64,000 nucleotides of DNA from positions 248,001 through 312,000 of the forward strand of contig NZ_JPRI01000004.1 in the NCBI RefSeq assembly GCF_000737765.1, written 5' to 3'. A program made the translations under genes and the position numbers. This stretch comes from Chryseobacterium vrystaatense. GTDB lineage: Bacteria; Bacteroidota; Bacteroidia; Flavobacteriales; Weeksellaceae. Each line of letters starts with the position of its first letter. The stretch's first letter is position 1. Positions 1 through 64,000 of the stretch are shown piece by piece. The notes under the pieces were generated by a model. That model was given only the letters and a program-made list of their open reading frames with translations, ran no database searches and was not told the origin of the DNA.

Positions 1-124
1 TTCCATCCCATACCATCGGTTGTAGGACTGATGAATGGGTTACCATAGGATCTCCATTATCTTTTAAATTCCATCGATGCCGGTACATGCTCAATAACTG
101 TGTATATTCATCTTTTAATTTCAT
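1..124 (-). CDS. Aminoglycoside/hydroxyurea phosphotransferase-like kinase, N-terminal fragment
   Basis: Only the first 41 codons are inside the window; the frame runs off the left edge. The ATG is at 124-122. The translation contains YRHRWNLKDNGDPMVTHSS followed by a VWDG stretch. This resembles the N-terminus of the APH(6)/hydroxyurea kinase family, where a Trp-rich start and a 'G-P-x-T-x-S' segment precede the first strand of the kinase fold. Family members phosphorylate streptomycin or related hydroxylated compounds, but many chromosomal copies have no proven substrate. The kinase core is not visible, so the call rests on a short N-terminal similarity recognised by eye. Confidence 0.5.
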   Translation of the reverse strand, partial: MKLKDEYTQLLSMYRHRWNLKDNGDPMVTHSSVLQPMVWDG

Positions 125-276
125 AATCAAATTTAACTTTATAAAGATTTAATGCCCGTAGAATATCCTGAAAAAAATTAATACCCCAATAATACACTAT
201 AAAAATTCTACAAATGTACTACCCTTAAAAAAAAATAACATCAACATATGTAAAGTTTTCTTATCATTTAGCAGCC

Positions 277-284
277 TACATTTG
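277..284 (+). promoter_or_regulatory. Bacteroidota -7 box TACATTTG
   Basis: TACATTTG matches the TANNTTTG consensus used by the Bacteroidota primary sigma factor and lies 24 bases before the ATG of the RidA-like gene. No clear TTG -33 box is seen at the usual distance. Confidence 0.5.
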
Positions 285-308
285 CTTTAATAATTTAAGA
301 AAGAGACA

Positions 309-815
309 ATGAAATCTGTACTATTAAGCCTGCCTGCCCTTTGCATGGGATTTCTGGCATTTTCTCAAAATACGGTTAGTAACAATAAACAAACGAGTAT
401 GAATACCATTACCTACAAAAATCCAAAAGCTCTGTTTGATCCTACACCCTATGCTTTTTCTCACGCTGCAACACCTGCTGAATCTGAGGGCAAGTATGTA
501 TTTATCTCCGGGCAAAGTGGAGGAGAAGGACTCAATCATGATCTCTCTAAGGATTTCAGAACCCAGGTTAGAGTCTCATTGCAGAACTTAGAAACTGTAC
601 TTGCAGAATATGGATTAGAAGTCAAAGATGTACTGAAGATTACCATTCTTATTGTAGATCATAACCAGGAAAAACTTAAAATATGGTCAGAAGAAATTCA
701 TAAAGTATGGAAAGGCCATCAGTTTCCGGCAAGTACTTTAATCCCGGTCCCAAAACTGGCACTGGATGATATGCTGATAGAAGTAGATGCTGTCGCTTTT
801 ATGAAAAAAAATTAA
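309..815 (+). CDS. Exported RidA/YjgF-family protein
   Basis: The 168-residue product has a signal peptide ending around residue 19 (LAFSQ) and then a YjgF/YER057c/UK114 fold. Cytosolic RidA hydrolyses reactive enamine/imine intermediates from threonine dehydratase. Visible family features are the 'SGQSGGEG' strand near residue 70, the 'QNLETVLAEYGLEVKDVLKITI' region (residues about 92-115) and the closing 'IEVDAVAFM'. The catalytic Arg of true RidA, normally in a P-A-R segment, is replaced by Ser in FPASTLIP, so imine deaminase activity is doubtful. An export signal is also unusual for this family. The ATG at 309 follows a TACATTTG -7 box. The gene appears monocistronic. Confidence 0.85.
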   Translation: MKSVLLSLPALCMGFLAFSQNTVSNNKQTSMNTITYKNPKALFDPTPYAFSHAATPAESEGKYVFISGQSGGEGLNHDLSKDFRTQVRVSLQNLETVLAEYGLEVKDVLKITILIVDHNQEKLKIWSEEIHKVWKGHQFPASTLIPVPKLALDDMLIEVDAVAFMKKN

Positions 816-1005
816 GCAGGATAAAATTTAATAAAAAATCAGATAAAAATACAGGATTGATAGTGTATATATCAAATAATTATGTAAATTAAAGCTATTC
901 CAGAAAATTGTGAGCACTCATGTTTCAGCTATGATTTTTGAGTATGATTTTTGTATTGGGAACAAGTGGCTTTTGAACGATTGAAGAATATATACACACT
1001 ATCCA

Positions 1006-1596
1006 ATGATTTTTAATGATATCAAATTAAATATTGATGTTAAAGACAGTACCTTTAATGAACTGTATCCCGTCCATATAAAAGAACTGGCAGGCCAGCA
1101 CTGGACCCCAGTTGCCATAGCAAAAATGGCCGCTGAGTATCTTGCCGAAAAGCCCAACAGTAAAATACTGGATATTGGTGCCGGGGTCGGAAAGTTTTGT
1201 CTGGTGGGAGCCGCTTATACAAAAGGAATGTTTTTTGGCGTCGAGCAAAGAGCATCTCTCACCAAAATATCAAAAAAAATAGCCGAGAAACATAAAATTA
1301 CCAATGTGGAATTTATTCATTCCAACATCAATGAAATCTCTTTTTCCGACTATGATGCCTTCTATTTTTTTAATTCTTTTTACGAAAATATAGATACTTT
1401 ATCTTTAATAGACAATACCATACTTCCGGATAAAGACTTATATTTTGCATATTCGGATTATGTAAAAGAACAGCTCGACAAAACTCCTGCAGGGACACGT
1501 CTGGTGACCTATTGGAGCAAGTGGGACGAAGTGCCGGGCAGTTTTAATTTAATCGCAACGGACTGTAATGGATTATTAAACTTTTGGGAAAAATAG
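1006..1596 (+). CDS. Class I SAM-dependent methyltransferase
   Basis: This 196-residue cytosolic protein has a Rossmann methyltransferase core. Motif I is ILDIGAGVGKFC near residues 55-66, followed by an acidic strand end (GVEQR, about residue 80) and NVEFIHSNINE for motif II. DAFYFFNSFYENID (about 118-131) is motif IV. The substrate cannot be told from the sequence. The C-terminal part (TYWSKWDEVPGSFNLIATD) is compatible with a small-molecule or protein methylase. The gene stands alone between the RidA-like gene and an ArsR regulator, with no obvious operon partner. Confidence 0.8.
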   Translation: MIFNDIKLNIDVKDSTFNELYPVHIKELAGQHWTPVAIAKMAAEYLAEKPNSKILDIGAGVGKFCLVGAAYTKGMFFGVEQRASLTKISKKIAEKHKITNVEFIHSNINEISFSDYDAFYFFNSFYENIDTLSLIDNTILPDKDLYFAYSDYVKEQLDKTPAGTRLVTYWSKWDEVPGSFNLIATDCNGLLNFWEK

Positions 1597-1718
1597 AGTT
1601 AAGCTCTATAAAAGCATGAGACTTTTCAATAAAAACTCCCTGAATTTTTCAGAGAAACGAATAATAGCCAAGACCTGATTCTGCATTCCTGAAAGGATCT
1701 TCAAATTTAAAATTCGGT

Positions 1719-1743
1719 ATTTCGGAAAATATCGATATATTTG
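1719..1743 (+). promoter_or_regulatory. ArsR promoter with candidate operator 1
   Basis: TATATTTG at 1736-1743 fits the TANNTTTG -7 consensus. It overlaps the imperfect inverted repeat ATTTCG-N8-CGATAT at 1719-1738. A near copy of this repeat, with the same spacing, occurs before the downstream oxidoreductase gene. Overlap with the -7 box suggests repression by the ArsR protein; this is inference. Confidence 0.5.
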
Positions 1744-1747
1744 TACC

Positions 1748-2053
1748 ATGGAATTAATTATGGTATTTAAAGCACTTAGTAACGAAACCAGAATCAACAT
1801 ACTGATCTGGCTCAAAGAGCCTCATCTGCACTTTCCAGAAGAAGAGTTGAAGGACTACGATGCTCATCTTGGTGTTTGCGTAAGCGATATTACCAAAAAA
1901 GCAGGCTTATCTCCTTCTACAACATCGGACTACCTGAGTTTGCTGCAAAAATGCGGACTTATCGAGGCTACCCGTTCAGGGCAGTGGACGTATTACAAGC
2001 GTAAAGAAGGCGCAATTGAGACGCTGAACCAATTAATCCAAAAAGTGTTTTAA
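1748..2053 (+). CDS. ArsR-family winged-helix transcriptional regulator
   Basis: A 101-residue regulator with the ArsR winged-helix pattern: FKALSNETRINILIWL (residues about 7-22), then the recognition helix in LSPSTTSDYLSLLQKCGLI (about 57-75) and the wing ATRSGQWTYYKR. No obvious metal-binding Cys/His cluster is seen apart from a single GVCVSD Cys, so it may sense a small organic molecule rather than a metal. The -7 box ends 5 bases before this ATG, so the message is either leaderless or starts at the second ATG (1760, MVFKALSNE). It sits 43 bases before an MDR oxidoreductase gene, probably its target. Confidence 0.88.
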   Translation: MELIMVFKALSNETRINILIWLKEPHLHFPEEELKDYDAHLGVCVSDITKKAGLSPSTTSDYLSLLQKCGLIEATRSGQWTYYKRKEGAIETLNQLIQKVF

Positions 2054-2068
2054 ACTTTTTAATCAATC

Positions 2069-2088
2069 ATTTCGAAAATAAGCGAAAT
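2069..2088 (+). promoter_or_regulatory. Candidate operator 2, perfect inverted repeat
   Basis: ATTTCG-N8-CGAAAT lies in the 43-base gap between the ArsR gene and the oxidoreductase gene. It matches operator 1 (1719-1738) at 15 of 20 positions with identical half-site spacing. The simplest reading is a second binding site for the ArsR protein. Confidence 0.45.
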
Positions 2089-2096
2089 ATCTAATT

Positions 2097-3059
2097 ATGA
2101 AAGCAATTGTCATTAAAAATTATGGAGGACCGGAAGTCCTTCAGCTAGAGAAAGTTCCGACACCTTTGATCACCGATCCTTCCCAGGTACTGGTAAAGGT
2201 AAAAGCTACCTCCGTAAATCCACTTGATTACCAGGTAATAAGGGGTGATTATGAAGCATTTTTTGATCTGCCCATTATCACAGGTCATGATGTTTCAGGA
2301 GAAATTATAGCAGTGGGCGACGCCGTAAAAAATTGGCAACCCGGGGATAAAGTGTATTATTCTCCACGTTTTGGAGGAACAGGCAGCTATGCTGAATATC
2401 ATCTTACAGACCAATCGTCCCTGTCAAGAATGCCGGATAATCTTAGCTACGAGGAAGCGGCATCTGTTCCTCTTATCGGAGGAACAGTGTGGGAAATGCT
2501 TGTGGTAAGGGCCCAGCTGAAAAAAGGGGAGACCATTCTCATTCTTGGAGGGGCAGGAGGCATTGGCACCCTTGCGATACAGGTTGCCAAATCCCTGGGT
2601 GCTTTTGTATACACGACAGGGCAAAGTATTTTACATGAAAAACTTCAGAATCTTGGAGCAGATGTAGTGATCGATCATCATCAAAAAAACTATATTCAAG
2701 AGATACAGGCTCATACAGAGGGGAGAGGGGTAGATGTAATTATTGATACCATAGGAGGCAGCACATTATCGGACGGTCCGCTGGCCTTAGCCGGTTATGG
2801 AAGAATTGTAACGCTGGTTGATATTCCACAGCCTCAAAATCTGATCCATGCCTGGGAAAAAAATGCAACCTATCATTTCGTTTTTACCCGACAAAGCCGT
2901 GATGAACTTCATCATATTACCCAATTAATTGAAGCAGGAAAGGTAAAACCCATTATAGACACTATATATCCCATCGAAGACGTTAAAAATGCGCATCAAA
3001 GATTGCAGGATACGAAAAGAGAAAGACCTTTATTTGGAAAAATTGTCCTGTCATTGTAA
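2097..3059 (+). CDS. MDR-superfamily NADP-dependent oxidoreductase (quinone reductase type)
   Basis: A 320-residue medium-chain dehydrogenase/reductase. An N-terminal GroES-like domain (about 1-120, with GHDVSGEIIAVG and QPGDKVYY) is followed by a Rossmann domain with the glycine motif LGGAGGIGTLAIQVAK (about 150-165). The catalytic zinc ligands and the four-Cys structural zinc lobe of classical alcohol dehydrogenases are absent, so it belongs to the zinc-free quinone oxidoreductase branch. Such enzymes reduce quinones or enones with NADPH. Pairing with an ArsR regulator and shared inverted repeats suggest induction by an electrophile; this is inference. Confidence 0.88.
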   Translation: MKAIVIKNYGGPEVLQLEKVPTPLITDPSQVLVKVKATSVNPLDYQVIRGDYEAFFDLPIITGHDVSGEIIAVGDAVKNWQPGDKVYYSPRFGGTGSYAEYHLTDQSSLSRMPDNLSYEEAASVPLIGGTVWEMLVVRAQLKKGETILILGGAGGIGTLAIQVAKSLGAFVYTTGQSILHEKLQNLGADVVIDHHQKNYIQEIQAHTEGRGVDVIIDTIGGSTLSDGPLALAGYGRIVTLVDIPQPQNLIHAWEKNATYHFVFTRQSRDELHHITQLIEAGKVKPIIDTIYPIEDVKNAHQRLQDTKRERPLFGKIVLSL

Positions 3060-3099
3060 TGCAATCCGTAAATTTGGATGTTTTATGATATAATAATTT

Positions 3100-3837
3100 A
3101 TGAATATGGAGAATCCAATTGATCTTTACGACAATTTCTTTTTTTCAAAGAAATTCGAATGTGGCATTTTTCAATTGAAAAATGGAAAAGTATTCCACGT
3201 GAAAAAAGATGCTATTGAAGAGCTTGATATTACGGAAATTATTGATTCAGAGAATGATCAGGTGCGTTATTTCAAATGTATTGAAGGCGAAAAAAAGTGG
3301 GGAATTATTCATATCTCCGGACATGAAATAATTCCTCCAATTTACGATTATATATCACCGTTAATTGAAGATAGATTTTACAAAATTTTCAATGGTGATT
3401 ATTCATGGAAGTTTGATGAGCACTCATTTCAATATTTTGCAGAACACATCGATACCCATTCCTGGAATGGAGACCGTTATATTGGCGAATTATCAACCGG
3501 ACAATGGGGCCTGGTTGAAATTAGTGGTGTAAATTGCACCGTTTTAATTGCTCCTGAATTTCAATGGCTGATTTTAATTGACCGAAAAATTGTTTGTTGT
3601 AATGTTGGAGGAAGCCTCATAAAATGGTATGATGGAGATGATAAAGAAGAATATCTTCAAACTTTTGGAGGACTGTGGAAAGTTATTGAAGCTTCAAAAT
3701 GGCATCGCCGAACAGAAACCGGACTTGGGGAATTTAGTGAAGTATTAGAACAGTTCAAATCAGAATATTCCAAACAGTTTACTGAGGAATATACTTATAC
3801 TTATCAGTTTATCTTTGATCCGCAAAAAATCCATTAA
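3100..3837 (+). CDS. WG-repeat-like protein of unknown function
   Basis: A 245-residue soluble, acidic and aromatic-rich protein. Two WG-type segments are visible: KKWGIIHISGHEIIPPIYD (about residues 66-84) and GQWGLVEISG (about 133-142), typical of beta-rich WG repeats. No signal peptide or catalytic motif is recognised. Two starts are possible, at codon 1 (3100) and codon 3 (3106). It follows the MDR oxidoreductase by 40 bases but is functionally unrelated. WG-repeat proteins are common near polymorphic-toxin immunity genes in Bacteroidota, and the next two genes look similar in style. Confidence 0.7.
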   Translation: MNMENPIDLYDNFFFSKKFECGIFQLKNGKVFHVKKDAIEELDITEIIDSENDQVRYFKCIEGEKKWGIIHISGHEIIPPIYDYISPLIEDRFYKIFNGDYSWKFDEHSFQYFAEHIDTHSWNGDRYIGELSTGQWGLVEISGVNCTVLIAPEFQWLILIDRKIVCCNVGGSLIKWYDGDDKEEYLQTFGGLWKVIEASKWHRRTETGLGEFSEVLEQFKSEYSKQFTEEYTYTYQFIFDPQKIH

Positions 3838-3952
3838 TAAAGAGCACAGAGATTCTACGAAAAGTCTTCAATAATATTCAATTTAACATAATATAAATTA
3901 TAAGACTTTTATAATATCGATGGAATAGAGCAAACAACTGCTCCAGAATCGA

Positions 3953-4546
3953 TTATTTTCCAAATTTTTCTTCCAAATACTCTTTAACGACTTCCTGAAA
4001 CTCTTCTTTAGTCATATACTTCTCCAGAAATGTTTCCAGGTTGCCTTCGTTCTCTATTTCCTCAAAATAATTTTCGTGATCCGTACCATATACTGTTGGA
4101 TTATTTTGGTCAGGATCTGTGAGGCATACAAAATAATGATCCGGATATCCGTAAGAATAAAATATACAGATAAATTCCATTTCTGTTCCCTGTACCGTTT
4201 CCCTGATTTCATTTTCCTCTACAAAGCCTTCAAGCTCGCCAAAATCTTTTGAATCTTCTTTAAATGGCGTAAACAGCCAGTCTTTATAAAAATGCTGCCC
4301 GTAAAACTGTTCATGATTTGAAAAATAATGCTCCAGCAGATTGATGTAGAAAACTTCCTTGTCACTGCTGTACAGAACTCTGTTATTCTCGTAGAACTGA
4401 TCTATTCCGTAAACATCCCATTCCTTGTCATATAAATAATTGCTGAATGTCAGGCTTTTCCAGTTCTCCGCGAAGCTTTTTTCTGGGCTTACAGCATCTG
4501 TATTTGCACCTAAAACGTTCAGTCTTTCCAGTATTTTTGTATACAT
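3953..4546 (-). CDS. SUKH-like (SMI1/KNR4-like) protein, possible orphan immunity
   Basis: A 197-residue acidic cytosolic protein. The C-terminal half has the pattern often seen in SUKH proteins: a strand FICIFYSYGYPDHYFV, then NPTVYGTDHENYFEEI and a closing LETFLEKYM helix (about 145-180). SUKH proteins often neutralise polymorphic toxins. No toxin gene is adjacent, so it would be an orphan immunity protein. It shares orientation and a 23-base gap with the gene upstream (4570-5103), suggesting one transcript. The family assignment is by pattern only. Confidence 0.5.
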   Translation of the reverse strand: MYTKILERLNVLGANTDAVSPEKSFAENWKSLTFSNYLYDKEWDVYGIDQFYENNRVLYSSDKEVFYINLLEHYFSNHEQFYGQHFYKDWLFTPFKEDSKDFGELEGFVEENEIRETVQGTEMEFICIFYSYGYPDHYFVCLTDPDQNNPTVYGTDHENYFEEIENEGNLETFLEKYMTKEEFQEVVKEYLEEKFGK

Positions 4547-4569
4547 TATGTTAAATTGAATAGTTTAAC

Positions 4570-5103
4570 TTATTTAAAATCAGTTTGATAATCTCCGGCA
4601 TTCCACAGTTTTTCCGTGGTCTCTTGCTGGCTGTATTCAAAATAATTCCCTTTTTTATCTTTATTTCGCTGGAATAATCTGAGATCATATGTTTTGAAAT
4701 TCAGCTTCAAAAACTGATGATAATAGCCGTTTCCAAAGCATATCCGACTGTAAAACATTGATTTGAAGCTTTCTCCATCAGATATTTCGAAGGTTTTCAT
4801 GCGTCTTACGATTTCGGTCAGTTCATTTTTTGTGATATCCCTTACTGTTTCCGGCTCCGGCAAGGCAATATCAAAGGCTAAATTTTCTGCTCCATCAGCT
4901 TCCCACCACTCCCACAGATTGAATTGGGACATGTCCTTCCCTGTCATTTCATGAAGTTGATGTTCAAGCTTTTTGTAGGCTGTATGATCTTCATCTCCGT
5001 TTTCATCACAATAATCTGTATACTGTAAAATAAGTTTAAGTATTTCAGGATACCGCTTTTCTGCCGTATCATAATCCGGTTCTATTTCTTTTCTTAATTC
5101 CAT
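4570..5103 (-). CDS. Hypothetical acidic protein upstream of the SUKH-like gene
   Basis: I do not recognise this 177-residue protein. It is soluble and highly charged, with an N-terminal helical region (residues 1-60), a WEWWEADGAENLAFDIALPEPE segment in the middle and an aromatic C-terminal half (YYHQFLKLNFKTYDLRLFQ). There is no signal peptide, membrane segment or catalytic motif. The coding frame is clean, starts with ATG and is followed by the SUKH-like gene after 23 bases, so the two are probably co-transcribed. The context fits an immunity or accessory role, which is inference. Confidence 0.6.
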   Translation of the reverse strand: MELRKEIEPDYDTAEKRYPEILKLILQYTDYCDENGDEDHTAYKKLEHQLHEMTGKDMSQFNLWEWWEADGAENLAFDIALPEPETVRDITKNELTEIVRRMKTFEISDGESFKSMFYSRICFGNGYYHQFLKLNFKTYDLRLFQRNKDKKGNYFEYSQQETTEKLWNAGDYQTDFK

Positions 5104-5311
5104 ATCAATGCCCTGAACCGGACTGAATCCGGTGGGTACTAAATTACATCATTTTTAAAAACAGTCCTTAGTCTTTCGCAGATGATTCTACTTCCTGGAG
5201 CGTATTTTTTATAATTCCCAACGGTTCGTTAAAAGTACAAAATCTTGTCACATGACAGCTTTTATTCATCCCAAACATAATACCTTTATCCTAACCAAAA
5301 AATAAAGTAAT

Positions 5312-5707
5312 ATGAAACCTAAAATGATCTGGTCCAATCTGGCTGTAGCCAATCTGGAACGCACGTACAAATTTTATACAGACCTGGGATTTAAACCCAA
5401 TGGCCCACACACTTCCGATCAACTGGTAAGCTTCTTTTTCGGGGAAAAGGATTTTATTATTCATTTCTTTCTAAAACATATCATAGAAGCTAACCTGAAG
5501 CAAATACAATTCTGTGACACAGAGAAAGTAAATGAAATCGTTTTCACTTTATCAGCTGAGACTAAAGATCAGGTAGATGCATGGGCCAAAGAAGTCGAAA
5601 AAGCTGGCGGAACCATTATTTCAGAACCGGAAAGTTTTGGAGATCATTATTATGGTTTTGTATTTGCCGATCCTGATGGTCATAAGTTTAATGTTTTTTA
5701 TATGTAA
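5312..5707 (+). CDS. VOC-family (glyoxalase-fold) protein
   Basis: A 131-residue single vicinal-oxygen-chelate domain pair. The first beta-alpha-beta module starts MIWSNLAVANLERTYKFYTDLGF and the second closes with GFVFADPDGHKFNVFYM. 'ADPDGHKFNVF' is the typical last strand carrying the metal-ligand position. Residues 83-105 (KDQVDAWAKEVEKAGG) form the usual interdomain helix. Such small proteins include dioxygenases, fosfomycin and bleomycin resistance proteins and binding proteins, and the exact role cannot be read here. It is monocistronic and precedes the leader region of the DMT transporter. Confidence 0.8.
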   Translation: MKPKMIWSNLAVANLERTYKFYTDLGFKPNGPHTSDQLVSFFFGEKDFIIHFFLKHIIEANLKQIQFCDTEKVNEIVFTLSAETKDQVDAWAKEVEKAGGTIISEPESFGDHYYGFVFADPDGHKFNVFYM

Positions 5708-5726
5708 GCTTAAAAAATATTTTTCC

Positions 5727-5734
5727 TATATTTG
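5727..5734 (+). promoter_or_regulatory. -7 box TATATTTG of the DMT transporter leader
   Basis: A perfect TANNTTTG match, 17 bases before a tiny open frame (5752-5790) and 170 bases before the transporter ATG. It implies a long 5' leader of roughly 165 bases. Confidence 0.55.
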
Positions 5735-5751
5735 ACTTTCAACATATCAAT

Positions 5752-5790
5752 ATGAACCGAGCGAACTGTTTGCCTCCTCCGGCACCTTAA
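5752..5790 (+). CDS. Possible 12-residue leader peptide with a PPP motif
   Basis: A short open frame encodes MNRANCLPPPAP and then TAA. It begins about 11 bases after the expected transcription start of the TATATTTG promoter and lies in the leader of the DMT transporter. Three consecutive prolines are a known cause of ribosome slowing that EF-P relieves, and the single Cys precedes them. This makes translational attenuation plausible, but such short frames also arise by chance. No conserved RNA structure could be proven by eye. Confidence 0.3.
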   Translation: MNRANCLPPPAP

Positions 5791-5904
5791 TATTTTCAAA
5801 TTAATTTGAAGCGTTCTTATGCCCTTAAAATATAATGGCTGGAATTCTTATGCTTCAGATTCAGACAAAAAAATATTAATTCAAATCTTTACAGTTCATT
5901 CTCA

Positions 5905-6777
5905 ATGAAAAAATCATATGTATTATTGCATCTGGCCGTTATTCTGGCCGGATTTACAGGCGTGTTCGGAAAACTAATCACCCTTAATGAAGGATTACTG
6001 GTCTGGTACAGACTTCTGTTCTCCTCTGTCATTTTATTCTTTATTTTAAAACTGCTGAGAATCCCGTATAAAATTTCCACACAGGAAAAGATCCGTATAA
6101 TTAAAGCTGGGCTGCTCATTACCATGCACTGGCTTTTTTTCTACGCCAGCATCAAATACTCCAATATCTCAATCGGGGTGGTCTGCTACTGTCTCACCAG
6201 TTTTTTTACGGCAGTTTTCAAACCTCTGATTGACCGGGAGAAATTTAAGATCTCAGAACTGCTTCTCAGCACTTTGACTTTGCTGGGGATCAGTCTGATT
6301 TTTCATTTCGATTCCTCTTACCAGCTGGGAATTATTTTAGGGGTTGTTTCTTCGGCTTTAGGAGCGCTTTATACCATTTACAATAACCGTCTGGTAAGAC
6401 ATTTTGACACCAAAGTCATCAACTTTTACCAGATGATTGGCGGAACTTTATGCCTCGGAGCATTAATGCCCGTTTACCTCGCTTTTTTCCCGTCAGATAG
6501 CATAGTACCTGACTTGAAAAACACCGCTTATTTGGGTGTTTTGGCTCTTTTTTGTACTGTGGGACTGTATGTGGCTTTTGCAGAGGTTTTAAAGAAAATT
6601 CCGGCATTCACTGTGAATTTAACCTTCAATCTGGAACCTGTTTATGCCATCATTATAGCTTTTCTCTTTTTTGGAGAAAGCAAAGAAGTTGGACTTCCAT
6701 TTTATATAGGCCTTTCGCTGATTATCACTTCTGTTATTTTACAGACAGTCATTTCAGTGAAGAAAGTACAATACTAA
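5905..6777 (+). CDS. DMT-superfamily (EamA) inner-membrane transporter
   Basis: A 290-residue protein with about ten hydrophobic segments and the duplicated EamA architecture: first repeat about residues 5-130, second about 142-282. Characteristic features are WYRLLFSSVILFFILKLL in the first repeat, and AFTVNLTFNLEPVYAIIIAF followed by FFGES in the second, where EamA proteins keep a Pro in the LEP motif. Family members export amino acids, metabolites or drugs, and the substrate is unknown. The long leader with a small Cys/Pro-containing frame may give post-transcriptional control. A strong hairpin follows the stop. Confidence 0.88.
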   Translation: MKKSYVLLHLAVILAGFTGVFGKLITLNEGLLVWYRLLFSSVILFFILKLLRIPYKISTQEKIRIIKAGLLITMHWLFFYASIKYSNISIGVVCYCLTSFFTAVFKPLIDREKFKISELLLSTLTLLGISLIFHFDSSYQLGIILGVVSSALGALYTIYNNRLVRHFDTKVINFYQMIGGTLCLGALMPVYLAFFPSDSIVPDLKNTAYLGVLALFCTVGLYVAFAEVLKKIPAFTVNLTFNLEPVYAIIIAFLFFGESKEVGLPFYIGLSLIITSVILQTVISVKKVQY

Positions 6778-6805
6778 ATAAAGCTATTGATTCTTTCGAA
6801 ATAAC

Positions 6806-6840
6806 AAACCATGTCAAGGTTCAACCCCCTGACATGGTTT
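6806..6840 (+). terminator. Hairpin terminator after the DMT transporter
   Basis: An 11-base perfect stem, AAACCATGTCA with TGACATGGTTT, encloses a 13-base loop and is followed by ACAAATTTTTACTTT. The rest of the 320-base gap up to the AraC gene is AT-rich and shows no further feature. Confidence 0.7.
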
Positions 6841-7098
6841 ACAAATTTTTACTTTAGCCACAAAAGTTTTTTAAACGCTTTAGCTTCTTAAGTTTAAAGC
6901 GTTGCGTATATAATGAAGTACACTAAAGTTCTTAGATAATCATTGATTTTTCTGCTGAAGTGAACTTATAATGCAGGAAGACATTAGACTTTCTTAAGTG
7001 TTCTCAAGTGTTTAAAACAAACTTTATAATGTTATTTATTAATTCCCCAACTATCTTATTAATTTAATAATTTTATAGAATCAGAATATAGATGTACT

Positions 7099-7911
7099 AT
7101 GGATTACCAAACATTTCAGCCCAATACAGATCTTGCTCCTTTTATAAAATGCTATTGGACTCTTGACAGCCCAAAGGAAGAGATTCCACAATCTCAAACC
7201 ATTGTTCCAGACGGCTGTATGGAAATGATTTTTCATTATGGGGATCTGTACAAACAATATATTGACGGAGCAGCAGTTGTGCAACCCAGAAGCTGTGTTT
7301 TCGGACAGTTAACCCAGCCTTTGAAAATAGAACCCACCGGTATTACAGGCATCTTTTCTATACGTTTTCATCATGAAGGGTTTATTCCGTTTGCTACCAT
7401 TCCTATTAAAGAAATGGATGATCAGGCGGTCTCTCTGGAAACACTGTTTGGCACAGCAGGAACTGAACTTGAAAAACAGGTTATTCTGGCACCAACCATT
7501 CAGGAAAAAATCAATGCTGTTGAAATATTTCTATTGAAAAGACTGAATACAGAAACAGTAGACCGGATTATAAAGTCCACGGTAGACCTGCTTTTGAATG
7601 CTAATGGTCAAATGTCTGTAAATACACTTTCTGAGCAGACGCACATTAACCGCAGACAATTGGAGAGAAAATTTTCTTCTTCTATTGGCCTCAGTCCCAA
7701 ACAGCTCTGCAAAATTATAAGACTTCAGAAGGTTCTCACTCTTCTTTTGAACAAGGAATACACCAATTTTACTACCCTTGCTCATGAGTCAGAATATTAT
7801 GACCAGGCTCATTTTATTAAAGATTTTAAAGAATTTACAGGACTTACTCCCAAAGAATTTTACGGCCATAACCTACAGATGTCTTCGCTGTTTTATAAGA
7901 AAGATTTGTGA
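7099..7911 (+). CDS. AraC-family transcriptional regulator (DUF6597-type N-terminus)
   Basis: A 270-residue regulator. The N-terminal sensor part (about 1-140) begins YQTFQPNTDLAPFIKCYW and contains IVPDGCMEMIFHYGD, the signature of the DUF6597-type domain. The C-terminal half carries the two AraC helix-turn-helix units: LSEQTHINRRQLERKFSSS (about 181-199) and FTTLAHESEYYDQAHFIKDF with FTGLTPKEF (about 227-254). The ligand is unknown. The gene lies 66 bases upstream of a DUF6265 protein in the same direction, which may be its target or merely a neighbour. Confidence 0.9.
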   Translation: MDYQTFQPNTDLAPFIKCYWTLDSPKEEIPQSQTIVPDGCMEMIFHYGDLYKQYIDGAAVVQPRSCVFGQLTQPLKIEPTGITGIFSIRFHHEGFIPFATIPIKEMDDQAVSLETLFGTAGTELEKQVILAPTIQEKINAVEIFLLKRLNTETVDRIIKSTVDLLLNANGQMSVNTLSEQTHINRRQLERKFSSSIGLSPKQLCKIIRLQKVLTLLLNKEYTNFTTLAHESEYYDQAHFIKDFKEFTGLTPKEFYGHNLQMSSLFYKKDL

Positions 7912-7976
7912 TGTCGCATTTTTACAATTTTGATGCTTCACTTATGATGAATTTTGTGATTATAAAATAAACCATA

Positions 7977-8450
7977 ATGAAAACAAAACTAATTCCTGCC
8001 ATTATCGGTGTACTCATCTTAGGCGGCTGGGCTCCACAAAGAAATGAAATCAAAAAACTGGACTGGCTTCTCGGAACATGGGAAACCAAAACACCAAAAG
8101 GAAGCCTCTACGAGACCTGGTCCCGAAAAAGCGATAGCGAGTTTCAGGCAAAAAGCTATTACCTGAATAAAAAAGATACCATTATGTTTGAATTTGTACA
8201 GTTGGTGGAAAAGGACAGCAAATTGCATTATATTGTTTCTGTAAAAGGACAGCATGATGAACAGCCTGTTGATTTTGTATCAACCCCAAAATCCAATTCC
8301 TCTTCGCTAGTATTTGAAAATAAGGAAAATGACTTCCCTCAAACGATCACTTACAAAAAGATCCGCAAAGATTCTTTATTCGCTGAGATCTCCGGTATGA
8401 TGAACGGAAAAATGGCCAGACAGGCATTTCCCATGAAAAAGATAAAGTAG
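7977..8450 (+). CDS. DUF6265-family secreted protein
   Basis: A 157-residue protein with an N-terminal hydrophobic signal (MKTKLIPAIIGVLILGGWA) and the DUF6265 body: KKLDWLLGTWETKTPKGSL (residues about 22-40), YETWSRKSDSEFQAKSYY, and FENKENDFPQTITYKKI (about 107-123), ending in a strand-rich region. The predicted fold is a lipocalin-like barrel, and biochemical function in the family is not established. The cleavage site is unclear, so it may be periplasmic or anchored. It follows the AraC regulator gene in the same orientation. Confidence 0.75.
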   Translation: MKTKLIPAIIGVLILGGWAPQRNEIKKLDWLLGTWETKTPKGSLYETWSRKSDSEFQAKSYYLNKKDTIMFEFVQLVEKDSKLHYIVSVKGQHDEQPVDFVSTPKSNSSSLVFENKENDFPQTITYKKIRKDSLFAEISGMMNGKMARQAFPMKKIK

Positions 8451-8546
8451 TTGGAATCTTATGGATTACTCTGAGAAGTTAAAATTTCAGGTAAAGGATT
8501 TATAATCTTTCCTTTCCATTAAAACAAATTTCAGAATACAATGAGT

Positions 8547-9416
8547 TTACGGCTTGATGACCATCCACAGGTCCGTTAAATTGGGAATGTGAGTCGTAAT
8601 CAAGGATACTTGTCTTTCCGGGTGGTCTTTTGCTTCCATACAACCCCACTCGCCCTTTGTTCGGTATGGGATCACTTCTGCCCAAAGGGCTTTGGAGGGA
8701 TCAATAGCCAGTAAAGCGGCTACCGTATCGTGGAGCGCTTTTTCTTTGAGTTCCACGGCATCCAGGAACAGGCTGAGCCCCTTGTTATGGCTGCGAAACG
8801 GAATAAGCAGTTCAGCATCTGCTTTGGTAAAGACAGCGCCATGGCATACATTTTTACTGATCATGCGTCTTTCGTCCATCGGGATGGAGAACAGCGCTTC
8901 GGCAGCAAGCGGATTACCGTTCAGATTAAAGGTCGCGCAAGTACGTTTTCCGTCAAATTTCTCTAGGCGGTGTTCCTTCGGGATGATATTGTCTCCTGCG
9001 AAACCTCCCTGACAAAACCAGCGGTCAAAGAAAATTCCGGTTTCAAATAAAGAATGTGGATTCGTCAGTGCCGCTCCGGTTAGCAAAGTGCAGTCGGGAA
9101 ATTGAAGAAGTGTTTCCGCCATGATGGTGGCCGCAGTATCGTCTGCTTCTGAATGCTCAAAATTTCCGACCCAATCCCGGTAAAAACCGGAAACACGGCT
9201 GGCTGTAGATTTGGGTGTTCCGGCTCCGATCCGGACATCTTCTCTATCCAGCATTCGTAGAATATGGCGTACAAAACCAATCTGGTCTGTTCCTCCAGGA
9301 TGCACAGAGACACTTACCAGGTTAACCTTGGGATGTGTTGCTAAAATACTGAGGGTCATGGAATCGTCGGGATCAGCAGTTTCCATATCGAAATGGAAAG
9401 GCAATTTAGGCTGCAT
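8547..9416 (-). CDS. Inosine-uridine-type nucleoside hydrolase family protein
   Basis: A 289-residue enzyme of the IunH fold, which hydrolyses ribonucleosides to ribose and base for salvage. The N-terminal calcium/ribose site is FHFDMETADPDDSMTL (about residues 6-21), with the DPDD cluster in place of the classical DxDxxxDD. LLTGAALTNP (about 102-111) matches the family's 'GPLTN' strand, and HDTVAALLAIDP (about 234-245) supplies the C-terminal HD metal ligands. I placed the start at 9416. The longer open frame begins with TTG inside a TATCTTTG promoter box. Base specificity cannot be predicted. Confidence 0.85.
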   Translation of the reverse strand: MQPKLPFHFDMETADPDDSMTLSILATHPKVNLVSVSVHPGGTDQIGFVRHILRMLDREDVRIGAGTPKSTASRVSGFYRDWVGNFEHSEADDTAATIMAETLLQFPDCTLLTGAALTNPHSLFETGIFFDRWFCQGGFAGDNIIPKEHRLEKFDGKRTCATFNLNGNPLAAEALFSIPMDERRMISKNVCHGAVFTKADAELLIPFRSHNKGLSLFLDAVELKEKALHDTVAALLAIDPSKALWAEVIPYRTKGEWGCMEAKDHPERQVSLITTHIPNLTDLWMVIKP

Positions 9417-9452
9417 GTAGTAATTTTTTGTCTGGTTTATTAGTTTCAGCTG

Positions 9453-9460
9453 CAAAGATA
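9453..9460 (-). promoter_or_regulatory. -7 box TATCTTTG of the nucleoside hydrolase gene
   Basis: The minus strand reads TATCTTTG, a perfect TANNTTTG box, 36 bases before the ATG at 9416. It overlaps the TTG that would start the longer frame, which rules that start out. Confidence 0.6.
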
Positions 9461-9561
9461 AAGAAAATAAAAATTATGCTTTATCGGCAACCTTACTGAA
9501 GGTTATATTTAAAGCTAAAAAAGGATACTATTAAACGTAAATTTTATAAAAAATAAAGATA

Positions 9562-9590
9562 AGTTTCGGCTGCCTTTGGCAGCCGAAACT
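9562..9590. terminator. Perfect 13-base palindrome, probable terminator
   Basis: AGTTTCGGCTGCC-TTT-GGCAGCCGAAACT forms a perfect 13-base-pair hairpin. On the minus strand it is followed by TATCTTTATTTTTTATAAAA, so it could end transcription from the SymE-like gene 216 bases upstream. The rest of 9417-9805 is AT-rich, with a degenerate stretch of 'cccacagatctcccagatcaggcagatt' style around 9710-9745, and no gene is seen there. Confidence 0.5.
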
Positions 9591-9805
9591 CTATCCATCA
9601 AGCTTCATCAGGCAAGTTCACGTGCCCTCTCTTTGCCTCCCTAAAACTCAGCACTATCCACTTTAAAACTTTGCGTTTTATAAAAAAGCACAAATCAATC
9701 AAATAATCTCCCACAGATCTCCCAGATCAGGCAGATTAAAAATAACCAAAACCTACCCAATCTGTTCCATCCGCGGGAGTAAAAAAGAACACTCCCTCCC
9801 CGGTT

Positions 9806-10048
9806 TTAAGCTAACGAATCACCATCCACCTCCATTTTCCTTAAAATAATCTGATTCTTGCTTACCATCACGGCTACTTTATCTCCCACTTCGAACCCAC
9901 ATTCCTGCACCCATTTCCCTGCAATTTTAATTTCAGGAAATAAGGCATGCCGATAGTAAGATCTTAGAAAAGATTTGCGGGAAACCGTAAGGTTCCGGTT
10001 TTGGAACAGTTTATATTTGTCCCTGAGGCTGATCTTCTTTCTCATCAT
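9806..10048 (-). CDS. SymE-like type I toxin-family protein (AbrB fold)
   Basis: An 80-residue protein whose C-terminal half, FPEIKIAGKWVQECGFEVGD (residues about 37-56), followed by KVAVMVSKNQIIL, matches the SymE domain, a swapped-hairpin AbrB-like fold. E. coli SymE is an SOS-induced protein that condenses the nucleoid and is held down by an antisense RNA. No antisense gene could be identified here. The basic N-terminal extension (MRKKISLRDKYKLFQ) could bind nucleic acid. It is divergent from an XRE regulator across a 172-base gap with repeated motifs, so the two probably share control. Two ATGs start the frame. Confidence 0.75.
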   Translation of the reverse strand: MMRKKISLRDKYKLFQNRNLTVSRKSFLRSYYRHALFPEIKIAGKWVQECGFEVGDKVAVMVSKNQIILRKMEVDGDSLA

Positions 10049-10066
10049 TTATTGTTTTATATTGCA

Positions 10067-10158
10067 AACAAAGAGATATGATAAAGAATAATTCAGTTTC
10101 TAAAAGAATAGTTTATCTGAAATATGGGATATTTTATCTTGAACAAAGGGATATTATA
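10067..10158. repeat. Two 17-base direct repeats in the SymE-XRE intergenic region
   Basis: AACAAAGAGATATGATA (10067-10083) and AACAAAGGGATATTATA (10142-10158) differ at two positions and lie 75 bases apart. A third related core, GGGATATT, occurs near 10127. They are candidate operators for the divergent XRE regulator. Confidence 0.45.
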
Positions 10159-10207
10159 GAATTTTATTTATTTTGAACAGGAGCTTTATTTTTATATCTT
10201 AAAACTT

Positions 10208-10215
10208 TATATTTG
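10208..10215 (+). promoter_or_regulatory. -7 box TATATTTG of the XRE regulator
   Basis: Perfect TANNTTTG match ending 5 bases before the first ATG (10221). The message would be almost leaderless, or start at the second ATG (10236). Confidence 0.55.
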
Positions 10216-10220
10216 TTATT

Positions 10221-10640
10221 ATGATTGACACAGATATGCAGAATAAAAAAATACATCATGGCCGCAACATCAAACGTTTTCGTGAAATGATGGGCATCAA
10301 ACAGGAAGCTATGGCTTTTGAATTGGGTGAAGACTGGAACCAGAAAAAAGTTTCTCTTCTTGAGCAGAAAGAATCAGTAGAATCCGATATTGTAAAGCAA
10401 GTTGCTAAAATTCTGAAAATTCCTGTAGAAGCCATTGAAAGTTTTGACGAAGAACAAGCGGTGAATGTTATTGCTAATACAATCAATAATAATGACCATG
10501 CGACGATGACAAATCCTGCAGTTTTCAATTACCAACCAAGTTTCAATCCTATTGATAAAATGGTGGAACTTTATGAGCGTATGCTTGAGCAGCAGAGGGA
10601 GATGATTGAGAAGTTGGAAACGTTGATTGATAAGAAATAA
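10221..10640 (+). CDS. XRE-family helix-turn-helix regulator with C-terminal coiled coil
   Basis: A 139-residue protein. Residues about 14-75 form a lambda-repressor-like HTH: GRNIKRFREMMGIKQEAMAF, then NQKKVSLLEQKESVESDIVKQ, closing with AKILKIPVEAIESF. The tail (about 110-139, PIDKMVELYERMLEQQREMI and a KLETL end) is a heptad-rich helix suited to oligomerisation. It is divergent from the SymE-like gene and probably controls it through the intergenic repeats; this is inference. An internal ATG (MQNKKIHHG, 10236) is an alternative start because the -7 box is so close. Confidence 0.85.
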   Translation: MIDTDMQNKKIHHGRNIKRFREMMGIKQEAMAFELGEDWNQKKVSLLEQKESVESDIVKQVAKILKIPVEAIESFDEEQAVNVIANTINNNDHATMTNPAVFNYQPSFNPIDKMVELYERMLEQQREMIEKLETLIDKK

Positions 10641-10654
10641 AGTTTTTAAATAAA

Positions 10655-10737
10655 ATGGCAGACGTTCACAGCAAGGAAATCAGAAGCTACAATATGAGCA
10701 AGAATTTGAAGCAATCATAAAGGCTGTAAATTCTTAA
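10655..10737 (+). pseudogene. vsr: 5' stump of a vsr mismatch endonuclease gene
   Basis: A clean start at 10655 reads MADVHSKEIRSYNMSKN and stops after 21 codons. E. coli Vsr begins MADVHDKATRSKNM, and the 'ADVH..RS.NM' block is the hallmark of Vsr N-termini. The catalytic part is gone. A second frame just downstream reads EFEAIIKAVNS and stops at 10737, which could be the surviving C-terminus joined by an internal deletion. Intact Vsr nicks T:G mismatches produced by 5-methylcytosine deamination and normally accompanies a cytosine methyltransferase. None is seen here. Confidence 0.65.
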
Positions 10738-10835
10738 AGTAAAGATGGCGGAAAGTAGTTCTGCAAATAAAGAATGTATAAATTTTCACTGTAAAACACA
10801 TTATCTGGAGAGCTACATTATACAAAGAAAAAAAA

Positions 10836-11552
10836 ATGAGTTTAAAAGCACAGTTCCAAAAATGGCTTATTGAAAATAAACTGCAATTAACGAAACCTGA
10901 CAAATATTCCAACACAATAACTACTATTTCAAATCATTTCAAAAAATCATTCAATAAAGCCATTGATTTATATGAAATAAGAAATTTGAAAGATTTACTT
11001 TTATTAAAAGATGAATATTTCAGTAATGACGAGTTTTTTCAAAAAAATAAAAGAGGAAACAGAATGTATAGTCGTTCCTGGGATCTTTATATAGAATTTT
11101 TTGTAACTAATGAGGAAAAACTTGATGATACCTTAGATCAAATTAATCAAATAAAGAATGACAATACTTTAAGCAATCTTGAGAAAGAATCAATTATTTT
11201 AAGTCGCATTGGACAAGGAAAATTTAGAGAAGAATTAATTGAACTTTGGAAAGGTTGCGCAATATCAAAATTTGACGATTCAAAATTTTTAATTGCTTCA
11301 CATATTAAACCTTGGAAAAAATCTACAAATCAGGAAAAAATTGATAAATACAACGGCTTATTACTTTTACCGACCTATGATAAATTGTTTGATTTAGGAT
11401 TTATCTCATTCGATGATAGTGGAAAAATAATTATTTCAAAATTGTTAAATAATTTTGATAAACTTAATATTGATAATGATATTATCATTGATATTACAAA
11501 CAACAATAAAAAATACCTAAAATATCATAGGGAGAAGAGGTTAAAGCAATAA
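10836..11552 (+). CDS. HNH endonuclease (HNH_2 type), restriction-like
   Basis: A 238-residue AT-rich gene. The C-terminal half has the HNH_2 nuclease: GQGKFREELIELWKGCAISK (about residues 127-146), FLIASHIKPWKKS with the catalytic His, KYNGLLLLPTYDKLFDLGFI (about 178-197) with the Asn and Asp, and a short strand after it. The N-terminal 110 residues are helical and may give target recognition or dimerisation. Such proteins include Type II-like and methyl-dependent restriction enzymes. The vsr stump just upstream suggests the remains of a DNA-modification island. No partner methyltransferase is visible, so the cleavage target is unknown. Confidence 0.8.
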   Translation: MSLKAQFQKWLIENKLQLTKPDKYSNTITTISNHFKKSFNKAIDLYEIRNLKDLLLLKDEYFSNDEFFQKNKRGNRMYSRSWDLYIEFFVTNEEKLDDTLDQINQIKNDNTLSNLEKESIILSRIGQGKFREELIELWKGCAISKFDDSKFLIASHIKPWKKSTNQEKIDKYNGLLLLPTYDKLFDLGFISFDDSGKIIISKLLNNFDKLNIDNDIIIDITNNNKKYLKYHREKRLKQ

Positions 11553-11631
11553 CTAATTATATTAGTTATTCAATGATTTACTTTTTTTTCACATACTTCA
11601 TCCTCAAAACCAACTTTTCCTCAAAAAAAAC

Positions 11632-11662
11632 TTGCGTAGCCAAATAACTTCATTTAAATTTG
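11632..11662 (+). promoter_or_regulatory. ArsR-SRPBCC operon promoter (TTG-N20-TAAATTTG)
   Basis: TTG at 11632-11634, a 20-base spacer and TAAATTTG at 11655-11662 give a full consensus Bacteroidota promoter, with the ATG at 11681. Confidence 0.7.
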
Positions 11663-11678
11663 TAGTCAAATAACTACA
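11636..11678 (+). repeat. Direct-repeat operator pair around the ArsR promoter
   Basis: GTAGCCAAATAACTTC (11636-11651) and GTAGTCAAATAACTAC (11662-11677) are direct repeats with two mismatches, 26 bases apart, one on each side of the -7 box. The second is also an inverted repeat, TGTAGT-N6-ACTACA (11661-11678). The arrangement fits autorepression by the ArsR protein. Confidence 0.5.
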
Positions 11679-11680
11679 CA

Positions 11681-11998
11681 ATGAATTTAAGAAGAGATGT
11701 ATTCCAGGCAATCGCAGACCCTACCAGAAGATCGATCCTGATGCTGGTGGCCGCACAATCCATGACGGCCGGAGCCATTGCTTCCAATTTCGATACCGCC
11801 AGACCTACCGTTTCCAAGCATCTTCAGATCCTTACAGAGTGTGAACTCCTAACCTCTGAACAAAACGGCCGTGAAATTACCTATCACCTAAATCCCAATA
11901 AAATGAAAGAAATAGCCGATTTTATAGAACCCTTCCGCCAAATGTGGGACGACAGATTTAATAAGCTGGAAAGTGTGATGAAAGCCTACAAGGCGTAA
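11681..11998 (+). CDS. ArsR/SmtB-family repressor
   Basis: A 105-residue winged-helix protein with the classic opening [17 protein letters not shown] (about residues 8-24), the recognition helix in [18 protein letters not shown] (about 44-61) and the wing [14 protein letters not shown]. It ends in a dimerisation helix ([17 protein letters not shown]). There are no metal-binding cysteines. ArsR proteins of this type are repeatedly paired with an AHSA1/SRPBCC gene, as here. It leads the operon 11681-13688 and has near-perfect direct repeats around its promoter, so autoregulation is likely. Confidence 0.92.
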
Positions 11999-12010
11999 GG
12001 AATGAAGAAT

Positions 12011-12052
12011 GAATAGTGAATAGTGAATAGTGAATAGTGAATAGTGAATAGT
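12011..12052 (+). repeat. Six tandem copies of GAATAGT
   Basis: A perfect 7-base tandem repeat (6 copies, 42 bases) sits between the ArsR and SRPBCC genes. Copy number is likely to vary between strains by slipped-strand mispairing. It is outside coding sequence, so it would alter spacing in the message rather than reading frame. Confidence 0.9.
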
Positions 12053-12120
12053 GAAAAATGATGAATTAAAATTATATCTAATACTATACTCTCAAATTAC
12101 CAAATCCAACACAAAAAAAT

Positions 12121-12579
12121 ATGGAACTTAAAACAAAAATCCACGCTGAGGACGGCAAGCAGGAGATATTCATCACCAGAGAATTTGAACTTCCTGTAGA
12201 ACTTCTTTTTAAAGCGTATACAGAACCCGAATTGGTAGAACAATGGATGAGCACCAAAGTCCTGAAACTGGAAAACCAACCGCATGGCGGGTATCAGTTT
12301 GAGACCTCCAATCCGCAGGGCGATGTAGTTTTCAGAGCCAACGGAACAATTCATGAATTTGTTCCCGAACAGAAAATTACACGTACTTTCCAAATGGAAA
12401 ATACACCTTTCCCGGTTCAGATCGATTTTCTGGAATTTGAAAAACTAACAGATATCACAAGCAAAATCACAATCCACACCGTTTACAAATCAGTGGATTT
12501 CAGAGATCAGATGCTGAAATTACCTTTTGCACAGGGACTTAATATGGCGCATAATAGATTGGAGAAGGTTTTTGATTAG
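12121..12579 (+). CDS. SRPBCC (AHSA1-like) domain protein
   Basis: A 152-residue START/Bet v1-like fold protein. The signature is EIFITREFELPVELLFKAYT (residues about 15-34), then PELVEQWM, GGYQFETSNPQGDVVFRANG (about 59-78) and a long C-terminal helix. The fold makes a deep hydrophobic pocket for a lipid-like ligand or an unknown small molecule. Downstream of an ArsR repressor it is part of a widely conserved pair of unknown physiology. It probably belongs to the 11681-13688 operon, although a 122-base gap with the GAATAGT repeats separates it from the regulator. Confidence 0.88.
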   Translation: MELKTKIHAEDGKQEIFITREFELPVELLFKAYTEPELVEQWMSTKVLKLENQPHGGYQFETSNPQGDVVFRANGTIHEFVPEQKITRTFQMENTPFPVQIDFLEFEKLTDITSKITIHTVYKSVDFRDQMLKLPFAQGLNMAHNRLEKVFD

Positions 12580-12690
12580 ATTTCAGACACCAGACACCAG
12601 ACATCAGATTTCAGATACTGGAAGTTAGCAGTTGAAATTCCCTCCCTCTCTAATACTCTAGTACTCTCCCACCCTCAAACACAAAAAACT

Positions 12691-13269
12691 ATGAATCCAA
12701 AAGTTGATTTTTTCTTTGATGAAGCCAATCAATGGCAGAAAGAATTTGAAAAGCTAAGAACCATCCTTCTTGAAACAGGACTGGAAGAGGAACTGAAATG
12801 GGGCTGTCCATGCTACACCTACCACGGCAGAAATGTCGTTTTGATCCATGGATTTAAGGAATATTGTGCTCTCCTCTTTTTCAAAGGCGCTCTATTAAAA
12901 GATACCCGGAATATCCTTATCCAGCAGAGCGAAAATGTACAGGCAGCACGGCAGATCCGTTTTACAGCTCTTAAAGAAATTACTGATCTCGAAAAAGTAA
13001 TTCCAACCTACATGTATGAAGCCGTAGAAGTAGAAAAATCAGGAATAAAAGTTCCTATGAAGAAGACTAAGGAATTCGAAATGACAGACGAATTCCAGAA
13101 GAAACTGGATGAAAGCCCGGCATTGAAAGAAGCTTTTGAATCACTCACTCCCGGAAGACAAAGAGCCTACCTGCTCCATTTTTCCTCCGCAAAACAATCC
13201 AAAACAAGAGAAACAAGAATTGAAAAATACATTCCTCAAATCCTTACAGGAAAAGGTCTGAACGATTAA
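12691..13269 (+). CDS. DUF1801/YdeI-OmdA-like protein
   Basis: A 192-residue protein in two parts. Residues about 10-115 carry a DUF1801-type fold (EELKWGCPCYTYHGRNVVLI, GFKEYCALLFFKGALL). The C-terminal part (about 135-192: SPALKEAFESLTPGRQRAYL, then KSKTRETRIEKYIP) matches the bacteriocin-protection YdeI/OmdA helical domain. It is cytosolic with no signal. The precise role is unknown, though homologues have been linked to peptide-antibiotic tolerance. It follows the SRPBCC gene and precedes DoxX by 17 bases. Confidence 0.85.
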   Translation: MNPKVDFFFDEANQWQKEFEKLRTILLETGLEEELKWGCPCYTYHGRNVVLIHGFKEYCALLFFKGALLKDTRNILIQQSENVQAARQIRFTALKEITDLEKVIPTYMYEAVEVEKSGIKVPMKKTKEFEMTDEFQKKLDESPALKEAFESLTPGRQRAYLLHFSSAKQSKTRETRIEKYIPQILTGKGLND

Positions 13270-13286
13270 CTTAAAAAAACAAACTC

Positions 13287-13688
13287 ATGGAAACACCAAA
13301 CAAATCACAAAAAAGAAACAGAATCATCTATTGGATTTTCACGATCTGGATGGCATTGGGAATGGTCTCTACCGCCATTGTTCAGCTCATGAAGAATAAA
13401 GATGAACTCGCCAATTTTACCAATCTGGGCTACCCTGCCTACCTGATGACCATCATCGGGCTATGGAAACTCCTCGGAGTGATCGCTGTATTGATTCCTA
13501 AACGCCCACTGCTGAAAGAATGGGCCTATGCCGGATTTTTCTTCGTGATGTCCGGAGCATTCATCTCGCATCTCATTATTGGTGATCCATTGGGACGAAC
13601 TTTTCCGGCCTTATTGCTCTTGCTTTTAGTCATTATTTCATGGTATTTCAGACCTGCGGACAGAAAGATCTCCACAACTGATTATTAA
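13287..13688 (+). CDS. DoxX-like inner-membrane protein
   Basis: A 133-residue protein with four transmembrane segments: IIYWIFTIWMALGMVSTAIV (about 13-32), YLMTIIGLWKLLGVIAVLI, WAYAGFFFVMSGAFISHLII and LLLLLLVIISWYF. The GLWKLLGV and AYAGFFFVMSGA patterns are typical of the DoxX-like/DUF417-type group, which includes redox-linked membrane subunits of uncertain role. It is 17 bases after the YdeI-like gene and is the last gene of the ArsR-led operon. Confidence 0.87.
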   Translation: METPNKSQKRNRIIYWIFTIWMALGMVSTAIVQLMKNKDELANFTNLGYPAYLMTIIGLWKLLGVIAVLIPKRPLLKEWAYAGFFFVMSGAFISHLIIGDPLGRTFPALLLLLLVIISWYFRPADRKISTTDY

Positions 13689-13947
13689 TTTTTAATCCCG
13701 GGATTCTTTATACTTCTGAAAAAGGCAACCACTGAATTTTAAAAAAAACATTTTATTTTTCTCCTCAGTGAACTTATTATCTGCTCTTATTTTTAACTTA
13801 CTTAATTGAACTAAAGTGTTTTTAAATAAAATCGAAGATAAAATCTTTACGCCCTAAAGCAGTCTTTGTATCATAAATTACGTCTTCGGGATTAGCCACC
13901 ATACAACAGCATTCCAGAAACAAAGCACTACTAAAACAAAATTTAAT

Positions 13948-14505
13948 ATGAAAAAGAAAGCATTAACTCCAGAACAAAGCGAAACTCTTTTAAAAGTACT
14001 GAAAGCCCGTTTTGAGAAAAATATAAACCGCCATAAAGGCCTGAACTGGGAAAAGATCCAGTCCAAACTGGAAGCAGCTCCGGAAAAATTGTGGTCGCTG
14101 AACGAAATGGAAGAAACCGAAGGCGAACCCGATGTGGTAAACTACGACAAAAAAACAGACGAATACATCTTCTTCGACTGTTCTCCCGAAAGTCCGAAAC
14201 GCAGAAGCCTCTGCTATGATTACCCAGCCTGGGAATCCAGAAAAGCCAACAAGCCTGAAAGCAATGCCATCGATAAAGCCTCTGAAATGGGCATCGAATT
14301 GTTAACAGAAGAACAATACCGCCAGCTTCAGGAATTGGGAAAATTTGATCTTAAAACGTCAAGCTGGGTAAAGACACCTGCCGACATCCGCGAATTGGGA
14401 GGTGCTATCTTCTGTGACCGACGGTATAATACCGTTTTTATGTATCACAATGGAGCAGATTCTTATTATGCTGCACGGGGATTTAGAGGAGTATTAAAAA
14501 TATAA
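13948..14505 (+). CDS. DUF4256-family protein
   Basis: A 185-residue cytosolic protein matching the DUF4256 pattern: LLKVLKARFEKNINRHKGLN (about 13-32), then WEKIQSKL, EGEPDVVNYDKKTDEYIFFD (about 58-77), FDCSPESPKRRSLCYD and a C-terminal GGAIFCDRRYNTVFMYHNGA (about 151-170). The function of the family is unknown. The conserved Cys, Asp and His residues hint at an enzyme, but no mechanism is established. It is monocistronic, with a 260-base gap upstream. Confidence 0.82.
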   Translation: MKKKALTPEQSETLLKVLKARFEKNINRHKGLNWEKIQSKLEAAPEKLWSLNEMEETEGEPDVVNYDKKTDEYIFFDCSPESPKRRSLCYDYPAWESRKANKPESNAIDKASEMGIELLTEEQYRQLQELGKFDLKTSSWVKTPADIRELGGAIFCDRRYNTVFMYHNGADSYYAARGFRGVLKI

Positions 14506-14596
14506 ACCGGAGAAATTGACTCTTAAACGGTAAAAAACAAAAAAATAGAACGATGGGAGCAACAATTGAAGCATTCCTGACGAGTTAACAAAAATT

Positions 14597-14632
14597 CCCC
14601 CTAAAAATGTCTAACTTTTTGGGGGCAGTCCA
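14597..14632. mobile_element. Solitary IS3-family-like terminus
   Basis: TGTCTAACTTTTTGGGGGCAGTCCA (14608-14632) is close, as a reverse complement, to the IS150-group inverted repeat that starts TGnACTGCcCCCAAAAAGTTAGACA. No transposase gene or opposite end is nearby, so it looks like an abandoned end. CCCCC at 14597 lets the segment form a hairpin with GGGGG at 14621, so an unusual terminator for the DUF4256 gene is the alternative. The remaining bases of the 14506-14783 gap show nothing else beyond the terminator at 14754. Confidence 0.4.
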
Positions 14633-14753
14633 AAACTGTTTTTTTTTATTGTTTTTGTTAGATCTATATCCTTTGTGGAATTAATAGACCCGCTTTTCCT
14701 CAACTATAATTTGATTATAGTATTGACAGTATTGAAGAACTGGAGAAAAAAAC

Positions 14754-14776
14754 ATCCCGGATCATTAATCCGGGAT
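14754..14776 (-). terminator. Terminator of the minus-strand membrane protein
   Basis: ATCCCGGAT-CATTA-ATCCGGGAT forms a 9-base stem followed on the minus strand by GTTTTTTTCTCC. It lies just past the stop of 14784-15194. Confidence 0.75.
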
Positions 14777-14783
14777 TATAATT

Positions 14784-15194
14784 TTATTCACTATTTTTTT
14801 TGAAATTTTTCACAATCAAAATTATTGAACTTATAATAAAAATAGACATTGGTAGTATAAAAGATAATGGTAAATCTTGATGATAATTATACGGATTAGT
14901 AATTCCTGTAAATACAAATGTAGATAGCAGTAATGCTATAAAACATAGAACTATGAAATATTTATCTCTATAAATTTTATAAATCCAAAAAACTATTATA
15001 TTACCTATAATAAGAATAGGAATAATGAGTGCCTCCCACGGAATGTCATTCGAATTTCCTGAATAAAATAATTCTTGTGTAAAGACAAATAAATAAATCA
15101 ATAAAGCAATGAACACAGGAAATCCTTTTTGATCTATTCCACATATAAGTAAAAAAGAAATAATTGAAATAATTTTAAGAATTTTTATTACCAT
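14784..15194 (-). CDS. Hypothetical four-helix membrane protein
   Basis: A 136-residue hydrophobic protein with about four transmembrane stretches (IISIISFLLICGI, VFIALLIYLFVFTQELF, ALIIPILIIGNIIVFWIY, FIVLCFIALLLSTFVFTG, then a final SFILPMSIFIISSIILIV). The tail is a short basic end. I recognise no family. It sits 14 bases after the frameshifted small lipoprotein-like gene in the same direction, so it may be a transport or immunity partner for that peptide. That link is inference. Confidence 0.55.
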   Translation of the reverse strand: MVIKILKIISIISFLLICGIDQKGFPVFIALLIYLFVFTQELFYSGNSNDIPWEALIIPILIIGNIIVFWIYKIYRDKYFIVLCFIALLLSTFVFTGITNPYNYHQDLPLSFILPMSIFIISSIILIVKNFKKNSE

Positions 15195-15208
15195 TACTTT
15201 TAATTTTG

Positions 15209-15401
15209 TTAGTTACAAGTATTATTAGTTACAGGTGCAGTACCTGGTTTGGGTAATCCTCCAATTAAATTAGCTACAGTATCTGGAGTTTGAATATCAA
15301 GAGTATTAGTGTTGACTCCGGCAATTAATTCTTTCTTGTGTGATTTTTCGTCACAGGATAAAAGTAAATAATTTATGAAGTACGGTAATATGAAAATTCA
15401 T
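15209..15401 (-). pseudogene. Frameshifted small lipoprotein or peptide precursor
   Basis: The ATG at 15401 reads MNFHITVLHKLFTFIL and stops. One base away in frame, the sequence continues LLLSCDEKSHKKELIAGVN and ends at 15209 with 46 residues after the Cys. Joined by a single-base shift in the TTTT run around 15359-15364, it gives a lipoprotein-like signal with an L-S-C lipobox. The mature part (TPDTVANLIGGLPKPG, ending PVTNNTCN) has a Gly-Gly pair and a Thr/Asn-rich tail, which also recalls peptide precursors. It may be broken, or the assembly may hold one base error. Confidence 0.4.
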
Positions 15402-15420
15402 AATTGCACATAATATGCAA

Positions 15421-15442
15421 CATGTACACAGGCGTGTACATG
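15421..15442. promoter_or_regulatory. Perfect 9-base inverted repeat, candidate operator
   Basis: CATGTACAC-AGGC-GTGTACATG is a strong palindrome with a 4-base spacer, just upstream of the frameshifted peptide gene. There is no T-run on either strand, so a protein-binding site is likelier than a terminator. The rest of 15443-15554 is AT-rich with no gene seen. Confidence 0.4.
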
Positions 15443-15554
15443 CATTATATTGCATTTAAAGCTAGAACCTTTTCTTATGAGAGATTAATTTGCATAGCAA
15501 TTTCTTACTTTAGATTTTACCAATTATAGAGTGATATTTTTTTCTAAGAATAAA

Positions 15555-16514
15555 TTACGAACCTCTCAACCAGGGAGATTCCACACTCCAGAATATAATA
15601 TTCACGCCCAGATAATGTTCCGCATACTCTACAAACTCTTCTTTGGTGAAAGGTTTTTTAGTTTTAGGATTCGTATAAGTTAATGTAGGTTCCTGAACAG
15701 CCATCGCCACTAAAGGCAATTTTCCTTTATACTGGTTAAAAAAAGGATAGGAATTTTTCATTTGGCCATTTTTATTCGGAACAATATCCGGCCCGCCCAA
15801 TCCTATATTATTTTTGGCGGCCAATTCAAATAATCTCGACATATAGTGATGATCATTGTCCCATTCGCACGGAAAAAAATTGACATATTGCAAAACGTAC
15901 GATGTTTTGAAAGCATTTCTTGCCAATTTCAGATTATCCAGTTCTGCCTGAAAATAACGGTCACAGCTAAAACCTGTTTTATCCCTTTTCATATCAATAT
16001 CAATGGAGGTTTCCGGAAGGTTAATTCCCTGTATTTTTCCATCAAATTTTTCAGCAAGTGCTTCAATAAGTTTCTGATATCTCTTCTGAACGGCAGGGTT
16101 CCACTGCTGCGTTACCCAGCCATTTCCGATGGGTTTGTTTTCGCCCGGATTATCATATTGAGGAACCAGTCCGCCAGTGTATTCTTTTTCATTTAAAATA
16201 TAATCGGGGATATATCTCGCTTCCGGTTCAAAAAACCTGTCCTGAAGCTGAATAAAAAGTTTTCTGTCTAATGAGGTTAGATACTTTAAATCACTTTCAA
16301 TTCTTGAAAAATCGTAAACATCTTTTGAGGTTTCCAACGCTCTCCAGTTGTAAACGATCTGTACGCCACCGATATCTTTCCGTGTGATCATTTTTTCGAT
16401 ACTTTTGAGATCACCGGACGATGTATAAATATAGTTTTGTGGAGTCTGTGCCATTAAAAACTGTAGTCCTGAAAACATCAAACCCAATACAGTCATTGTC
16501 AACCTTCTTTTCAT
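15555..16514 (-). CDS. Secreted protein with a glycoside-hydrolase-like barrel, unassigned family
   Basis: A 319-residue protein with a signal peptide (MKRRLTMTVLGLMFSGLQFLMAQ). The body looks like a (beta/alpha)8 barrel of the GH-A clan: GGVQIVYNWRALETSKDVYD (residues about 48-67), QGINLPETSIDID with a candidate acid/base Glu (about 165-177), then VAMAVQEPTLTY (about 269-280) and VNIIFWSVESPW with a candidate nucleophile Glu near the C-terminus. The ending FWSVESPWL resembles the last strand of such barrels. No CAZy family is recognised, so substrate is unknown. It has its own transcript. Confidence 0.6.
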   Translation of the reverse strand: MKRRLTMTVLGLMFSGLQFLMAQTPQNYIYTSSGDLKSIEKMITRKDIGGVQIVYNWRALETSKDVYDFSRIESDLKYLTSLDRKLFIQLQDRFFEPEARYIPDYILNEKEYTGGLVPQYDNPGENKPIGNGWVTQQWNPAVQKRYQKLIEALAEKFDGKIQGINLPETSIDIDMKRDKTGFSCDRYFQAELDNLKLARNAFKTSYVLQYVNFFPCEWDNDHHYMSRLFELAAKNNIGLGGPDIVPNKNGQMKNSYPFFNQYKGKLPLVAMAVQEPTLTYTNPKTKKPFTKEEFVEYAEHYLGVNIIFWSVESPWLRGS

Positions 16515-16737
16515 AATTGTAAAATATAAGGCTATAATGAATCATTTATCGTGCCCAAAATATTTCCCGGATCTCAAAATGGAACTTGTAGAAAATTATC
16601 AACCTTATTCTTTTAAAAGAAATTACAGATTATTTATATTGAAAATAATTTCTATTTGTATCTGATATTCTTTCATATTTAAATACTATTACTAATTTAG
16701 TACCTTGAAATTTGAATTTAATATAACAACTTTGGAT

Positions 16738-17238
16738 ATGAAAAAATTAATTTTACTGGGTTCAGTATCGGTTTTGCTGATGAACTGTAATAAAAAAACA
16801 GAAACACCGGCAGCAAAAGTTCAAACCGACACTGTAGCAGTCGTTGAGCCTGTAGTAGATACCCTGGGACCAAAATCATTCTGCTATATGGCAGTTACCG
16901 GAAAAGACAGTGTTTTTGCCTCTATTGATGATAATCTGGGAACTATTACCGGAAAACTAGCTTATAAAAACAGTGAAAAAGACAGCTCTAAAGGAGATAT
17001 AACAGGCTTTAAGTCTGGAGATACCCTGAAACTGACCTACGAGTTCCAGTCTGAAGGCACAAAAAGCAAAAGAGATATTTTCTTTATTCAGAAAGATAAT
17101 ACTTTAACGGAAGGAATTGGTGCTCATAAAGAAGAAGACGGACAGTCCAAATATGCTGATGAGAAGAAAATCACTTATAAAGACGGACAAAAACTGGAGC
17201 CTGCAGACTGCAAAGTCGTGACAAAAGCTTTAAAATAG
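16738..17238 (+). CDS. Small lipoprotein of unknown function
   Basis: A 166-residue lipoprotein with signal MKKLILLGSVSVLLMNC and the lipobox Cys at about residue 17. After a Thr/Ala/Pro/Val linker it has a beta-rich domain (KSFCYMAVTGKDSVFASIDD, then GTITGKLAYKNSEKDSSKGD). The GxLxYKNxEKDSSxG pattern recurs in flavobacterial outer-membrane lipoproteins, but no function is known. I moved the start to 16738 because the longer frame begins with TTG 33 bases upstream and would hide the signal peptide. Confidence 0.75.
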   Translation: MKKLILLGSVSVLLMNCNKKTETPAAKVQTDTVAVVEPVVDTLGPKSFCYMAVTGKDSVFASIDDNLGTITGKLAYKNSEKDSSKGDITGFKSGDTLKLTYEFQSEGTKSKRDIFFIQKDNTLTEGIGAHKEEDGQSKYADEKKITYKDGQKLEPADCKVVTKALK

Positions 17239-17293
17239 TCTGAAAAGCTATTTCCACATAGCAGCAGTTACTATCGGCTAATATCATAAAAAT

Positions 17294-17328
17294 ACAAAGG
17301 AGGCTTCGAAATACGAAGCCTCCTTTGT
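17294..17328. terminator. Bidirectional terminator between convergent genes
   Basis: A perfect 15-base stem (ACAAAGGAGGCTTCG, loop AAATA, CGAAGCCTCCTTTGT) with T-rich flanks on both strands. It separates the lipoprotein and threonine aldolase genes. Confidence 0.9.
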
Positions 17329-17336
17329 TATATATT

Positions 17337-18371
17337 TTACTGAAGTTCTCTTTTGATAATCTCTATAAAACGTTCGACAGGCTCATCACCTGTATTCCAA
17401 GAGGTGATCAGACGGATGGCAGAAGATTTTTCATCTATTTTTTTCCAAACAAAAAAATCAAAATGTTCAGACAGAATGGCGATCAGGTCATTGTTGATAA
17501 TAGGGAAAATCTGATTGGTGTAGGTATCAGACAGGAACTGTACTCCCCTTTCCTTCAGTGCATGTTTGATCTTCATGGCCTGAACATTCGCATGTTGAGC
17601 CAGATCAAAATACAGATCATCTTTCATCAGTTCCATAAACTGGATTCCCAAAAGTCTTCCTTTAGCCAGTAATGCACCCTTTTGTTTGATATTGAATGCA
17701 AAATCCTGCTGCAGATCTTTATTATTAATCACAATAGCCTCTCCGATCAATGCTCCGTTTTTGGTTCCGCCCAGATAAAAAATATCAGTAAGTTCTGCTA
17801 CCTTTTCCATGGTAAGATCATTGATTTCACAAGTCAGGCCATGTCCCAGTCGGGCTCCGTCCATAAACAGATACAGATTGTTCTCACGACAGAATCTTGA
17901 AAGTTCTTCCAATTCCTCAGCCAGATAAACTGTTCCCAACTCTGTAGAATTTGAAATATACACCAGCTTAGGCATTACCTGATGCGGAACATTACCGTGA
18001 CCTTCCAGAACAGGAATGATATCAGAAGGTCTCAGCTTACCGTCTTCGGTATCAATACTTAAAACCTTATGTCCTGTAGCTTCAATAGCGCCGGTTTCGT
18101 TATTCAAAATATGCCCGGGTGCTGAAGATATTACACATTGGTAAGGCCTCAGTATTGCCGAAATGACGATCAGGTTGGCCTGCGTTCCTCCGGAGACCAG
18201 ATAAATCTCTGAATCCGTACTGTTAATTTTCTTTTTGATCAGTGTTTTTGCCTGCAAAGAATATTGATCCTCTCCATACCCTGCCTCCTGTTCAAAATTA
18301 GTCTCTGTAAGTGCTTGTAGAATATTCGGGTGACAACCCTCTGAATAGTCGTTTTTAAATGAAAATTTCAT
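17337..18371 (-). CDS. Threonine aldolase/beta-eliminating lyase family PLP enzyme
   Basis: A 344-residue fold-type I PLP enzyme. Members cleave threonine or allo-threonine to glycine and acetaldehyde. Residues about 5-20 hold KNDYSEGCHPNILQAL, the family opening. VSGGTQANLIVISA (about 59-72) is the phosphate-binding loop, FMDGARLGHGL (about 168-178) carries the cofactor-binding Asp, and YLGGTKNGALIGEA (about 198-211) holds the Schiff-base Lys. The first Arg/His contacts of a true low-specificity aldolase were not checked in detail, so specificity is uncertain. It is divergent from a DtxR-like gene. Confidence 0.85.
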   Translation of the reverse strand: MKFSFKNDYSEGCHPNILQALTETNFEQEAGYGEDQYSLQAKTLIKKKINSTDSEIYLVSGGTQANLIVISAILRPYQCVISSAPGHILNNETGAIEATGHKVLSIDTEDGKLRPSDIIPVLEGHGNVPHQVMPKLVYISNSTELGTVYLAEELEELSRFCRENNLYLFMDGARLGHGLTCEINDLTMEKVAELTDIFYLGGTKNGALIGEAIVINNKDLQQDFAFNIKQKGALLAKGRLLGIQFMELMKDDLYFDLAQHANVQAMKIKHALKERGVQFLSDTYTNQIFPIINNDLIAILSEHFDFFVWKKIDEKSSAIRLITSWNTGDEPVERFIEIIKRELQ

Positions 18372-18424
18372 AGAGTAAAATTAAAAAAAGTTAAAATAAC
18401 AAGAGCAGATTTTAGATAATATTT

Positions 18425-18454
18425 TGTTAGATTTGTATTGAAAATCATCTAACA
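18425..18454 (+). promoter_or_regulatory. Palindrome over the DtxR promoter
   Basis: TGTTAGAT (18425-18432) and ATCTAACA (18447-18454) form an 8-base inverted repeat with a 14-base spacer, over the -7 box TAGATTTG (18428-18435). It is a plausible autoregulatory site for the DtxR-family protein. Confidence 0.5.
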
Positions 18455-18456
18455 TT

Positions 18457-19110
18457 TTGAGAACAACATTAACAGAAGAAAACTATTTGAAAGCCCTCTT
18501 TCATTTAGGAGACAATGAAGGGAAAGTGACCATCAATGAACTCAGCAAATTTTTGAATGTAAAAATGCCGAGCGTGAATAATATGATGAAGAAATTTGCC
18601 GAAAAAAAATGGGTCATTTATGAAACATACAAACCCCTTTTAGTTACAGAAAGCGGAAAACGTGAAGCAGCACTTGTTGTACGTAAACACAGGCTTACTG
18701 AGATGTTTCTTGTAAAAAAAATGAACTTTGGCTGGGAAAATGTCCATGAGATTGCAGAACAGCTGGAGCATGTACATTCGCAGATCTTTTTTGACAAGAT
18801 GGATGAGATACTGGATTATCCCAAATTTGATCCACACGGAGAACCCATTCCGGACAAAGACGGGAATATTATCGCGCAGGATCTTCAGAAACTGAGTGTA
18901 TGCAGCGTTGGCGAAACCGTAATTTTTGCGTCTGTTACTCTTTCCGATGACGGTTTCCTAAGCTATCTCAACGAAAGAAAACTACTTCTGAATACTAAAT
19001 TAAAAGTTATTAAAATTGAAGATTTTGATAAATCAATGACGATAGAAATCGGTAATAATAAAGAAGTTCTCAGCAGGAAAGCTACAGAAATAATACTGGT
19101 AAAGAAGTAA
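18457..19110 (+). CDS. DtxR/MntR-family metal-dependent regulator
   Basis: A 217-residue regulator. It starts with TTG, reading MRTTLTEENYLKALFHLGDN, which is needed because the family's first helix ends here and no ATG lies upstream. The winged helix spans about residues 1-65 (LSKFLNVKMPSVNNMMKKFA). The dimer and metal site follow: HRLTEMFLVKKMNFGWENVHE (about 76-96) and EQLEHVHSQIFFDKMDEIL (about 98-116) hold metal-ligand His and Glu. The C-terminal FeoA/SH3-like domain begins near residue 140. Members repress metal uptake genes under manganese or iron sufficiency. The target is not visible here. Confidence 0.9.
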   Translation: MRTTLTEENYLKALFHLGDNEGKVTINELSKFLNVKMPSVNNMMKKFAEKKWVIYETYKPLLVTESGKREAALVVRKHRLTEMFLVKKMNFGWENVHEIAEQLEHVHSQIFFDKMDEILDYPKFDPHGEPIPDKDGNIIAQDLQKLSVCSVGETVIFASVTLSDDGFLSYLNERKLLLNTKLKVIKIEDFDKSMTIEIGNNKEVLSRKATEIILVKK

Positions 19111-19121
19111 AAACAAGGATC

Positions 19122-19153
19122 ATCCGGTGGCCTTCAGCGCTTGGCCACCGGAT
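19122..19153. terminator. Hairpin between convergent genes
   Basis: ATCCGGTGGCC, loop TTCAGCGCTT, GGCCACCGGAT forms an 11-base stem between the DtxR-family and class V aminotransferase genes. No strong T-run follows on the plus strand, so it is a probable shared terminator. Confidence 0.55.
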
Positions 19154-19170
19154 TCCTATATTCTATGGGC

Positions 19171-20337
19171 CTAAGGTGTCAAAATTCTTATTACTTCGTC
19201 AATTTCTTCCGGAGTATTAAAATAGTGAGGCGAAAGCCGGATTGCCCTGTCCAGATTTTTCAGCGTAAAATCTATCAGTGCATTGCCTTTACTGCTTACC
19301 GAAAAATAGACCTTATGGTCTGTAAGTATTTTATAAATGTTTTCAATACTGCCATCGGCTGAACAAAAAGTAACAATACTTCCTAAATGATTTCCCTGAT
19401 CTAAAACTCTTAGACCATTGTCATGAAGTCCAGTTCTTAATCTTTCTGCCAGTTTTTTATTATAATTTTGGATAGACTGCAGACCTACTCCTGTCGCATA
19501 TTTTGCCGCTTCTGCAAAGCCGAGCATCGAACTTATGGAAGTTTCCCAGTGTTCAAATCTTTTTGCAGTTCTAAGCAGCTTATAATCGTCAAAATCAGTC
19601 CATTCCGCACCGGACATATCCAAAAACAAAGGCACCATACCTCTTTCTAAAACTCTGTCCGAAACGTATAAAAATCCCGTTCCTCTTGGTCCCCGCATAA
19701 ATTTCCGGCCTGTAGCAGTAAGGAAATCACATCCTATCTTCTCTACATCTACAACCATTTGTCCAACCGACTGACAGGCATCAACAAAGTAAAGAATGTC
19801 GTAATGGCGACAAAGTTTCCCTACGCCCTCTACATTCTGGATCAGTCCGGAATTGGTTGGAATATGGGTTACCGCAATTAATTTCGGATTGTATTTTTTG
19901 ATCAGATTTTCCAGATTTTCCAGATCAAGTTCATGATTGGAAAGATTTTTAGTTCTGATTATTTTCACGCCCAGTTTCTTCTGAAGGGAAATAAAGGAAA
20001 TCTGATTGGAAATATAATCATCGTTAGTGGTGATAATCACATCCCCGTCTTTAAAAAGAATGCTGGACAAAGCTTTGGCATAAGCATCAGTAGAGCTTAC
20101 CGTAAAGGCTATATTCTCCTCCCCTGCATTAATCAGTTTTGCTGTTTCTGTATAAAACTGGCTGATCTCTCCTTTCTTTCGGTCAGCAGCTCCATAAGCG
20201 CCGTATTGCTGCTCCAGAAGGATGTAGTCCATCATTGTTTTTACTACAATGTCTGGCATCAGTGATCCTCCCGCACTGTTTAAAAATATTTTATCTCCAC
20301 AACCAGCTGTTTCCTTCCTAATGATATCTAAGTCCAT
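19171..20337 (-). CDS. Class V aminotransferase-fold PLP enzyme
   Basis: A 388-residue PLP enzyme of the class V group (cysteine desulfurase, isopenicillin N epimerase, phosphoserine aminotransferase). NSAGGSLMPDIVVKTMMDYI (about 20-39) is the opening of the epimerase-like branch, with TVSSTDAYAKAL (about 79-90) binding phosphate. FVDACQSVGQMVVDVEKIGC (about 166-185) holds the cofactor Asp and Gln. ATGRKFMRGPRGTGFLYV (about 190-207) contains the Schiff-base Lys and the GPRG motif typical of this branch. No cysteine desulfurase active-site Cys loop is evident. The substrate is unknown. Confidence 0.82.
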   Translation of the reverse strand: MDLDIIRKETAGCGDKIFLNSAGGSLMPDIVVKTMMDYILLEQQYGAYGAADRKKGEISQFYTETAKLINAGEENIAFTVSSTDAYAKALSSILFKDGDVIITTNDDYISNQISFISLQKKLGVKIIRTKNLSNHELDLENLENLIKKYNPKLIAVTHIPTNSGLIQNVEGVGKLCRHYDILYFVDACQSVGQMVVDVEKIGCDFLTATGRKFMRGPRGTGFLYVSDRVLERGMVPLFLDMSGAEWTDFDDYKLLRTAKRFEHWETSISSMLGFAEAAKYATGVGLQSIQNYNKKLAERLRTGLHDNGLRVLDQGNHLGSIVTFCSADGSIENIYKILTDHKVYFSVSSKGNALIDFTLKNLDRAIRLSPHYFNTPEEIDEVIRILTP

Positions 20338-20400
20338 GTTCTGCTTACGAATTAATTATTGAGTAGCAAATTTACAAATGAGTGTTTTTTAAACATAAAA

Positions 20401-20428
20401 AAATCCCGAAAATTTCTGTCCGGGATTT
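20401..20428 (-). terminator. Terminator after tssK
   Basis: AAATCCCG with CGGGATTT form a stem around an AAAATTTCTGTC loop, and on the minus strand it is followed by a TTTTTTT run. It ends the tssG-tssN-tssK transcript. Confidence 0.7.
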
Positions 20429-20447
20429 ATATTTCTAATTGTTTTTG

Positions 20448-21587
20448 TTAATCTAAAACGCTCCAGCCTCTCTTCGGATTGGTGTTTGAAGAAACTTCCT
20501 GTTCGTTTACAATGATATTTTCTTTTCTCTGACCAATATAGTCCAGTTCGCTTAGTTTAGAGAAAATAATCTCCAGGCTGCGCAGCATCTGCTGGATATA
20601 CAATAATGGCTCTCCACAATTATGATGGTCATAATTGGTTTCTGCTACAATAGAAAGCTGATTGAGCAAAGTATGCGGTGCAATTTCACTCCATTCTAAG
20701 CTGTAGTTCAGCATTTCTTCCAGCTCGGACGGTACCAGAAGCTGGGTAGAATTATACATATGAAGCGCTAGTTTTGCAAAGGTCTCAATCAGAAATACAG
20801 GTGGTTGCCATGGAATGATATTTCTGAACTGGAAATACATATCTCCAAAAGTATTCACCATCGTCGTACACAGGAATTTAACATTCTGTGCCAATGCAGT
20901 ATTTTGATTTTTATGAGATGCTTTCTGAATAATTTTAAAAGCATACTGTTGCAGATTTCCAATCGATTTTGCATAGCTGTTGTAATAATCGATCAAAGCA
21001 GGATGGCTCTGGATAGAAGTACAAGGTGGGATAAAATTAGAATCTACCTGTGCGATATTGGCTTTTAAATCTACTTTTCCAATGATCAGATAATTTCCAC
21101 CGGAATAACTGCTGTTTAATGAAGTAACCGGAAGCAGCTCGATATGGTGATTGGGCTGTGCGCTTGGATGGCGAGGCGGAATTTCTTCAGGATCAATATC
21201 TCCAAAAGGCACTTTATCGAATGGATTTACAGAGATCAGGATATAATACTCTCCGTCTGCCTGTTCTTCCGTCATCGATTTTGCCAAAGACTTTACACTG
21301 ACTCTCCTGTCGCTCAGATCAATACGGTAACCTGCCATGGTAATGGCACTGCATCTTTTTATAACGAGCTGTACATCATTCGTAGCAGTATTATGAACAT
21401 CAAAAATTGTTTTGTCCGTAAATTCGTTGGAAATAGGCAGAAGCCCATAATTATATGTAGTGATCCCAAGCGAGCTGGCATCTCTGATGGTGTCAATTAA
21501 AAAATTATCCTGATCATTAAGGTGTCTCTGGGAAACTTTCATCCCATCTACCCAATTGATTGCAAAATGTTTAATAGGCTGTATCAT
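20448..21587 (-). CDS. tssK: Type VI secretion baseplate protein TssK (T6SSiii type)
   Basis: A 379-residue protein, shorter than TssK of proteobacterial systems but normal for the Bacteroidota T6SSiii. The N-terminus, AINWVDGMKVSQRHLNDQDN (about 9-28), is the TssK signature 'W.dGm.l...Hf'. The first sandwich domain covers about 1-180 (YGLLPIS, YILISVNPFDKVPFGDIDPE) and the C-terminal helical part contains LEEMLNYSLEWSEIAPHTLL (about 278-297). TssK links the baseplate to the membrane complex. It is the last gene of the tssG-tssN-tssK trio, 27 bases after tssN. Confidence 0.85.
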   Translation of the reverse strand: MIQPIKHFAINWVDGMKVSQRHLNDQDNFLIDTIRDASSLGITTYNYGLLPISNEFTDKTIFDVHNTATNDVQLVIKRCSAITMAGYRIDLSDRRVSVKSLAKSMTEEQADGEYYILISVNPFDKVPFGDIDPEEIPPRHPSAQPNHHIELLPVTSLNSSYSGGNYLIIGKVDLKANIAQVDSNFIPPCTSIQSHPALIDYYNSYAKSIGNLQQYAFKIIQKASHKNQNTALAQNVKFLCTTMVNTFGDMYFQFRNIIPWQPPVFLIETFAKLALHMYNSTQLLVPSELEEMLNYSLEWSEIAPHTLLNQLSIVAETNYDHHNCGEPLLYIQQMLRSLEIIFSKLSELDYIGQRKENIIVNEQEVSSNTNPKRGWSVLD

Positions 21588-21614
21588 ATTTAATACTTTT
21601 TAAATTTTCTGTGA

Positions 21615-22517
21615 TTATGATTTTTTCAATACTCCTTCTTCCTCATGCTGGATCACTCTCTTGCAGATCACGACTTCATTTTCTGAAATGCCGTTTGTGG
21701 AGATGTCCTGGTCGAAATCAATATATCTTCTAAAACTGAAAAATGATTTTTTGGTGTAAAAAATCCAATAATAAGATTCTTTTTCTATATCAGAAAGATG
21801 AATGATAGAGTTTGGATTTTTATGGTTATAGTCATCAACGACTCTATAGAACCAGTCTCCGAAAGTTACCCCGGTCGGCAGCGTCTTGGCCTTGATTCTG
21901 AATCTGTTGGAATCCTCTAAGTTTTTACTTAATTCTACATTCAGTACCATTAATCGGTCAAAATCAACCCCTTCAAAATCAGGAAGTTTCTGGTCTGGAG
22001 AATATCTCCATGTTTTATAGATGTCAAAAGGAATACTGATAAACTGAATATAACAGTAATAAAATACCATTGGAACGACAAAAATCACCATACTGGTAGC
22101 AGCCATTACAGCATACCCCGCTCCCTTGCTTATCCAGTTAAAGATCAGCGTAAACAAAAATCCTCCAAAAGCAATACACGTTAATGAAAGTATGGATTCA
22201 AATAAGATACTCATTCCTACAGAATCAATATGCTTTCTGAAAAATTTGTGTAATAAATTGACATGAATGATCCCGAAAATAAGATAGATGATCTGTGCAA
22301 TAAGATACCAATACGGATTAAAAAGATTGCCGGCAAAACCAAAAATACCAGGCAGGGCAAGACATAAACTGCACAGAAGAACATATATAATAATTACTTT
22401 AATTTTTATCGCAGGTTTGTTTCTTCTGAGCAAGCCCAAAATAAACATCATGATTACTGCGATTAAAGGCATTAATATATACCTTAAAAAAATACCTTTT
22501 ACTGAAGAAATTTCCAT
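21615..22517 (-). CDS. tssN: T6SSiii membrane protein TssN
   Basis: A 300-residue protein with five hydrophobic segments in its first 170 residues (for example FLRYILMPLIAVIMMFILGL near residue 12 and VMAATSMVIFVVPMVFYYCY near 137), and a soluble C-terminal half (about 175-300) with VTFGDWFYRVVDDYNHKNPN. This domain layout fits TssN, which is found only in Bacteroidota T6SS and stands in for the TssJLM membrane complex. Position between tssG and tssK supports the call. The name depends on context and overall topology more than on a strong motif. Confidence 0.75.
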   Translation of the reverse strand: MEISSVKGIFLRYILMPLIAVIMMFILGLLRRNKPAIKIKVIIIYVLLCSLCLALPGIFGFAGNLFNPYWYLIAQIIYLIFGIIHVNLLHKFFRKHIDSVGMSILFESILSLTCIAFGGFLFTLIFNWISKGAGYAVMAATSMVIFVVPMVFYYCYIQFISIPFDIYKTWRYSPDQKLPDFEGVDFDRLMVLNVELSKNLEDSNRFRIKAKTLPTGVTFGDWFYRVVDDYNHKNPNSIIHLSDIEKESYYWIFYTKKSFFSFRRYIDFDQDISTNGISENEVVICKRVIQHEEEGVLKKS

Positions 22518-22571
22518 TAGTTTTTTTTCAAATTTATACTTGGTTGGTCGTTGTAAATATAATAAATTATT

Positions 22572-23513
22572 TTAGAGGAATGTAGAGTATCCAAGACGGC
22601 TGGCATTTCTTTCATCATCTTCCAGACTGAACGAATATTCCTGCTTCTCCGTAATGAAATTCTCCTGTACATCTACAGTTACGGGAAGGAAATAATCATA
22701 TAAAGCCTGAAGAACATTTCTGAAGGGACTCCCCGATATATACTGTTTCATTTCTGAATAAGGAATCGGTCCAATATTGACTACCCAATTCCGTTGTCCG
22801 TCCATGTGTTTTCCGCTTGGAATATAGGTAACTCCCAGTTTGGAATTTCCCAATAACATAGAATCATCGTTTTTTTCAATTCTATCAATAATATTTGGTG
22901 CAAAAGTAACTTCTACGGGTATCTGAAGAAAAGCGGTCATACATCTTTCAAACCATTTCTTGTCGCCCCTGATCTGATGAAAAAACGGCAGAATATAAAT
23001 AAAAATATAGGCACTCTGCTCATCAAGCATTTTGATAAGAGGCCACAGCTCACTTACGGTGTCCAGCAGCGCATCTGTACTGCTTGATATATCAAATTCG
23101 GATTCTTTAAGCAGGGAACTGATTTCCGTAAAAAAAATTTCCAGTTCAAAAGGACGGAAAAACTTACGGGCATCCTCTTCTACTCTTTTCTGCTTACGGA
23201 TTTCACGGACAACAGTATCCACATTCTTTCTCGAAGCTCCCAAAGAAGGCGGATGAAACAGCCCTTCCGGGAGATAATCATAAATACCTTCCCTATATGT
23301 TTCTATAGTGAAGACTTCTTCATCAAATCCTAAATAACTGCTCGAAATGCTTTTGATATCCTTCAGATAAGCCCGATCATTGATCCCGATCCGTTCTATA
23401 AATATATTACTTACGGCACGCTGATATTTCAAAAGGTTCACCGCTACGGCTTCAGCTTTGAAGTCGGTCTGCAGTTTATTGTAATACATGTCTACAATAT
23501 TATTCTCATACAT
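22572..23513 (-). CDS. tssG: Type VI secretion baseplate protein TssG-like (T6SSiii type)
   Basis: A 313-residue soluble protein with no signal peptide. The C-terminal region SKLGVTYIPSGKHMDGQRNW (about 219-238) and NIGPIPYSEMKQYISGSPFR (about 242-261) matches the TssG pattern 'LG...w....f.i.iGPl....f..flPg'. The front half is helical with an FFRPFELEIFFTEI segment. TssG is one of the baseplate wedge proteins. It is the first gene of the trio and the other T6SS genes (tssB, C, D, E, F, H, I) are absent from the window. Confidence 0.75.
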   Translation of the reverse strand: MYENNIVDMYYNKLQTDFKAEAVAVNLLKYQRAVSNIFIERIGINDRAYLKDIKSISSSYLGFDEEVFTIETYREGIYDYLPEGLFHPPSLGASRKNVDTVVREIRKQKRVEEDARKFFRPFELEIFFTEISSLLKESEFDISSSTDALLDTVSELWPLIKMLDEQSAYIFIYILPFFHQIRGDKKWFERCMTAFLQIPVEVTFAPNIIDRIEKNDDSMLLGNSKLGVTYIPSGKHMDGQRNWVVNIGPIPYSEMKQYISGSPFRNVLQALYDYFLPVTVDVQENFITEKQEYSFSLEDDERNASRLGYSTFL

Positions 23514-23856
23514 AGTGTTTCCTTTGATTATGACTTGTAAAGATAATATATCTCATAAGTTTGAAAAAATAATTTGCTAATAATTTTCATTTAAAAATAC
23601 TAATTTATTAACACTAAAAGGAATTATCCATGAGAAATTCCGTAAAAATACGGTAATCCTCACTATTCCGGGGTTTAAGGTTCCCTATTCAAAATTAAAT
23701 TTAAAGCTGACAGGCAATGCTTTACCCATTGTCAGGCTTTAATCAAAGATCTCTTTATACCGCTTTTACAGCAACTTCTTTATTTAGATTAAGTTTTATT
23801 AACATCTCTCAGATAAGAAATTGCCCATATTTGATGCAGGATCGGAAACCGGATCG

Positions 23857-23864
23857 TATCTTTG
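23857..23864 (+). promoter_or_regulatory. -7 box TATCTTTG of the S1/P1 nuclease gene
   Basis: Perfect TANNTTTG box 23 bases before the ATG. A TTTG lies 23 bases upstream, slightly beyond the normal spacing. Between 23514 and 23856 I see a hairpin-forming stretch around 23704-23739 (AAAGCTGACA ... TGTCAGGCTTT) and no gene. Confidence 0.5.
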
Positions 23865-23887
23865 CACCTTGTAAAATGTTATTTATA

Positions 23888-24679
23888 ATGAAAAGTATTT
23901 ATTCTAAAATTCTGATTTTAGCATTCATTTCATCTTCACTTTATTCTTATGCATGGGGATTGACGGGACACCGTGTGATCGCGGAGATCGCAGAAAATCA
24001 CCTGTCCGGTAAAGCAAGAAGAGGAATCAAAAAAATAATGGGTAAAGAGCGCCTTGCTTATTGGGCCAACTGGCCGGATTTCATCAAGTCTGATACAACA
24101 GGAGTTTGGAAACAGGCGTCATCATGGCATTATGTAAACATCGATCCGCAGGCGGACTTTAAAGCTTTTGACCAGAATCTTAAAATGCAGGCAGGACCTA
24201 GCCTTTACACGCAGGTAAACACCTTGTCCAGCCAGATCAAAGACGAAAAAACGTCTGAAAAAGACAGAAAAATTGCGCTGATCTTCCTTATTCATATTAT
24301 GGGAGACCTTGCACAGCCTCTTCATGTAGGAAGATCTGAAGATCTTGGAGGAAACAAAATCAATGTTACGTATTTCGGAGACAAAACCAATCTTCACTCT
24401 GTATGGGATGGAAAACTGGTAGATTCTCAAAAATACAGCTACACAGAATATGCAAAGCTTCTGGATATCAAATCTAAGGATGAAGTAGCACAAATCCAGA
24501 CAGGAAGTGTAGAAGACTGGTTGTATGATTCTCATAAAATCGCCAATAAGATCTATGCACAGACTCCAAATGATTCAAAATTATCGTACGATTATCAGTA
24601 CAAATTCAATGAAACACTTGAAAGACAGCTTCTTTACGGAGGTCTTAGACTGGCAAAATTATTGAATGACTTATTTTAA
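23888..24679 (+). CDS. Secreted S1/P1-type zinc nuclease
   Basis: A 263-residue exported nuclease (signal peptide about residues 1-22, ending SLYSYA) with the mature Trp first, as in P1. WGLTGHRVIAEIAENHL (about 23-39) gives two Zn ligands, and SWHYVNID supplies another. HIMGDLAQPLHVGRSEDLGG (about 136-155) is the canonical double motif and HSVWDGKL (about 168-175) the last ligand. P1 nuclease hydrolyses single-stranded nucleic acids and 3'-nucleotides with three zinc ions. I put the start at 23888 because the upstream extension overlaps the -7 box and would hide the signal peptide. It may serve nucleotide scavenging. Confidence 0.9.
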   Translation: MKSIYSKILILAFISSSLYSYAWGLTGHRVIAEIAENHLSGKARRGIKKIMGKERLAYWANWPDFIKSDTTGVWKQASSWHYVNIDPQADFKAFDQNLKMQAGPSLYTQVNTLSSQIKDEKTSEKDRKIALIFLIHIMGDLAQPLHVGRSEDLGGNKINVTYFGDKTNLHSVWDGKLVDSQKYSYTEYAKLLDIKSKDEVAQIQTGSVEDWLYDSHKIANKIYAQTPNDSKLSYDYQYKFNETLERQLLYGGLRLAKLLNDLF

Positions 24680-24747
24680 GAGTTACTGATGGATCACATC
24701 AACTGAAAAAAAGAATTTTTAATTTCTGATTATTCATTCTTCATCAT

Positions 24748-24773
24748 AAAAGCGGGACTTCGGTTTCGCTTTT
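24748..24773 (+). terminator. Terminator with UUCG-type loop after the nuclease gene
   Basis: AAAAGCGGGAC-TTCG-GTTTCGCTTTT with a following T-run; the loop is a TTCG tetraloop with two G-T pairs in the stem. Downstream, 24774-24954 has no gene and leads into rpoD. Confidence 0.8.
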
Positions 24774-24954
24774 TTTGTGGTTGATATTTTGTAAATCGGA
24801 TATATATAAGGTTAAGGTTCATATTACAGGCTTAAAACATGGCCCCTTTTATCTTCGCTCGGCCTTACATTTAAAAAATAATTAAAACTGGTGTAACCTT
24901 TTTACTACTTCAGACGTATAATATATAGTAACTCTTTTTTGAGGATAAAAATAG

Positions 24955-25821
24955 ATGAGACAATTAAAAATCACTAAGCAGGTTACCAACAGGGAAACTG
25001 CTTCATTAGACAAGTATTTGCAGGAAATTGGTAAAGTGGAACTGATCACTGCGGACGAAGAGGTAGAATTGGCACAGAGAATACGTGCGGGCGACAGAGC
25101 AGCACTTGAGAAATTAATCAAAGCCAACCTTCGTTTCGTAGTTTCTGTATCTAAACAATACCAAAATCAAGGTCTTTCTTTACCCGATTTAATTAATGAA
25201 GGTAACTTAGGATTGATGAAAGCAGCAAAAAGGTACGATGAAACTAGAGGTTTCAAATTTATCTCTTATGCGGTATGGTGGATTCGTCAGTCAATTTTAC
25301 AGGCACTAGCTGAACAGTCGAGAATTGTAAGGCTTCCGTTGAATAAAATCGGCTCCATCAACAAAATTAATAAAGCATACGCTCACCTTGAGCAGGAAAA
25401 TGAAAGACCACCTTCTCCGGAAGAATTGGCTGAAGTTCTTGACATGAGTGAGGAAGATATTAAAGAATCTATGAAAAACTCCGGAAGACACCTGTCCATG
25501 GATGCTCCTTTAGTAGAAGGTGAAGATTCTAATCTTTATGACGTATTGCGTTCAGGAGAATCTCCAAGTCCTGATAAAGACTTAATGCTTGAATCTCTTC
25601 AGATTGAAATTGAAAGAGCATTGAATACTTTAACTCCAAGAGAGGCTGATTTGGTAAGATTGTACTTCGGACTGAACGGAAAACATCCGATGACTTTAGA
25701 AGAAATCGGTGAAACTTTCGATCTTACAAGAGAGAGAGTTCGTCAGATCAAAGAAAAAGCAATTAAGAGACTGAAACATAATACCAGAAGCAAGATCCTG
25801 AAATCTTATTTAGGTAAATAA
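24955..25821 (+). CDS. rpoD: Primary sigma factor RpoD/SigA of Bacteroidota type
   Basis: A 288-residue sigma-70 protein lacking the acidic region 1.1 of other phyla, as is normal in Bacteroidota. [21 protein letters not shown] (about 16-36) is region 1.2, [20 protein letters not shown] (about 59-78) is region 2.1, and [20 protein letters not shown] (about 100-119) is regions 2.3-2.4. Region 3 lies around 145-200 ([16 protein letters not shown]). Region 4.2 is [20 protein letters not shown] (about 246-265). This factor recognises the -33 TTG/-7 TANNTTTG promoters found throughout the window. Confidence 0.97.
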
Positions 25822-25845
25822 TTTTAGCGTAAAAAACAATGTATG

Positions 25846-25866
25846 CGGAGTCTGTTTCAGGCTCCG
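25846..25866 (+). terminator. rpoD terminator
   Basis: CGGAGTCTG-TTT-CAGGCTCCG (9 pairs, one G-T) followed by TTTTTTTATTTTTG, 24 bases after the rpoD stop. Confidence 0.9.
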
Positions 25867-25885
25867 TTTTTTTATTTTTGTATTG

Positions 25886-26317
25886 ATGGATATAGACATC
25901 TTTTTCTTCATTGGAGGAATCATTTTATGTTTTATTGTAATTAATCTTCTACTCTATTTTTATCATAAGAATAGAGATGCTGTCTTTTTCAGACATATAA
26001 AAAACCGTCATTATACTTTAATAGAAAAGGTCGAAACCAATATCGAGAGCTATTCCAAAATAAGTGCAAAACTGACCTATTTTAAGGCAGACATCGTTTT
26101 TTTAGATCAGGAAATTTTTATCATTCCTTTCAATAAACCTATTCTGCAATTGAGCAAAAGCAATGAAAAATTTCCCTCCATTTTCGAAAGGTTTGAAGTT
26201 TCCTTTAGAAAAGTGCATCATAATTTCCTGGAAATAACGGGGAATACAAGCTTAGGACATTTTAAGATTACATTAAATTTTAAAAATAAAAACTTTGATT
26301 TGCATTCGGTTGTATAA
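25886..26317 (+). CDS. Single-pass membrane protein of unknown function
   Basis: A 143-residue protein with one N-terminal transmembrane helix (FFFIGGIILCFIVINLLLYF, residues about 6-25) and a soluble beta-rich part (FKADIVFLDQEIFIIPFNKP, then FERFEVSFRKVHHNFLEITG). I recognise no family. The ATG at 25886 is preferred because the longer frame begins with a TTG one codon upstream. The soluble domain has an alternating hydrophobic pattern, suggesting a beta-sandwich or PH-like fold facing the cytosol. No operon partner is clear. Confidence 0.55.
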   Translation: MDIDIFFFIGGIILCFIVINLLLYFYHKNRDAVFFRHIKNRHYTLIEKVETNIESYSKISAKLTYFKADIVFLDQEIFIIPFNKPILQLSKSNEKFPSIFERFEVSFRKVHHNFLEITGNTSLGHFKITLNFKNKNFDLHSVV

Positions 26318-26379
26318 AGGTTGTAACAATTTTTAGACTATCTTCAACTAATAAGGAATAAAACCAATCTAAAAAACCT

Positions 26380-26973
26380 ATGAAAAAAATACTTTTAGCT
26401 TCAGCTTTGGCACTTTCAGTGCTTTCCTGTAAAGAAAATAAGTCTGAAAATGCACCAATTGCAGAAAATGCCATCGACAATTCAGAATCATCTATTTCAG
26501 GTTCTCTGAAAAGCGGCCGTAAGGATAATATGATCGATAAAATTTATTTTGAGCTCCTCAAAAATGATAAAAACCTAAAAGCTCTTGATGACAAAGTCTC
26601 CAAGGTTTCTGAAGAAAGCGGAAAGGTTCTGTCCCTGTATAGCGAAACGCTCAATAAATCGGAATCTTTTTATCTTGATGCTCATCAGCAGGCTGAAATG
26701 ATTAAAGACTCTCTCCTGAAACAGCAGGTAGAAAAAGAAATCAAAATAAGTGCTGACCAATATGATCTTAAGATCAGCAACGTAAAAGAACTGATTGCAA
26801 AAGTGAATAAAAACAGTGATGATATCAACAACCTTTATACAGCCTTCAAAATCAGAAAAACGCTTCCTGAAATCGTAAAATATCAGAATGCACATCCCTT
26901 GAAAGCTGACAGTCTTGAAAACTTTATCAATAAACAGAATCACCTGTTAAACGAACTGAAAAATTTTAAATAA
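26380..26973 (+). CDS. Coiled-coil lipoprotein of unknown function
   Basis: A 197-residue lipoprotein: signal MKKILLASALALSVLSCKEN with the lipobox Cys at about residue 17. The mature part is mostly alpha-helical and charged, with heptad-like stretches (LKNDKNLKALDDKVSKVSEE near 61-80, DLKISNVKELIAKVNKNSDD near 129-148), so a coiled coil is likely. I know no family name. It precedes a GNAT acetyltransferase by 5 bases and probably shares its transcript. Confidence 0.65.
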   Translation: MKKILLASALALSVLSCKENKSENAPIAENAIDNSESSISGSLKSGRKDNMIDKIYFELLKNDKNLKALDDKVSKVSEESGKVLSLYSETLNKSESFYLDAHQQAEMIKDSLLKQQVEKEIKISADQYDLKISNVKELIAKVNKNSDDINNLYTAFKIRKTLPEIVKYQNAHPLKADSLENFINKQNHLLNELKNFK

Positions 26974-26978
26974 AAATA

Positions 26979-27476
26979 ATGAACTACTCCACAAAATGGC
27001 TTAACGATACGACACGAACTGAAGAACTGGTTGACTTTTTTATCACACACAAAACAGATTCCTATATATCCCATGGTGAGATTGTTTCAGGAAGAGCTTT
27101 AGATTCAAATCATTGGAATCCTGACCTTAAAAACATATTGACAGCGCAGTTTAATTCAGGTTTTGATGCGGATCATAATTCCAGATTAAGTATTCTTATT
27201 GCCGAAAATGAAGATGGAAAAATCATCGGAATGCTGGTTTTCAATATCATCCGTGGATTTAAGAATTACGCAGTACTGGAAGATATGCTTCTAGATCATT
27301 CTCTCAGAGGACAGTCACTTGGAAGTACGCTGCTGGAAAAGGCTGTGGAAGAATCAAAAAACTGGAATATCAGCTTTCTGATGCTGGAAAGCGGAATCGA
27401 CAATACAGGAGCCCATCATTTCTTCAATAAATATGGATTCAAAAAAGTATCTGAAAATTATATTCTGACCCTTTAA
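26979..27476 (+). CDS. GNAT-family N-acetyltransferase
   Basis: A 165-residue acetyltransferase. The acetyl-CoA pocket is YAVLEDMLLDHSLRGQSLGS (about 87-106), where RGQSLGS stands for motif A. The C-terminal LMLESGIDNTGAHHFFNKYG (about 130-149) is motif B, the 'N..A..FY...GF' element. The substrate is unknown. It lies 5 bases after the lipoprotein gene and 20 before the FAD monooxygenase, so all three may form one transcript. Confidence 0.88.
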   Translation: MNYSTKWLNDTTRTEELVDFFITHKTDSYISHGEIVSGRALDSNHWNPDLKNILTAQFNSGFDADHNSRLSILIAENEDGKIIGMLVFNIIRGFKNYAVLEDMLLDHSLRGQSLGSTLLEKAVEESKNWNISFLMLESGIDNTGAHHFFNKYGFKKVSENYILTL

Positions 27477-27496
27477 AAAGTAAAACCCAAACCTGT

Positions 27497-28615
27497 ATGA
27501 ATACAATTTCAATTATAGGAGCCGGAATAGGCGGACTGGCTTTGGGAAATATTCTGAAGCAGCATCAGTTGGACTTTACCATATATGAAGGTGCTCCGGA
27601 AATAAAACCCGTAGGTGCCGGAATCATGATGGCCGTCAATGCCATGCAGATCTTTGACAGGCTGGGTTTAAAAACAAAAATTGAAAATGCAGGTCATACA
27701 ATCCACGGAATTTCCATAACGGATGAATCTTTAAAACCCATAACAAAAACAAACATTCATACGCTGGAGAAAAAATACAATTCCTGTAATGTAGCTATTC
27801 ACAGAGCTGAGCTGCAGAAGATTCTGGCAGAAAATATTGGATATGAACATATTAAACTTAATCACTCTTTAAATAAGATTGAAAAAAAGGTAAATTATTC
27901 TTTATCCTTTGAAAACGGAATCCATACGGAAAGTAAAATAGTATTTGGAGCTGACGGGATCAAATCAAAGATTAGAAGCCAGATCCTGAAAACAGGAAAC
28001 ATCCGGAATGCCGGACAGAAATGCTGGCGAGGATTAACAGAATTTGAGTTGCCCGACCATTTCAATCACGAAGCCATTGAAGCATGGGGAAAAGGAAAGC
28101 GGTTTGGTTTCGTGAAAATTTCAGAGAAAAAAGTATACTGGTATGCTTTAGTGAATGAACAGAACTACAAACTCTATCATCATCTGTCTGAAATTTTCAG
28201 TGAATTTCATCCGCTTATTGTACATATTCTTGAAGCGACTTCAGAAGAAAATATCATTCTTAACGATATCAACGACCTGTCTCCTATTCCTTTATGGTAC
28301 TCTGATAACCTTTGTCTGATTGGAGATGCTGCTCATGCAACTACTCCCAATATGGGACAAGGTGCCTGTCAGGCAATTGAAGACGCCTACATTATTGGAA
28401 GACTTCTCGAAGAGAATCGGGATTTTAATGCTGTTTTTGAAAAATTTCAAAAAATAAGACGAAAAAAGGTTGATTATATTGTAGACACCAGCTGGAAGAT
28501 CGGAAAAATTTCACAGTGGGAAAAAGGAAATACAGTACGAAATCTATTGATGCGGTTAATTCCGGAAAGTACGAACCAAAAGCTGGCAGAAAAAGTTATC
28601 CGACTGGAAATGTAG
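27497..28615 (+). CDS. FAD-dependent monooxygenase (salicylate hydroxylase-like)
   Basis: A 372-residue group A flavoprotein monooxygenase. The FAD/NADPH Rossmann motif is SIIGAGIGGLALGNIL (about 4-19). VFGADGIKSKIRSQIL (about 150-165) is the GD/DG motif region, and LCLIGDAAHATTPNMGQGAC (about 274-293) holds the second FAD GD motif. The family hydroxylates aromatic or olefinic substrates, and TetX-type drug inactivators share this fold. The substrate cannot be inferred. The gene probably forms one transcript with the lipoprotein and GNAT genes. Confidence 0.88.
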   Translation: MNTISIIGAGIGGLALGNILKQHQLDFTIYEGAPEIKPVGAGIMMAVNAMQIFDRLGLKTKIENAGHTIHGISITDESLKPITKTNIHTLEKKYNSCNVAIHRAELQKILAENIGYEHIKLNHSLNKIEKKVNYSLSFENGIHTESKIVFGADGIKSKIRSQILKTGNIRNAGQKCWRGLTEFELPDHFNHEAIEAWGKGKRFGFVKISEKKVYWYALVNEQNYKLYHHLSEIFSEFHPLIVHILEATSEENIILNDINDLSPIPLWYSDNLCLIGDAAHATTPNMGQGACQAIEDAYIIGRLLEENRDFNAVFEKFQKIRRKKVDYIVDTSWKIGKISQWEKGNTVRNLLMRLIPESTNQKLAEKVIRLEM

Positions 28616-28828
28616 GACAGCCTTTTCTTTAACTGAAATCATTTCATTCAACTCTTACCTGCTCTGGATATTCCTGTTGGCTTTATTCATTCCAAGATAT
28701 TTTAAGTACCAATTTACTTTGAGCTAATTTTTATTTTTAGAATTATGATACATTCCACGTACTAAATATGGGATTATCACAATTTGACTTCAAAGCAATT
28801 CAAGAATAAAAATTAACCACCTTACTAG

Positions 28829-28843
28829 TATTTACAGTAAATA
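28829..28843. repeat. Palindrome in the 349-base gap before the S9 peptidase
   Basis: TATTTAC-A-GTAAATA is a perfect palindrome. The rest of 28616-28964 is AT-rich with no gene or RNA recognised; the promoter of the S9 peptidase gene is expected near 28935-28960. Confidence 0.3.
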
Positions 28844-28964
28844 AATCAGACAGATTTGTATTTTAAACTAATAATTTTAAACAATTTGCACTAAAAACGC
28901 GCTTTTTTTCACTCTCTATCTTTAAGCGTATTTTTTCATATATTTAAATACAAAAAATAGGACA

Positions 28965-31016
28965 ATGAAAAAAATATTTTATTTATTATTACTCATGATA
29001 GGATTTCAGACAACACACGCACAGGAAGTTCCTTTACTGGATCGGGAATTATTTTATGGAAACCCGGAAATATCCGGTGGGCAGCTGAGCCCCGATGGAC
29101 AGTGGATTTCTTTTATGAAACAATATGAAGGGATTATGAACATTTGGGTAAAAAAGGTGAATGAGCCTTTTGACAAAGCCCGTCCATTGACCGACAGCAA
29201 GCGTCCGCTGGCCGGATATTTCTGGTCGGAAAACGGAAAATATATTTTGTATGTAAAAGACAAAAATGGGGATGAGAATATGAATATTTTTGCAGTGGAT
29301 CCTAATGCAAGTGTAACAAAAGGAGTTCCTGAATCAAGAAATTTAACCCCCATTAATGAGGTAACAGCCCAGATCTATATGGTAAGCAAAAAAGATCCTG
29401 ACTTATTAATGATTGGACTGAATAACCGGGATAAAGCCTGGCATGATCTGTATTCACTGAAAATTTCAACAGGGGAACTGAAAAAGATCTACGAAAATAA
29501 AGATCGTGTTACGGGTTATGATTTCGACTGGGATGAAAAACTAAGGGTTTTATCCAAAACAGACGATAAGGGAACTACCCAATTTTTATACAAGGACGGT
29601 GATAAACTTACTCCGATCTATGAAACATTAGTGACAGAAGGTGCTTATATTTCCAACTGGAATGAAGATAATTCTAAATTCTATCTCGTAACTGATAAAG
29701 GAGATTTGGATAAATCAACACTATTTCTGATGGATCCTAAAACCAAACAGACGACAAAAATAGAAAGTGATCCAAAGGGAAAGGTTGATTTCGGAGGATT
29801 ATTTATGGATAGAAATACCAGAAAAATCATTTCAACAACCTATACGGGAGATAAGACTGAAAATTACTGGAAAGACAAAACATGGGAAGCTAATTACAAA
29901 TTTCTACAAAGTAAATTCCCGGGAAGAGAAGTTGATTTTTCCAGTTCAACAAAAGACTATTCTAAATTTTTAATTTCAGTTTGGGGAGACAAGTATGCTT
30001 CTGAAGCCTATTTCTTTGATGCAAAAACAAAAGAATTGGTTTTCCAGTATACACCAAGAACTGAATTGAAAAAGGTGGAGAAGTATCTGGCTGCTATGAC
30101 TCCTATAACTTATAAAAGCAGCGACGGTCTGGATATCCCTGCTTATCTGACAGTGCCTACAGGTTCTTCCGGAAAAAATCTACCGGTTGTCGTTTTGGTT
30201 CATGGAGGTCCAAAAGGTCCAAGAGATTATTGGGGGTATAATTCTACTGTACAGTTTTTGGCCAACAGAGGTTATGCTGTTCTGCAACCTAATTTCAGAG
30301 CAAGCGGCGGTTACGGTAAAAAATTCAAAAATGGTGGAGACTTACAGTGGGGAAAACTGATGCAGGATGATATTACCTGGGGCGTAAAATACCTGATTGA
30401 CAATGGTATTGCTGACAAAAATAAGGTAGTTATCATGGGAGGAAGCTATGGTGGATATGCAACACTGGCTGGTTTAGCTTTCACTCCGGACCTGTATGCC
30501 GGAGGAGTGGATATCGTTGGACCAAGTAATATATTTACCCTGCTCGATTCTGTTCCTGCCTATTGGGAATCAGGACGTGCCTTCCTTTATGGAATGGTAG
30601 GTGATCCGAAAACCGAAGAAGGTAAAAAGCTGATCCGTGAGGCAAGCCCGCTATTCAGCGTGGACAAAATCGTGAAACCTCTATTGATTATCCAGGGAGC
30701 GAATGACCCAAGAGTAAAACAGGCTGAAGCAGACCAGATTGTAATTGCCCTTCGTGATAAAGGAAAAAAGGTGAACTATATTCTGGCAGATGACGAAGGA
30801 CACGGATTCAGAAAGCCGGTGAATAATATGGCGATGTATGCTGAAACGGAGAAATTCCTTTCGGAAATCATTGGAGGGAGATATCAGAAAGAAATGCCGG
30901 AAGCTGTTGCAAAACGTCTGAAGGAAATGACCGTTGATATTAAAAATGTTACTTATAAACCAGCTGAAAAAGTAAAAGAAAAAGCAAATGCTGCTACACC
31001 GAAAGTTTCGAAATAA
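28965..31016 (+). CDS. Secreted S9-family (prolyl oligopeptidase) peptidase
   Basis: A 683-residue exported serine peptidase. A signal peptide ([20 protein letters not shown]) is followed by an N-terminal beta-propeller (about 30-380, with [13 protein letters not shown]-type blades) and an alpha/beta-hydrolase domain. The nucleophile lies in [15 protein letters not shown] (about 488-502), the acid in [11 protein letters not shown] (Asp near 581) and the base in DEGHGFRKP (His near 613). [10 protein letters not shown] is the oxyanion-side segment. Such peptidases process peptides in the periplasm. The C-terminal tail is Lys/Ala-rich. A strong terminator follows. Confidence 0.93.
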
Positions 31017-31046
31017 AAGCAGAACTGACGGATTACACCCATACAT

Positions 31047-31080
31047 AAAGCCAGCTCATTACTTTAAATGAGCTGGCTTT
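31047..31080 (+). terminator. Terminator of the S9 peptidase gene
   Basis: A perfect 14-base stem, AAAGCCAGCTCATT (31047-31060) with AATGAGCTGGCTTT (31067-31080), encloses an ACTTTA loop and is followed by TTTTTATT. Confidence 0.9.
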
Positions 31081-31116
31081 TTTATTATAAAGAATCCGTG
31101 ATCTCACAAAATAAAA

Positions 31117-31138
31117 GGGCTGTCATTTGTAACAGCCT
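31117..31138 (-). terminator. Terminator of the copper operon
   Basis: GGCTGT and ACAGCC form a short stem with a G-T pair at the base, and TTTTATTTTG follows on the minus strand, right after the stop of the multicopper oxidase gene. Confidence 0.6.
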
Positions 31139-31142
31139 CATT

Positions 31143-33929
31143 TTAGTAGGTAAAAGTAAGTCCGGCTCCCCAGCCTATTTCATTATCATAGTTTCCGGAA
31201 ACTGACACCCATTTCTGTAAGATATATCTCAGTCCTGTCGAAAATTCTCCATCAGAATTAAGGCTGAAATTTCCCCTTATCCTTCTGGAAATCGGAATAT
31301 CTTCTCTGCTCAGTTCCAGCAGAACTTTCCCATTTTGATCTACACTTGCATCTGCGGTCACCAGCATCGGCAGCATATACTGTACACCGACCATAAAGGC
31401 ATATTGATCTTTTGAAGCTTTCTGCTGTCCAAACCACGTCTTTTTGCCACGGAATTTCATCCCCATATCTTCTGCCATCTGCCTCTCCATAATCTCATGG
31501 TTTTTCTGAATTCTGAAACCTGCATAAGGAAGTGCCCACTGGAATTTCCCTAAGAATCTTCCTACTTTTACATTTCCTTCAAAGTGATCGAAATCCCAAT
31601 TGGAATGAAACTGATTCAGATTGGCCCATCTTGGTCCGAACATCGTCATGCTTTCTGCATGTATTTTATTGCTTGCAATGTCAAGCATTCCCATAGAGCT
31701 GATCATTTTATTATCCTTCAGGAAATTTTTCCATGCCAGCTTTCTGTCTGGAAGTTGCGGGTTTGGTTTTGAGTTCTCATAGCTGAAAATCCTTCCCATT
31801 CCGGCCATCATATGGTATAAAATATGGCAGTGGAAAAACCAGTCCCCATCCTGATTGGCTGCAAACTCAATGGTATTGGTTTCCATAGGCATAATATCCA
31901 CTACATTTTTCAGTGGAGAATACTCTCCTTTTGAATTGATCAATCTGAAATCATGCCCGTGAAGGTGCATGGGATGACGCATCATTGAATTGTTGTAGAG
32001 TGTAATTCTAAGAACCTCCCCTTTTTTAACCAGAATCTTATCCGTTTCTGTTACCGTTTTATTATCAAGGGTCCAAAGGTACTGGTTCATATTTCCTTCA
32101 AGGGTAAACTTCATTTCCCTAACATTTTCATCCGGAAGAATTGTCTTTTCAGGAGACTTTAAGAGATTATACGACAGCCTTTTAATCGGCTTTTCTTCCT
32201 TCATGTCCATTCCTGAATGTTGAGAATGATCTTCCTTTTTATCTTTATCAGACTCTTTGGTTTTCACCCCCATCATTTCGTTCATATGTTTCATCGTCAT
32301 TTTTCTCTGGCTTTCAGAAAGCTCAGGGTACATGACTTCGTTCATATCCATCATCTGATTGCCCATCGTCATATTCATAGGCTTCATATTCCCGCTCATT
32401 TCCATCATGCCGTTCATCATTTTCATTCCTTCGAACAGCAACAGTCTGGGCAGATTGGGAGCTTCTACTTTTTCACCGGAACCAAGCCATAGTGAAGCAT
32501 GTCCTACTCTGTCTTCAGATGTAGAACGGAATTCAAAACTTTTGTTCTCAGGAATGGTCACTTCAATATCATAAGTTTCAGAAACACCGACGATAAGACG
32601 GTCAACTTCCACCGGGACTACATCGTTACCGTCATTTCCTATTACTTTTATTTTTCCTCCTCCATAATTCAGCCAGAAATACGTTGACGATCCGCCGTTG
32701 GCTACCCTCAAACGTACTTTATCACCTGCTTTCAAATTAGAATAATCAGAACTTGGAAGTCCGTTGATGAGGAATTTATCATAATAAACGTCGCTTACAT
32801 CCATCGCCTCCATTCTTTTCCATTCATTCAGGGCTTTCGTTCCGAAATTTCCGGATTTAATGGCTTCCCAGTAACTTTGTACCGCATTCTTTTTAATGGC
32901 ATACCAGTCTGTATTGGCCATATGAAGTCTTCTGGCGATCTGCATCGGATCTTCATCGCTCCAGTCTCCAAGCAGTACGGGAATTTCTTTTGTATAAGAA
33001 GTTTTGGGCTCACCTTCTCTTTTATTAAAGACTAAAATCCCGTTCATTCCAATCTGTTCCTGAAGTGCCTCGTGGGAATGGTACCAATAGGTTCCGTTTT
33101 GAGATACTCTGAATTTATATAAATGCGTTTCGCCAGGTGTAACAGGTTTTGTGGTAAGGTATGGAACACCATCCTGTTCATTGGGAAGGATCACACCATG
33201 CCAGTGCAGTCCTGTATTTTCCTTAAGCATATTATGCAGGTAAATTTCTGCTGTATCTCCTTCTGTAAAATATAAAGTGGGAGCCTGCAGTTTCCCGTTG
33301 ACGGCAAGTGCTCTACGATTCTTTCCCGTGAAATTAACGATCGTATCTTTTACATAGAGATCATATCTCACTGTTTTTCCACCAAAAGTAACTTTTCCGT
33401 TTTCAGAGTTTCTTTTAAATAGGGATTGATTCTGTTTCGGTTCTTCTGCAACAAAATGCTTAGGACCTTCTTTTTCCACCAATTCCATTCCGCATTTCGG
33501 GCATTTACCAGGTTGATCTGAAGTCACTTCAGGATGCATCGGGCAGCTGTAAAGAGCTTTATGCTGAAATGGGAGCTGAGAAGATTTTGGCTTCGCTGTG
33601 ATTTTATTTACTGCAGGTTCTTTAGTTTTTATCTTTACATTAACCTTAGGCATGTCAGCCTTCGACTTTACCTTACTTTCCGTCTTAACCTTAACTTTAT
33701 TGCTTTTAATATCTGCAGGCTTTTGAACTGTCTTTTGTGGCGGCTGTGCTACAACCTTTGGTTTCAACACAACTGTTTTCTTTACCAAGGTCATTTTGCA
33801 TTTCGGGCAGTCTCCTGGTTTTGAGGATACTACTTCTGGATGCATCGGGCAGGTATAATATGTTTTCGTTGTTTGTGCGAAAGTAAAAACAGAGAACAAA
33901 AGCACCAGAAATATGATCATTTTTTTCAT
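31143..33929 (-). CDS. Multicopper oxidase with two metal-binding modules and a C-terminal beta-barrel
   Basis: A 928-residue exported protein. After the signal peptide come two heavy-metal-binding modules, YTCPMHPEVV (about residue 24) and YSCPMHPEVT (about 127), joined by a Lys-rich linker. The multicopper oxidase part has GLHWHGV and WYHSHE, then HPMHLHGHD and FFHCHILYHMM as the type 1-3 copper ligands. A Met-rich segment (about 495-550) is typical of CopA. From about residue 730 to the C-terminal TFTY the sequence looks like CopB, an outer-membrane barrel. Oxidation of Cu(I) in the periplasm or at the outer membrane is the likely role. It is the last gene of the copper operon. Confidence 0.9.
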   Translation of the reverse strand: MKKMIIFLVLLFSVFTFAQTTKTYYTCPMHPEVVSSKPGDCPKCKMTLVKKTVVLKPKVVAQPPQKTVQKPADIKSNKVKVKTESKVKSKADMPKVNVKIKTKEPAVNKITAKPKSSQLPFQHKALYSCPMHPEVTSDQPGKCPKCGMELVEKEGPKHFVAEEPKQNQSLFKRNSENGKVTFGGKTVRYDLYVKDTIVNFTGKNRRALAVNGKLQAPTLYFTEGDTAEIYLHNMLKENTGLHWHGVILPNEQDGVPYLTTKPVTPGETHLYKFRVSQNGTYWYHSHEALQEQIGMNGILVFNKREGEPKTSYTKEIPVLLGDWSDEDPMQIARRLHMANTDWYAIKKNAVQSYWEAIKSGNFGTKALNEWKRMEAMDVSDVYYDKFLINGLPSSDYSNLKAGDKVRLRVANGGSSTYFWLNYGGGKIKVIGNDGNDVVPVEVDRLIVGVSETYDIEVTIPENKSFEFRSTSEDRVGHASLWLGSGEKVEAPNLPRLLLFEGMKMMNGMMEMSGNMKPMNMTMGNQMMDMNEVMYPELSESQRKMTMKHMNEMMGVKTKESDKDKKEDHSQHSGMDMKEEKPIKRLSYNLLKSPEKTILPDENVREMKFTLEGNMNQYLWTLDNKTVTETDKILVKKGEVLRITLYNNSMMRHPMHLHGHDFRLINSKGEYSPLKNVVDIMPMETNTIEFAANQDGDWFFHCHILYHMMAGMGRIFSYENSKPNPQLPDRKLAWKNFLKDNKMISSMGMLDIASNKIHAESMTMFGPRWANLNQFHSNWDFDHFEGNVKVGRFLGKFQWALPYAGFRIQKNHEIMERQMAEDMGMKFRGKKTWFGQQKASKDQYAFMVGVQYMLPMLVTADASVDQNGKVLLELSREDIPISRRIRGNFSLNSDGEFSTGLRYILQKWVSVSGNYDNEIGWGAGLTFTY

Positions 33930-34017
33930 AATATTCCGAACTTTTTAAAATTGCATAACCTAAAGCCAATTATAGATCAGGCTATGCAACTTGTTATTTT
34001 AAAACTAAATAGGATAA

Positions 34018-34491
34018 TTAGTTGATTTCTGACTTTACACTTCCACAAGAAAGCATAGATTTTCCGTAGTAAGGATTAGCGATCTGCTTTTCGTCGCTTA
34101 ACCAACTTGAGTCAGCCATTGGGCAATACTGTACAAAGACAGGTTTTTCAGAAAGCTTAAATTCTTTGGTCAAAGCGATCATATTCTCGGAAAGGTTGGA
34201 AAAGGTTTCTCTTTGTGCTGTAATATTTCGGGCATCAGAAATTACCGTAGCATCTTTTCTCAGAATATTAAGATTACCTTCTGAAACTAATTTATAATCA
34301 ACGGCCGAGGCTGTTTTAATAAATTCTGCAGCTGCTTTTGATGTTTTGTCTGCATCATCTGAAGCCAAAGCTGACTTAATGGCGATATAATTCTGATAGA
34401 GTTTCGAAACCTGAGCGTCTTTTTTAGACTGTGCAGAAATTGAAAGAATTGAGAATAGAGATAATGCTGCTGTAATGATATACTTTTTCAT
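34018..34491 (-). CDS. DUF3347 copper-associated periplasmic protein
   Basis: A 157-residue exported protein with a signal peptide (MKKYIITAALSLFSILSISA). DUF3347 features are LYQNYIAIKSALASDDADKT (about 31-50) and VQYCPMADSSWLSDEKQIAN (about 118-137) followed by PYYGKSMLSCG. The CPMA and CG segments are likely metal-coordinating. Members occur with copper efflux and oxidase genes. The start is at 34491 because the longer frame has no signal peptide at its beginning. It lies between the HYC_CC_PP gene and the multicopper oxidase, in the same operon. Confidence 0.88.
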   Translation of the reverse strand: MKKYIITAALSLFSILSISAQSKKDAQVSKLYQNYIAIKSALASDDADKTSKAAAEFIKTASAVDYKLVSEGNLNILRKDATVISDARNITAQRETFSNLSENMIALTKEFKLSEKPVFVQYCPMADSSWLSDEKQIANPYYGKSMLSCGSVKSEIN

Positions 34492-34609
34492 TGTTTTAAA
34501 TTTTAGAATTAAATTTTTTAATAAAGAATAATTGAAACGCATCATGCGCTGAAACGTGTTGTCTACGAAAGGAATGATCATCTGAACAATACCAGACAAC
34601 AGACGAATC

Positions 34610-34990
34610 TTAAATTCTAAAATTACAATGATTGATATAGATAGGAACCGGCCTGTATTCGGGGGGGCCATTGATTCTTATCTGGGTAAATTTTGTAGCT
34701 GAAAAAGATTTATCGGCAAAGAAAAACTGCTGCTGCGACAATACCGGAGCGATCTGACTTAAAAAATCGATCATCAGCAAATCAGATTTCTGCGAATCAT
34801 CGACTTTTACGACTTTAATCTCTGTTTTACAGCATCCTTTTTTTTCCTTTACACCACATTTGCCACAGATGTCCGTGGTTTTCTGGCTTACAGAAACAAA
34901 CTCCTCCATACAGAAATGTACGCTGAATGCAGCTCCGGAAGAAAATCCGAAGTAGAAAACAGAGAACAGTATGGCGAGAATCTTTTTCAT
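34610..34990 (-). CDS. HYC_CC_PP-family small secreted protein
   Basis: A 126-residue protein with a signal peptide (MKKILAILFSVFYFGFSSGA). It shows the name-giving features: an HFC motif (about 25-27), a Cys cluster (CGKCGVKEKKGCC, about 42-54) and a GPPEYRPVP segment near residue 108. Such proteins are encoded in Bacteroidota copper loci and probably bind or deliver copper in the periplasm; this is inference from context. It is the first gene of the operon continuing to DUF3347 and the multicopper oxidase. Confidence 0.82.
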   Translation of the reverse strand: MKKILAILFSVFYFGFSSGAAFSVHFCMEEFVSVSQKTTDICGKCGVKEKKGCCKTEIKVVKVDDSQKSDLLMIDFLSQIAPVLSQQQFFFADKSFSATKFTQIRINGPPEYRPVPIYINHCNFRI

Positions 34991-34998
34991 TGGTAAGA

Positions 34999-35006
34999 CA
35001 AAGGTA
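34999..35006 (-). promoter_or_regulatory. -7 box TACCTTTG of the copper operon
   Basis: The minus strand reads TACCTTTG, a perfect TANNTTTG box, 9 bases before the ATG of the HYC_CC_PP gene (34990). No good TTG -33 is seen, so an activator is possible. Confidence 0.5.
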
Positions 35007-35209
35007 AAAATATCCTTGAAACTGCTGTTATAAAATTCTGTATACTTGTTATAAAATTCAGCCCAATGAAAAAACTTCTGAACATTTCAGAAGCTTTTCT
35101 ATATTTTTATACAGGCAAAGAATAGTTGTATGAAGTAGAATATCAGTCTTTACAACTTTATCTCTAACTTCTAAAATCTCACATCTAATATCTATATCTA
35201 TTCTCCCGG

Positions 35210-37414
35210 TTACAGTTTAAACTCAAGTTTAACATTGAAGAAACGTCCTGTAAGACGTACCGGAACCGGATACATAACACTCGAATTATAATCAGTAATC
35301 CACTGGTTGGCCACAGTATTGTTGATGTTAAATGCATTGAAAACCTGAACGCCTAACGTGAGTTCTTCAAAATTACCCCAGAAACCTGAACGGTTTTTCT
35401 TGCTTTTGGAATCTATGAATACTTTTGAAAGTCCTAAATCCACTCTTTTATAAGAAGGCAGTGTTCTCTGATATTGATAAGGATCGGTAAAAACAGGTGC
35501 TCCATTCGGAAGTCCCATCGCATAAACCAACGTTAGGTTGACACGCATTGAAGGGAATTTAGGCATATAATCCTGATAGAACATCGCAAATCTGAATCTC
35601 TGATCGGTTGGTCTCGGAATATTTCCTCTTCCGTCAATATTCTCAAATACTCTGGCATAACTCGCAGACAACCAAGAATCTACCCCCGGGACAAATTCTC
35701 CAAATAATCTTGTATCAATTCCATAAGCGTACCCTGAAGCATTGTTTTTCCCGGAATAACGGATCCTTACATTATCCATATAATAAGGGATCAGATCATC
35801 CATTTTTTTATAATAAGCCTCTGTAGTCAGCTTAAATGGTCTGTCATACATATAAAATTCATAGTCGTTGGCAAGAATTAACTGCATCGAACGCTGGGAT
35901 TTTATATCGGAATTAAAGTTTCCGTCCAGATCTTTGATCTCTTTATAGAAAGGTGCCTGATAATATATCCCTCCTGAAAGTTTGAAGAGCATATCCGTAT
36001 CCCAGTCAGGTTTTATAGCAAACTGAAATCTTGGCGAAAAGATTGTTTCTTTATTGAAGCTCCAGTTTGAAACTCTTGCCCCTGCATTCACAAATACTTT
36101 GCTGGCTCCCCAGTAAAACTTCTGAGAATACTGTGCATAGGCAGAAAGTCTTGAAGGCTCTATTTTATTTTTTCCGGCAATCTGGTAAAAAAGCTGAAGA
36201 TCTCCGGACATTCCTGTTCTCGGATCATCAATTGGACGTGGAATACTGTATCCCGAAGCGTCTACCAATTTCCATTCGTTGGTATTGTCATTCAGGTTTT
36301 CTTTTTCATATTTAAAACCAACTTCTATATCTGTATTGATATTCGGAGAGAATTTCGCTCTGAACTGCGTACCGTAAGTTCTTACATACAGGTCATTTCT
36401 TGCATGCTCTATCTGTCCTCCTCCATCAAAAGAAGCGTTGGGCTCCTGCGTCACAGGATCAAAAGTCTGTATTTCGTAGCCTGAAGCAACAGAATAATAT
36501 TCTTTTTCTCTGTTCTGATAGGCAAAACTGTCCAATGTAAGCTTCCATTTGTCTGAAGGCTTATAATTCATCGAAACAGTTCCCATCATATTCTTATACA
36601 TATCCTGCTCCTGCCCGCCATAGCCGATATTGACCGTAATAGGCTGCTGAAGGCTCCCAAAAGTGACACTTTTCGCTTTAGGAATCATTTCATAATCGTT
36701 CTTGGAATAATATCCAATGAATGACATGGAGAATTTATCACTGAAATGGTAGTTGATATATGACTGGAAATCCCAATACGTAGGGTTAAAATCCGTATCC
36801 TCGTTCAGCGTATTCAGAACAAGATTGGTATTTCTGTATCTTCCTGAAAATAATGCGGTCAGTTTTTTATTCTTTGAAGCCAACCCAGCTGTAAGCCTTC
36901 CGCCGATTAAACTGGCTTCTCCTGAGAGTTCAAATTTCTCAGGCTCACGATAATAGATATTCAGAGCTGAAGACATTTTGTCGCCATATTTAGGCTCAAA
37001 TCCTCCGGCTGAGAAGTTGACTGCAGAAACCATATCCGGATTAATGATGCTCATCCCTTCCTGCTGTGAATTTCTGATCAGAAAAGGTCTGTAAATTTCA
37101 ATATCATTGATATAGATAAGGTTTTCGTCGTAGTTTCCACCACGTACCATATATTGGGAAGACAGCTCAGTATTGGAGTTTACCGAAGGAAGTGTTTTAA
37201 GAAGTCCTTCAATTCCACCACTTATAGAGGCTACATTTTTAGCATCTTTTGCCGAAATCTTGACATTGGTAATGTCGTTCGTTCTTCCGATGACTTTTTT
37301 CTGGAAAACGACTTCCTCAATATCGGTTACTTTTTCTGCTGTATCTCTTTTTCTGTTTTGAGAGAAAATAAGCATAGGAACCATAAGGCTCAACGGTAAA
37401 ACTAGTTTTTTCAA
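35210..37414 (-). CDS. TonB-dependent outer-membrane receptor (no CarboxypepD-reg domain)
   Basis: A 734-residue outer-membrane receptor with a signal peptide (MKKLVLPLSLMVPMLIFSQ) and a plug domain (about 30-150: DIEEVVFQKKVIGR, then GIEGLLKTLPSVNSNTELSS, YMVRGGNYDENLIYINDIEI). A 22-strand barrel ends in LKLEFKL-type C-terminal residues. The N-terminal CarboxypepD-reg extension of SusC proteins is missing. The first codon is TTG, since no suitable ATG precedes the signal peptide. Substrate is unknown; its nearness to the copper operon makes a metal or chelate possible, but 220 bases separate them. Confidence 0.88.
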   Translation of the reverse strand: MKKLVLPLSLMVPMLIFSQNRKRDTAEKVTDIEEVVFQKKVIGRTNDITNVKISAKDAKNVASISGGIEGLLKTLPSVNSNTELSSQYMVRGGNYDENLIYINDIEIYRPFLIRNSQQEGMSIINPDMVSAVNFSAGGFEPKYGDKMSSALNIYYREPEKFELSGEASLIGGRLTAGLASKNKKLTALFSGRYRNTNLVLNTLNEDTDFNPTYWDFQSYINYHFSDKFSMSFIGYYSKNDYEMIPKAKSVTFGSLQQPITVNIGYGGQEQDMYKNMMGTVSMNYKPSDKWKLTLDSFAYQNREKEYYSVASGYEIQTFDPVTQEPNASFDGGGQIEHARNDLYVRTYGTQFRAKFSPNINTDIEVGFKYEKENLNDNTNEWKLVDASGYSIPRPIDDPRTGMSGDLQLFYQIAGKNKIEPSRLSAYAQYSQKFYWGASKVFVNAGARVSNWSFNKETIFSPRFQFAIKPDWDTDMLFKLSGGIYYQAPFYKEIKDLDGNFNSDIKSQRSMQLILANDYEFYMYDRPFKLTTEAYYKKMDDLIPYYMDNVRIRYSGKNNASGYAYGIDTRLFGEFVPGVDSWLSASYARVFENIDGRGNIPRPTDQRFRFAMFYQDYMPKFPSMRVNLTLVYAMGLPNGAPVFTDPYQYQRTLPSYKRVDLGLSKVFIDSKSKKNRSGFWGNFEELTLGVQVFNAFNINNTVANQWITDYNSSVMYPVPVRLTGRFFNVKLEFKL

Positions 37415-37458
37415 AAGAAATATTTTAAGAATTTCTAAAAATAGGGATTTTTTAACAA

Positions 37459-38268
37459 TTACAAAATCGATTCTCTAATTCTTGTTAATTTTTTTAACAA
37501 ATCTTCTAATAAATCTAATCTTAGCATATTGGCTCCGTCTGATAGAGCGGTTTCCGGTGTTGGGTGTGTTTCTATAAAGATTCCATCTGCGCCTACTGCA
37601 ATTCCTGCTTTGGCCACTGTTTCGATCAGGTCAGGTCTTCCTCCTGTTACTCCCGAACTCTGATTAGGCTGTTGTAATGAATGGGTTACATCCAAAATGA
37701 CCGGTGCATATTCTCTCATGGTAGGAATACCTCTGTAATCTACAATCAGATCTGTATACCCAAAAGAATTTCCTCTTTCAATGATGGCTACCTTCTGGTT
37801 ATTGGAATCTGTAATTTTCTGTACTGCAAATTTCATCGATTCCGGAGAAAGAAACTGTCCTTTTTTTAACGTTACACATTTTCCGGTCTCTGCCGCAGCC
37901 ACCAAAAGATCGGTCTGGCGTACCAAAAACGCAGGGATCTGCAATACATCAACGTATTGTGCCGCCAAAGCCGCATGGTCATTTTCGTGTATATCTGTTG
38001 TAGTAGGAATATTGAACGTCTCTCCTACTTTTTTAAGGATTTCAAGAGATTTTTCTTCTCCAATGGATGTGAAAGAATCTACACGGCTTCTGTTTGCTTT
38101 TTTGAAGCTTCCCTTAAAAATATATGGAATATTGTACTTGTCTGTAATGTTAATCACTTTTTCAGCAATTCTTAAAGCCATATCTTCTCCCTCAATAATA
38201 CAAGGACCTGCAATAAGGAAAAAGTTCTTTGAATCTTTGTGCTGAATATTATCTAAATACTGAATCAT
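37459..38268 (-). CDS. kdsA: 3-deoxy-8-phosphooctulonate synthase (KdsA)
   Basis: A 269-residue enzyme that condenses phosphoenolpyruvate with arabinose-5-phosphate to form Kdo-8-phosphate, the first committed step of the Kdo branch of lipopolysaccharide. Diagnostic motifs are FFLIAGPCIIEGEDMALRIA (about 16-35), IFKGSFKKANRSRVDSFTSI (about 49-68), TDIHENDHAALAA (about 89-101) and VTGGRPDLIETVAKAG (about 207-222). The Cys in the IAGPC segment belongs to the metal-type group, although not all ligands were checked. The kdsB gene lies 23 kb away in this window. Confidence 0.95.
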   Translation of the reverse strand: MIQYLDNIQHKDSKNFFLIAGPCIIEGEDMALRIAEKVINITDKYNIPYIFKGSFKKANRSRVDSFTSIGEEKSLEILKKVGETFNIPTTTDIHENDHAALAAQYVDVLQIPAFLVRQTDLLVAAAETGKCVTLKKGQFLSPESMKFAVQKITDSNNQKVAIIERGNSFGYTDLIVDYRGIPTMREYAPVILDVTHSLQQPNQSSGVTGGRPDLIETVAKAGIAVGADGIFIETHPTPETALSDGANMLRLDLLEDLLKKLTRIRESIL

Positions 38269-38480
38269 TTTGTTGTAATTAAAAGTTCAGTAAAAATACT
38301 GAGAAAGTTTCAGACTTGGAAATTATTTGGCGGGAATAGATGTAAGATTCGAGATTCGAGATGACAAACTGGATATATTAACTATAAGACCATGAACATC
38401 AATACATTGAATTTTAGAAAATATTTTCATTGTGTGTTTTCGATTAAGCAGCTTTCTAAAAGACTAAATTATATTTTATC

Positions 38481-38616
38481 CTAGCTATCATGCTCTAGCA
38501 AGAAGTATTGATTGTAATAAATTCTTATTGCCCTAGCCGTATAGTTGACTCGTATCCAATCTTCAGCTTTAAAATAATCAGCCAGCTTTCCATAAAGAAT
38601 TATGGAATACTATCAT
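38481..38616 (-). pseudogene. Remnant of a small gene, frameshifted
   Basis: The ATG at 38616 directly follows the stop of the previous frame. It reads MIVFHNSLWKAG and stops. One frame away, from 38609, YGKLADYFKAEDWIRVNYTA continues to a stop at 38481 with an aromatic, protein-like tail (IRIYYNQYFLLEHDS). A single base shift near 38590-38605 would join the two into one 45-residue product. I do not recognise it. The DNA up to 38269 (kdsA) holds nothing clear, apart from an 'agattcgagattcgagatg' low-complexity stretch around 38345. Confidence 0.35.
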
Positions 38617-38881
38617 CTAGTTCTCACAGCGTACAAATACCCAGCCTTTGTACGGATTTAAAATCCCAATAGACTCATTCGATCGAGTAAGTTCTATTTT
38701 CTGTCTATTAAATTGAGGGTATGATGCGATTATTTCTGTAACAGCATTAATCGTCATTATTTGGATCTCTGGAAAAGTATCCACGCAAGTATATAAGGTC
38801 ATATGCGATAGCTCGCATACCATCTTTTATTGCCCCCAAAAAAGATGTAAAAACAATTAACTTCAAATCCGTTTCGCTCAT
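38617..38881 (-). pseudogene. Frameshifted small gene, immunity-like
   Basis: From the ATG at 38881 the frame reads MSETDLKLIVFTSFLGAIKD and RAIAYDLIYLRGYFSRDPNN, then stops (TAA 38749-38747). In the next frame AVTEIIASYPQFNRQKIELT and KGWVFVRCEN run to 38617. Removing one T near 38748 (GATTAAT to GATAAT) fuses both into an 88-residue product. This is strong evidence for a single-base frameshift. The protein style and the compact neighbouring genes recall polymorphic-toxin immunity cassettes, but no family is recognised. Confidence 0.55.
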
Positions 38882-39161
38882 TTTTATTAATGTATGGTAT
38901 CATGTCGCATTCTTGTCGATCAGAATCACATGCAAGAAACCTACTGCTCTGTCTTTCGTATATACATGATTACCTGTTCAAATCTCATTACCATTACAGA
39001 GGGATTTCATAAGATATTTATTTGATTAAACGGACAGTTTTACCATAATTATTGAGAGCTAACAGAATTTTGTTTCGCAATGAATACATTATGATACATC
39101 ATCCTATATATAAAATGCTCAGAAACATTTCTATTGACATCGTTAACGAAATGGTAACTCA

Positions 39162-39569
39162 TTATTCAAAGCTGAACCCGAAAAAATTCTTAGGATCAAA
39201 TGTCACACATCTTTCAGCTTCACCATCGATATACTTTAACTTTAAGCCAGAAAGTAACGAATCACCACACGCAGCTGATATGATACGTATCACTTGTTCT
39301 GTTTTAAATACAAGTGAATATATTGACATTACAGAAAATAGGTCATCCTCATCCACATCAATCCATTGCCTTATATTTTCAATAACCGTAAAAATAATTT
39401 TCGATTCATCACCAACACAGATTTCAATTTTAATTTGATCAAATATTAAATAAATACGTTCATATAAGGGATGAAATACTGGTATATTTTGTAAATCGAC
39501 ATATCCACTCACAAGAATATCACGAATGGGTTCGGTAATAACAAAATGTAAAAAGTCATTCTTTTCCAT
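39162..39569 (-). CDS. Hypothetical protein, possible immunity-type
   Basis: A 135-residue soluble acidic protein with the patterns LQNIPVFHPLYERIYLIFDQ and ENIRQWIDVDEDDLFSVMSI, ending CVTFDPKNFFGFSFE. The last segment, a strand plus a Phe-rich end, is common in small immunity-like proteins, but I do not recognise a family. Between this gene and 38881 the minus strand has a 37-residue frame (MSYHFVNDVNRNVSEHF...), overlapping its stop codon, that could be another remnant. The upstream neighbour is DUF1697, 30 bases away. Confidence 0.5.
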   Translation of the reverse strand: MEKNDFLHFVITEPIRDILVSGYVDLQNIPVFHPLYERIYLIFDQIKIEICVGDESKIIFTVIENIRQWIDVDEDDLFSVMSIYSLVFKTEQVIRIISAACGDSLLSGLKLKYIDGEAERCVTFDPKNFFGFSFE

Positions 39570-39599
39570 ATATTTTCCTACTAGTGATTATTAATCTAA

Positions 39600-40130
39600 T
39601 CAGGAATACATTTTCTTTAAAATTTTCTCAAATGTATTGATATTCCTACTGGTAAATTGGTCCTTAAGGCTTTTCTTTCCCAACACCTTTCCAAAGGTAG
39701 AATCCAGAGTATTTCCTTTGGGGACTTGCCAGTAAAATATTTCTCCGGAAATCTCAGCTTTTTCGTTTTCAGTTTTGGAAGCTTTCTCAAATTCTTCCAT
39801 CAAAACACTTTCTATTCCTGAGTTTCCAACAAAAGCGTAAATATGCAGGTTTTCATTTTTTTCAAAAGGAATATTTTTCCAAAAAAGTTCGGTTTCTTCC
39901 AGAGACTTAATGAATAAAAAAGCTTCATACGAAAAATGGTCAGACATCGCTTTTTCCAAAATTCCCTTCAAATCTTCTGCCTTTTTTTCAGAAGAAAAAA
40001 CAATATTTCCTGAAGCCAGTACAGAACCTACCTCCTGCATTCCGGCCTGTTTAAAGACCTGGCATACATCAGCCATTTTCATATTGGTTCCTTTTACGTT
40101 GACACCGCGGAGAAAAGCACAGTACTTCAT
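39600..40130 (-). CDS. DUF1697-family protein
   Basis: A 176-residue protein matching DUF1697: YCAFLRGVNVKGTNMKMADV (about 3-22), then GSVLASGNIVFSSEKKAEDL (about 35-54) and a C-terminal YWQVPKGNTLDSTFGKVLGK (about 133-152) with RNINTFEKI. The RGVNVGG-type first strand and SGNI(V/I)F motif are diagnostic. Cytosolic; the function is unknown in this widespread family. The start is the ATG at 40130. Confidence 0.87.
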   Translation of the reverse strand: MKYCAFLRGVNVKGTNMKMADVCQVFKQAGMQEVGSVLASGNIVFSSEKKAEDLKGILEKAMSDHFSYEAFLFIKSLEETELFWKNIPFEKNENLHIYAFVGNSGIESVLMEEFEKASKTENEKAEISGEIFYWQVPKGNTLDSTFGKVLGKKSLKDQFTSRNINTFEKILKKMYS

Positions 40131-40235
40131 ATTTTTTTGCTTTATGGTTTTTTTTTGAGTTGAAGATTTTTCAGATTTGAGGGTATTAGAATTTTTGAAT
40201 TTTGAATTAAGGGTCGTCCATCAAAATTTTTAATT

Positions 40236-40273
40236 TCTCACCTCTAACGTCTAACCTCTAATTTCTAACTTCC
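40236..40273. repeat. Degenerate short CTAAC/TCT tract
   Basis: A run of the type 'ctcacctctaacgtctaacctctaatttctaact' lies between DUF1697 and the GT-C gene. A similar tract occurs at 35160-35205. Such tracts are dispersed in intergenic DNA of this window; no function is visible. Confidence 0.4.
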
Positions 40274-40279
40274 ATTTTT

Positions 40280-41767
40280 TCAATCAATCCTAACGTATAA
40301 ATTATAATCTGTTCCCGAAGGTTTAAGATGGTAGATCTTTTCCAGGATACGGTTATCACTTTTCAGATTGTCTTGTACCCGAAATTCCTGAAGAAGCCTG
40401 TAATGCTCCATATAATATACCGCATCTTTCCCCTTAAACAGATTATTATAAGAAAGAAGATATTTTGGTTTTCTGTTTTTTACCGTATTCAGCCAGTAAT
40501 GAGCTTTGTCTTTTTTAACTTCCGTCTGGATCTGCTTGTCTACCAGTCCTACTTCGTCAATGGTTTTTAATCCTGAAAAATAAGGAACATAACCTGCCGG
40601 TTCCAATAGAATCCACTGATTTTTATCTTTCTCGTAGGTATTTAAAAACAACCCTATTTTTCGGCGGTAATTCCACTCTCCGTTTCCTGTAGCAATCGAA
40701 TGTATGGTCTGAAAAACGGTCATTGGTAAAATATAGAATACAACCAGAAGAGACAGCCATAGCTTACGTTTCTCTTTCTGCTCCAGCACAAAAATAAGAA
40801 CAGGAACAAACAGCAGAAGCTGAGGCACCCAGTAATACCAGTCGAATAAACTTTTCTGAGAGATGAAAATAATCTGTTTTGCCCAACCGAAAAGGAATAT
40901 CATCCATAAAAAATAATTCCTCTTTTCCCGCTGTCTTACCAGATATATAAAACAGAGCAGCTCAAAAATAAGGACAATAATGGTCACCGGATTAAAACTT
41001 CCAGGAAGTTTAAGCATTCCCCAGAAATTACCAAAGCTTACCAGAAAATAATTGAGATTCTGCTCAAAAGTAAAATGGTGTTCGTAAAGAAGTTTTTTGG
41101 CAACAATAGTATTATTGACCAATTCTCCGAAATATAACCAGTTGAATGAAAGCACCGATAAAAGCCCCAGAATACCTCCGAAAATATAACTCCACCTGAT
41201 CTTTTTATTCCAAAAAATATCTACCAAAAATACAATCCCAAGAAAAATTACGGTATCAATCCTTGTGAACATGATCAAAAGCGGGAGAAGAATCAGTGCC
41301 CACTTTTTTCCTTTACTAAAACCGTAATACAGAAGTGCCATTTCAAGAAAGAAAAGAATTCCGTATTCCATTCCCAGAATAGAGATCTTCACTGCTGGCG
41401 GCAGAATTCCGATCAGAAATATAAATATAGCTTTTTGCCAGGGGTTTTTAAGTGTTAAATGGGCAAGGAATAAGGTTCCTATCGTAAAAAGGATGGAATT
41501 AAAAATCAATAATGGTTCAATAAAATATTCTTTACCAAAAATCAGATTGAATATATACGATACGAAAACATACAGATGCGTGGTAGAAGCTGAAATCCGG
41601 GTTTCCCCATTAAAGCCTATCACTCCGTAGTCCAGCAGGTTCTGAGCCACTCTCCAGGTAATGAACGCATCTTCCTGAATATAGTGGGTCAGTAAAAAAA
41701 GGAGTTTAATAATCACTGTGAAAATCACAGCATAGATTGGGAGTCGGTTATTGGTGTTTTTTGCCAT
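40280..41767 (-). CDS. GT-C-like polytopic membrane glycosyltransferase
   Basis: A 495-residue protein with 9-10 transmembrane helices. The first loop holds IQEDAFITWRVAQNLLDYG (about 30-50), an acidic pair at the position of the GT-C catalytic Asp/Glu, followed by GETRISASTTHLYVFVSYIF. FTRIDTVIFL (about 166-175) adds a conserved-looking Arg/Asp. The C-terminal soluble part is near residues 400-495. This resembles arabinofuranosyl-type GT-C enzymes of lipid-linked sugars. No substrate is known. I start at the ATG 41767; the codon before it is GTG. The next gene upstream is another GT-C-type giant. Confidence 0.65.
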   Translation of the reverse strand: MAKNTNNRLPIYAVIFTVIIKLLFLLTHYIQEDAFITWRVAQNLLDYGVIGFNGETRISASTTHLYVFVSYIFNLIFGKEYFIEPLLIFNSILFTIGTLFLAHLTLKNPWQKAIFIFLIGILPPAVKISILGMEYGILFFLEMALLYYGFSKGKKWALILLPLLIMFTRIDTVIFLGIVFLVDIFWNKKIRWSYIFGGILGLLSVLSFNWLYFGELVNNTIVAKKLLYEHHFTFEQNLNYFLVSFGNFWGMLKLPGSFNPVTIIVLIFELLCFIYLVRQREKRNYFLWMIFLFGWAKQIIFISQKSLFDWYYWVPQLLLFVPVLIFVLEQKEKRKLWLSLLVVFYILPMTVFQTIHSIATGNGEWNYRRKIGLFLNTYEKDKNQWILLEPAGYVPYFSGLKTIDEVGLVDKQIQTEVKKDKAHYWLNTVKNRKPKYLLSYNNLFKGKDAVYYMEHYRLLQEFRVQDNLKSDNRILEKIYHLKPSGTDYNLYVRID

Positions 41768-41820
41768 CACGCATTTTTAGATCACAAATATAATCTTAAA
41801 ATTCAGGAATCCCAATAACA

Positions 41821-41848
41821 AAAAAACGGAACCGAAGTTCCGTTTTTT
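41821..41848. terminator. Terminator with CGAA loop, after the DUF2723 gene
   Basis: AAAAAACGGAAC-CGAA-GTTCCGTTTTTT is a perfect 12-base stem, with A and T runs on both sides, so it works on either strand. Confidence 0.9.
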
Positions 41849-41858
41849 TTTTTAATGT

Positions 41859-44800
41859 TTATTGTGTTACTTTAATAATTGCTGTGGTGATTTGATTTTC
41901 TTTTTCTTTTGAATACGTAGAATCAAAAGGTTCCATCACATCAAATAAGTATTGGTAGAAAGGAGTAATTTTCTGTACGTTTTCAGACTCCTTCATCGCT
42001 TTTTCTTTACCCATCTGCTGAAGCTCTTTGATGAAGGTATTGAACTTTTTATCGATTGGCTCTATAGATTTAACAAGGTATTGATACGCTTTGTCATCCT
42101 GACCCAATTTCTTATAAGCATCTGTAACCGCAGAAACGACAAGAGAATATTCCATCGGTTTTGTTCTCATCTGTCTTCTTGCAAAATTCTGATCTCCAGG
42201 GGCAAGGCTTAAATAATAATCATATTCTTCAAAGATTCCTTTTTTAAGGATTTCTGCCAGCTGAAGACCTTTTTTCTCCTGTCCGGCAATGATGTATCCT
42301 GTTACCATAGCACTTAATGAACGTGGATCATTAAATTTCTCAGCAGGGATTTCTCTTGATGCAAGATCAAGTAATTCCACCGCTTTAGCTTTCTGCCCGT
42401 TTAATGCCAGTGCTGATGCAGCTCTGCTTGCTGACATTCTGTAGCTCATAATATTTGAAGTAGCTGTTTCGTCAAAGTGGCTGTTCAAGTGTTTAAAATT
42501 ACCCCATCTGAAGTTTTTCACGACATTATATAATGAGTTGGTATCTACTCTTCCCATATCTCCGTCTGCATTTGGAGGCGTATGGATAGGTACCAATCTG
42601 TAGCTGAATCCGTCAAACTGAAGGTATTCATTCAGATAGAAGATGTTTTCACTGTCGTAGATTCCTCCTGATGAAAAGTTGATCGGACGCTTCCAATCAA
42701 AATTCGCCAGCATATCCAGCATAATCAGGTTATTTTTATATAATGTATTTCCTTTGTAAGTAATCATGATCTGATTCACTACATTCGGAAGATCTTCCTG
42801 AGTAATGATTCCTGCTTTCAGTGCATTCTCCTTATTAACAGGAAGAATGAATTTATTCACCGGAAGAATATTGTATTTTTCAAATTTTTCTTCCCCGAAG
42901 TACATTTTTAAAAGCTCATCCTTTTCAGGAGATTTAAATTTGATAAAATTTACAGCTTCTTTCAATGTCAGTGAATCCTGTGTAAGGTATTTTCTGAAGG
43001 CTCCGAATTGACTGTCGGGAACTCCCTGTTCTTTCAACATAGAGAACACGCCTTCCCAGTCTTCTTTCTTCATCATATAGATCTGATCATTGACGCCATC
43101 TCTGTAATCATCATGAGTCAGTTCACTTGGAATTCCTGCAGCATTATATGTTTTTCTCTTGATCTGATCCAGGTTCCAAGGTGTTGAAGCAAGGGTGAAG
43201 TTAACCACCTTCACATCATCTCTGAATCTTTCAGTTTCCTGAATAGCCCATACCGGATAGGTATCATTATCTCCGTAAACAAATAAGATATCATTTTTCG
43301 GAAGTGACTTCAATACGGAATAAGCATAATCATACGCTGTATATCTGTTGCTTCTGTCGTGAACATTATAGTTCTGGAAGCCCATCATAAAAGGGACTCC
43401 CAATAAAACCACTCCGATTGCAATATTAGCTCCATTGGATTTTACTTTAGACTGAAGGAACCACATAATAGCCCCGGCTCCCATTCCTATCCAGATCGCA
43501 AATGCATAGAAGGAGCCTACCATGGCATAATCTCTCTCTCTTGGCTCAAAAGGTTTTACTCCTGTATAGAAAATAATTCCAACACTTGTTAAAACAAATA
43601 ATGAAAGAAGAGCGTAGAATCTTCCGAAGTCTCTGTTCAACTGGAAGAAGAAACCGATCAATCCTAAGATCAATGGTAAAAAGAAAAACTTAACGGTACT
43701 TTCATTCTGGAATTTAGCAGGCATTTTATCCTGATTCCCCAATAAAGCATTATCGATAAAAGAAATTCCTGAGATCCAGTTTCCTTTCGTATTTTCCATG
43801 TTTCCTTCAAGGTCATTCTGTCTTCCAACAAAGTTCCACATCAGATATCGTACGAAGTAATATCCATTCTGGAATGTGATAAAGTAGTCCATATTCTGAG
43901 CCAGTGAAGGCTTCTGAACATTGATCAGATTATACGGTTTAACTTTCAGGTAATCTGCCGCTGTAATAGATTTATCTTCATATTTTCCTCTAAGCTCATC
44001 AAAAATCTGCTTCGCCTGAGGATTGTCTGCTACATCTTCGTTAGCATAATTAAAGGTAAAATCCGGAGCCCCATACATCGAAATATAGTTGCCCATCACA
44101 TCCTTATCCTCATTAAACATTCTTGGCATTAAGCTGATCTGAGATTTACTGAAGACATAGTTGAAACGGTCTCCTGTCTTTCTGTACGTTCCTGTTTTCT
44201 CATCTTTTTCGTAGATCTCACCTGTTTTTTGAGTCTTAAAACTTCCGTCTTCATTTTTCTCAATTCCGTTGGCATCAAGAAAAGCCGTATAGTTCTGTCC
44301 ATAGATGGTAGGCCAGTCACCGTACTGCTCTCTGTTATAGTAATCCAGCATTCCGATTGCTGTATCAGGATCGTTAAGGTTCATTGGAGGATTCGCATTC
44401 GCTCTGATTGGAATGACCATCCAGCAAGAGAAACCAATAATCATAAAAACGACTGACAATGCAGCGGTCTGGTAAATATTTTTCTTAGCTTTTCTGGCAT
44501 ATTTAATAATGAAGAAACATACTGCTGTCATTAAAATAAATGCGACGATCGTTCCTGAGTGGAAAGGAAGTCCAAGCCCATTCACAAAGAATATTTCAAG
44601 TCTTCCGAACATTGTCATGATCAGCGGGAAAATAATTTTGAAAACAATGATCAAAATTCCCAGCGTAATCGCATTGGCCCAGATAAAGTTTTTCCAGGTA
44701 AATTTGTAATTTCTTGCATAATAAACCAGACATACTGCTGGTACTGCAAGCATCCCCATCATGTGTACCCCTACGGAAAGTCCCAATACAAAGAAAATAA

Positions 44801-45344
44801 GGATAATCCATCTTTCGCTGTCTTTTGCCAGATACTCATTTTCCCATTTGGTGATCAGCCATACCAGCAATGCGATAAACATTGAAGCCATAGAATATAC
44901 TTCTCCTTCTACTGCAGAGAACCAGAAGGTATCTGAAAACGTAAAGCATAATGCGCCCACTGCTCCTGCAAAAAGAATGGAGATTTCCTGGTGTTTCGTA
45001 ACTTCATCAAAATCTTTGTTTAAAAGTCTTCTGACAAAATGAGTAATTGTCCAGAACAAAAATAAAATAGTCAGCGCACTGAACAATGCAGACATTGCAT
45101 TGATGATGATAGAATAATTTTCGCCTTTTCCTAAAGCAAAAATGGCTGCCACGGCACCCACGATTTGGAATAAGGCAGCTCCGGGAGCGTGCGTTACTTC
45201 AAGTTTTACAGCAGAGGAAATGTACTCGCCGCAGTCCCAGAAACTGAAATTGGGTTCTATGGTCGACAAGTACGTGAAAAATGCAATGACAAAAATCACC
45301 CATCCTAAAACGGTGTTCCATTGCTTAAAAGTCCAATTTTTCAT
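41859..45344 (-). CDS. DUF2723 giant membrane protein (GT-C superfamily, TMEM260-like)
   Basis: A 1161-residue protein with a polytopic membrane part (about 1-720) and a C-terminal soluble part with TPR-like helices (ASRAASALALNGQKAKAVEL near 1000). The opening WTFKQWNTVLGWVIFVIAFF, FWDCGEYISSAVKLEVTHAP (about 34-53, with the D-C-G-E motif) and GAALFQIVGAVAAIFAL are diagnostic of DUF2723, which is related to protein O-mannosyltransferases. In Bacteroidota such proteins are thought to act in protein or envelope glycosylation. It is a single transcript unit ended by a strong hairpin, with the GT-C-like gene downstream. Confidence 0.9.
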   Translation of the reverse strand: MKNWTFKQWNTVLGWVIFVIAFFTYLSTIEPNFSFWDCGEYISSAVKLEVTHAPGAALFQIVGAVAAIFALGKGENYSIIINAMSALFSALTILFLFWTITHFVRRLLNKDFDEVTKHQEISILFAGAVGALCFTFSDTFWFSAVEGEVYSMASMFIALLVWLITKWENEYLAKDSERWIILIFFVLGLSVGVHMMGMLAVPAVCLVYYARNYKFTWKNFIWANAITLGILIIVFKIIFPLIMTMFGRLEIFFVNGLGLPFHSGTIVAFILMTAVCFFIIKYARKAKKNIYQTAALSVVFMIIGFSCWMVIPIRANANPPMNLNDPDTAIGMLDYYNREQYGDWPTIYGQNYTAFLDANGIEKNEDGSFKTQKTGEIYEKDEKTGTYRKTGDRFNYVFSKSQISLMPRMFNEDKDVMGNYISMYGAPDFTFNYANEDVADNPQAKQIFDELRGKYEDKSITAADYLKVKPYNLINVQKPSLAQNMDYFITFQNGYYFVRYLMWNFVGRQNDLEGNMENTKGNWISGISFIDNALLGNQDKMPAKFQNESTVKFFFLPLILGLIGFFFQLNRDFGRFYALLSLFVLTSVGIIFYTGVKPFEPRERDYAMVGSFYAFAIWIGMGAGAIMWFLQSKVKSNGANIAIGVVLLGVPFMMGFQNYNVHDRSNRYTAYDYAYSVLKSLPKNDILFVYGDNDTYPVWAIQETERFRDDVKVVNFTLASTPWNLDQIKRKTYNAAGIPSELTHDDYRDGVNDQIYMMKKEDWEGVFSMLKEQGVPDSQFGAFRKYLTQDSLTLKEAVNFIKFKSPEKDELLKMYFGEEKFEKYNILPVNKFILPVNKENALKAGIITQEDLPNVVNQIMITYKGNTLYKNNLIMLDMLANFDWKRPINFSSGGIYDSENIFYLNEYLQFDGFSYRLVPIHTPPNADGDMGRVDTNSLYNVVKNFRWGNFKHLNSHFDETATSNIMSYRMSASRAASALALNGQKAKAVELLDLASREIPAEKFNDPRSLSAMVTGYIIAGQEKKGLQLAEILKKGIFEEYDYYLSLAPGDQNFARRQMRTKPMEYSLVVSAVTDAYKKLGQDDKAYQYLVKSIEPIDKKFNTFIKELQQMGKEKAMKESENVQKITPFYQYLFDVMEPFDSTYSKEKENQITTAIIKVTQ

Positions 45345-45528
45345 AGTATTAAATCAATTACGCGAAAATAAGGCTTTTATAGCATTCTATGGTGTTTTTA
45401 ACAAAATTTAAAAAATTTGGCGTAGTATTTGTGACCGTACTTCAGCTAAGATTGCAAATCAGAAAATAAATTTTATCGAATCGCTGGCTTGAAATCAAAC
45501 AAAAGTTTAGTAATTATTTATTTTTTTG

Positions 45529-45536
45529 TATTTTTG
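45529..45536 (+). promoter_or_regulatory. -7 box TATTTTTG of the sulfonolipid pair
   Basis: A TANNTTTG match (TATTTTTG) 30 bases before the ATG at 45567. A weak TTTA -33 with a 20-base spacer lies upstream. Confidence 0.5.
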
Positions 45537-45566
45537 CGGTCAGATTTTTATTGAAAATAACAAATA

Positions 45567-46604
45567 ATGAGTAATGTTTACGATAATATTCTTGGCCTAA
45601 TAGGACATACTCCTATGGTGAAGCTTAATACTGTTACAAAAGATATTCCTGCAACCGTTTATGCCAAGTTAGAATCATATAATCCTGGACATTCCACAAA
45701 AGATAGAATAGCACTTCATATTATAGAAAACGCTGAACAAAAAGGTTTATTAAAGGAAGATTCAGTAGTTGTAGAAACTACTTCCGGAAATACCGGTTTT
45801 TCTATTGCAATGGTCTGTATTATTAAAGGATATAAATGTATTCTGGCGGTAAGCGACAAAACAAAGCCTGAAAAAATTGCTTATTTAAAAGCATTGGGGG
45901 CTGTCGTATATATCTGTCCTGCTAATGTTGCAGCAGATGATCCCAGATCATATTATGAAGTAGCTAAAAGAATAGCTTCAGAGACCCCAAATTCAGTTTA
46001 CATCAATCAATATTTTAACGAATTGAATATTGATGCGCACTACCAGACTACAGGTCCGGAAATTTGGGAGCAGACAGAAGGAAAGGTAACCCACCTTTTT
46101 GCCTGCACTGGAACGGGTGGAACATTGTCCGGTTCGGGTAAATTTTTAAAAGAGAAAAACCCTGATATCAAAATCATCGGTGTGGATGCTGACGGTTCTA
46201 TCCTGAAGAGCTACCACGAAACCGGAGAGATTCATAAAGAGGATGTACATCCTTACCAAATCGAAGGAATGGGGAAAAATCTGATCCCTGCGGCCCTTCT
46301 TTTTGATAAGGTAGATGAATTTGTAAGAGTCAACGACGAGATGTCTGCTTACAGAACCCGTGAAATAGCGCTTAAAGAAGCTATCATGGGAGGATACACT
46401 ACAGGAGCTGTAACTCAGGCACTGATACAGTATGCTCAGTCTCACGAGCTTACTAAAGATGATATCATTGTCCTGATATTTCCAGACCACGGGTCGAGAT
46501 ATATTACTAAAGTATACAGTGATAAGTGGATGGCTGAGCAGGGTTTTGTGAATAACTGTGTACACAATTACGATGAAGTTTTCAAAACGGAATTCATCAA
46601 ATAG
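45567..46604 (+). CDS. Cysteine-synthase-family PLP enzyme, probable cysteate synthase
   Basis: A 345-residue fold-type II PLP enzyme related to cysteine synthase/cystathionine beta-synthase. GHTPMVKLNTV (about 13-23) and ESYNPGHSTKDRIALHII (about 36-53) hold the Schiff-base Lys, where cysteine synthases have NPGGSVKDR. The altered loop argues for a different substrate. ETTSGNTGFSIAM (about 69-81) and ACTGTGGTLSGSG (about 179-191) bind substrate and phosphate. Next to an alpha-oxoamine synthase, this fits CapA-type cysteate synthase, which makes cysteate from phosphoserine and sulfite. That assignment rests on context. Confidence 0.8.
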   Translation: MSNVYDNILGLIGHTPMVKLNTVTKDIPATVYAKLESYNPGHSTKDRIALHIIENAEQKGLLKEDSVVVETTSGNTGFSIAMVCIIKGYKCILAVSDKTKPEKIAYLKALGAVVYICPANVAADDPRSYYEVAKRIASETPNSVYINQYFNELNIDAHYQTTGPEIWEQTEGKVTHLFACTGTGGTLSGSGKFLKEKNPDIKIIGVDADGSILKSYHETGEIHKEDVHPYQIEGMGKNLIPAALLFDKVDEFVRVNDEMSAYRTREIALKEAIMGGYTTGAVTQALIQYAQSHELTKDDIIVLIFPDHGSRYITKVYSDKWMAEQGFVNNCVHNYDEVFKTEFIK

Positions 46605-46683
46605 GAATAAATAAACCACGATACAAATCAAGTCTTTTGTGTTCTGCAGAAAAGACTTTTTCAATTAAAAATTACTATACAAA

Positions 46684-47946
46684 ATGTTAGATATTTTTGA
46701 ACGTATTAAACAAAACCCAGGTCCATTAGGACAGTTTGCTGATTATGCTGAAGGGTATTTTGTTTTCCCAAAACTGGAAGGTCCAATTGGTCCAAGAATG
46801 AAATTTCAAGGTAAAGATGTAATTTTCTGGAGTGCAAATGACTATTTAGGTCTTTGTAATCATCCGGAAGTTTTAGAAGCTGATGCAAAAGCGGCTGCAG
46901 AATTCGGAATGTTTTATCCGATGGGTGCAAGAGCAATGTCCGGTGAAACTCAGCAGCATCAGCAATTGGAGAAAGAATTGGCAGAGTTTACTCAAAAAGA
47001 AGCTGCTTATTTATTGAATTTCGGTTACCAGGGAATGGTTTCAGCTATCGATGCATTAGTGACAAGACATGACGTTATTGTATATGATGCCGATTCTCAC
47101 GCTTGTATTGTAGATGGAGTTCGTCTTCATATGGGTAAAAGTTTTACCTTCAAGCATAATGACATGGCAAGTTTGGAAAAAAACTTAGCCCGAGCAACAA
47201 AAGTAGCAGAGGAAAACGGAGGCGGAATCTTAGTAATTACTGAGGGAGTTTTCGGAATGCGAGGAATGCAGGGGAAACTGAAAGAAATCTGTGACTTAAA
47301 ATCAAAATTCAATTTCAGACTATTGGTAGATGATGCCCATGGTTTCGGAACTTTGGGTAAAACCGGAGCCGGAGCTGGTGAAGAGCAGGGATGCCAGGAT
47401 CAGATTGATGTTTATTTCTCTACATTTGCCAAATCTATGGCAGGTTTCGGAGCTTTCCTTTCAGGAGATGAAACGATTATCAGATTTTTGAAATACAATC
47501 TTCGTTCTCAGATTTTCGCTAAATCTTTAACAATGCCAATGGTAATTGGAGGTCTAAAAAGATTAGAACTTTTGAGAAACCGACCGGAAATTAAGGCAAA
47601 ATTGTGGGAAAACGTCAATAAACTTCAAAATGGTTTGAGAGAGAGAGGTTACAATCTTGGAAATACCAATACCTGTGTAACTCCCGTTTTCATAGAAGGA
47701 ACAACAATTGAAGCTACTCTTCTGGCTAAAGACCTGAGAGAGAACTACGGAATTTTCACATCAGTTGTAGTGTATCCTGTAATTCCTAAAGGAATGATCT
47801 TATTAAGACTGATTCCAACGGCTTCGCATACGGATTCAGAAATTAATGAAACGCTGGCTGCTTTTGATGGTATCCGCGAAAAATTAACTTCAGGGCATTA
47901 CAGAGAAATGGAAAAACAAATGAATATCGAATACAAGCAAATGTAA
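46684..47946 (+). CDS. Alpha-oxoamine synthase, probable cysteate acyltransferase of capnine synthesis
   Basis: A 420-residue PLP enzyme of the serine palmitoyltransferase/KBL/BioF family: FWSANDYLGLCNHPEVLEAD (about 49-68), AAYLLNFGYQGMVSAIDALV (about 108-127), LLVDDAHGFGTLGKTG (about 214-229) with the cofactor Asp/His, and YFSTFAKSMAGFGAFLSG (about 244-261) with the Schiff-base Lys. Pairing with a cysteate-synthase-like gene 79 bases upstream points to the cysteate fatty-acyltransferase that starts sulfonolipid (capnine, sulfobacin) synthesis, known from Flavobacterium and Capnocytophaga. A sphingolipid enzyme remains possible without the neighbour. Confidence 0.85.
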   Translation: MLDIFERIKQNPGPLGQFADYAEGYFVFPKLEGPIGPRMKFQGKDVIFWSANDYLGLCNHPEVLEADAKAAAEFGMFYPMGARAMSGETQQHQQLEKELAEFTQKEAAYLLNFGYQGMVSAIDALVTRHDVIVYDADSHACIVDGVRLHMGKSFTFKHNDMASLEKNLARATKVAEENGGGILVITEGVFGMRGMQGKLKEICDLKSKFNFRLLVDDAHGFGTLGKTGAGAGEEQGCQDQIDVYFSTFAKSMAGFGAFLSGDETIIRFLKYNLRSQIFAKSLTMPMVIGGLKRLELLRNRPEIKAKLWENVNKLQNGLRERGYNLGNTNTCVTPVFIEGTTIEATLLAKDLRENYGIFTSVVVYPVIPKGMILLRLIPTASHTDSEINETLAAFDGIREKLTSGHYREMEKQMNIEYKQM

Positions 47947-47973
47947 TATCGATATCGCCATATACTTAAAAAG

Positions 47974-47998
47974 AACCACTGAATTATTTTCAGTGGTT
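47974..47998 (+). terminator. Terminator of the sulfonolipid operon
   Basis: AACCACTGAA-TTATT-TTCAGTGGTT (10-base perfect stem) followed by TTTTATAAAC. Confidence 0.85.
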
Positions 47999-48018
47999 TT
48001 TTATAAACTAAATAACGC

Positions 48019-48921
48019 ATGAAATTTAAAGGTTATCTGCTAGGAGTTTTGTCGTCTGTTTCATTCGGACTCATTCCCATTTTTATCCTGCCGCTAAAGC
48101 AGGCTCATTTTTCTATGGACATTACTTTGTTCTACCGATTTTTATTTTCGGCCTTAATGGTAGGCGGATATCTGCTTTATTCCAAAGAAAGTTTTAGAAT
48201 CAATAAAAAAGAATTACTGATCCTTGCAGTTCTTGGAGTATGTTATGCTCTGTCCTCGGAATTTTTATTCATAGGCTATGATTTTCTTACCCCGGGAATT
48301 GCTTCTACCGTCCTGTTCATTTATCCCATTATCGTAGCTTTGCTCTTATTTTTCTTTTATAAGGAGAAACTCAATAAACTTTCTGTTATGTCTCTGCTAT
48401 TGGCATTTGCAGGAGTTATTGTTTTATGTTTAAAAGGAAAAGGTCTGGAGATCAATTTCGCAGGACTTGGAATTGTAATGTTGAGTTCATTATTTTATGC
48501 GCTTTATATGGTGATCGTAAATAAATCAGACCTTAAAGTGTCAGGGTTCAAGCTTTCATTTTATTCGATGCTTTTTACTTCAACATTTTTTATGATTAAG
48601 GCATCAGCAAGCGGAGAATCTTTTGCTATTCCTTCGGTATCTGTCTTTGTCAGTTTTCTTATTTTCGCATTTCTGACGACGGTCATTTCAAGTCTGTGTT
48701 TAGTGTATGCCATTAAATATATCGGGTCTACTCCTACCGCTATTTTAGGAGCTCTCGAACCTGTAGTTGCTGTAATGGTAAGTGTTCTTATGTTTCATGA
48801 AAAGTTTACCACCAATCTCCTCATTGGTATTACACTGATTCTTTTGGCCGTCATTTTTAACGTCATCGCAGACCACAGAAAATCAAAACATGACCGACAA
48901 AATATATTAAAAAATGCCTGA
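48019..48921 (+). CDS. DMT-superfamily (EamA) transporter
   Basis: A 300-residue protein with ten hydrophobic segments in two EamA repeats (about 5-135 and 150-288). FSMDITLFYRFLFSALMVGG in repeat 1 and YIGSTPTAILGALEPVVAVM in repeat 2 (about 240-259, with the conserved LEP) match the family. It follows the sulfonolipid pair but is separated by a terminator, so it probably has its own promoter. The substrate is unknown. Its stop codon lies inside the stem of a bidirectional terminator. Confidence 0.88.
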   Translation: MKFKGYLLGVLSSVSFGLIPIFILPLKQAHFSMDITLFYRFLFSALMVGGYLLYSKESFRINKKELLILAVLGVCYALSSEFLFIGYDFLTPGIASTVLFIYPIIVALLLFFFYKEKLNKLSVMSLLLAFAGVIVLCLKGKGLEINFAGLGIVMLSSLFYALYMVIVNKSDLKVSGFKLSFYSMLFTSTFFMIKASASGESFAIPSVSVFVSFLIFAFLTTVISSLCLVYAIKYIGSTPTAILGALEPVVAVMVSVLMFHEKFTTNLLIGITLILLAVIFNVIADHRKSKHDRQNILKNA

Positions 48922-48940
48922 CGTTGATCAGGCATTTTTT
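48909..48940. terminator. Bidirectional terminator shared by convergent genes
   Basis: AAAAAATGCCTGA (48909-48921), loop CGTTGA, TCAGGCATTTTTT (48928-48940): a 13-base stem overlapping the stop codon of the DMT gene and ending at the stop of the minus-strand lipoprotein gene. Confidence 0.9.
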
Positions 48941-49446
48941 TATTTCATCTTATTAAACATGTACCGGGCAATTTTCCATTTCCCGTTTTCGTTTTCCATT
49001 ACAAAAAGTTCACGGTTTTCTTCAGGGGTTATTCTACGTTCTGTATTTATTTGCTGAGTCCCTTTAGATAAGGTACGTGCTATTGCGTAATTTTCGTTGA
49101 TCAATGTAATCTCTTCAATGGTAAACTTAACATTAAGCTGCAGTGTTTTGAAAACAAAGTCATAGGATTTCTTCAGCTGTTCCTGACCTTCAGCGCTATT
49201 CGCTCCCTGAGGCATGAATATTCCGTTCTGGGTATACAACGGCAGTACCTTCTCAGTAGACGAAGTATTAAGGGCATTTTCGTAGGCGTAAAGAGTCTCC
49301 TCTATATTCTTTTTTATATTGGCTTCCATTATTGTATTTTTTTCTGTTGTTTTACTAATCGTTGGACCATTGCTTTCCTTCTTCCCTGTACAGGCCGATA
49401 ATAGGAATATAATCTGAGTCGCTATGAATATCTTCTTCATTATCAA
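48940..49446 (-). CDS. SnoaL-like/DUF4440-type lipoprotein
   Basis: A 168-residue lipoprotein: signal to LLSAC (Cys about residue 19), then an NTF2-like fold with NIEETLYAYENALNTSSTEK (about 47-66), LYTQNGIFMPQGANSAEGQE (about 71-90) and a final strand FVMENENGKWKIARYMF. The SgcJ/YybH type of NTF2-like domain is the closest match. The ATG overlaps the upstream TGA stop (ATGA), so translation is coupled to the reductase gene. The binding partner or substrate is not known. Confidence 0.8.
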   Translation of the reverse strand: MIMKKIFIATQIIFLLSACTGKKESNGPTISKTTEKNTIMEANIKKNIEETLYAYENALNTSSTEKVLPLYTQNGIFMPQGANSAEGQEQLKKSYDFVFKTLQLNVKFTIEEITLINENYAIARTLSKGTQQINTERRITPEENRELFVMENENGKWKIARYMFNKMK

Positions 49447-50093
49447 AGGTTTGATTTCGCTTCCTCAAGGTTTACGGTCTTTCCTAACTTTCCGAATTCG
49501 TGCAAATCGCCGAAAACTTCAATTCGGATCGACTGATCAATACCACCTATGCGCAATGGTTCAAAGCCTGTATTTCTGATCACATTTTCAATATCATTAT
49601 TAATGCCGGTATCATCAGAAGCATAAAATAATACTGCTTTTTCTGGCTGTCTATTGGACGATGATGCAAGGGTTCCTGCACCAAGTGTTCCGAACGCTTT
49701 CACCAGTTTAGAATTTTTAGGAAGAATCACCTTGTTCAGCTCTCCTGCTGATTCTCTTTCTCCGATGATCTTTTTAAATCCTCCATTTCCATCGGGAGCA
49801 ATAGGATTGGATACATCAACAATGATTTTACCCTGTAAACTGTTTCCATTGTCATTAAAGAAATCCTTAAAAGAACCAAACCATATCGCAGGTATAATAA
49901 TATCTGCCGTATTGATAGCCTCCTCAATAGTTGCACTTTGTGCAAATCCACCTGACTGTGCAGCGAAATCATTCGCTTCATCAGCATTTCTTGCTGCTAC
50001 AATAACGTTATGTTGATTGTTTACTAAATTAGTCGCTACTGCTTTACCGATATTTCCCAATCCGATTACCGCTACTTTTTTCTCTGTTTCCAT
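49443..50093 (-). CDS. NADPH-dependent F420-reductase-like/NAD(P)-binding protein
   Basis: A 216-residue NAD(P)-binding protein of the NADP oxidoreductase (F420-dependent-like) family. VAVIGLGNIGKAVATNLVNN (about 6-25) is the Rossmann motif with a GxGxxG pattern, and NVIVAARNADEA follows with the NADP-binding Arg/Ala part. ADIIIPAIWFGSFKDFF and GKIIVDVSNPIAPD (about 90-103) are the helix and loop that close the fold. I put the start at METEKK (50093). The longer frame overlaps the -7 box. It is coupled with the DUF4440 lipoprotein and adjacent to a Crp regulator. Confidence 0.82.
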   Translation of the reverse strand: METEKKVAVIGLGNIGKAVATNLVNNQHNVIVAARNADEANDFAAQSGGFAQSATIEEAINTADIIIPAIWFGSFKDFFNDNGNSLQGKIIVDVSNPIAPDGNGGFKKIIGERESAGELNKVILPKNSKLVKAFGTLGAGTLASSSNRQPEKAVLFYASDDTGINNDIENVIRNTGFEPLRIGGIDQSIRIEVFGDLHEFGKLGKTVNLEEAKSNL

Positions 50094-50123
50094 TTTTTTA
50101 AATTTTAATGTTTTTGTATGGGT

Positions 50124-50131
50124 CAAAATTA
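50124..50131 (-). promoter_or_regulatory. -7 box TAATTTTG of the reductase-lipoprotein pair
   Basis: The minus strand reads TAATTTTG, a TANNTTTG box 30 bases before the ATG at 50093. No good -33 box is visible, consistent with control by the neighbouring Crp-family activator (inference). Confidence 0.45.
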
Positions 50132-50223
50132 GGACAGAAATGGATGAAAAACCGATAAACAAGTTTAAGAAAACATCTTGACATTTGGTAAGATGAATTC
50201 TTAATATAGTTTCATAAAACGGA

Positions 50224-50811
50224 CTAATCCTTTATTCTTTTAGCACGGATTTTACTAAGGAATTGAGGAGTAATCCCCAGGTATGAAGCGATTTGTGTAT
50301 TAGAAAGACGGTTCGCCAGCTGTGGGTACTGTTTCAGGAAAAATTCATATTTTTCATCTCCTGAAGCACTTATATTCTGAAGTATACGGTTCTGAAGTTC
50401 TATAAATTTATGTTCTATAATGACTCTGAAGTTCCTGTCAAATTTCGGATAGTAGGTATATAAGTACCAAAGGTCAGTCTTCTCGATTTGCAGAACAACA
50501 GAATTTTCCAGAGCTACAATATATAGCTTGCTTGGCTTTTTATTGTGGAAACTGTCTATATCAACGATCCAGTCGCTTTCTGAGGCAAACTGAAGATTAT
50601 GCTCTACTCCATCATGATCTATGCTAAACATTTTGAGACATCCGGAGACTACAAAAGTATAATACTGGCATACCTCATTTTCCTGCAGGATAAACTGCTT
50701 TCTCTTTATTCGTCTTTCCGTTACCCTTTCATTTAATACTTCAATCTCCTCTTTGGAAAGAGGAATATAACTTCTAAAGTAACTGATAAGTGATGCTGTT
50801 TCTTTTGACAT
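50224..50811 (-). CDS. Crp/Fnr-family transcriptional regulator
   Basis: A 195-residue regulator with a cNMP-binding beta-roll (about 15-120: RKQFILQENEVCQYYTFVVS, SGCLKMFSIDHDGVEHNLQF) and a C-terminal HTH (LSNTQIASYLGITPQFLSKI, about 168-187). No Fe-S Cys cluster is seen, so it is not an oxygen-sensing FNR. The start is the ATG at 50811; the longer frame starts with TTG and lacks a family match. It lies 131 bases upstream of the reductase-lipoprotein pair, on the same strand, and probably controls it. Confidence 0.87.
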   Translation of the reverse strand: MSKETASLISYFRSYIPLSKEEIEVLNERVTERRIKRKQFILQENEVCQYYTFVVSGCLKMFSIDHDGVEHNLQFASESDWIVDIDSFHNKKPSKLYIVALENSVVLQIEKTDLWYLYTYYPKFDRNFRVIIEHKFIELQNRILQNISASGDEKYEFFLKQYPQLANRLSNTQIASYLGITPQFLSKIRAKRIKD

Positions 50812-51066
50812 TTCTACTGTATGTGTTTCTTTATACTGATCAATCCCATCACAATATATCAAAAAAAACTGAATTGTAAATTCATGAAAAGTCCGTATTT
50901 TAATTGTCTCCCTGTTTTTACCAACAGTTCAAAAACTGTGGCTCCATAGCTTTCATCTTTTCTATGATCTATTTTTAATATAGGGACGGCACCATAGTAT
51001 CAATCCCTCCATCTAATTTACTAAGTTTAATATTGTAAGAATTCCAAAATTAATCCCTTTTAGGTA

Positions 51067-51074
51067 TATCTTTG
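51067..51074 (+). promoter_or_regulatory. -7 box TATCTTTG of the bactofilin-like gene
   Basis: TATCTTTG is a perfect TANNTTTG box, 61 bases before the ATG. A short hairpin (TCCG-C-TCA ... TGA-A-CGGA, 51083-51104) sits in the leader. The rest of 50812-51066 is AT-rich with nothing recognised. Confidence 0.5.
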
Positions 51075-51134
51075 TATGACTATCCGCTCAGATTAGTGAA
51101 CGGAGAAATATGTATTATTTGATGATTAACACCA

Positions 51135-51878
51135 ATGAAAAAAATTCAGAAACTAACAAGAGCACAATTAACTGATCAGATAATGAAGGTTTCGGAAGTA
51201 TTATATACTGCTATTGAACCGGAGTTGGAATTTATGTTCAATAACGAAGATGATCCTGATGAAGACAGCTTTACAGAGTTTCTGGATATGCTGGATCAGG
51301 AAACAGCAGAAAAAATAAAAGAAGCTGCTTTTAATAGGGACAGTGACGATGACGAACCCGAGATCATGCTTATGGAAAATGAAAGCACAACGTCTTTGGA
51401 TGTGGTTACCGAACAAGGTGATGGATATATCGTTATACTTATTGAAAATGATATTAATCTAACCGGGAATCTTTTCATTGAAGACTATGTTACACTTATT
51501 GTAACCGGGGATATAAAAGCCAAAAATATCATCGTCAACGGTTCATTATATTGTTCAGGAAATATTTTCTGTACGGTATTGTTTAGTGCATCTGGTAATG
51601 ATCATCAAACCTATAGCGCGGGAAATATGTATACTTCTCTTATTGCAGAAAACGGTCAGTATACAGTTTCTGAGAGTAAAATATATTCCAGATATCTGAT
51701 GAGCTTCCATAATACAATAAAAGGAAAATCAGGAAGGTTTGTTGAAAATACAGCCCTGGAAAATGGAAATGAAGCGTCTGTTCTGAATCCTGAAATACTT
51801 GATGAAAACGGATTCTTTGATGAAGATGCATTTTTGAATTATATCAATATCCATCAACCTGAATCTTTATTCATATAA
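51135..51878 (+). CDS. Acidic protein with a polymer-forming (bactofilin-like) segment
   Basis: A 247-residue protein. An acidic helical N-terminal part (about 1-95, with SFTEFLDMLDQETAEKIKEA) is followed by a beta-rich middle with short repeats: NLTGNLFIEDYVTLIVTG (about 107-125), DIKAKNIIVNGSLYCSGNIF, and SAGNMYTSLIAENGQYTVSE. The spacing of the 'G.I.A.NI.V.G.' pattern resembles the beta-helix of polymer-forming cytoskeletal proteins. The C-terminus is acidic. I do not recognise a named family; WG-repeat and immunity-type proteins are alternatives. It is monocistronic. Confidence 0.55.
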   Translation: MKKIQKLTRAQLTDQIMKVSEVLYTAIEPELEFMFNNEDDPDEDSFTEFLDMLDQETAEKIKEAAFNRDSDDDEPEIMLMENESTTSLDVVTEQGDGYIVILIENDINLTGNLFIEDYVTLIVTGDIKAKNIIVNGSLYCSGNIFCTVLFSASGNDHQTYSAGNMYTSLIAENGQYTVSESKIYSRYLMSFHNTIKGKSGRFVENTALENGNEASVLNPEILDENGFFDEDAFLNYINIHQPESLFI

Positions 51879-51926
51879 ATAAAAATAAGAAGTCATTACC
51901 CGATCGGTATTTTTATAATTCATGTC

Positions 51927-51963
51927 TATATTTGCAGCATACACTACAAATTGACTATCTTTG
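51927..51963 (+). promoter_or_regulatory. Tandem -7 boxes before the radical SAM gene
   Basis: TATATTTG (51927-51934) and TATCTTTG (51956-51963) both match TANNTTTG. The TTTG end of the first lies 21 bases before the second and can serve as its -33, so two overlapping promoters are plausible. Confidence 0.6.
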
Positions 51964-52054
51964 TTGCCGCAATCTTTGAAAAGAATTTTTGATACATTTT
52001 GTTACTAAACAACTGAAATTCAAATTCTTAAATTATGATTGAATGTAAATAAAT

Positions 52055-54259
52055 TTGAAAATTTTCCTGTTGAAAGATCTGCTTCTCATCACTCCGCCTT
52101 TTACCCAGCTCAATACTCCTTATCCTGCAACAGCTTATATAAAAGGCTTTTTGAATACCAAAAATATTTCCAGCTATCAGATCGATCTGGGACTTGATGT
52201 TATTTTGGAGTTATTCTCCAAAAACGGGATCCGTAAAATTTTTGAAACAGAAATCAATCTTCAGGAAATCTCTGAAAATTCACAGCGAATTTATGCGCTT
52301 CGTGAAGAATACCTGAAGACGATAGATCAGGTTATTCCATTTCTTCAGGGCAAAACGCCTACCCTTGCAAGGCAGATCTGCAGTATGAATTTCCTTCCCG
52401 AAGCTTCCCGTTTCAATCAGCTGGATGATATGGATTTTGCATTCGGAAACATGGGGCTTCAGGATAAGGCAAAGCATCTTGCTACGTTATATTTAGAGGA
52501 TATTTCTGATTATATCATTGAAAATATTGATTCGGATTTTGGATTCAGCAGGTATGCGGAACGTCTTGGAAAAAGCGCCAATTCTTTTGATGAATTATAT
52601 TCTAAATTATCTGATGATCAGACATTTATTGATAATTTCACATTAGAAATACTCAGAGAAAAATTAGAATCAGTCCAGCCAAAGTTGGTCTGCTTTTCGG
52701 TGCCATTTCCCGGAAATTTATACGCCGGTTTCAAATGTGCTCAATTTATTAAAAAGAATTATCCTCACATTAAAACGGCAATGGGAGGAGGTTTCCCGAA
52801 TACAGAATTAAGGGAAGTAAAAGACCAGAGGGTCTTCGAATTTTTTGATTTTATTACACTTGATGATGGTGAGGTTCCTCTTGAACTTCTTTGCAACAGT
52901 GTATTAAATCCTTCACCTGAAACAGAATACAAAAGGACATTTTTGATTGAGAACCAAAAGGTTACTTATAAAAATAACTCTAAGAAACACGATTATAAAC
53001 AGGCCGACATTGGTACACCGGATTATACAGATCTAAAACTGGATGAGTATATTTCAGTAATTGAGATTGCTAATCCAATGCACAGTTTATGGAGCGATGG
53101 GAGGTGGAATAAACTCACGATGGCTCATGGCTGCTATTGGGGGAAATGTACTTTCTGCGATATTTCTTTAGATTATATCAAAATCTACGAACCTATTTCT
53201 GCAAAAATTCTGGTGGACAGAATGGAAGAACTGATCAGAACAACAGGTGAAACAGGATTCCATTTTGTAGATGAAGCAGCACCACCCGCATTGATGAGGG
53301 AGGTCGCATTGGAAATTCTCCGAAGAAATCTGGTCGTTACCTGGTGGACCAATATCAGATTTGAAAAAAGTTTTACCCGTGATTTATGTTATCTCTTGAA
53401 GCTTTCAGGATGTGTTGCTGTTTCCGGAGGACTTGAAGTGGCCAGCGATCGTTTGTTACAATTAATTGATAAGGGAGTTTCAGTAGAACAGGTTGCCAGA
53501 GTGACAAGGAATTTTACGGAAGCTGGAATTATGGTTCATGCCTATTTGATGTATGGCTATCCGACTCAGACTATTCAGGAAACAGTAGATTCTTTAGAAA
53601 TGGTAAGACAGATGTTTGAAATGGGAATTCTTCAAAGTGGATTCTGGCATCAGTTTGCGATGACAGCTCATTCACCTGTTGGAATCAATCCGGAAGAATT
53701 CGGAGTAACTCCTGTAAAGGAAGAAATTCTGTTTGCGAACAACGATATTGATTTTACCGACAAAACCGGAATCGATCACAGTAAATTCAGTTTCGGATTG
53801 AAAAAATCTCTTTTCAACTATATGCATGGAATCAATTTTGAATTTCCGCTTCAGGAATGGTTTGACTTCAAAATTCCAAGGCCGGCTGTTCACCCTGACT
53901 ATATTCACGACTGTCTTCTGGATGATCCATCATTCAATTTTAAGGGTAACTCAAAAGTTGTATTTTTAACCAAAAACGTAATCGCTGAGAATCGCGTAAA
54001 AAATAAAAAGAAATACTCTGGTCCATATACGCTTCTTACATTCCACTTAAAAACGAACATAATAAAGATCGATTTGGAGCAGAATAAAGCAGAGTGGCTG
54101 ATGAAAGTACTGGAAGAAAATTCCATAGAAAATCCAAAAAAGATTACAGCTCAACAACTTAAGAATCAATTTGAAGAAGATTTTGAAGATTTTGAATTGT
54201 TTTGGTTTTCAAAACCTATACAGCAGCTTAGGGACAATGGTGTCATTTTAAGTCTGTAA
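52055..54259 (+). CDS. B12-binding-type radical SAM protein with a CX4CX2C motif
   Basis: A 734-residue protein. An N-terminal part (about 1-320) has a B12-binding-like Rossmann region: LLITPPFTQLNTPYPATAYI at the start and VCFSVPFPGNLYAGFKCAQF (about 210-229). The radical SAM core follows: HGCYWGKCTFCDISLDYIKI (Cys 360, 365 and 368), giving CX4CX2C instead of CX3CX2C, then VDEAAPPALMREVALEIL and GGLEVASDRLLQLIDKGV. The first codon is TTG at 52055. The reaction is unknown; members with B12 domains often methylate or rearrange carbon skeletons. The gene is monocistronic. Confidence 0.82.
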   Translation: MKIFLLKDLLLITPPFTQLNTPYPATAYIKGFLNTKNISSYQIDLGLDVILELFSKNGIRKIFETEINLQEISENSQRIYALREEYLKTIDQVIPFLQGKTPTLARQICSMNFLPEASRFNQLDDMDFAFGNMGLQDKAKHLATLYLEDISDYIIENIDSDFGFSRYAERLGKSANSFDELYSKLSDDQTFIDNFTLEILREKLESVQPKLVCFSVPFPGNLYAGFKCAQFIKKNYPHIKTAMGGGFPNTELREVKDQRVFEFFDFITLDDGEVPLELLCNSVLNPSPETEYKRTFLIENQKVTYKNNSKKHDYKQADIGTPDYTDLKLDEYISVIEIANPMHSLWSDGRWNKLTMAHGCYWGKCTFCDISLDYIKIYEPISAKILVDRMEELIRTTGETGFHFVDEAAPPALMREVALEILRRNLVVTWWTNIRFEKSFTRDLCYLLKLSGCVAVSGGLEVASDRLLQLIDKGVSVEQVARVTRNFTEAGIMVHAYLMYGYPTQTIQETVDSLEMVRQMFEMGILQSGFWHQFAMTAHSPVGINPEEFGVTPVKEEILFANNDIDFTDKTGIDHSKFSFGLKKSLFNYMHGINFEFPLQEWFDFKIPRPAVHPDYIHDCLLDDPSFNFKGNSKVVFLTKNVIAENRVKNKKKYSGPYTLLTFHLKTNIIKIDLEQNKAEWLMKVLEENSIENPKKITAQQLKNQFEEDFEDFELFWFSKPIQQLRDNGVILSL

Positions 54260-54319
54260 TCTTTTCACCTTTTTGATGGAAAAATCCCCAAAATAAGCCT
54301 TTGGGTATTTTGTGAGCCT

Positions 54320-55147
54320 TTAATTTTTGCTGTCACCACTGTCTTTCAAAACCGGACCTACTATCACTTTCTCCTGAACCTTAATAAAACTCGGATCCAT
54401 AATAGCTATCCGTTCTGCAATGGATTTATAAGTTGGAAATTTCAAAAGTGATGCTCTCCCGGACATTTCCCTGTAGAGGGTAAAGATTTTTCCGTTAGCT
54501 GTTTTGATTTGTTTGGTTGTAGTAATATATTTCCCAATATACTTGCTTTTAGCATCATATATTTCTATATCGAGAAAAGTTTTGTCGGTAATCGTATCAT
54601 CTGAACCGAAACTTACCGGAAGATTGGTAAAGTATCCAACAGGTACACCGTTGCTGATGATCTCTCCTACTTTATTGACTTCAATATTCAGTTTATCAAT
54701 TTTACTTCTTGTAGTATAGGCCTCTTTTGTTTTGGTATCGAGTTTTCTTTTGGGTATATTTTTGAAAACTTCATCAAGATTTTTGATATTGATTCCTTTG
54801 TTATCAATGATTTTTAGACCTTTTATAGATGTATAGACCGCTGATTTTTCTTCACCCGAAAATGCTGATGGTGATATATAGTCCAGCTCTATCGTTTTGT
54901 CTCTGTTATAAACCCTGTTTAGTTTTATATAACTGTCTCTTACAGAATCTACTACGCTTTTATCTATAAACTCAACGGTATACATGGGTGTCTCATTGAG
55001 ATCCATAAAAGTATAGATATTGTGTTTGTTTGCGATCTTGGCAACATGAATTCCATCCAGGCTTACAATTCCTCTTTTGGTTTTGAAATTCTGGGCATTA
55101 CAGAAGATTCCCAGAATGGTAAAGAATGTGATTATACTTTTCTTCAT
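54320..55147 (-). CDS. Secreted protein of unknown function
   Basis: A 275-residue exported protein with a signal peptide (MKKSIITFFTILGIFCNA). The mature part is beta-rich and Lys/Ile/Asp-rich (AKIANKHNIYTFMDLNETPM near 37-56, VGYFTNLPVSFGSDDTITDK near 164-183). I recognise no family; a chain of beta strands suggests a sandwich or an outer-surface protein. It lies upstream of the atpC gene but is transcribed separately, with a 80-base gap and a terminator between. Confidence 0.55.
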   Translation of the reverse strand: MKKSIITFFTILGIFCNAQNFKTKRGIVSLDGIHVAKIANKHNIYTFMDLNETPMYTVEFIDKSVVDSVRDSYIKLNRVYNRDKTIELDYISPSAFSGEEKSAVYTSIKGLKIIDNKGINIKNLDEVFKNIPKRKLDTKTKEAYTTRSKIDKLNIEVNKVGEIISNGVPVGYFTNLPVSFGSDDTITDKTFLDIEIYDAKSKYIGKYITTTKQIKTANGKIFTLYREMSGRASLLKFPTYKSIAERIAIMDPSFIKVQEKVIVGPVLKDSGDSKN

Positions 55148-55174
55148 AAAATCAGACTTTTACACAACATAAAA

Positions 55175-55198
55175 AAAGTGTAACCAAAGTTACACTTT
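55175..55198 (-). terminator. Terminator after atpC
   Basis: AAAGTGTAAC-CAAA-GTTACACTTT, a 10-base stem, followed on the minus strand by TTTT and an AT-rich run. It ends the atpD-atpC transcript. Confidence 0.85.
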
Positions 55199-55227
55199 CT
55201 TGAAAATATATTTAGCTTTTCATTTAA

Positions 55228-55509
55228 TTATTCGCAAAGGATGATTCCTTTATCATGATTAAATTCTACAACACCGCTTTTGATAGGATAAGAAAAAACA
55301 GAGTCTTTCTCAGTTTCTTTAGTAAAGTTTTTAGCATAAGCTTCTCCAACTGAACTTGTAAAAAGCTTTACCTTACCTCCGATCAAAGAAGAAACGATTC
55401 CTGCGTGGTTTTTCATGATGTGAAATTCACCATTCTTTCCAGGCAACAATACAGAGTCTACCTCTCCTTCAAAAACTACGTACTCTGGTGTTAAAATTTT
55501 TATATTCAT
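55228..55509 (-). CDS. atpC: ATP synthase F1 subunit epsilon
   Basis: A 93-residue protein, the beta-sandwich part of epsilon only. It starts MNIKILTPEYVVFEGEVDSV and contains VLLPGKNGEFHIMKNHAGIV (about 20-39), the hallmark of epsilon. The C-terminal helical hairpin of longer epsilon subunits is absent, as in several Bacteroidota. It links the rotor to beta and limits wasteful ATP hydrolysis. It follows atpD by 84 bases; the other ATP synthase genes are not in the window. Confidence 0.93.
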   Translation of the reverse strand: MNIKILTPEYVVFEGEVDSVLLPGKNGEFHIMKNHAGIVSSLIGGKVKLFTSSVGEAYAKNFTKETEKDSVFSYPIKSGVVEFNHDKGIILCE

Positions 55510-55593
55510 ATTTCTTAGATTAAAGAGAAAAGAGAAAAGAAAAAAGAGGGACGCATGGTCTTTACTCTTTTTTCTTTGTTCTATTTATTCTAG

Positions 55594-57152
<1,559 letters not shown>

Positions 57153-57406
57153 TTGGTAAAAAAAAGATTTTTATCATACTTTTTGGAAGATTTCGGTTCG
57201 GGATGCGAGATTCACGATTTTGGGCTCAAATTATGGAGTGTTATTAGAAAATAAAGCTTATATGTAAACTTGAATATTTGTTGAGCCCCTGATTTTCCGG
57301 CATTTCAAAAATTAACCGATCATCTAATTAGCCTGTTCATTAATTACTATATAATCACATCACCGAATCGATACCTCAAAACTCGTCCTATTCAAAATAA
57401 AGGTTT

Positions 57407-57414
57407 TATATTTG
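57407..57414 (+). promoter_or_regulatory. -7 box TATATTTG of ribF
   Basis: TATATTTG ends at 57414 and overlaps the TTG that would start the longest ribF frame. The true start is therefore the TTG at 57433. Confidence 0.55.
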
Positions 57415-57432
57415 CATTCAAATTTTTCCGTT

Positions 57433-58353
57433 TTGAAAGTTTTCAAGAATTTTAAAGATTATTCCTCTCAAAAGCCTTTAGCATTGTCTTTAGGAATGTT
57501 TGACGGAGTACATCTCGGGCACAAAAGTATCATCGATGAACTGATCAAAGTAGGTACAGAGAATAATCTGGAAACAGCTATCCTTACTTTTTGGCCTCAT
57601 CCAAGGTTTGTTTTTAATCCGAATGAAGATCTGAAACTTCTTAATACGGTAGACGAGAAGAAAGATCTGATTGAAAAATACAGCATTGATCATTTGTTTC
57701 TCAAAGAATTTGATGAAGAATTCAGAAATCTTACCGGAGAAGAATTTGTAAGACAGATCCTTATTGATAAACTGAACGTAAAATACCTTATTATAGGCTA
57801 TGATCATTCGTTCGGAAAAAATAAAAGCGGCAATTTTGAGCTTCTTCAAAAGCTTTCCAAAGAACTTGATTTCGATGTAGAGCAGATGGAAGCTATTAAT
57901 ATTCACGAGAATAACATCAGCTCTACGAAAGTCCGTAATGCCCTACTGACAGGGAATATTAAAGAGGCCAATGAAATGCTTGGCTACTCCTACTCTGTTT
58001 CAGGAACTGTAGTTCACGGAAAGAAGATTGGAAGAACAATTGGCTATCCGACAGCCAATATTGATACAGAATCCATCAAACTTTTACCAAAAAAAGGAGC
58101 CTATATTGTAGATACTGTAGTAAAAGGCAAGCAGTACAAAGGGATGCTGAGCATTGGTACCAACCCTACAGTAAACGGTGAAAAATTAACGGTTGAAGTC
58201 TATATCCTTGATTTCGATGATGATATTTATGGTGAAAAAATCACAGTAAGATTCAGAGACTTTCTCCATGATGAAATAAAATTCGAAGGTCTTGAAAAGC
58301 TTATCGAAAGATTGGATGAAGATAAGAGGCTTACTCAGGAATTTCAATTCTAA
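57433..58353 (+). CDS. ribF: Bifunctional riboflavin kinase/FAD synthetase (RibF)
   Basis: A 306-residue enzyme that makes FMN and FAD. The N-terminal nucleotidyltransferase has ALSLGMFDGVHLGHKSIIDE (about 17-36, HxGH motif in VHLGH) and YDHSFGKNKSGNFELLQKLS. The riboflavin kinase part has GTVVHGKKIGRTIGYPTANI (about 196-215) and the GMLSIGTNPT and VEVYILDFDDDIYGE motifs. I use the TTG at 57433 because the 5' part of the longer frame lies in the -7 box. Its stop overlaps the stop of the convergent MmcQ gene by 4 bases. Confidence 0.95.
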   Translation: MKVFKNFKDYSSQKPLALSLGMFDGVHLGHKSIIDELIKVGTENNLETAILTFWPHPRFVFNPNEDLKLLNTVDEKKDLIEKYSIDHLFLKEFDEEFRNLTGEEFVRQILIDKLNVKYLIIGYDHSFGKNKSGNFELLQKLSKELDFDVEQMEAINIHENNISSTKVRNALLTGNIKEANEMLGYSYSVSGTVVHGKKIGRTIGYPTANIDTESIKLLPKKGAYIVDTVVKGKQYKGMLSIGTNPTVNGEKLTVEVYILDFDDDIYGEKITVRFRDFLHDEIKFEGLEKLIERLDEDKRLTQEFQF

Positions 58354-58703
58354 CTGTTTACAATCTCCTCCCTGGCTTTTTTCGTTAATGAATTAAAAAC
58401 CAATTCATAAGAGTGATCGATTAATTTAAAAATCAGATCTCTTTTCAGACCGTCCATCAGCACTGAATTCCAATGGGTCTTGTTCATATGAAATGCTCCA
58501 GTGATTTGCGGATGCTGTTCACGGAGTTCTGCGCTCCACTCAGGATCCGTCTTTACATTAATTCCCAGTGGCTGTCTTCCCAGCCCCATGAGCAAAAACA
58601 TTTTTGTTCCTACTTTCATAACAAGGGTTTCATTATCGAAAGGAAAAGTTTCTGTAACTCCCTTTTTTGCAAGGCAATAGTCTAAAATTTCGTTAGCATC
58701 CAT
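58350..58703 (-). CDS. MmcQ/YjbR-family DNA-binding-like protein
   Basis: A 117-residue protein with the MmcQ/YjbR layout: CLAKKGVTETFPFDNETLVM (about 9-28), FLLMGLGRQPLGINVKTDPE (about 35-54), and a C-terminal VLMDGLKRDLIFKLIDHSYE. It is related to CyaY-like folds and DNA-binding proteins, but biochemical function is poorly defined. The start is the ATG at 58703. It is convergent with ribF. Confidence 0.9.
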   Translation of the reverse strand: MDANEILDYCLAKKGVTETFPFDNETLVMKVGTKMFLLMGLGRQPLGINVKTDPEWSAELREQHPQITGAFHMNKTHWNSVLMDGLKRDLIFKLIDHSYELVFNSLTKKAREEIVNS

Positions 58704-58802
58704 GAATTTTTATAAATGATAAGTGATTAATGATCATTGATATTAATTTCAAATGTAGTAAATTTAAGAAAGAAAATACAATCTATACAAATCACAACGA
58801 CT

Positions 58803-59459
58803 ATGAAAGCTTTGGTAATTGGCGCAACTGGCGCTACAGGAAAGGATTTGGTTAAGCAACTGCTTAATGATAATGAATTTGATGAAGTAGATATCTTTGT
58901 CAGAAAGCCTGTAGCTGTCCAGAACGATAAGCTGAAAGTACATGTGGTTAATTTTGAGAATCCTGATGAATGGAAAGACAAAGTAAAAGGAGATGTAGCC
59001 TTTTCATGCTTAGGAACTACCTTAAAAGATGCCGGAAGCAAAGAGGCTCAAAGAAAAGTAGATTTTGATTATCAGTATCAATTTGCCAAAGCTGCTAAAG
59101 AAAATGAAGTGGATGACTATATTCTGGTTTCTTCTTATGGAGCAGATCCCACCTCGAAGATTTTTTATTCCAAAATGAAAGGAGAGCTGGAAGAAGCTGT
59201 AAAACAGCTCCATTTCACTAAAATCACTATTTTTAAACCCGGAATGCTCGAAAGAAAAGACTCTGAAAGAACCGGAGAAGTTTTAGGCAGCAGAATTATA
59301 AAATTTGCCAATAAACTTGGATTACTGGAAAGTCAAAAACCTTTGCCTACCGATATTTTAGCTAAAGCAATGATCAATTCATCGAAAATAAAAAGTAATG
59401 GATACTCCAGTATCAAGCTGGGAAATATTTTCTGTTTTGCGGAGAAGACTAATGAATAG
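58803..59459 (+). CDS. NAD(P)-binding SDR-like (HTATIP2-type) protein
   Basis: A 218-residue atypical short-chain dehydrogenase. MKALVIGATGATGKDLVKQL (about 1-20) holds the NADP-binding GATGATG motif. FSCLGTTLKDAGSKEAQRKV (about 66-85) and DYILVSSYGADPTSKIFYSK (about 104-123) carry the Ser-Tyr-like and YxxxK-type region. The family includes HTATIP2-like and NmrA-type redox sensors. The longer frame begins with TTG and lacks family matches, so the ATG at 58803 is used. No operon partner. Confidence 0.88.
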   Translation: MKALVIGATGATGKDLVKQLLNDNEFDEVDIFVRKPVAVQNDKLKVHVVNFENPDEWKDKVKGDVAFSCLGTTLKDAGSKEAQRKVDFDYQYQFAKAAKENEVDDYILVSSYGADPTSKIFYSKMKGELEEAVKQLHFTKITIFKPGMLERKDSERTGEVLGSRIIKFANKLGLLESQKPLPTDILAKAMINSSKIKSNGYSSIKLGNIFCFAEKTNE

Positions 59460-59467
59460 TTGACCTT

Positions 59468-59983
59468 TTATTTGGTGGTTTTGCTGCCCATACTACTTCC
59501 TAATTTTTCATATTCAACATCATCAGGCTCCCAAAGCTCTACCTTATTTCCTTCTACATCCATAATGTGTACGAATTTTCCGTATTCATAAGTCTCTATC
59601 TTATCAACAATGGTAACATTTTCTTTTTTAAGTTGTTCTACCAGTTTTTCAAGATTCTGTACACGATAATTGATCATGAAATCTTTTTCTGAAGGCTGAA
59701 AATATTTTGTTTTTTCACTAAAAGGGCTCCACTGACTAAATCCTTTTTTAGAATTATCGGCACCCTGATACCACTCAAATACGGCTCCGTATTCATTGGT
59801 ATTAAGACCAAGATGATCTTTATACCAATCTCTCATTTTTTTAGGATCCTTACATTTGAAGAAAATACCACCGATTCCCGTTACCTTTTTCAGATTATCA
59901 GAACCCTTTTCTGTAGCTGACTTAAAAGCAAACCCCATCATAAAGGAAGCAAGAATGCAAAGCCCAAAAATTATTTTTTTCAT
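59468..59983 (-). CDS. Exported VOC/glyoxalase-fold protein
   Basis: A 171-residue protein: signal peptide (MKKIIFGLCILASFMMGFAF) followed by a VOC domain with VTGIGGIFFKCKDPKKMRDW (about 34-53), FSQWSPFSEKTKYFQPSEKD, and a closing HIMDVEGNKVELWEPDDVEY (about 134-153). 'DVEGNKVELWEP' is the typical metal-ligand strand. Glyoxalase-fold proteins are usually cytosolic, so export is unusual. The substrate is unknown. Confidence 0.8.
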   Translation of the reverse strand: MKKIIFGLCILASFMMGFAFKSATEKGSDNLKKVTGIGGIFFKCKDPKKMRDWYKDHLGLNTNEYGAVFEWYQGADNSKKGFSQWSPFSEKTKYFQPSEKDFMINYRVQNLEKLVEQLKKENVTIVDKIETYEYGKFVHIMDVEGNKVELWEPDDVEYEKLGSSMGSKTTK

Positions 59984-60103
59984 AAGTCAATGTTGTTTTA
60001 AAAATATAGTCATAAAAAAAGTGGATAAAGACATCCATCCACTCTGTAAAAATATATTTTTTATCTGAAATACTTTGAGAATAATACAGGTCAGCTGTAA
60101 AAT

Positions 60104-60179
60104 GCTTCAACTCCGTTCAGCATGACATTTCTAATACTGTTTGTATTGTTGAACTGTCTTGCTGAGCGGAGTTGAAACG
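60104..60179. repeat. Inverted repeat of the GCTTCAACTCCG family
   Basis: GCTTCAACTCCGTTCAGC (60104-60121) and GCTGAGCGGAGTTGAAAC (60161-60178) are inverted copies with 16 of 18 positions matching, spaced by 39 bases. A closely related copy is at 63000-63028, so this is a dispersed element of this genome. Confidence 0.5.
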
Positions 60180-60199
60180 TTATTTTATAATTTTTATTC

Positions 60200-60775
60200 T
60201 TACTTCAGATATTTTGTAATAGCCTCGTCAGTAGGTTTTGTCGTACTTACAAAAGTATCAACAAGCTTTCCGTTTTCATCAATAAGGAATTTGGTAAAGT
60301 TCCAAAGAATCGTTGTATTTTTTACTCCGTTTAGATCTTTTTCCGTTAAATATTTGAAAATAGGAGCCGTATCATCTCCCTTTACTGATACTTTTGCAGC
60401 CAGTGGAAATGTTACACCATAATTTTTCTGGCAGAAAGCCCCGATCTCTGTATTGGTTCCAGGTTCCTGTCCTCCGAAATTATTGGCTGGAAAACCTACA
60501 ATGACCAATTTGTCTTTATATTCTTCATACACTTTCTCCAGATCTGCATACTGTGGCGTAAATCCACACTCTGATGCTGTGTTAACAATAAGGATTTTTT
60601 TTCCTTTAAAATCAGCAAAGTTGATTTCCTTACCATCAAGGCTTTCAACTTTATAGTCATATATCGTTTTTCCCATAAGTTCTTTGGTTTTAGCTTGAGA
60701 AATTTCACTTTTCTGATTGGTACAACTCTGTAAAAGTGCTACTAAAGAAAGCAGCCAGATGAAAATATTTTTCAT
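60200..60775 (-). CDS. Glutathione peroxidase-family lipoprotein
   Basis: A 191-residue lipoprotein: signal to LLQSC (Cys about residue 18), then the peroxidase domain. NTASECGFTPQYADLEKVYE (about 67-86) has the active Cys in place of selenocysteine, GFPANNFGGQEPGTNTEI (about 96-113) supplies the Gln, and LWNFTKFLIDENG (about 157-169) the Trp/Asn of the tetrad. It reduces peroxides in the envelope, probably with thioredoxin-like donors. The start is the ATG at 60775; the frame upstream starts with TTG. Confidence 0.93.
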   Translation of the reverse strand: MKNIFIWLLSLVALLQSCTNQKSEISQAKTKELMGKTIYDYKVESLDGKEINFADFKGKKILIVNTASECGFTPQYADLEKVYEEYKDKLVIVGFPANNFGGQEPGTNTEIGAFCQKNYGVTFPLAAKVSVKGDDTAPIFKYLTEKDLNGVKNTTILWNFTKFLIDENGKLVDTFVSTTKPTDEAITKYLK

Positions 60776-60862
60776 TCTTATCAATTTTAATTGGCAGTTT
60801 TGCCAAAGTTATTTATAATGTAATGAAACGTCAAGCGTTCCACTAGGCTTCTATCCTATTCA

Positions 60863-61525
60863 TTAAAACTTAAAAATATTGGCCGGAAATACTTTATTGA
60901 CATCAATTCTGTTCAGGATCATCACATAATCTCCATCTTTTTTAGAACTTGAAGATTCTATCCTGAAAGACATCACAAGATTTCCTACTTTTTTATAATC
61001 CGAATATACGAGTGTTTCATCTTTTTTAACCTCTTTTAATAACATATATGTTTTTACATCAAAAAAATAAATGTTTTTATTAACATTTTTGGTCAGTTCC
61101 ACTTTATGACAATAGATCTCTCCTACTTTTTCTTTCCCAAGATATTTCGCATCAAATCCCTTATTCTCCCACTCAATAAAGTCGTTGTCGAAGCTTTCGG
61201 GAACATATTCCGGATATACCTGAAGTTTATTGGCTGCATAATTCATTGCATATCCTTTATTGCCATCAAAACCCTCAATCGCCGTTTCTTTACCACTAAT
61301 GCTGATCAGAGTTTTCGTAAGATTGGGACGCTGCTGGTAAATTTTTATAGGATATTCATCTTTAATTCCTAAGATCACTTTTCCCTGCAGCAATACTGAA
61401 TTTAAGAGTTTCCAATTCGTTAATCCTCCAGACAGTTCTATATTTTTGTCTATAATTTCTTTTGCGGTCTGAGCAAAAGATAATTGAGAGAATATAAGCA
61501 CGAATAGCAAAAGTAATTTCTTCAT
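60863..61525 (-). CDS. LolA-like outer-membrane lipoprotein-sorting protein
   Basis: A 220-residue exported protein: signal peptide (MKKLLLLFVLIFSQLSFA) and a LolA-like half-barrel with AKEIIDKNIELSGGLTNWKL (about 21-40), GFDGNKGYAMNYAANKLQVY, and KYLGKEKVGEIYCHKVELTK. The FFDVKTYMLLKEVK strand (about 155-168) matches DUF4292/LolA-type sequences. A role in lipoprotein or lipid transport is possible but not proven. It has a strong TTTG-N20-TATATTTG promoter on the minus strand (61575-61544). Confidence 0.8.
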   Translation of the reverse strand: MKKLLLLFVLIFSQLSFAQTAKEIIDKNIELSGGLTNWKLLNSVLLQGKVILGIKDEYPIKIYQQRPNLTKTLISISGKETAIEGFDGNKGYAMNYAANKLQVYPEYVPESFDNDFIEWENKGFDAKYLGKEKVGEIYCHKVELTKNVNKNIYFFDVKTYMLLKEVKKDETLVYSDYKKVGNLVMSFRIESSSSKKDGDYVMILNRIDVNKVFPANIFKF

Positions 61526-61543
61526 TAATCTTATTTATAAATT

Positions 61544-61575
61544 CAAATATAGGGGGAATTGGGCGAAAAAGCAAA
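61544..61575 (-). promoter_or_regulatory. Promoter of the LolA-like gene (TTTG-N20-TATATTTG)
   Basis: On the minus strand TTTG (61575-61572), exactly 20 bases, and TATATTTG (61551-61544) form a full consensus promoter, 18 bases before the ATG at 61525. Confidence 0.75.
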
Positions 61576-61628
61576 GAAAGCGAAAAGACAGAAGGATAAT
61601 TTATCTAATTGCTCTATGCTTTTCATTT

Positions 61629-62351
61629 TCAAATTAATTTCCGGGCTTTTTCCAAATCTTCCGGTGTGTCAATCCCTACTCCGATGAAGTTTGTCTCTAT
61701 CAGTTTGATCTTCATCCCATATTCAAGATAACGGATGCATTCGATCTTTTCTGATATTTCCAGAGGTTTCATTTCCAGTTTTGAAAATTGAAGCAAGGCA
61801 TGTTTTCTGAAAGCATAGACTCCAATGTGTTTAAAATAGCTGACATCATAAGAAATCTCTCTGTGAAAAGGAATTACAGAACGGCTAAAATAAAGAGCAA
61901 ATCCGTTGTTATCTGTTATTACTTTTACATTATTTGGATTTTCTATTTCTTCTTTTTCTGTCAGTTTTATTTTTAATGATGCCAGTGAAATTTCCTGATT
62001 CTCATCTTCTCGGAAAACGCCGATAAGCTGTTTTAAGGGCTCTAATTTAAGAAAAGGTTCATCTCCCTGTACATTGATCACAATATCACAATCGATGTCC
62101 TGTACAGCCTCCGCAATGCGGTCACTTCCGGTTTCATGCTGCCCGGTCATGACGGCTTTTCCTCCGTTTTCAACAATTTCATCAAAAATAATTTCTGAAT
62201 CCGTAGCGACAAATACTTCATCAAAGAGTCCTGTTTCAGCAACATTTCTGTAGGTAGTCGTGATGACTGTTTTTTCACCCAGCATCTGCATCAGCTTTGC
62301 AGGAAATCTGCTTGCTTCGTAACGTGCAGGAATAACAGCTATGATTTTCAT
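61629..62351 (-). CDS. kdsB: 3-deoxy-manno-octulosonate cytidylyltransferase (KdsB)
   Basis: A 240-residue enzyme that activates Kdo as CMP-Kdo for lipopolysaccharide. [20 protein letters not shown] (about 5-24) binds [23 protein letters not shown] (about 93-112) holds the metal-binding Asp, and [20 protein letters not shown] (about 172-191) matches the sugar site. The final [17 protein letters not shown] is the family's C-terminal helix. It acts downstream of KdsA in the pathway. A membrane protein follows upstream on the same strand. Confidence 0.95.
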
Positions 62352-62370
62352 TTATTATTAAAATTATAAG

Positions 62371-62961
62371 TTATGAATTTATATAATTCGCTAAAAAGAT
62401 AATTCCGTAGATCCAGGAGATGTACAGAAAAGAATAAAACAATCCGAAAGTAAGACTTTTCAGTAAATTTCCTTTACATTTTCCTGAATTTTTAAATACC
62501 AGCCTTAAAGCCCGGAAAAAAATCCAGTACAACATGGCTGTCAATAACAAAATTCCTGCCCAGAAGAAAACACCCAAAAAGTACAGCCCGAAAATGATCA
62601 CTACTGAAAATAGCACCCATAATACAATGGAGATTAAAATACTGAAACAGCCCTCTCCTACATCAGCATCAAATTCAAGGGTATTAAAACCTGGAGAATT
62701 ATCCGAAAAAGTTTTTAATTTTTTTCTGTTTAAAATACTTCCTACATTGTCTTTAAGCTTTAGCCCGTAATACAGTCCAGAACTGATAAACATGAAGAAT
62801 ATACCTGCTAAAATAGATGTTGATAAGATAGAATTCTGAAATAAAGACCTGTGAGAACTTTCTCCTGAAAGCCAAACACTTAAAATAACCAAAATGATAA
62901 TTCCAAGCGTTGAATAGCTCAAGATTTTAGTTTCCAGGAAAAACCTTTTCGAAAGCTTCAT
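62371..62961 (-). CDS. Hypothetical polytopic membrane protein
   Basis: A 196-residue protein with four or five hydrophobic segments (YSTLGIIILVILSVWLSG near 16, LSTSILAGIFFMFISSGLYY near 47, ILISIVLWVLFSVVIIFGLY near 106, AGILLLTAMLYWIFFRALRL near 134). I recognise no family. The start is the ATG at 62961, because the longer frame begins with TTG. It lies 19 bases before kdsB on the same strand and may share its transcript, but no functional link is known. Confidence 0.55.
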   Translation of the reverse strand: MKLSKRFFLETKILSYSTLGIIILVILSVWLSGESSHRSLFQNSILSTSILAGIFFMFISSGLYYGLKLKDNVGSILNRKKLKTFSDNSPGFNTLEFDADVGEGCFSILISIVLWVLFSVVIIFGLYFLGVFFWAGILLLTAMLYWIFFRALRLVFKNSGKCKGNLLKSLTFGLFYSFLYISWIYGIIFLANYINS

Positions 62962-62999
62962 GAATAAACTCAATTTTATTTATACTTATCATAAAAAAA

Positions 63000-63028
63000 G
63001 CTTCGACTCCGCTCAGCGTGGTCGAAGC
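63000..63028. repeat. Hairpin copy of the dispersed GCTTCGACTCCGCTCAGC repeat
   Basis: GCTTCGAC (63000-63007) and GTCGAAGC (63021-63028) form an 8-base stem around TCCGCTCAGCGTG. The sequence is related to the inverted repeat at 60104-60179. On the minus strand a run of T follows the stem, so it may also end transcription of the aminotransferase gene. Confidence 0.6.
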
Positions 63029-63129
63029 ATATATATTTTATTGTTTAATGTAATCCTCTGATTGTGTAACAGTTTACCAATATTATAAATCCCGGAATTG
63101 ATACAGTGCTATACTGTTACCTTAAAAAA

Positions 63130-64000
63130 TTACTTAAGATTATTCAAAGCAGTCTCTAGCTTCGGCATCATCACTTTAATTTCATTTACATCTAATCCTC
63201 CTACTGAAGCACGGAACCAAGGTTCAGATTTTGCTTCTCCGAAAGCTGAAAATGGAACTAATGCAACACCAGCATCATTGATAAGATAGAAAACCAAATC
63301 AGAAGAGTTTTCAATAACTGATCCGTCCGGTTTAGTTTTACCGATATAATCCAATTTGATGGTAAGATAAAGAGCACCCATTGGTTCGATGCTTTCTACA
63401 GCCAGTCCTTTTGCTTTTAAATCCTGAATTCCACCATGAAGAACCTTTAAGCTTTCCTCTAATTTTCCTTTGAAATCTTCCACAAAAACATTTACGTTTT
63501 CAGGGTTTTCATAGAATTTTGCAGTTGCTTCCTGTTCTGGTTTTGGTGCCCAAGCTCCAACATGCGTCAGAAGAGCTTTCATTTTATCCAGAATATGAGC
63601 AGGACCAAATCCCCAACCTACACGTACACCAGTTGCAGCAAGGCATTTAGAGATTCCGTCAATATAGATGGTATATTCCTTCAATTCGGGGAAAAGAGAA
63701 ACCGGATCTACGTGTTCTGCCCCAAAAGTAAGGTTAGAATAGATCTGATCATACATCAGGTATAATGGTTTCTGATCTTCTCCTCTTTTTTTATTTTCTT
63801 CCAGAACCAGTTCACAGATAGCAGAAAGCTGTTCTCTGGTAAACATTGTTCCCGTAGGGTTTAATGGTGAACATAATGCCAGCAGAACTGCACCATCCAG
63901 GTGTGGTCTCAAATCGTCCGCAGTCGGAAGGAAATTATTTTCGGGGGTAGTCTTCACCTCTACTGCATCTGCAGAAGTAAGGTAAGCATAATGATTGTTG
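63130..64000 (-). CDS. Class I/II aminotransferase, 5' part outside the window
   Basis: At least 290 codons of a fold-type I aminotransferase. The frame stays open to the right edge, where it reads NNHYAYLTSADAVEVKTTPE, so the start is beyond 64000. LALCSPLNPTGTMFTREQLS (Asn of the substrate site) precedes LMYDQIYSNLTFG (cofactor Asp/Tyr), IDGISKCLAATGVRVGWGFG (Schiff-base Lys) and a C-terminal FSAFGEAKSEPWFRASVGGL with the substrate-binding Arg. Close to aspartate/aromatic aminotransferases, but the substrate is not settled. Confidence 0.9.
   Translation of the reverse strand, partial: NNHYAYLTSADAVEVKTTPENNFLPTADDLRPHLDGAVLLALCSPLNPTGTMFTREQLSAICELVLEENKKRGEDQKPLYLMYDQIYSNLTFGAEHVDPVSLFPELKEYTIYIDGISKCLAATGVRVGWGFGPAHILDKMKALLTHVGAWAPKPEQEATAKFYENPENVNVFVEDFKGKLEESLKVLHGGIQDLKAKGLAVESIEPMGALYLTIKLDYIGKTKPDGSVIENSSDLVFYLINDAGVALVPFSAFGEAKSEPWFRASVGGLDVNEIKVMMPKLETALNNLK

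Follow-up and report, generated by a model that had tools for sequence, protein, structure and literature searches.

The window, that is the whole stretch of 64,000 nucleotides that was analysed, carries on its forward strand an open reading frame at positions 52055-54259, which reads as 734 amino acids with TTG as its first codon. An earlier note had described the product as a radical SAM protein whose N-terminal region resembles a B12-binding domain, and both descriptions are borne out, the second by fold. By its sequence, the protein is a member of the radical SAM superfamily: the match to PF04055 (Radical_SAM) reaches 43.4 bits (E 5.4e-11) against a curated cut-off of 29.5, and three clustered cysteines lie inside the matched domain, where TGC TAT TGG GGG AAA TGT ACT TTC TGC reads directly as CYWGKCTFC, i.e. 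CX4CX2C. The N-terminal domain is supported by the fold comparison described below, the PF02310 (B12-binding) profile itself staying under its cut-off (15.3 bits, E 0.018, against 32.1) with its clearest match at residues 200-277 of the 734-residue reading. Since this score is under the cut-off, we call the protein cobalamin-type by fold, without proven membership of the cobalamin-dependent radical SAM enzymes. An Rfam scan of the window gave no match at the gathering threshold, so that no cobalamin riboswitch reached that threshold in the window. The features are collected in Table 1, in which the gene begins at the start codon that is aligned across its relatives. Upstream, positions 51135-51878 of the window hold a gene of 247 amino acids whose Pfam similarities, bactofilin among them, are all below threshold.

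Table 1. Features of the radical SAM gene and of its upstream edge, in window positions.
Feature	Position	Strand	Remarks
Promoter-like -7 box TAAATTTG (TAnnTTTG)	52050..52057	+	12 nt before the TTG start; consensus-based
Coding sequence, radical SAM protein	52070..54259	+	729 aa and stop; TTG start aligned across relatives
N-terminal region, B12-binding-like (Rossmann) domain	52070..53056	+	aa 1-329; PF02310 below cut-off, model aligned with OxsB and TsrM
Radical SAM core domain	53123..53602	+	aa 357-516 of the 734-aa reading; PF04055
Cluster motif CYWGKCTFC (CX4CX2C)	53132..53158	+	direct reading; spacing constant in 130/130 rows
C-terminal domain, modelled as beta3-alpha3, RRE-like	53894..54256	+	AlphaFold2 and VIA-align

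A full-length model was built from 51 aligned sequences; its pLDDT is 71.7, low around the cluster motif, and it is used here with moderate confidence. On this model an N-terminal Rossmann domain is followed by the radical SAM barrel. The structural matches were led by OxsB (Z 16.1, 4.3 Å over 396 residues, model residues 1-604) and TsrM (Z 14.5, residues 1-587), then AprD4 (14.2), CysS (13.6), TokK (13.1) and MgmA (12.8), and the alignments with this group run from model residue 1 or 3 to 587-609. MiaB, NifB, MqnE and other radical SAM rows reached Z 10.8 and lower. A cobalamin-type radical SAM fold is predicted over about residues 1-604, on a model of pLDDT 71.7. OxsB, TsrM, TokK, CysS and AprD4 share domain order and fold with the window protein over about this length (Z 13-16), but with only 10-16% sequence identity in the fold alignments, and the C-terminal domain is unmatched by these solved enzymes, none of the 50 matches listed passing model residue 609.

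Among curated families, the nearest are TIGR03975, the RiPP maturation radical SAM C-methyltransferases (86 bits, E 2e-24, over the B12 and radical SAM domains), and then the P-methyltransferase PhpK (TIGR04479, 75.6 bits). Both scores are far under the respective cut-offs of 281.85 and 600 bits, and the protein is therefore filed under neither. We take PoyB and PoyC to be members of TIGR03975. The PoyC-type motif is CX7CX2C (PMC5682303), in contrast to the CX4CX2C of the window protein, and no RiPP cluster was seen around the window gene, whereas a gene of TIGR03975 would be expected beside a RiPP precursor and RiPP enzymes.

The C-terminal domain, which the earlier note does not mention, was modelled separately with AlphaFold2 (121 residues, 47 sequences, pLDDT 86), which gave strands at residues 29-38, 41-51 and 56-62 and helices at 63-75, 86-93 and 100-104/107-114. 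An RRE/PqqD-like fold had been suspected ahead of the structure search, the definition of the RRE fold being that of PMC12710340. In VIA-align, where Z below 8 is an ambiguous range by the tool's own scale and where a fold family missing from the listed rows is not thereby excluded, the first five rows were ThcOx 8pz5 (Z 7.0), ThcOx 5lq4 (6.8), the PbtF RRE 8t19 (6.7), TruD 4bs9 (5.6) and a chain of McbBCD, 6gri (5.5), i.e. four RiPP enzymes at 3.0-3.1 Å over 78-85 residues, followed by GdmN (Z 5.4 at 5.2-7.5 Å) and then by unrelated rows at 4.1 and lower. The title of 8t19 names the matched part of PbtF as an RRE, and for ThcOx, TruD and 6gri (McbB) we presume that the match likewise falls on the RRE. 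Foldseek alone found no match to the C-terminal domain at E <0.001, Pfam none to that of the window protein and only scattered weak ones among the 47 members, and a PDB sequence search with the C-terminal profile gave nothing credible. With hhalign, 24 PqqD-type sequences (the only type tried, RREs being divergent in sequence) were matched at probabilities of 0.1-2.7%, which is not significant, and a link to PqqD at the sequence level was dropped; under loosened settings, a 63-column alignment to the PqqD type had the register expected for an RRE.

For structure-based mining of RREs, one set showed a false-positive rate of about 75% (PMC12710340), and according to a passage of PMC7470986 the false positives of RRE-Finder include helix-turn-helix domains as well as radical SAM enzymes that lie outside RiPP clusters. 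The C-terminal domain is predicted, from its model, to be RRE-like and of winged-helix type, a candidate peptide holder. Proteusin radical SAM epimerases offer a comparable arrangement, since a section of PMC8326336 describes C-terminal RREs on them, as predicted for the window protein; they belong, however, to another radical SAM family and are RiPP pathway enzymes, and the likeness is one of description only.

The domain could also be a structural or partner-binding module that merely resembles an RRE, which we consider somewhat unlikely. Such a module would suit an enzyme for which the leading fold matches include OxsB, AprD4, CysS and TokK, whose substrates, in part by their entry titles, are small molecules or carrier-bound ones, and for which PhpK is the second-best family; PhpK is also the top NCBIfam row for the relatives L131, L133 and L136, TIGR03975 being that for L128 and L135. 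It would suit, too, the distribution of the domain in an alignment of 130 rows, made of the window protein and 129 relatives, with identities as low as about 42% and with records from two beta-proteobacterial plasmids and one each from Parabacteroides and Aureibacter. The domain is found in 122 of these rows and is missing in eight (five of family f23, the two beta-proteobacterial ones and the Parabacteroides one), and thus the enzyme does not strictly require it. The two beta-proteobacterial rows branch from within domain-bearing members (support 98/93 and 99/93), making a loss likely there. Moreover, no precursor peptide was found nearby. Within 1.3 kb no conserved small ORF was seen that could be a precursor candidate: the small ORFs common to at least four loci are atpC, frames antisense to atpC, or short frames that seem to be fragments of longer genes truncated where the locus ends (checked in L060, with a 2605-aa frame). 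The flanks of L082-L110 are only about 1.5 kb long, so that a more distant precursor would be missed. Against a mere resemblance stand the rank of TIGR03975 as the best family for the window protein and the top five structural rows of the tail, which RRE-bearing RiPP enzymes fill entirely. Among 148 genomes, 16 were hit by the C-terminal profile, 15 of them at the place of the radical SAM gene and one by a short match of E 0.009 (G119); with a single short and weak match elsewhere, these 148 genomes give no evidence of a further protein carrying the domain.

AprD4 is not known to need cobalamin. Its place among the best fold matches (Z 14.2), together with the PF02310 score below the cut-off, would agree with an enzyme that has kept the Rossmann domain and leaves cobalamin unused, SAM cleavage driving a dehydration, a rearrangement or a cross-link instead of a methylation. 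We find this rather improbable, given that OxsB and TsrM, both solved with cobalamin, rank equally or higher. The carrier genomes do not help in this respect. The genome of the window encodes a MetH activation domain, three proteins with a B12-binding domain, one of which is probably the MetH, and one cobalamin adenosyltransferase, and it therefore uses B12. The MetH activation domain (PF02965) is present in 280 of the 296 genomes of the phylum sample, with or without the radical SAM gene; since nearly all relatives use B12 too, B12 use by the host does not discriminate. Four genomes of one genus (G038, G054, G100 and G163) have kept the gene and are missing PF02965. As they keep two other B12-binding proteins above the cut-off and an adenosyltransferase, B12 use was dropped as a discriminator.

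Each of the 98 genomes sampled from the genus has a match to the gene; a few copies seem broken or incomplete, being partial in G297, split over two contigs in G332, and carrying four stops in G355 and one stop each in G344 and G356. Of the 296 genomes in the phylum sample, 56 matched, three of them distantly (26-28% identity), and in genus g3 of that sample the match was complete (17/17). It looks like a core gene within the genus that is patchy over the phylum. On viral contigs, 28 stretches fit a pattern and none of them encodes a relative. Our searches of an open-access library brought up no paper that we recognised as dealing with this protein family, although such papers may exist. The gene had been said to stand alone, and the comparison of neighbourhoods agrees, giving a stand-alone gene without conserved neighbours: atpC and atpD are among the downstream neighbours in most Chryseobacterium loci, neighbours are not conserved between families, and those of the six annotated plasmid-borne relatives that were fetched are unrelated. 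An assignment of function through gene neighbours was dropped, because these change from family to family.

A neighbour cluster, c21, adjoins the gene or is near it in 10 loci, and from one member (L052) we take it to be a tRNA-dihydrouridine synthase. This brings to mind an RNA modification enzyme, acting on tRNA or rRNA, whose C-terminal winged helix would bind RNA. The match in 98 of 98 genus genomes without a cluster is consistent with such a role, as are weak similarities to Elp3 and queuine lyase and, by fold, to MiaB. However, the c21 neighbour is limited to the 10 loci, all Flavobacteriaceae by label, the Z of 10.8 for MiaB is lower than that of most of the cobalamin group, and a distribution of 56 in 296 genomes is patchy; we regard a role in RNA modification as improbable.

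Some loci of relatives deserve a separate mention. One relative, L072, bears the label Flavobacterium johnsoniae. L044 and L059, MAGs labelled Limnohabitans and Nitrotoga, contain copies that share about 70% identity with the window protein, as the Flavobacterium ones do; these are probably mis-binned contigs. The Parabacteroides distasonis record labelled "plasmid 78" (L133) has chromosomal-looking genes, ysxC and others, and its plasmid label may be wrong. At L128:1337-8224, in a genome of the phylum, two radical SAM genes (one of 1014 aa, with CX3CX2C), an aminotransferase-like fusion and an acetyltransferase-like gene, the family names of these neighbours being our presumption, lie close together or overlap in what looks like a biosynthetic cluster. 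On the Sinorhizobium meliloti plasmid pAK76 (L136:5525-10946), the surroundings of a distant relative with GCYWNRCTFC include a flavoprotein, a 2OG-Fe(II) oxygenase and a cupin-like protein.

Our preferred reading, a tentative one, is that of a cobalamin-type radical SAM enzyme which is encoded by a lone core gene and modifies, probably by C-methylation, a peptide or protein encoded elsewhere. The three cysteines, known like the radical SAM domain from the sequence, would ligate a [4Fe-4S] cluster, at which SAM is cleaved to give a 5'-deoxyadenosyl radical, and this radical would activate a carbon of the substrate. From the modelled cobalamin-type fold we infer the use of cobalamin and methyl transfer: the cobalamin, recharged by a second SAM, would give its methyl group to the substrate. 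The RRE-like tail, model-based as well, suggests a peptide substrate; it would bind a stretch of a peptide or protein in the way that leader peptides are bound by RREs, and the gene of that substrate would lie elsewhere in the genome. As antibiotic-like peptides should differ between strains, an internal house-keeping target may be the better match for a core gene. The point of interest is a domain resembling those for peptide recognition on a B12-type radical enzyme, in 98 of 98 genus genomes and with no visible cluster; if confirmed, this would point to a hitherto unrecognised modification of proteins or peptides in common bacteria. It is also conceivable, though unlikely in our judgement, that a core enzyme of Chryseobacterium and related Bacteroidota applies B12 radical chemistry, by way of a RiPP-type recognition domain and free of any biosynthetic cluster, to an ordinary cell protein or an undiscovered core peptide, which if true would be a house-keeping use of RiPP machinery.

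The spacing of the cysteines was the feature that the earlier note had singled out, four residues lying between the first two in place of the canonical three, and it is real. All 130 aligned rows have CX4CX2C in gap-free motif columns and none has CX3CX2C, so that neither a sequencing error nor an effect of the alignment explains it, and both were ruled out as its cause. In addition, GCYWGKCTFC is found in all 80 relatives fetched, which are the best 80 of at least 582 confirmed in the genome scan. Of three distant relatives (about 24-28% identity), L135 and L136 have CX4CX2C and L128 has CX3CX2C. The spacing itself is already known elsewhere and is not new. CX4CX2C is printed for GenD1 and, as worded there, for GenK and Sis14 in a passage of PMC4340712, an excerpt of PMC3087415 names CX3CX2C or CX4CX2C as characteristic of the radical SAM superfamily, and part of PMC8992657 calls exceptions to the cysteine spacing not unusual, CX3CX2C being typical and not defining. 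GenD1 and GenK, of the gentamicin pathway, are described in PMC4340712 as of the cobalamin-radical SAM type, like the window protein by its fold; unlike it, they act on small aminoglycosides and are encoded in a biosynthetic cluster, and they too are likened by description only. In the queuine lyase 6p78, CIWGKCSFC aligns without gaps with CYWGKCTFC of the window protein, the match being confined to query residues 342-493 with an overall E of 0.084, on a chain of 251 residues.

The proposal that this spacing may define a subgroup with its own chemistry is too strong. It marks the family, being constant in 130 of 130 rows, but since the same spacing recurs in distant relatives, in GenD1 and GenK (as printed) and in queuine lyase, it does so without predicting chemistry. 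Despite that constancy, a chemistry of its own set by CX4CX2C is very improbable, as the enzymes sharing it carry out different reactions. The longer cysteine loop would rather be a tolerated variant of the cluster-binding loop than a source of new chemistry, and the cysteine spacing alone is of little interest.

The TTG start had been placed at 52055. The use of TTG stands, whereas its position does not: relatives align from the TTG at 52070 (MKDLLLITPPFTQ), 15 nt later, and codons upstream of 52070 are not conserved, so that 52055 falls in a non-conserved lead-in. At the equivalent position, 122 family members start with TTG (98), ATG (15) or GTG (9). The TTG at 52055-52057 is inside the -7-like box TAAATTTG. 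A TAnnTTTG box ending 6-20 nt before the start was found in 84 of the 122 members (76/98 with TTG, 7/15 with ATG, 1/9 with GTG), against 67/755 ATG, 13/154 TTG and 0/47 GTG control ORFs of the same loci and a mean of 1.2 and maximum of 4 of 122 in shuffled upstream sequences (200 rounds), counts that describe and do not test significance, because the members share ancestry, in some cases closely. Upstream of the family starts, no -33 element is conspicuous.

The consensus of the -7 box and its spacing are those given in sections of PMC6847099, where probable promoters of F. johnsoniae have 4-5 nt from box to transcript start and 87% of the leaders are longer than 10 nt; for F. psychrophilum, part of PMC9723704 gives 5.5% of mapped mRNAs as leaderless. 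From this consensus and the sequence, an mRNA leader of 7-8 nt is predicted ahead of the TTG start. Positions 52050-52072 of the window present a TTG start, conserved across genera, a few bases after a -7-like box, and such a conserved TTG behind a promoter box offers a handle on translation initiation without Shine-Dalgarno in Bacteroidota.
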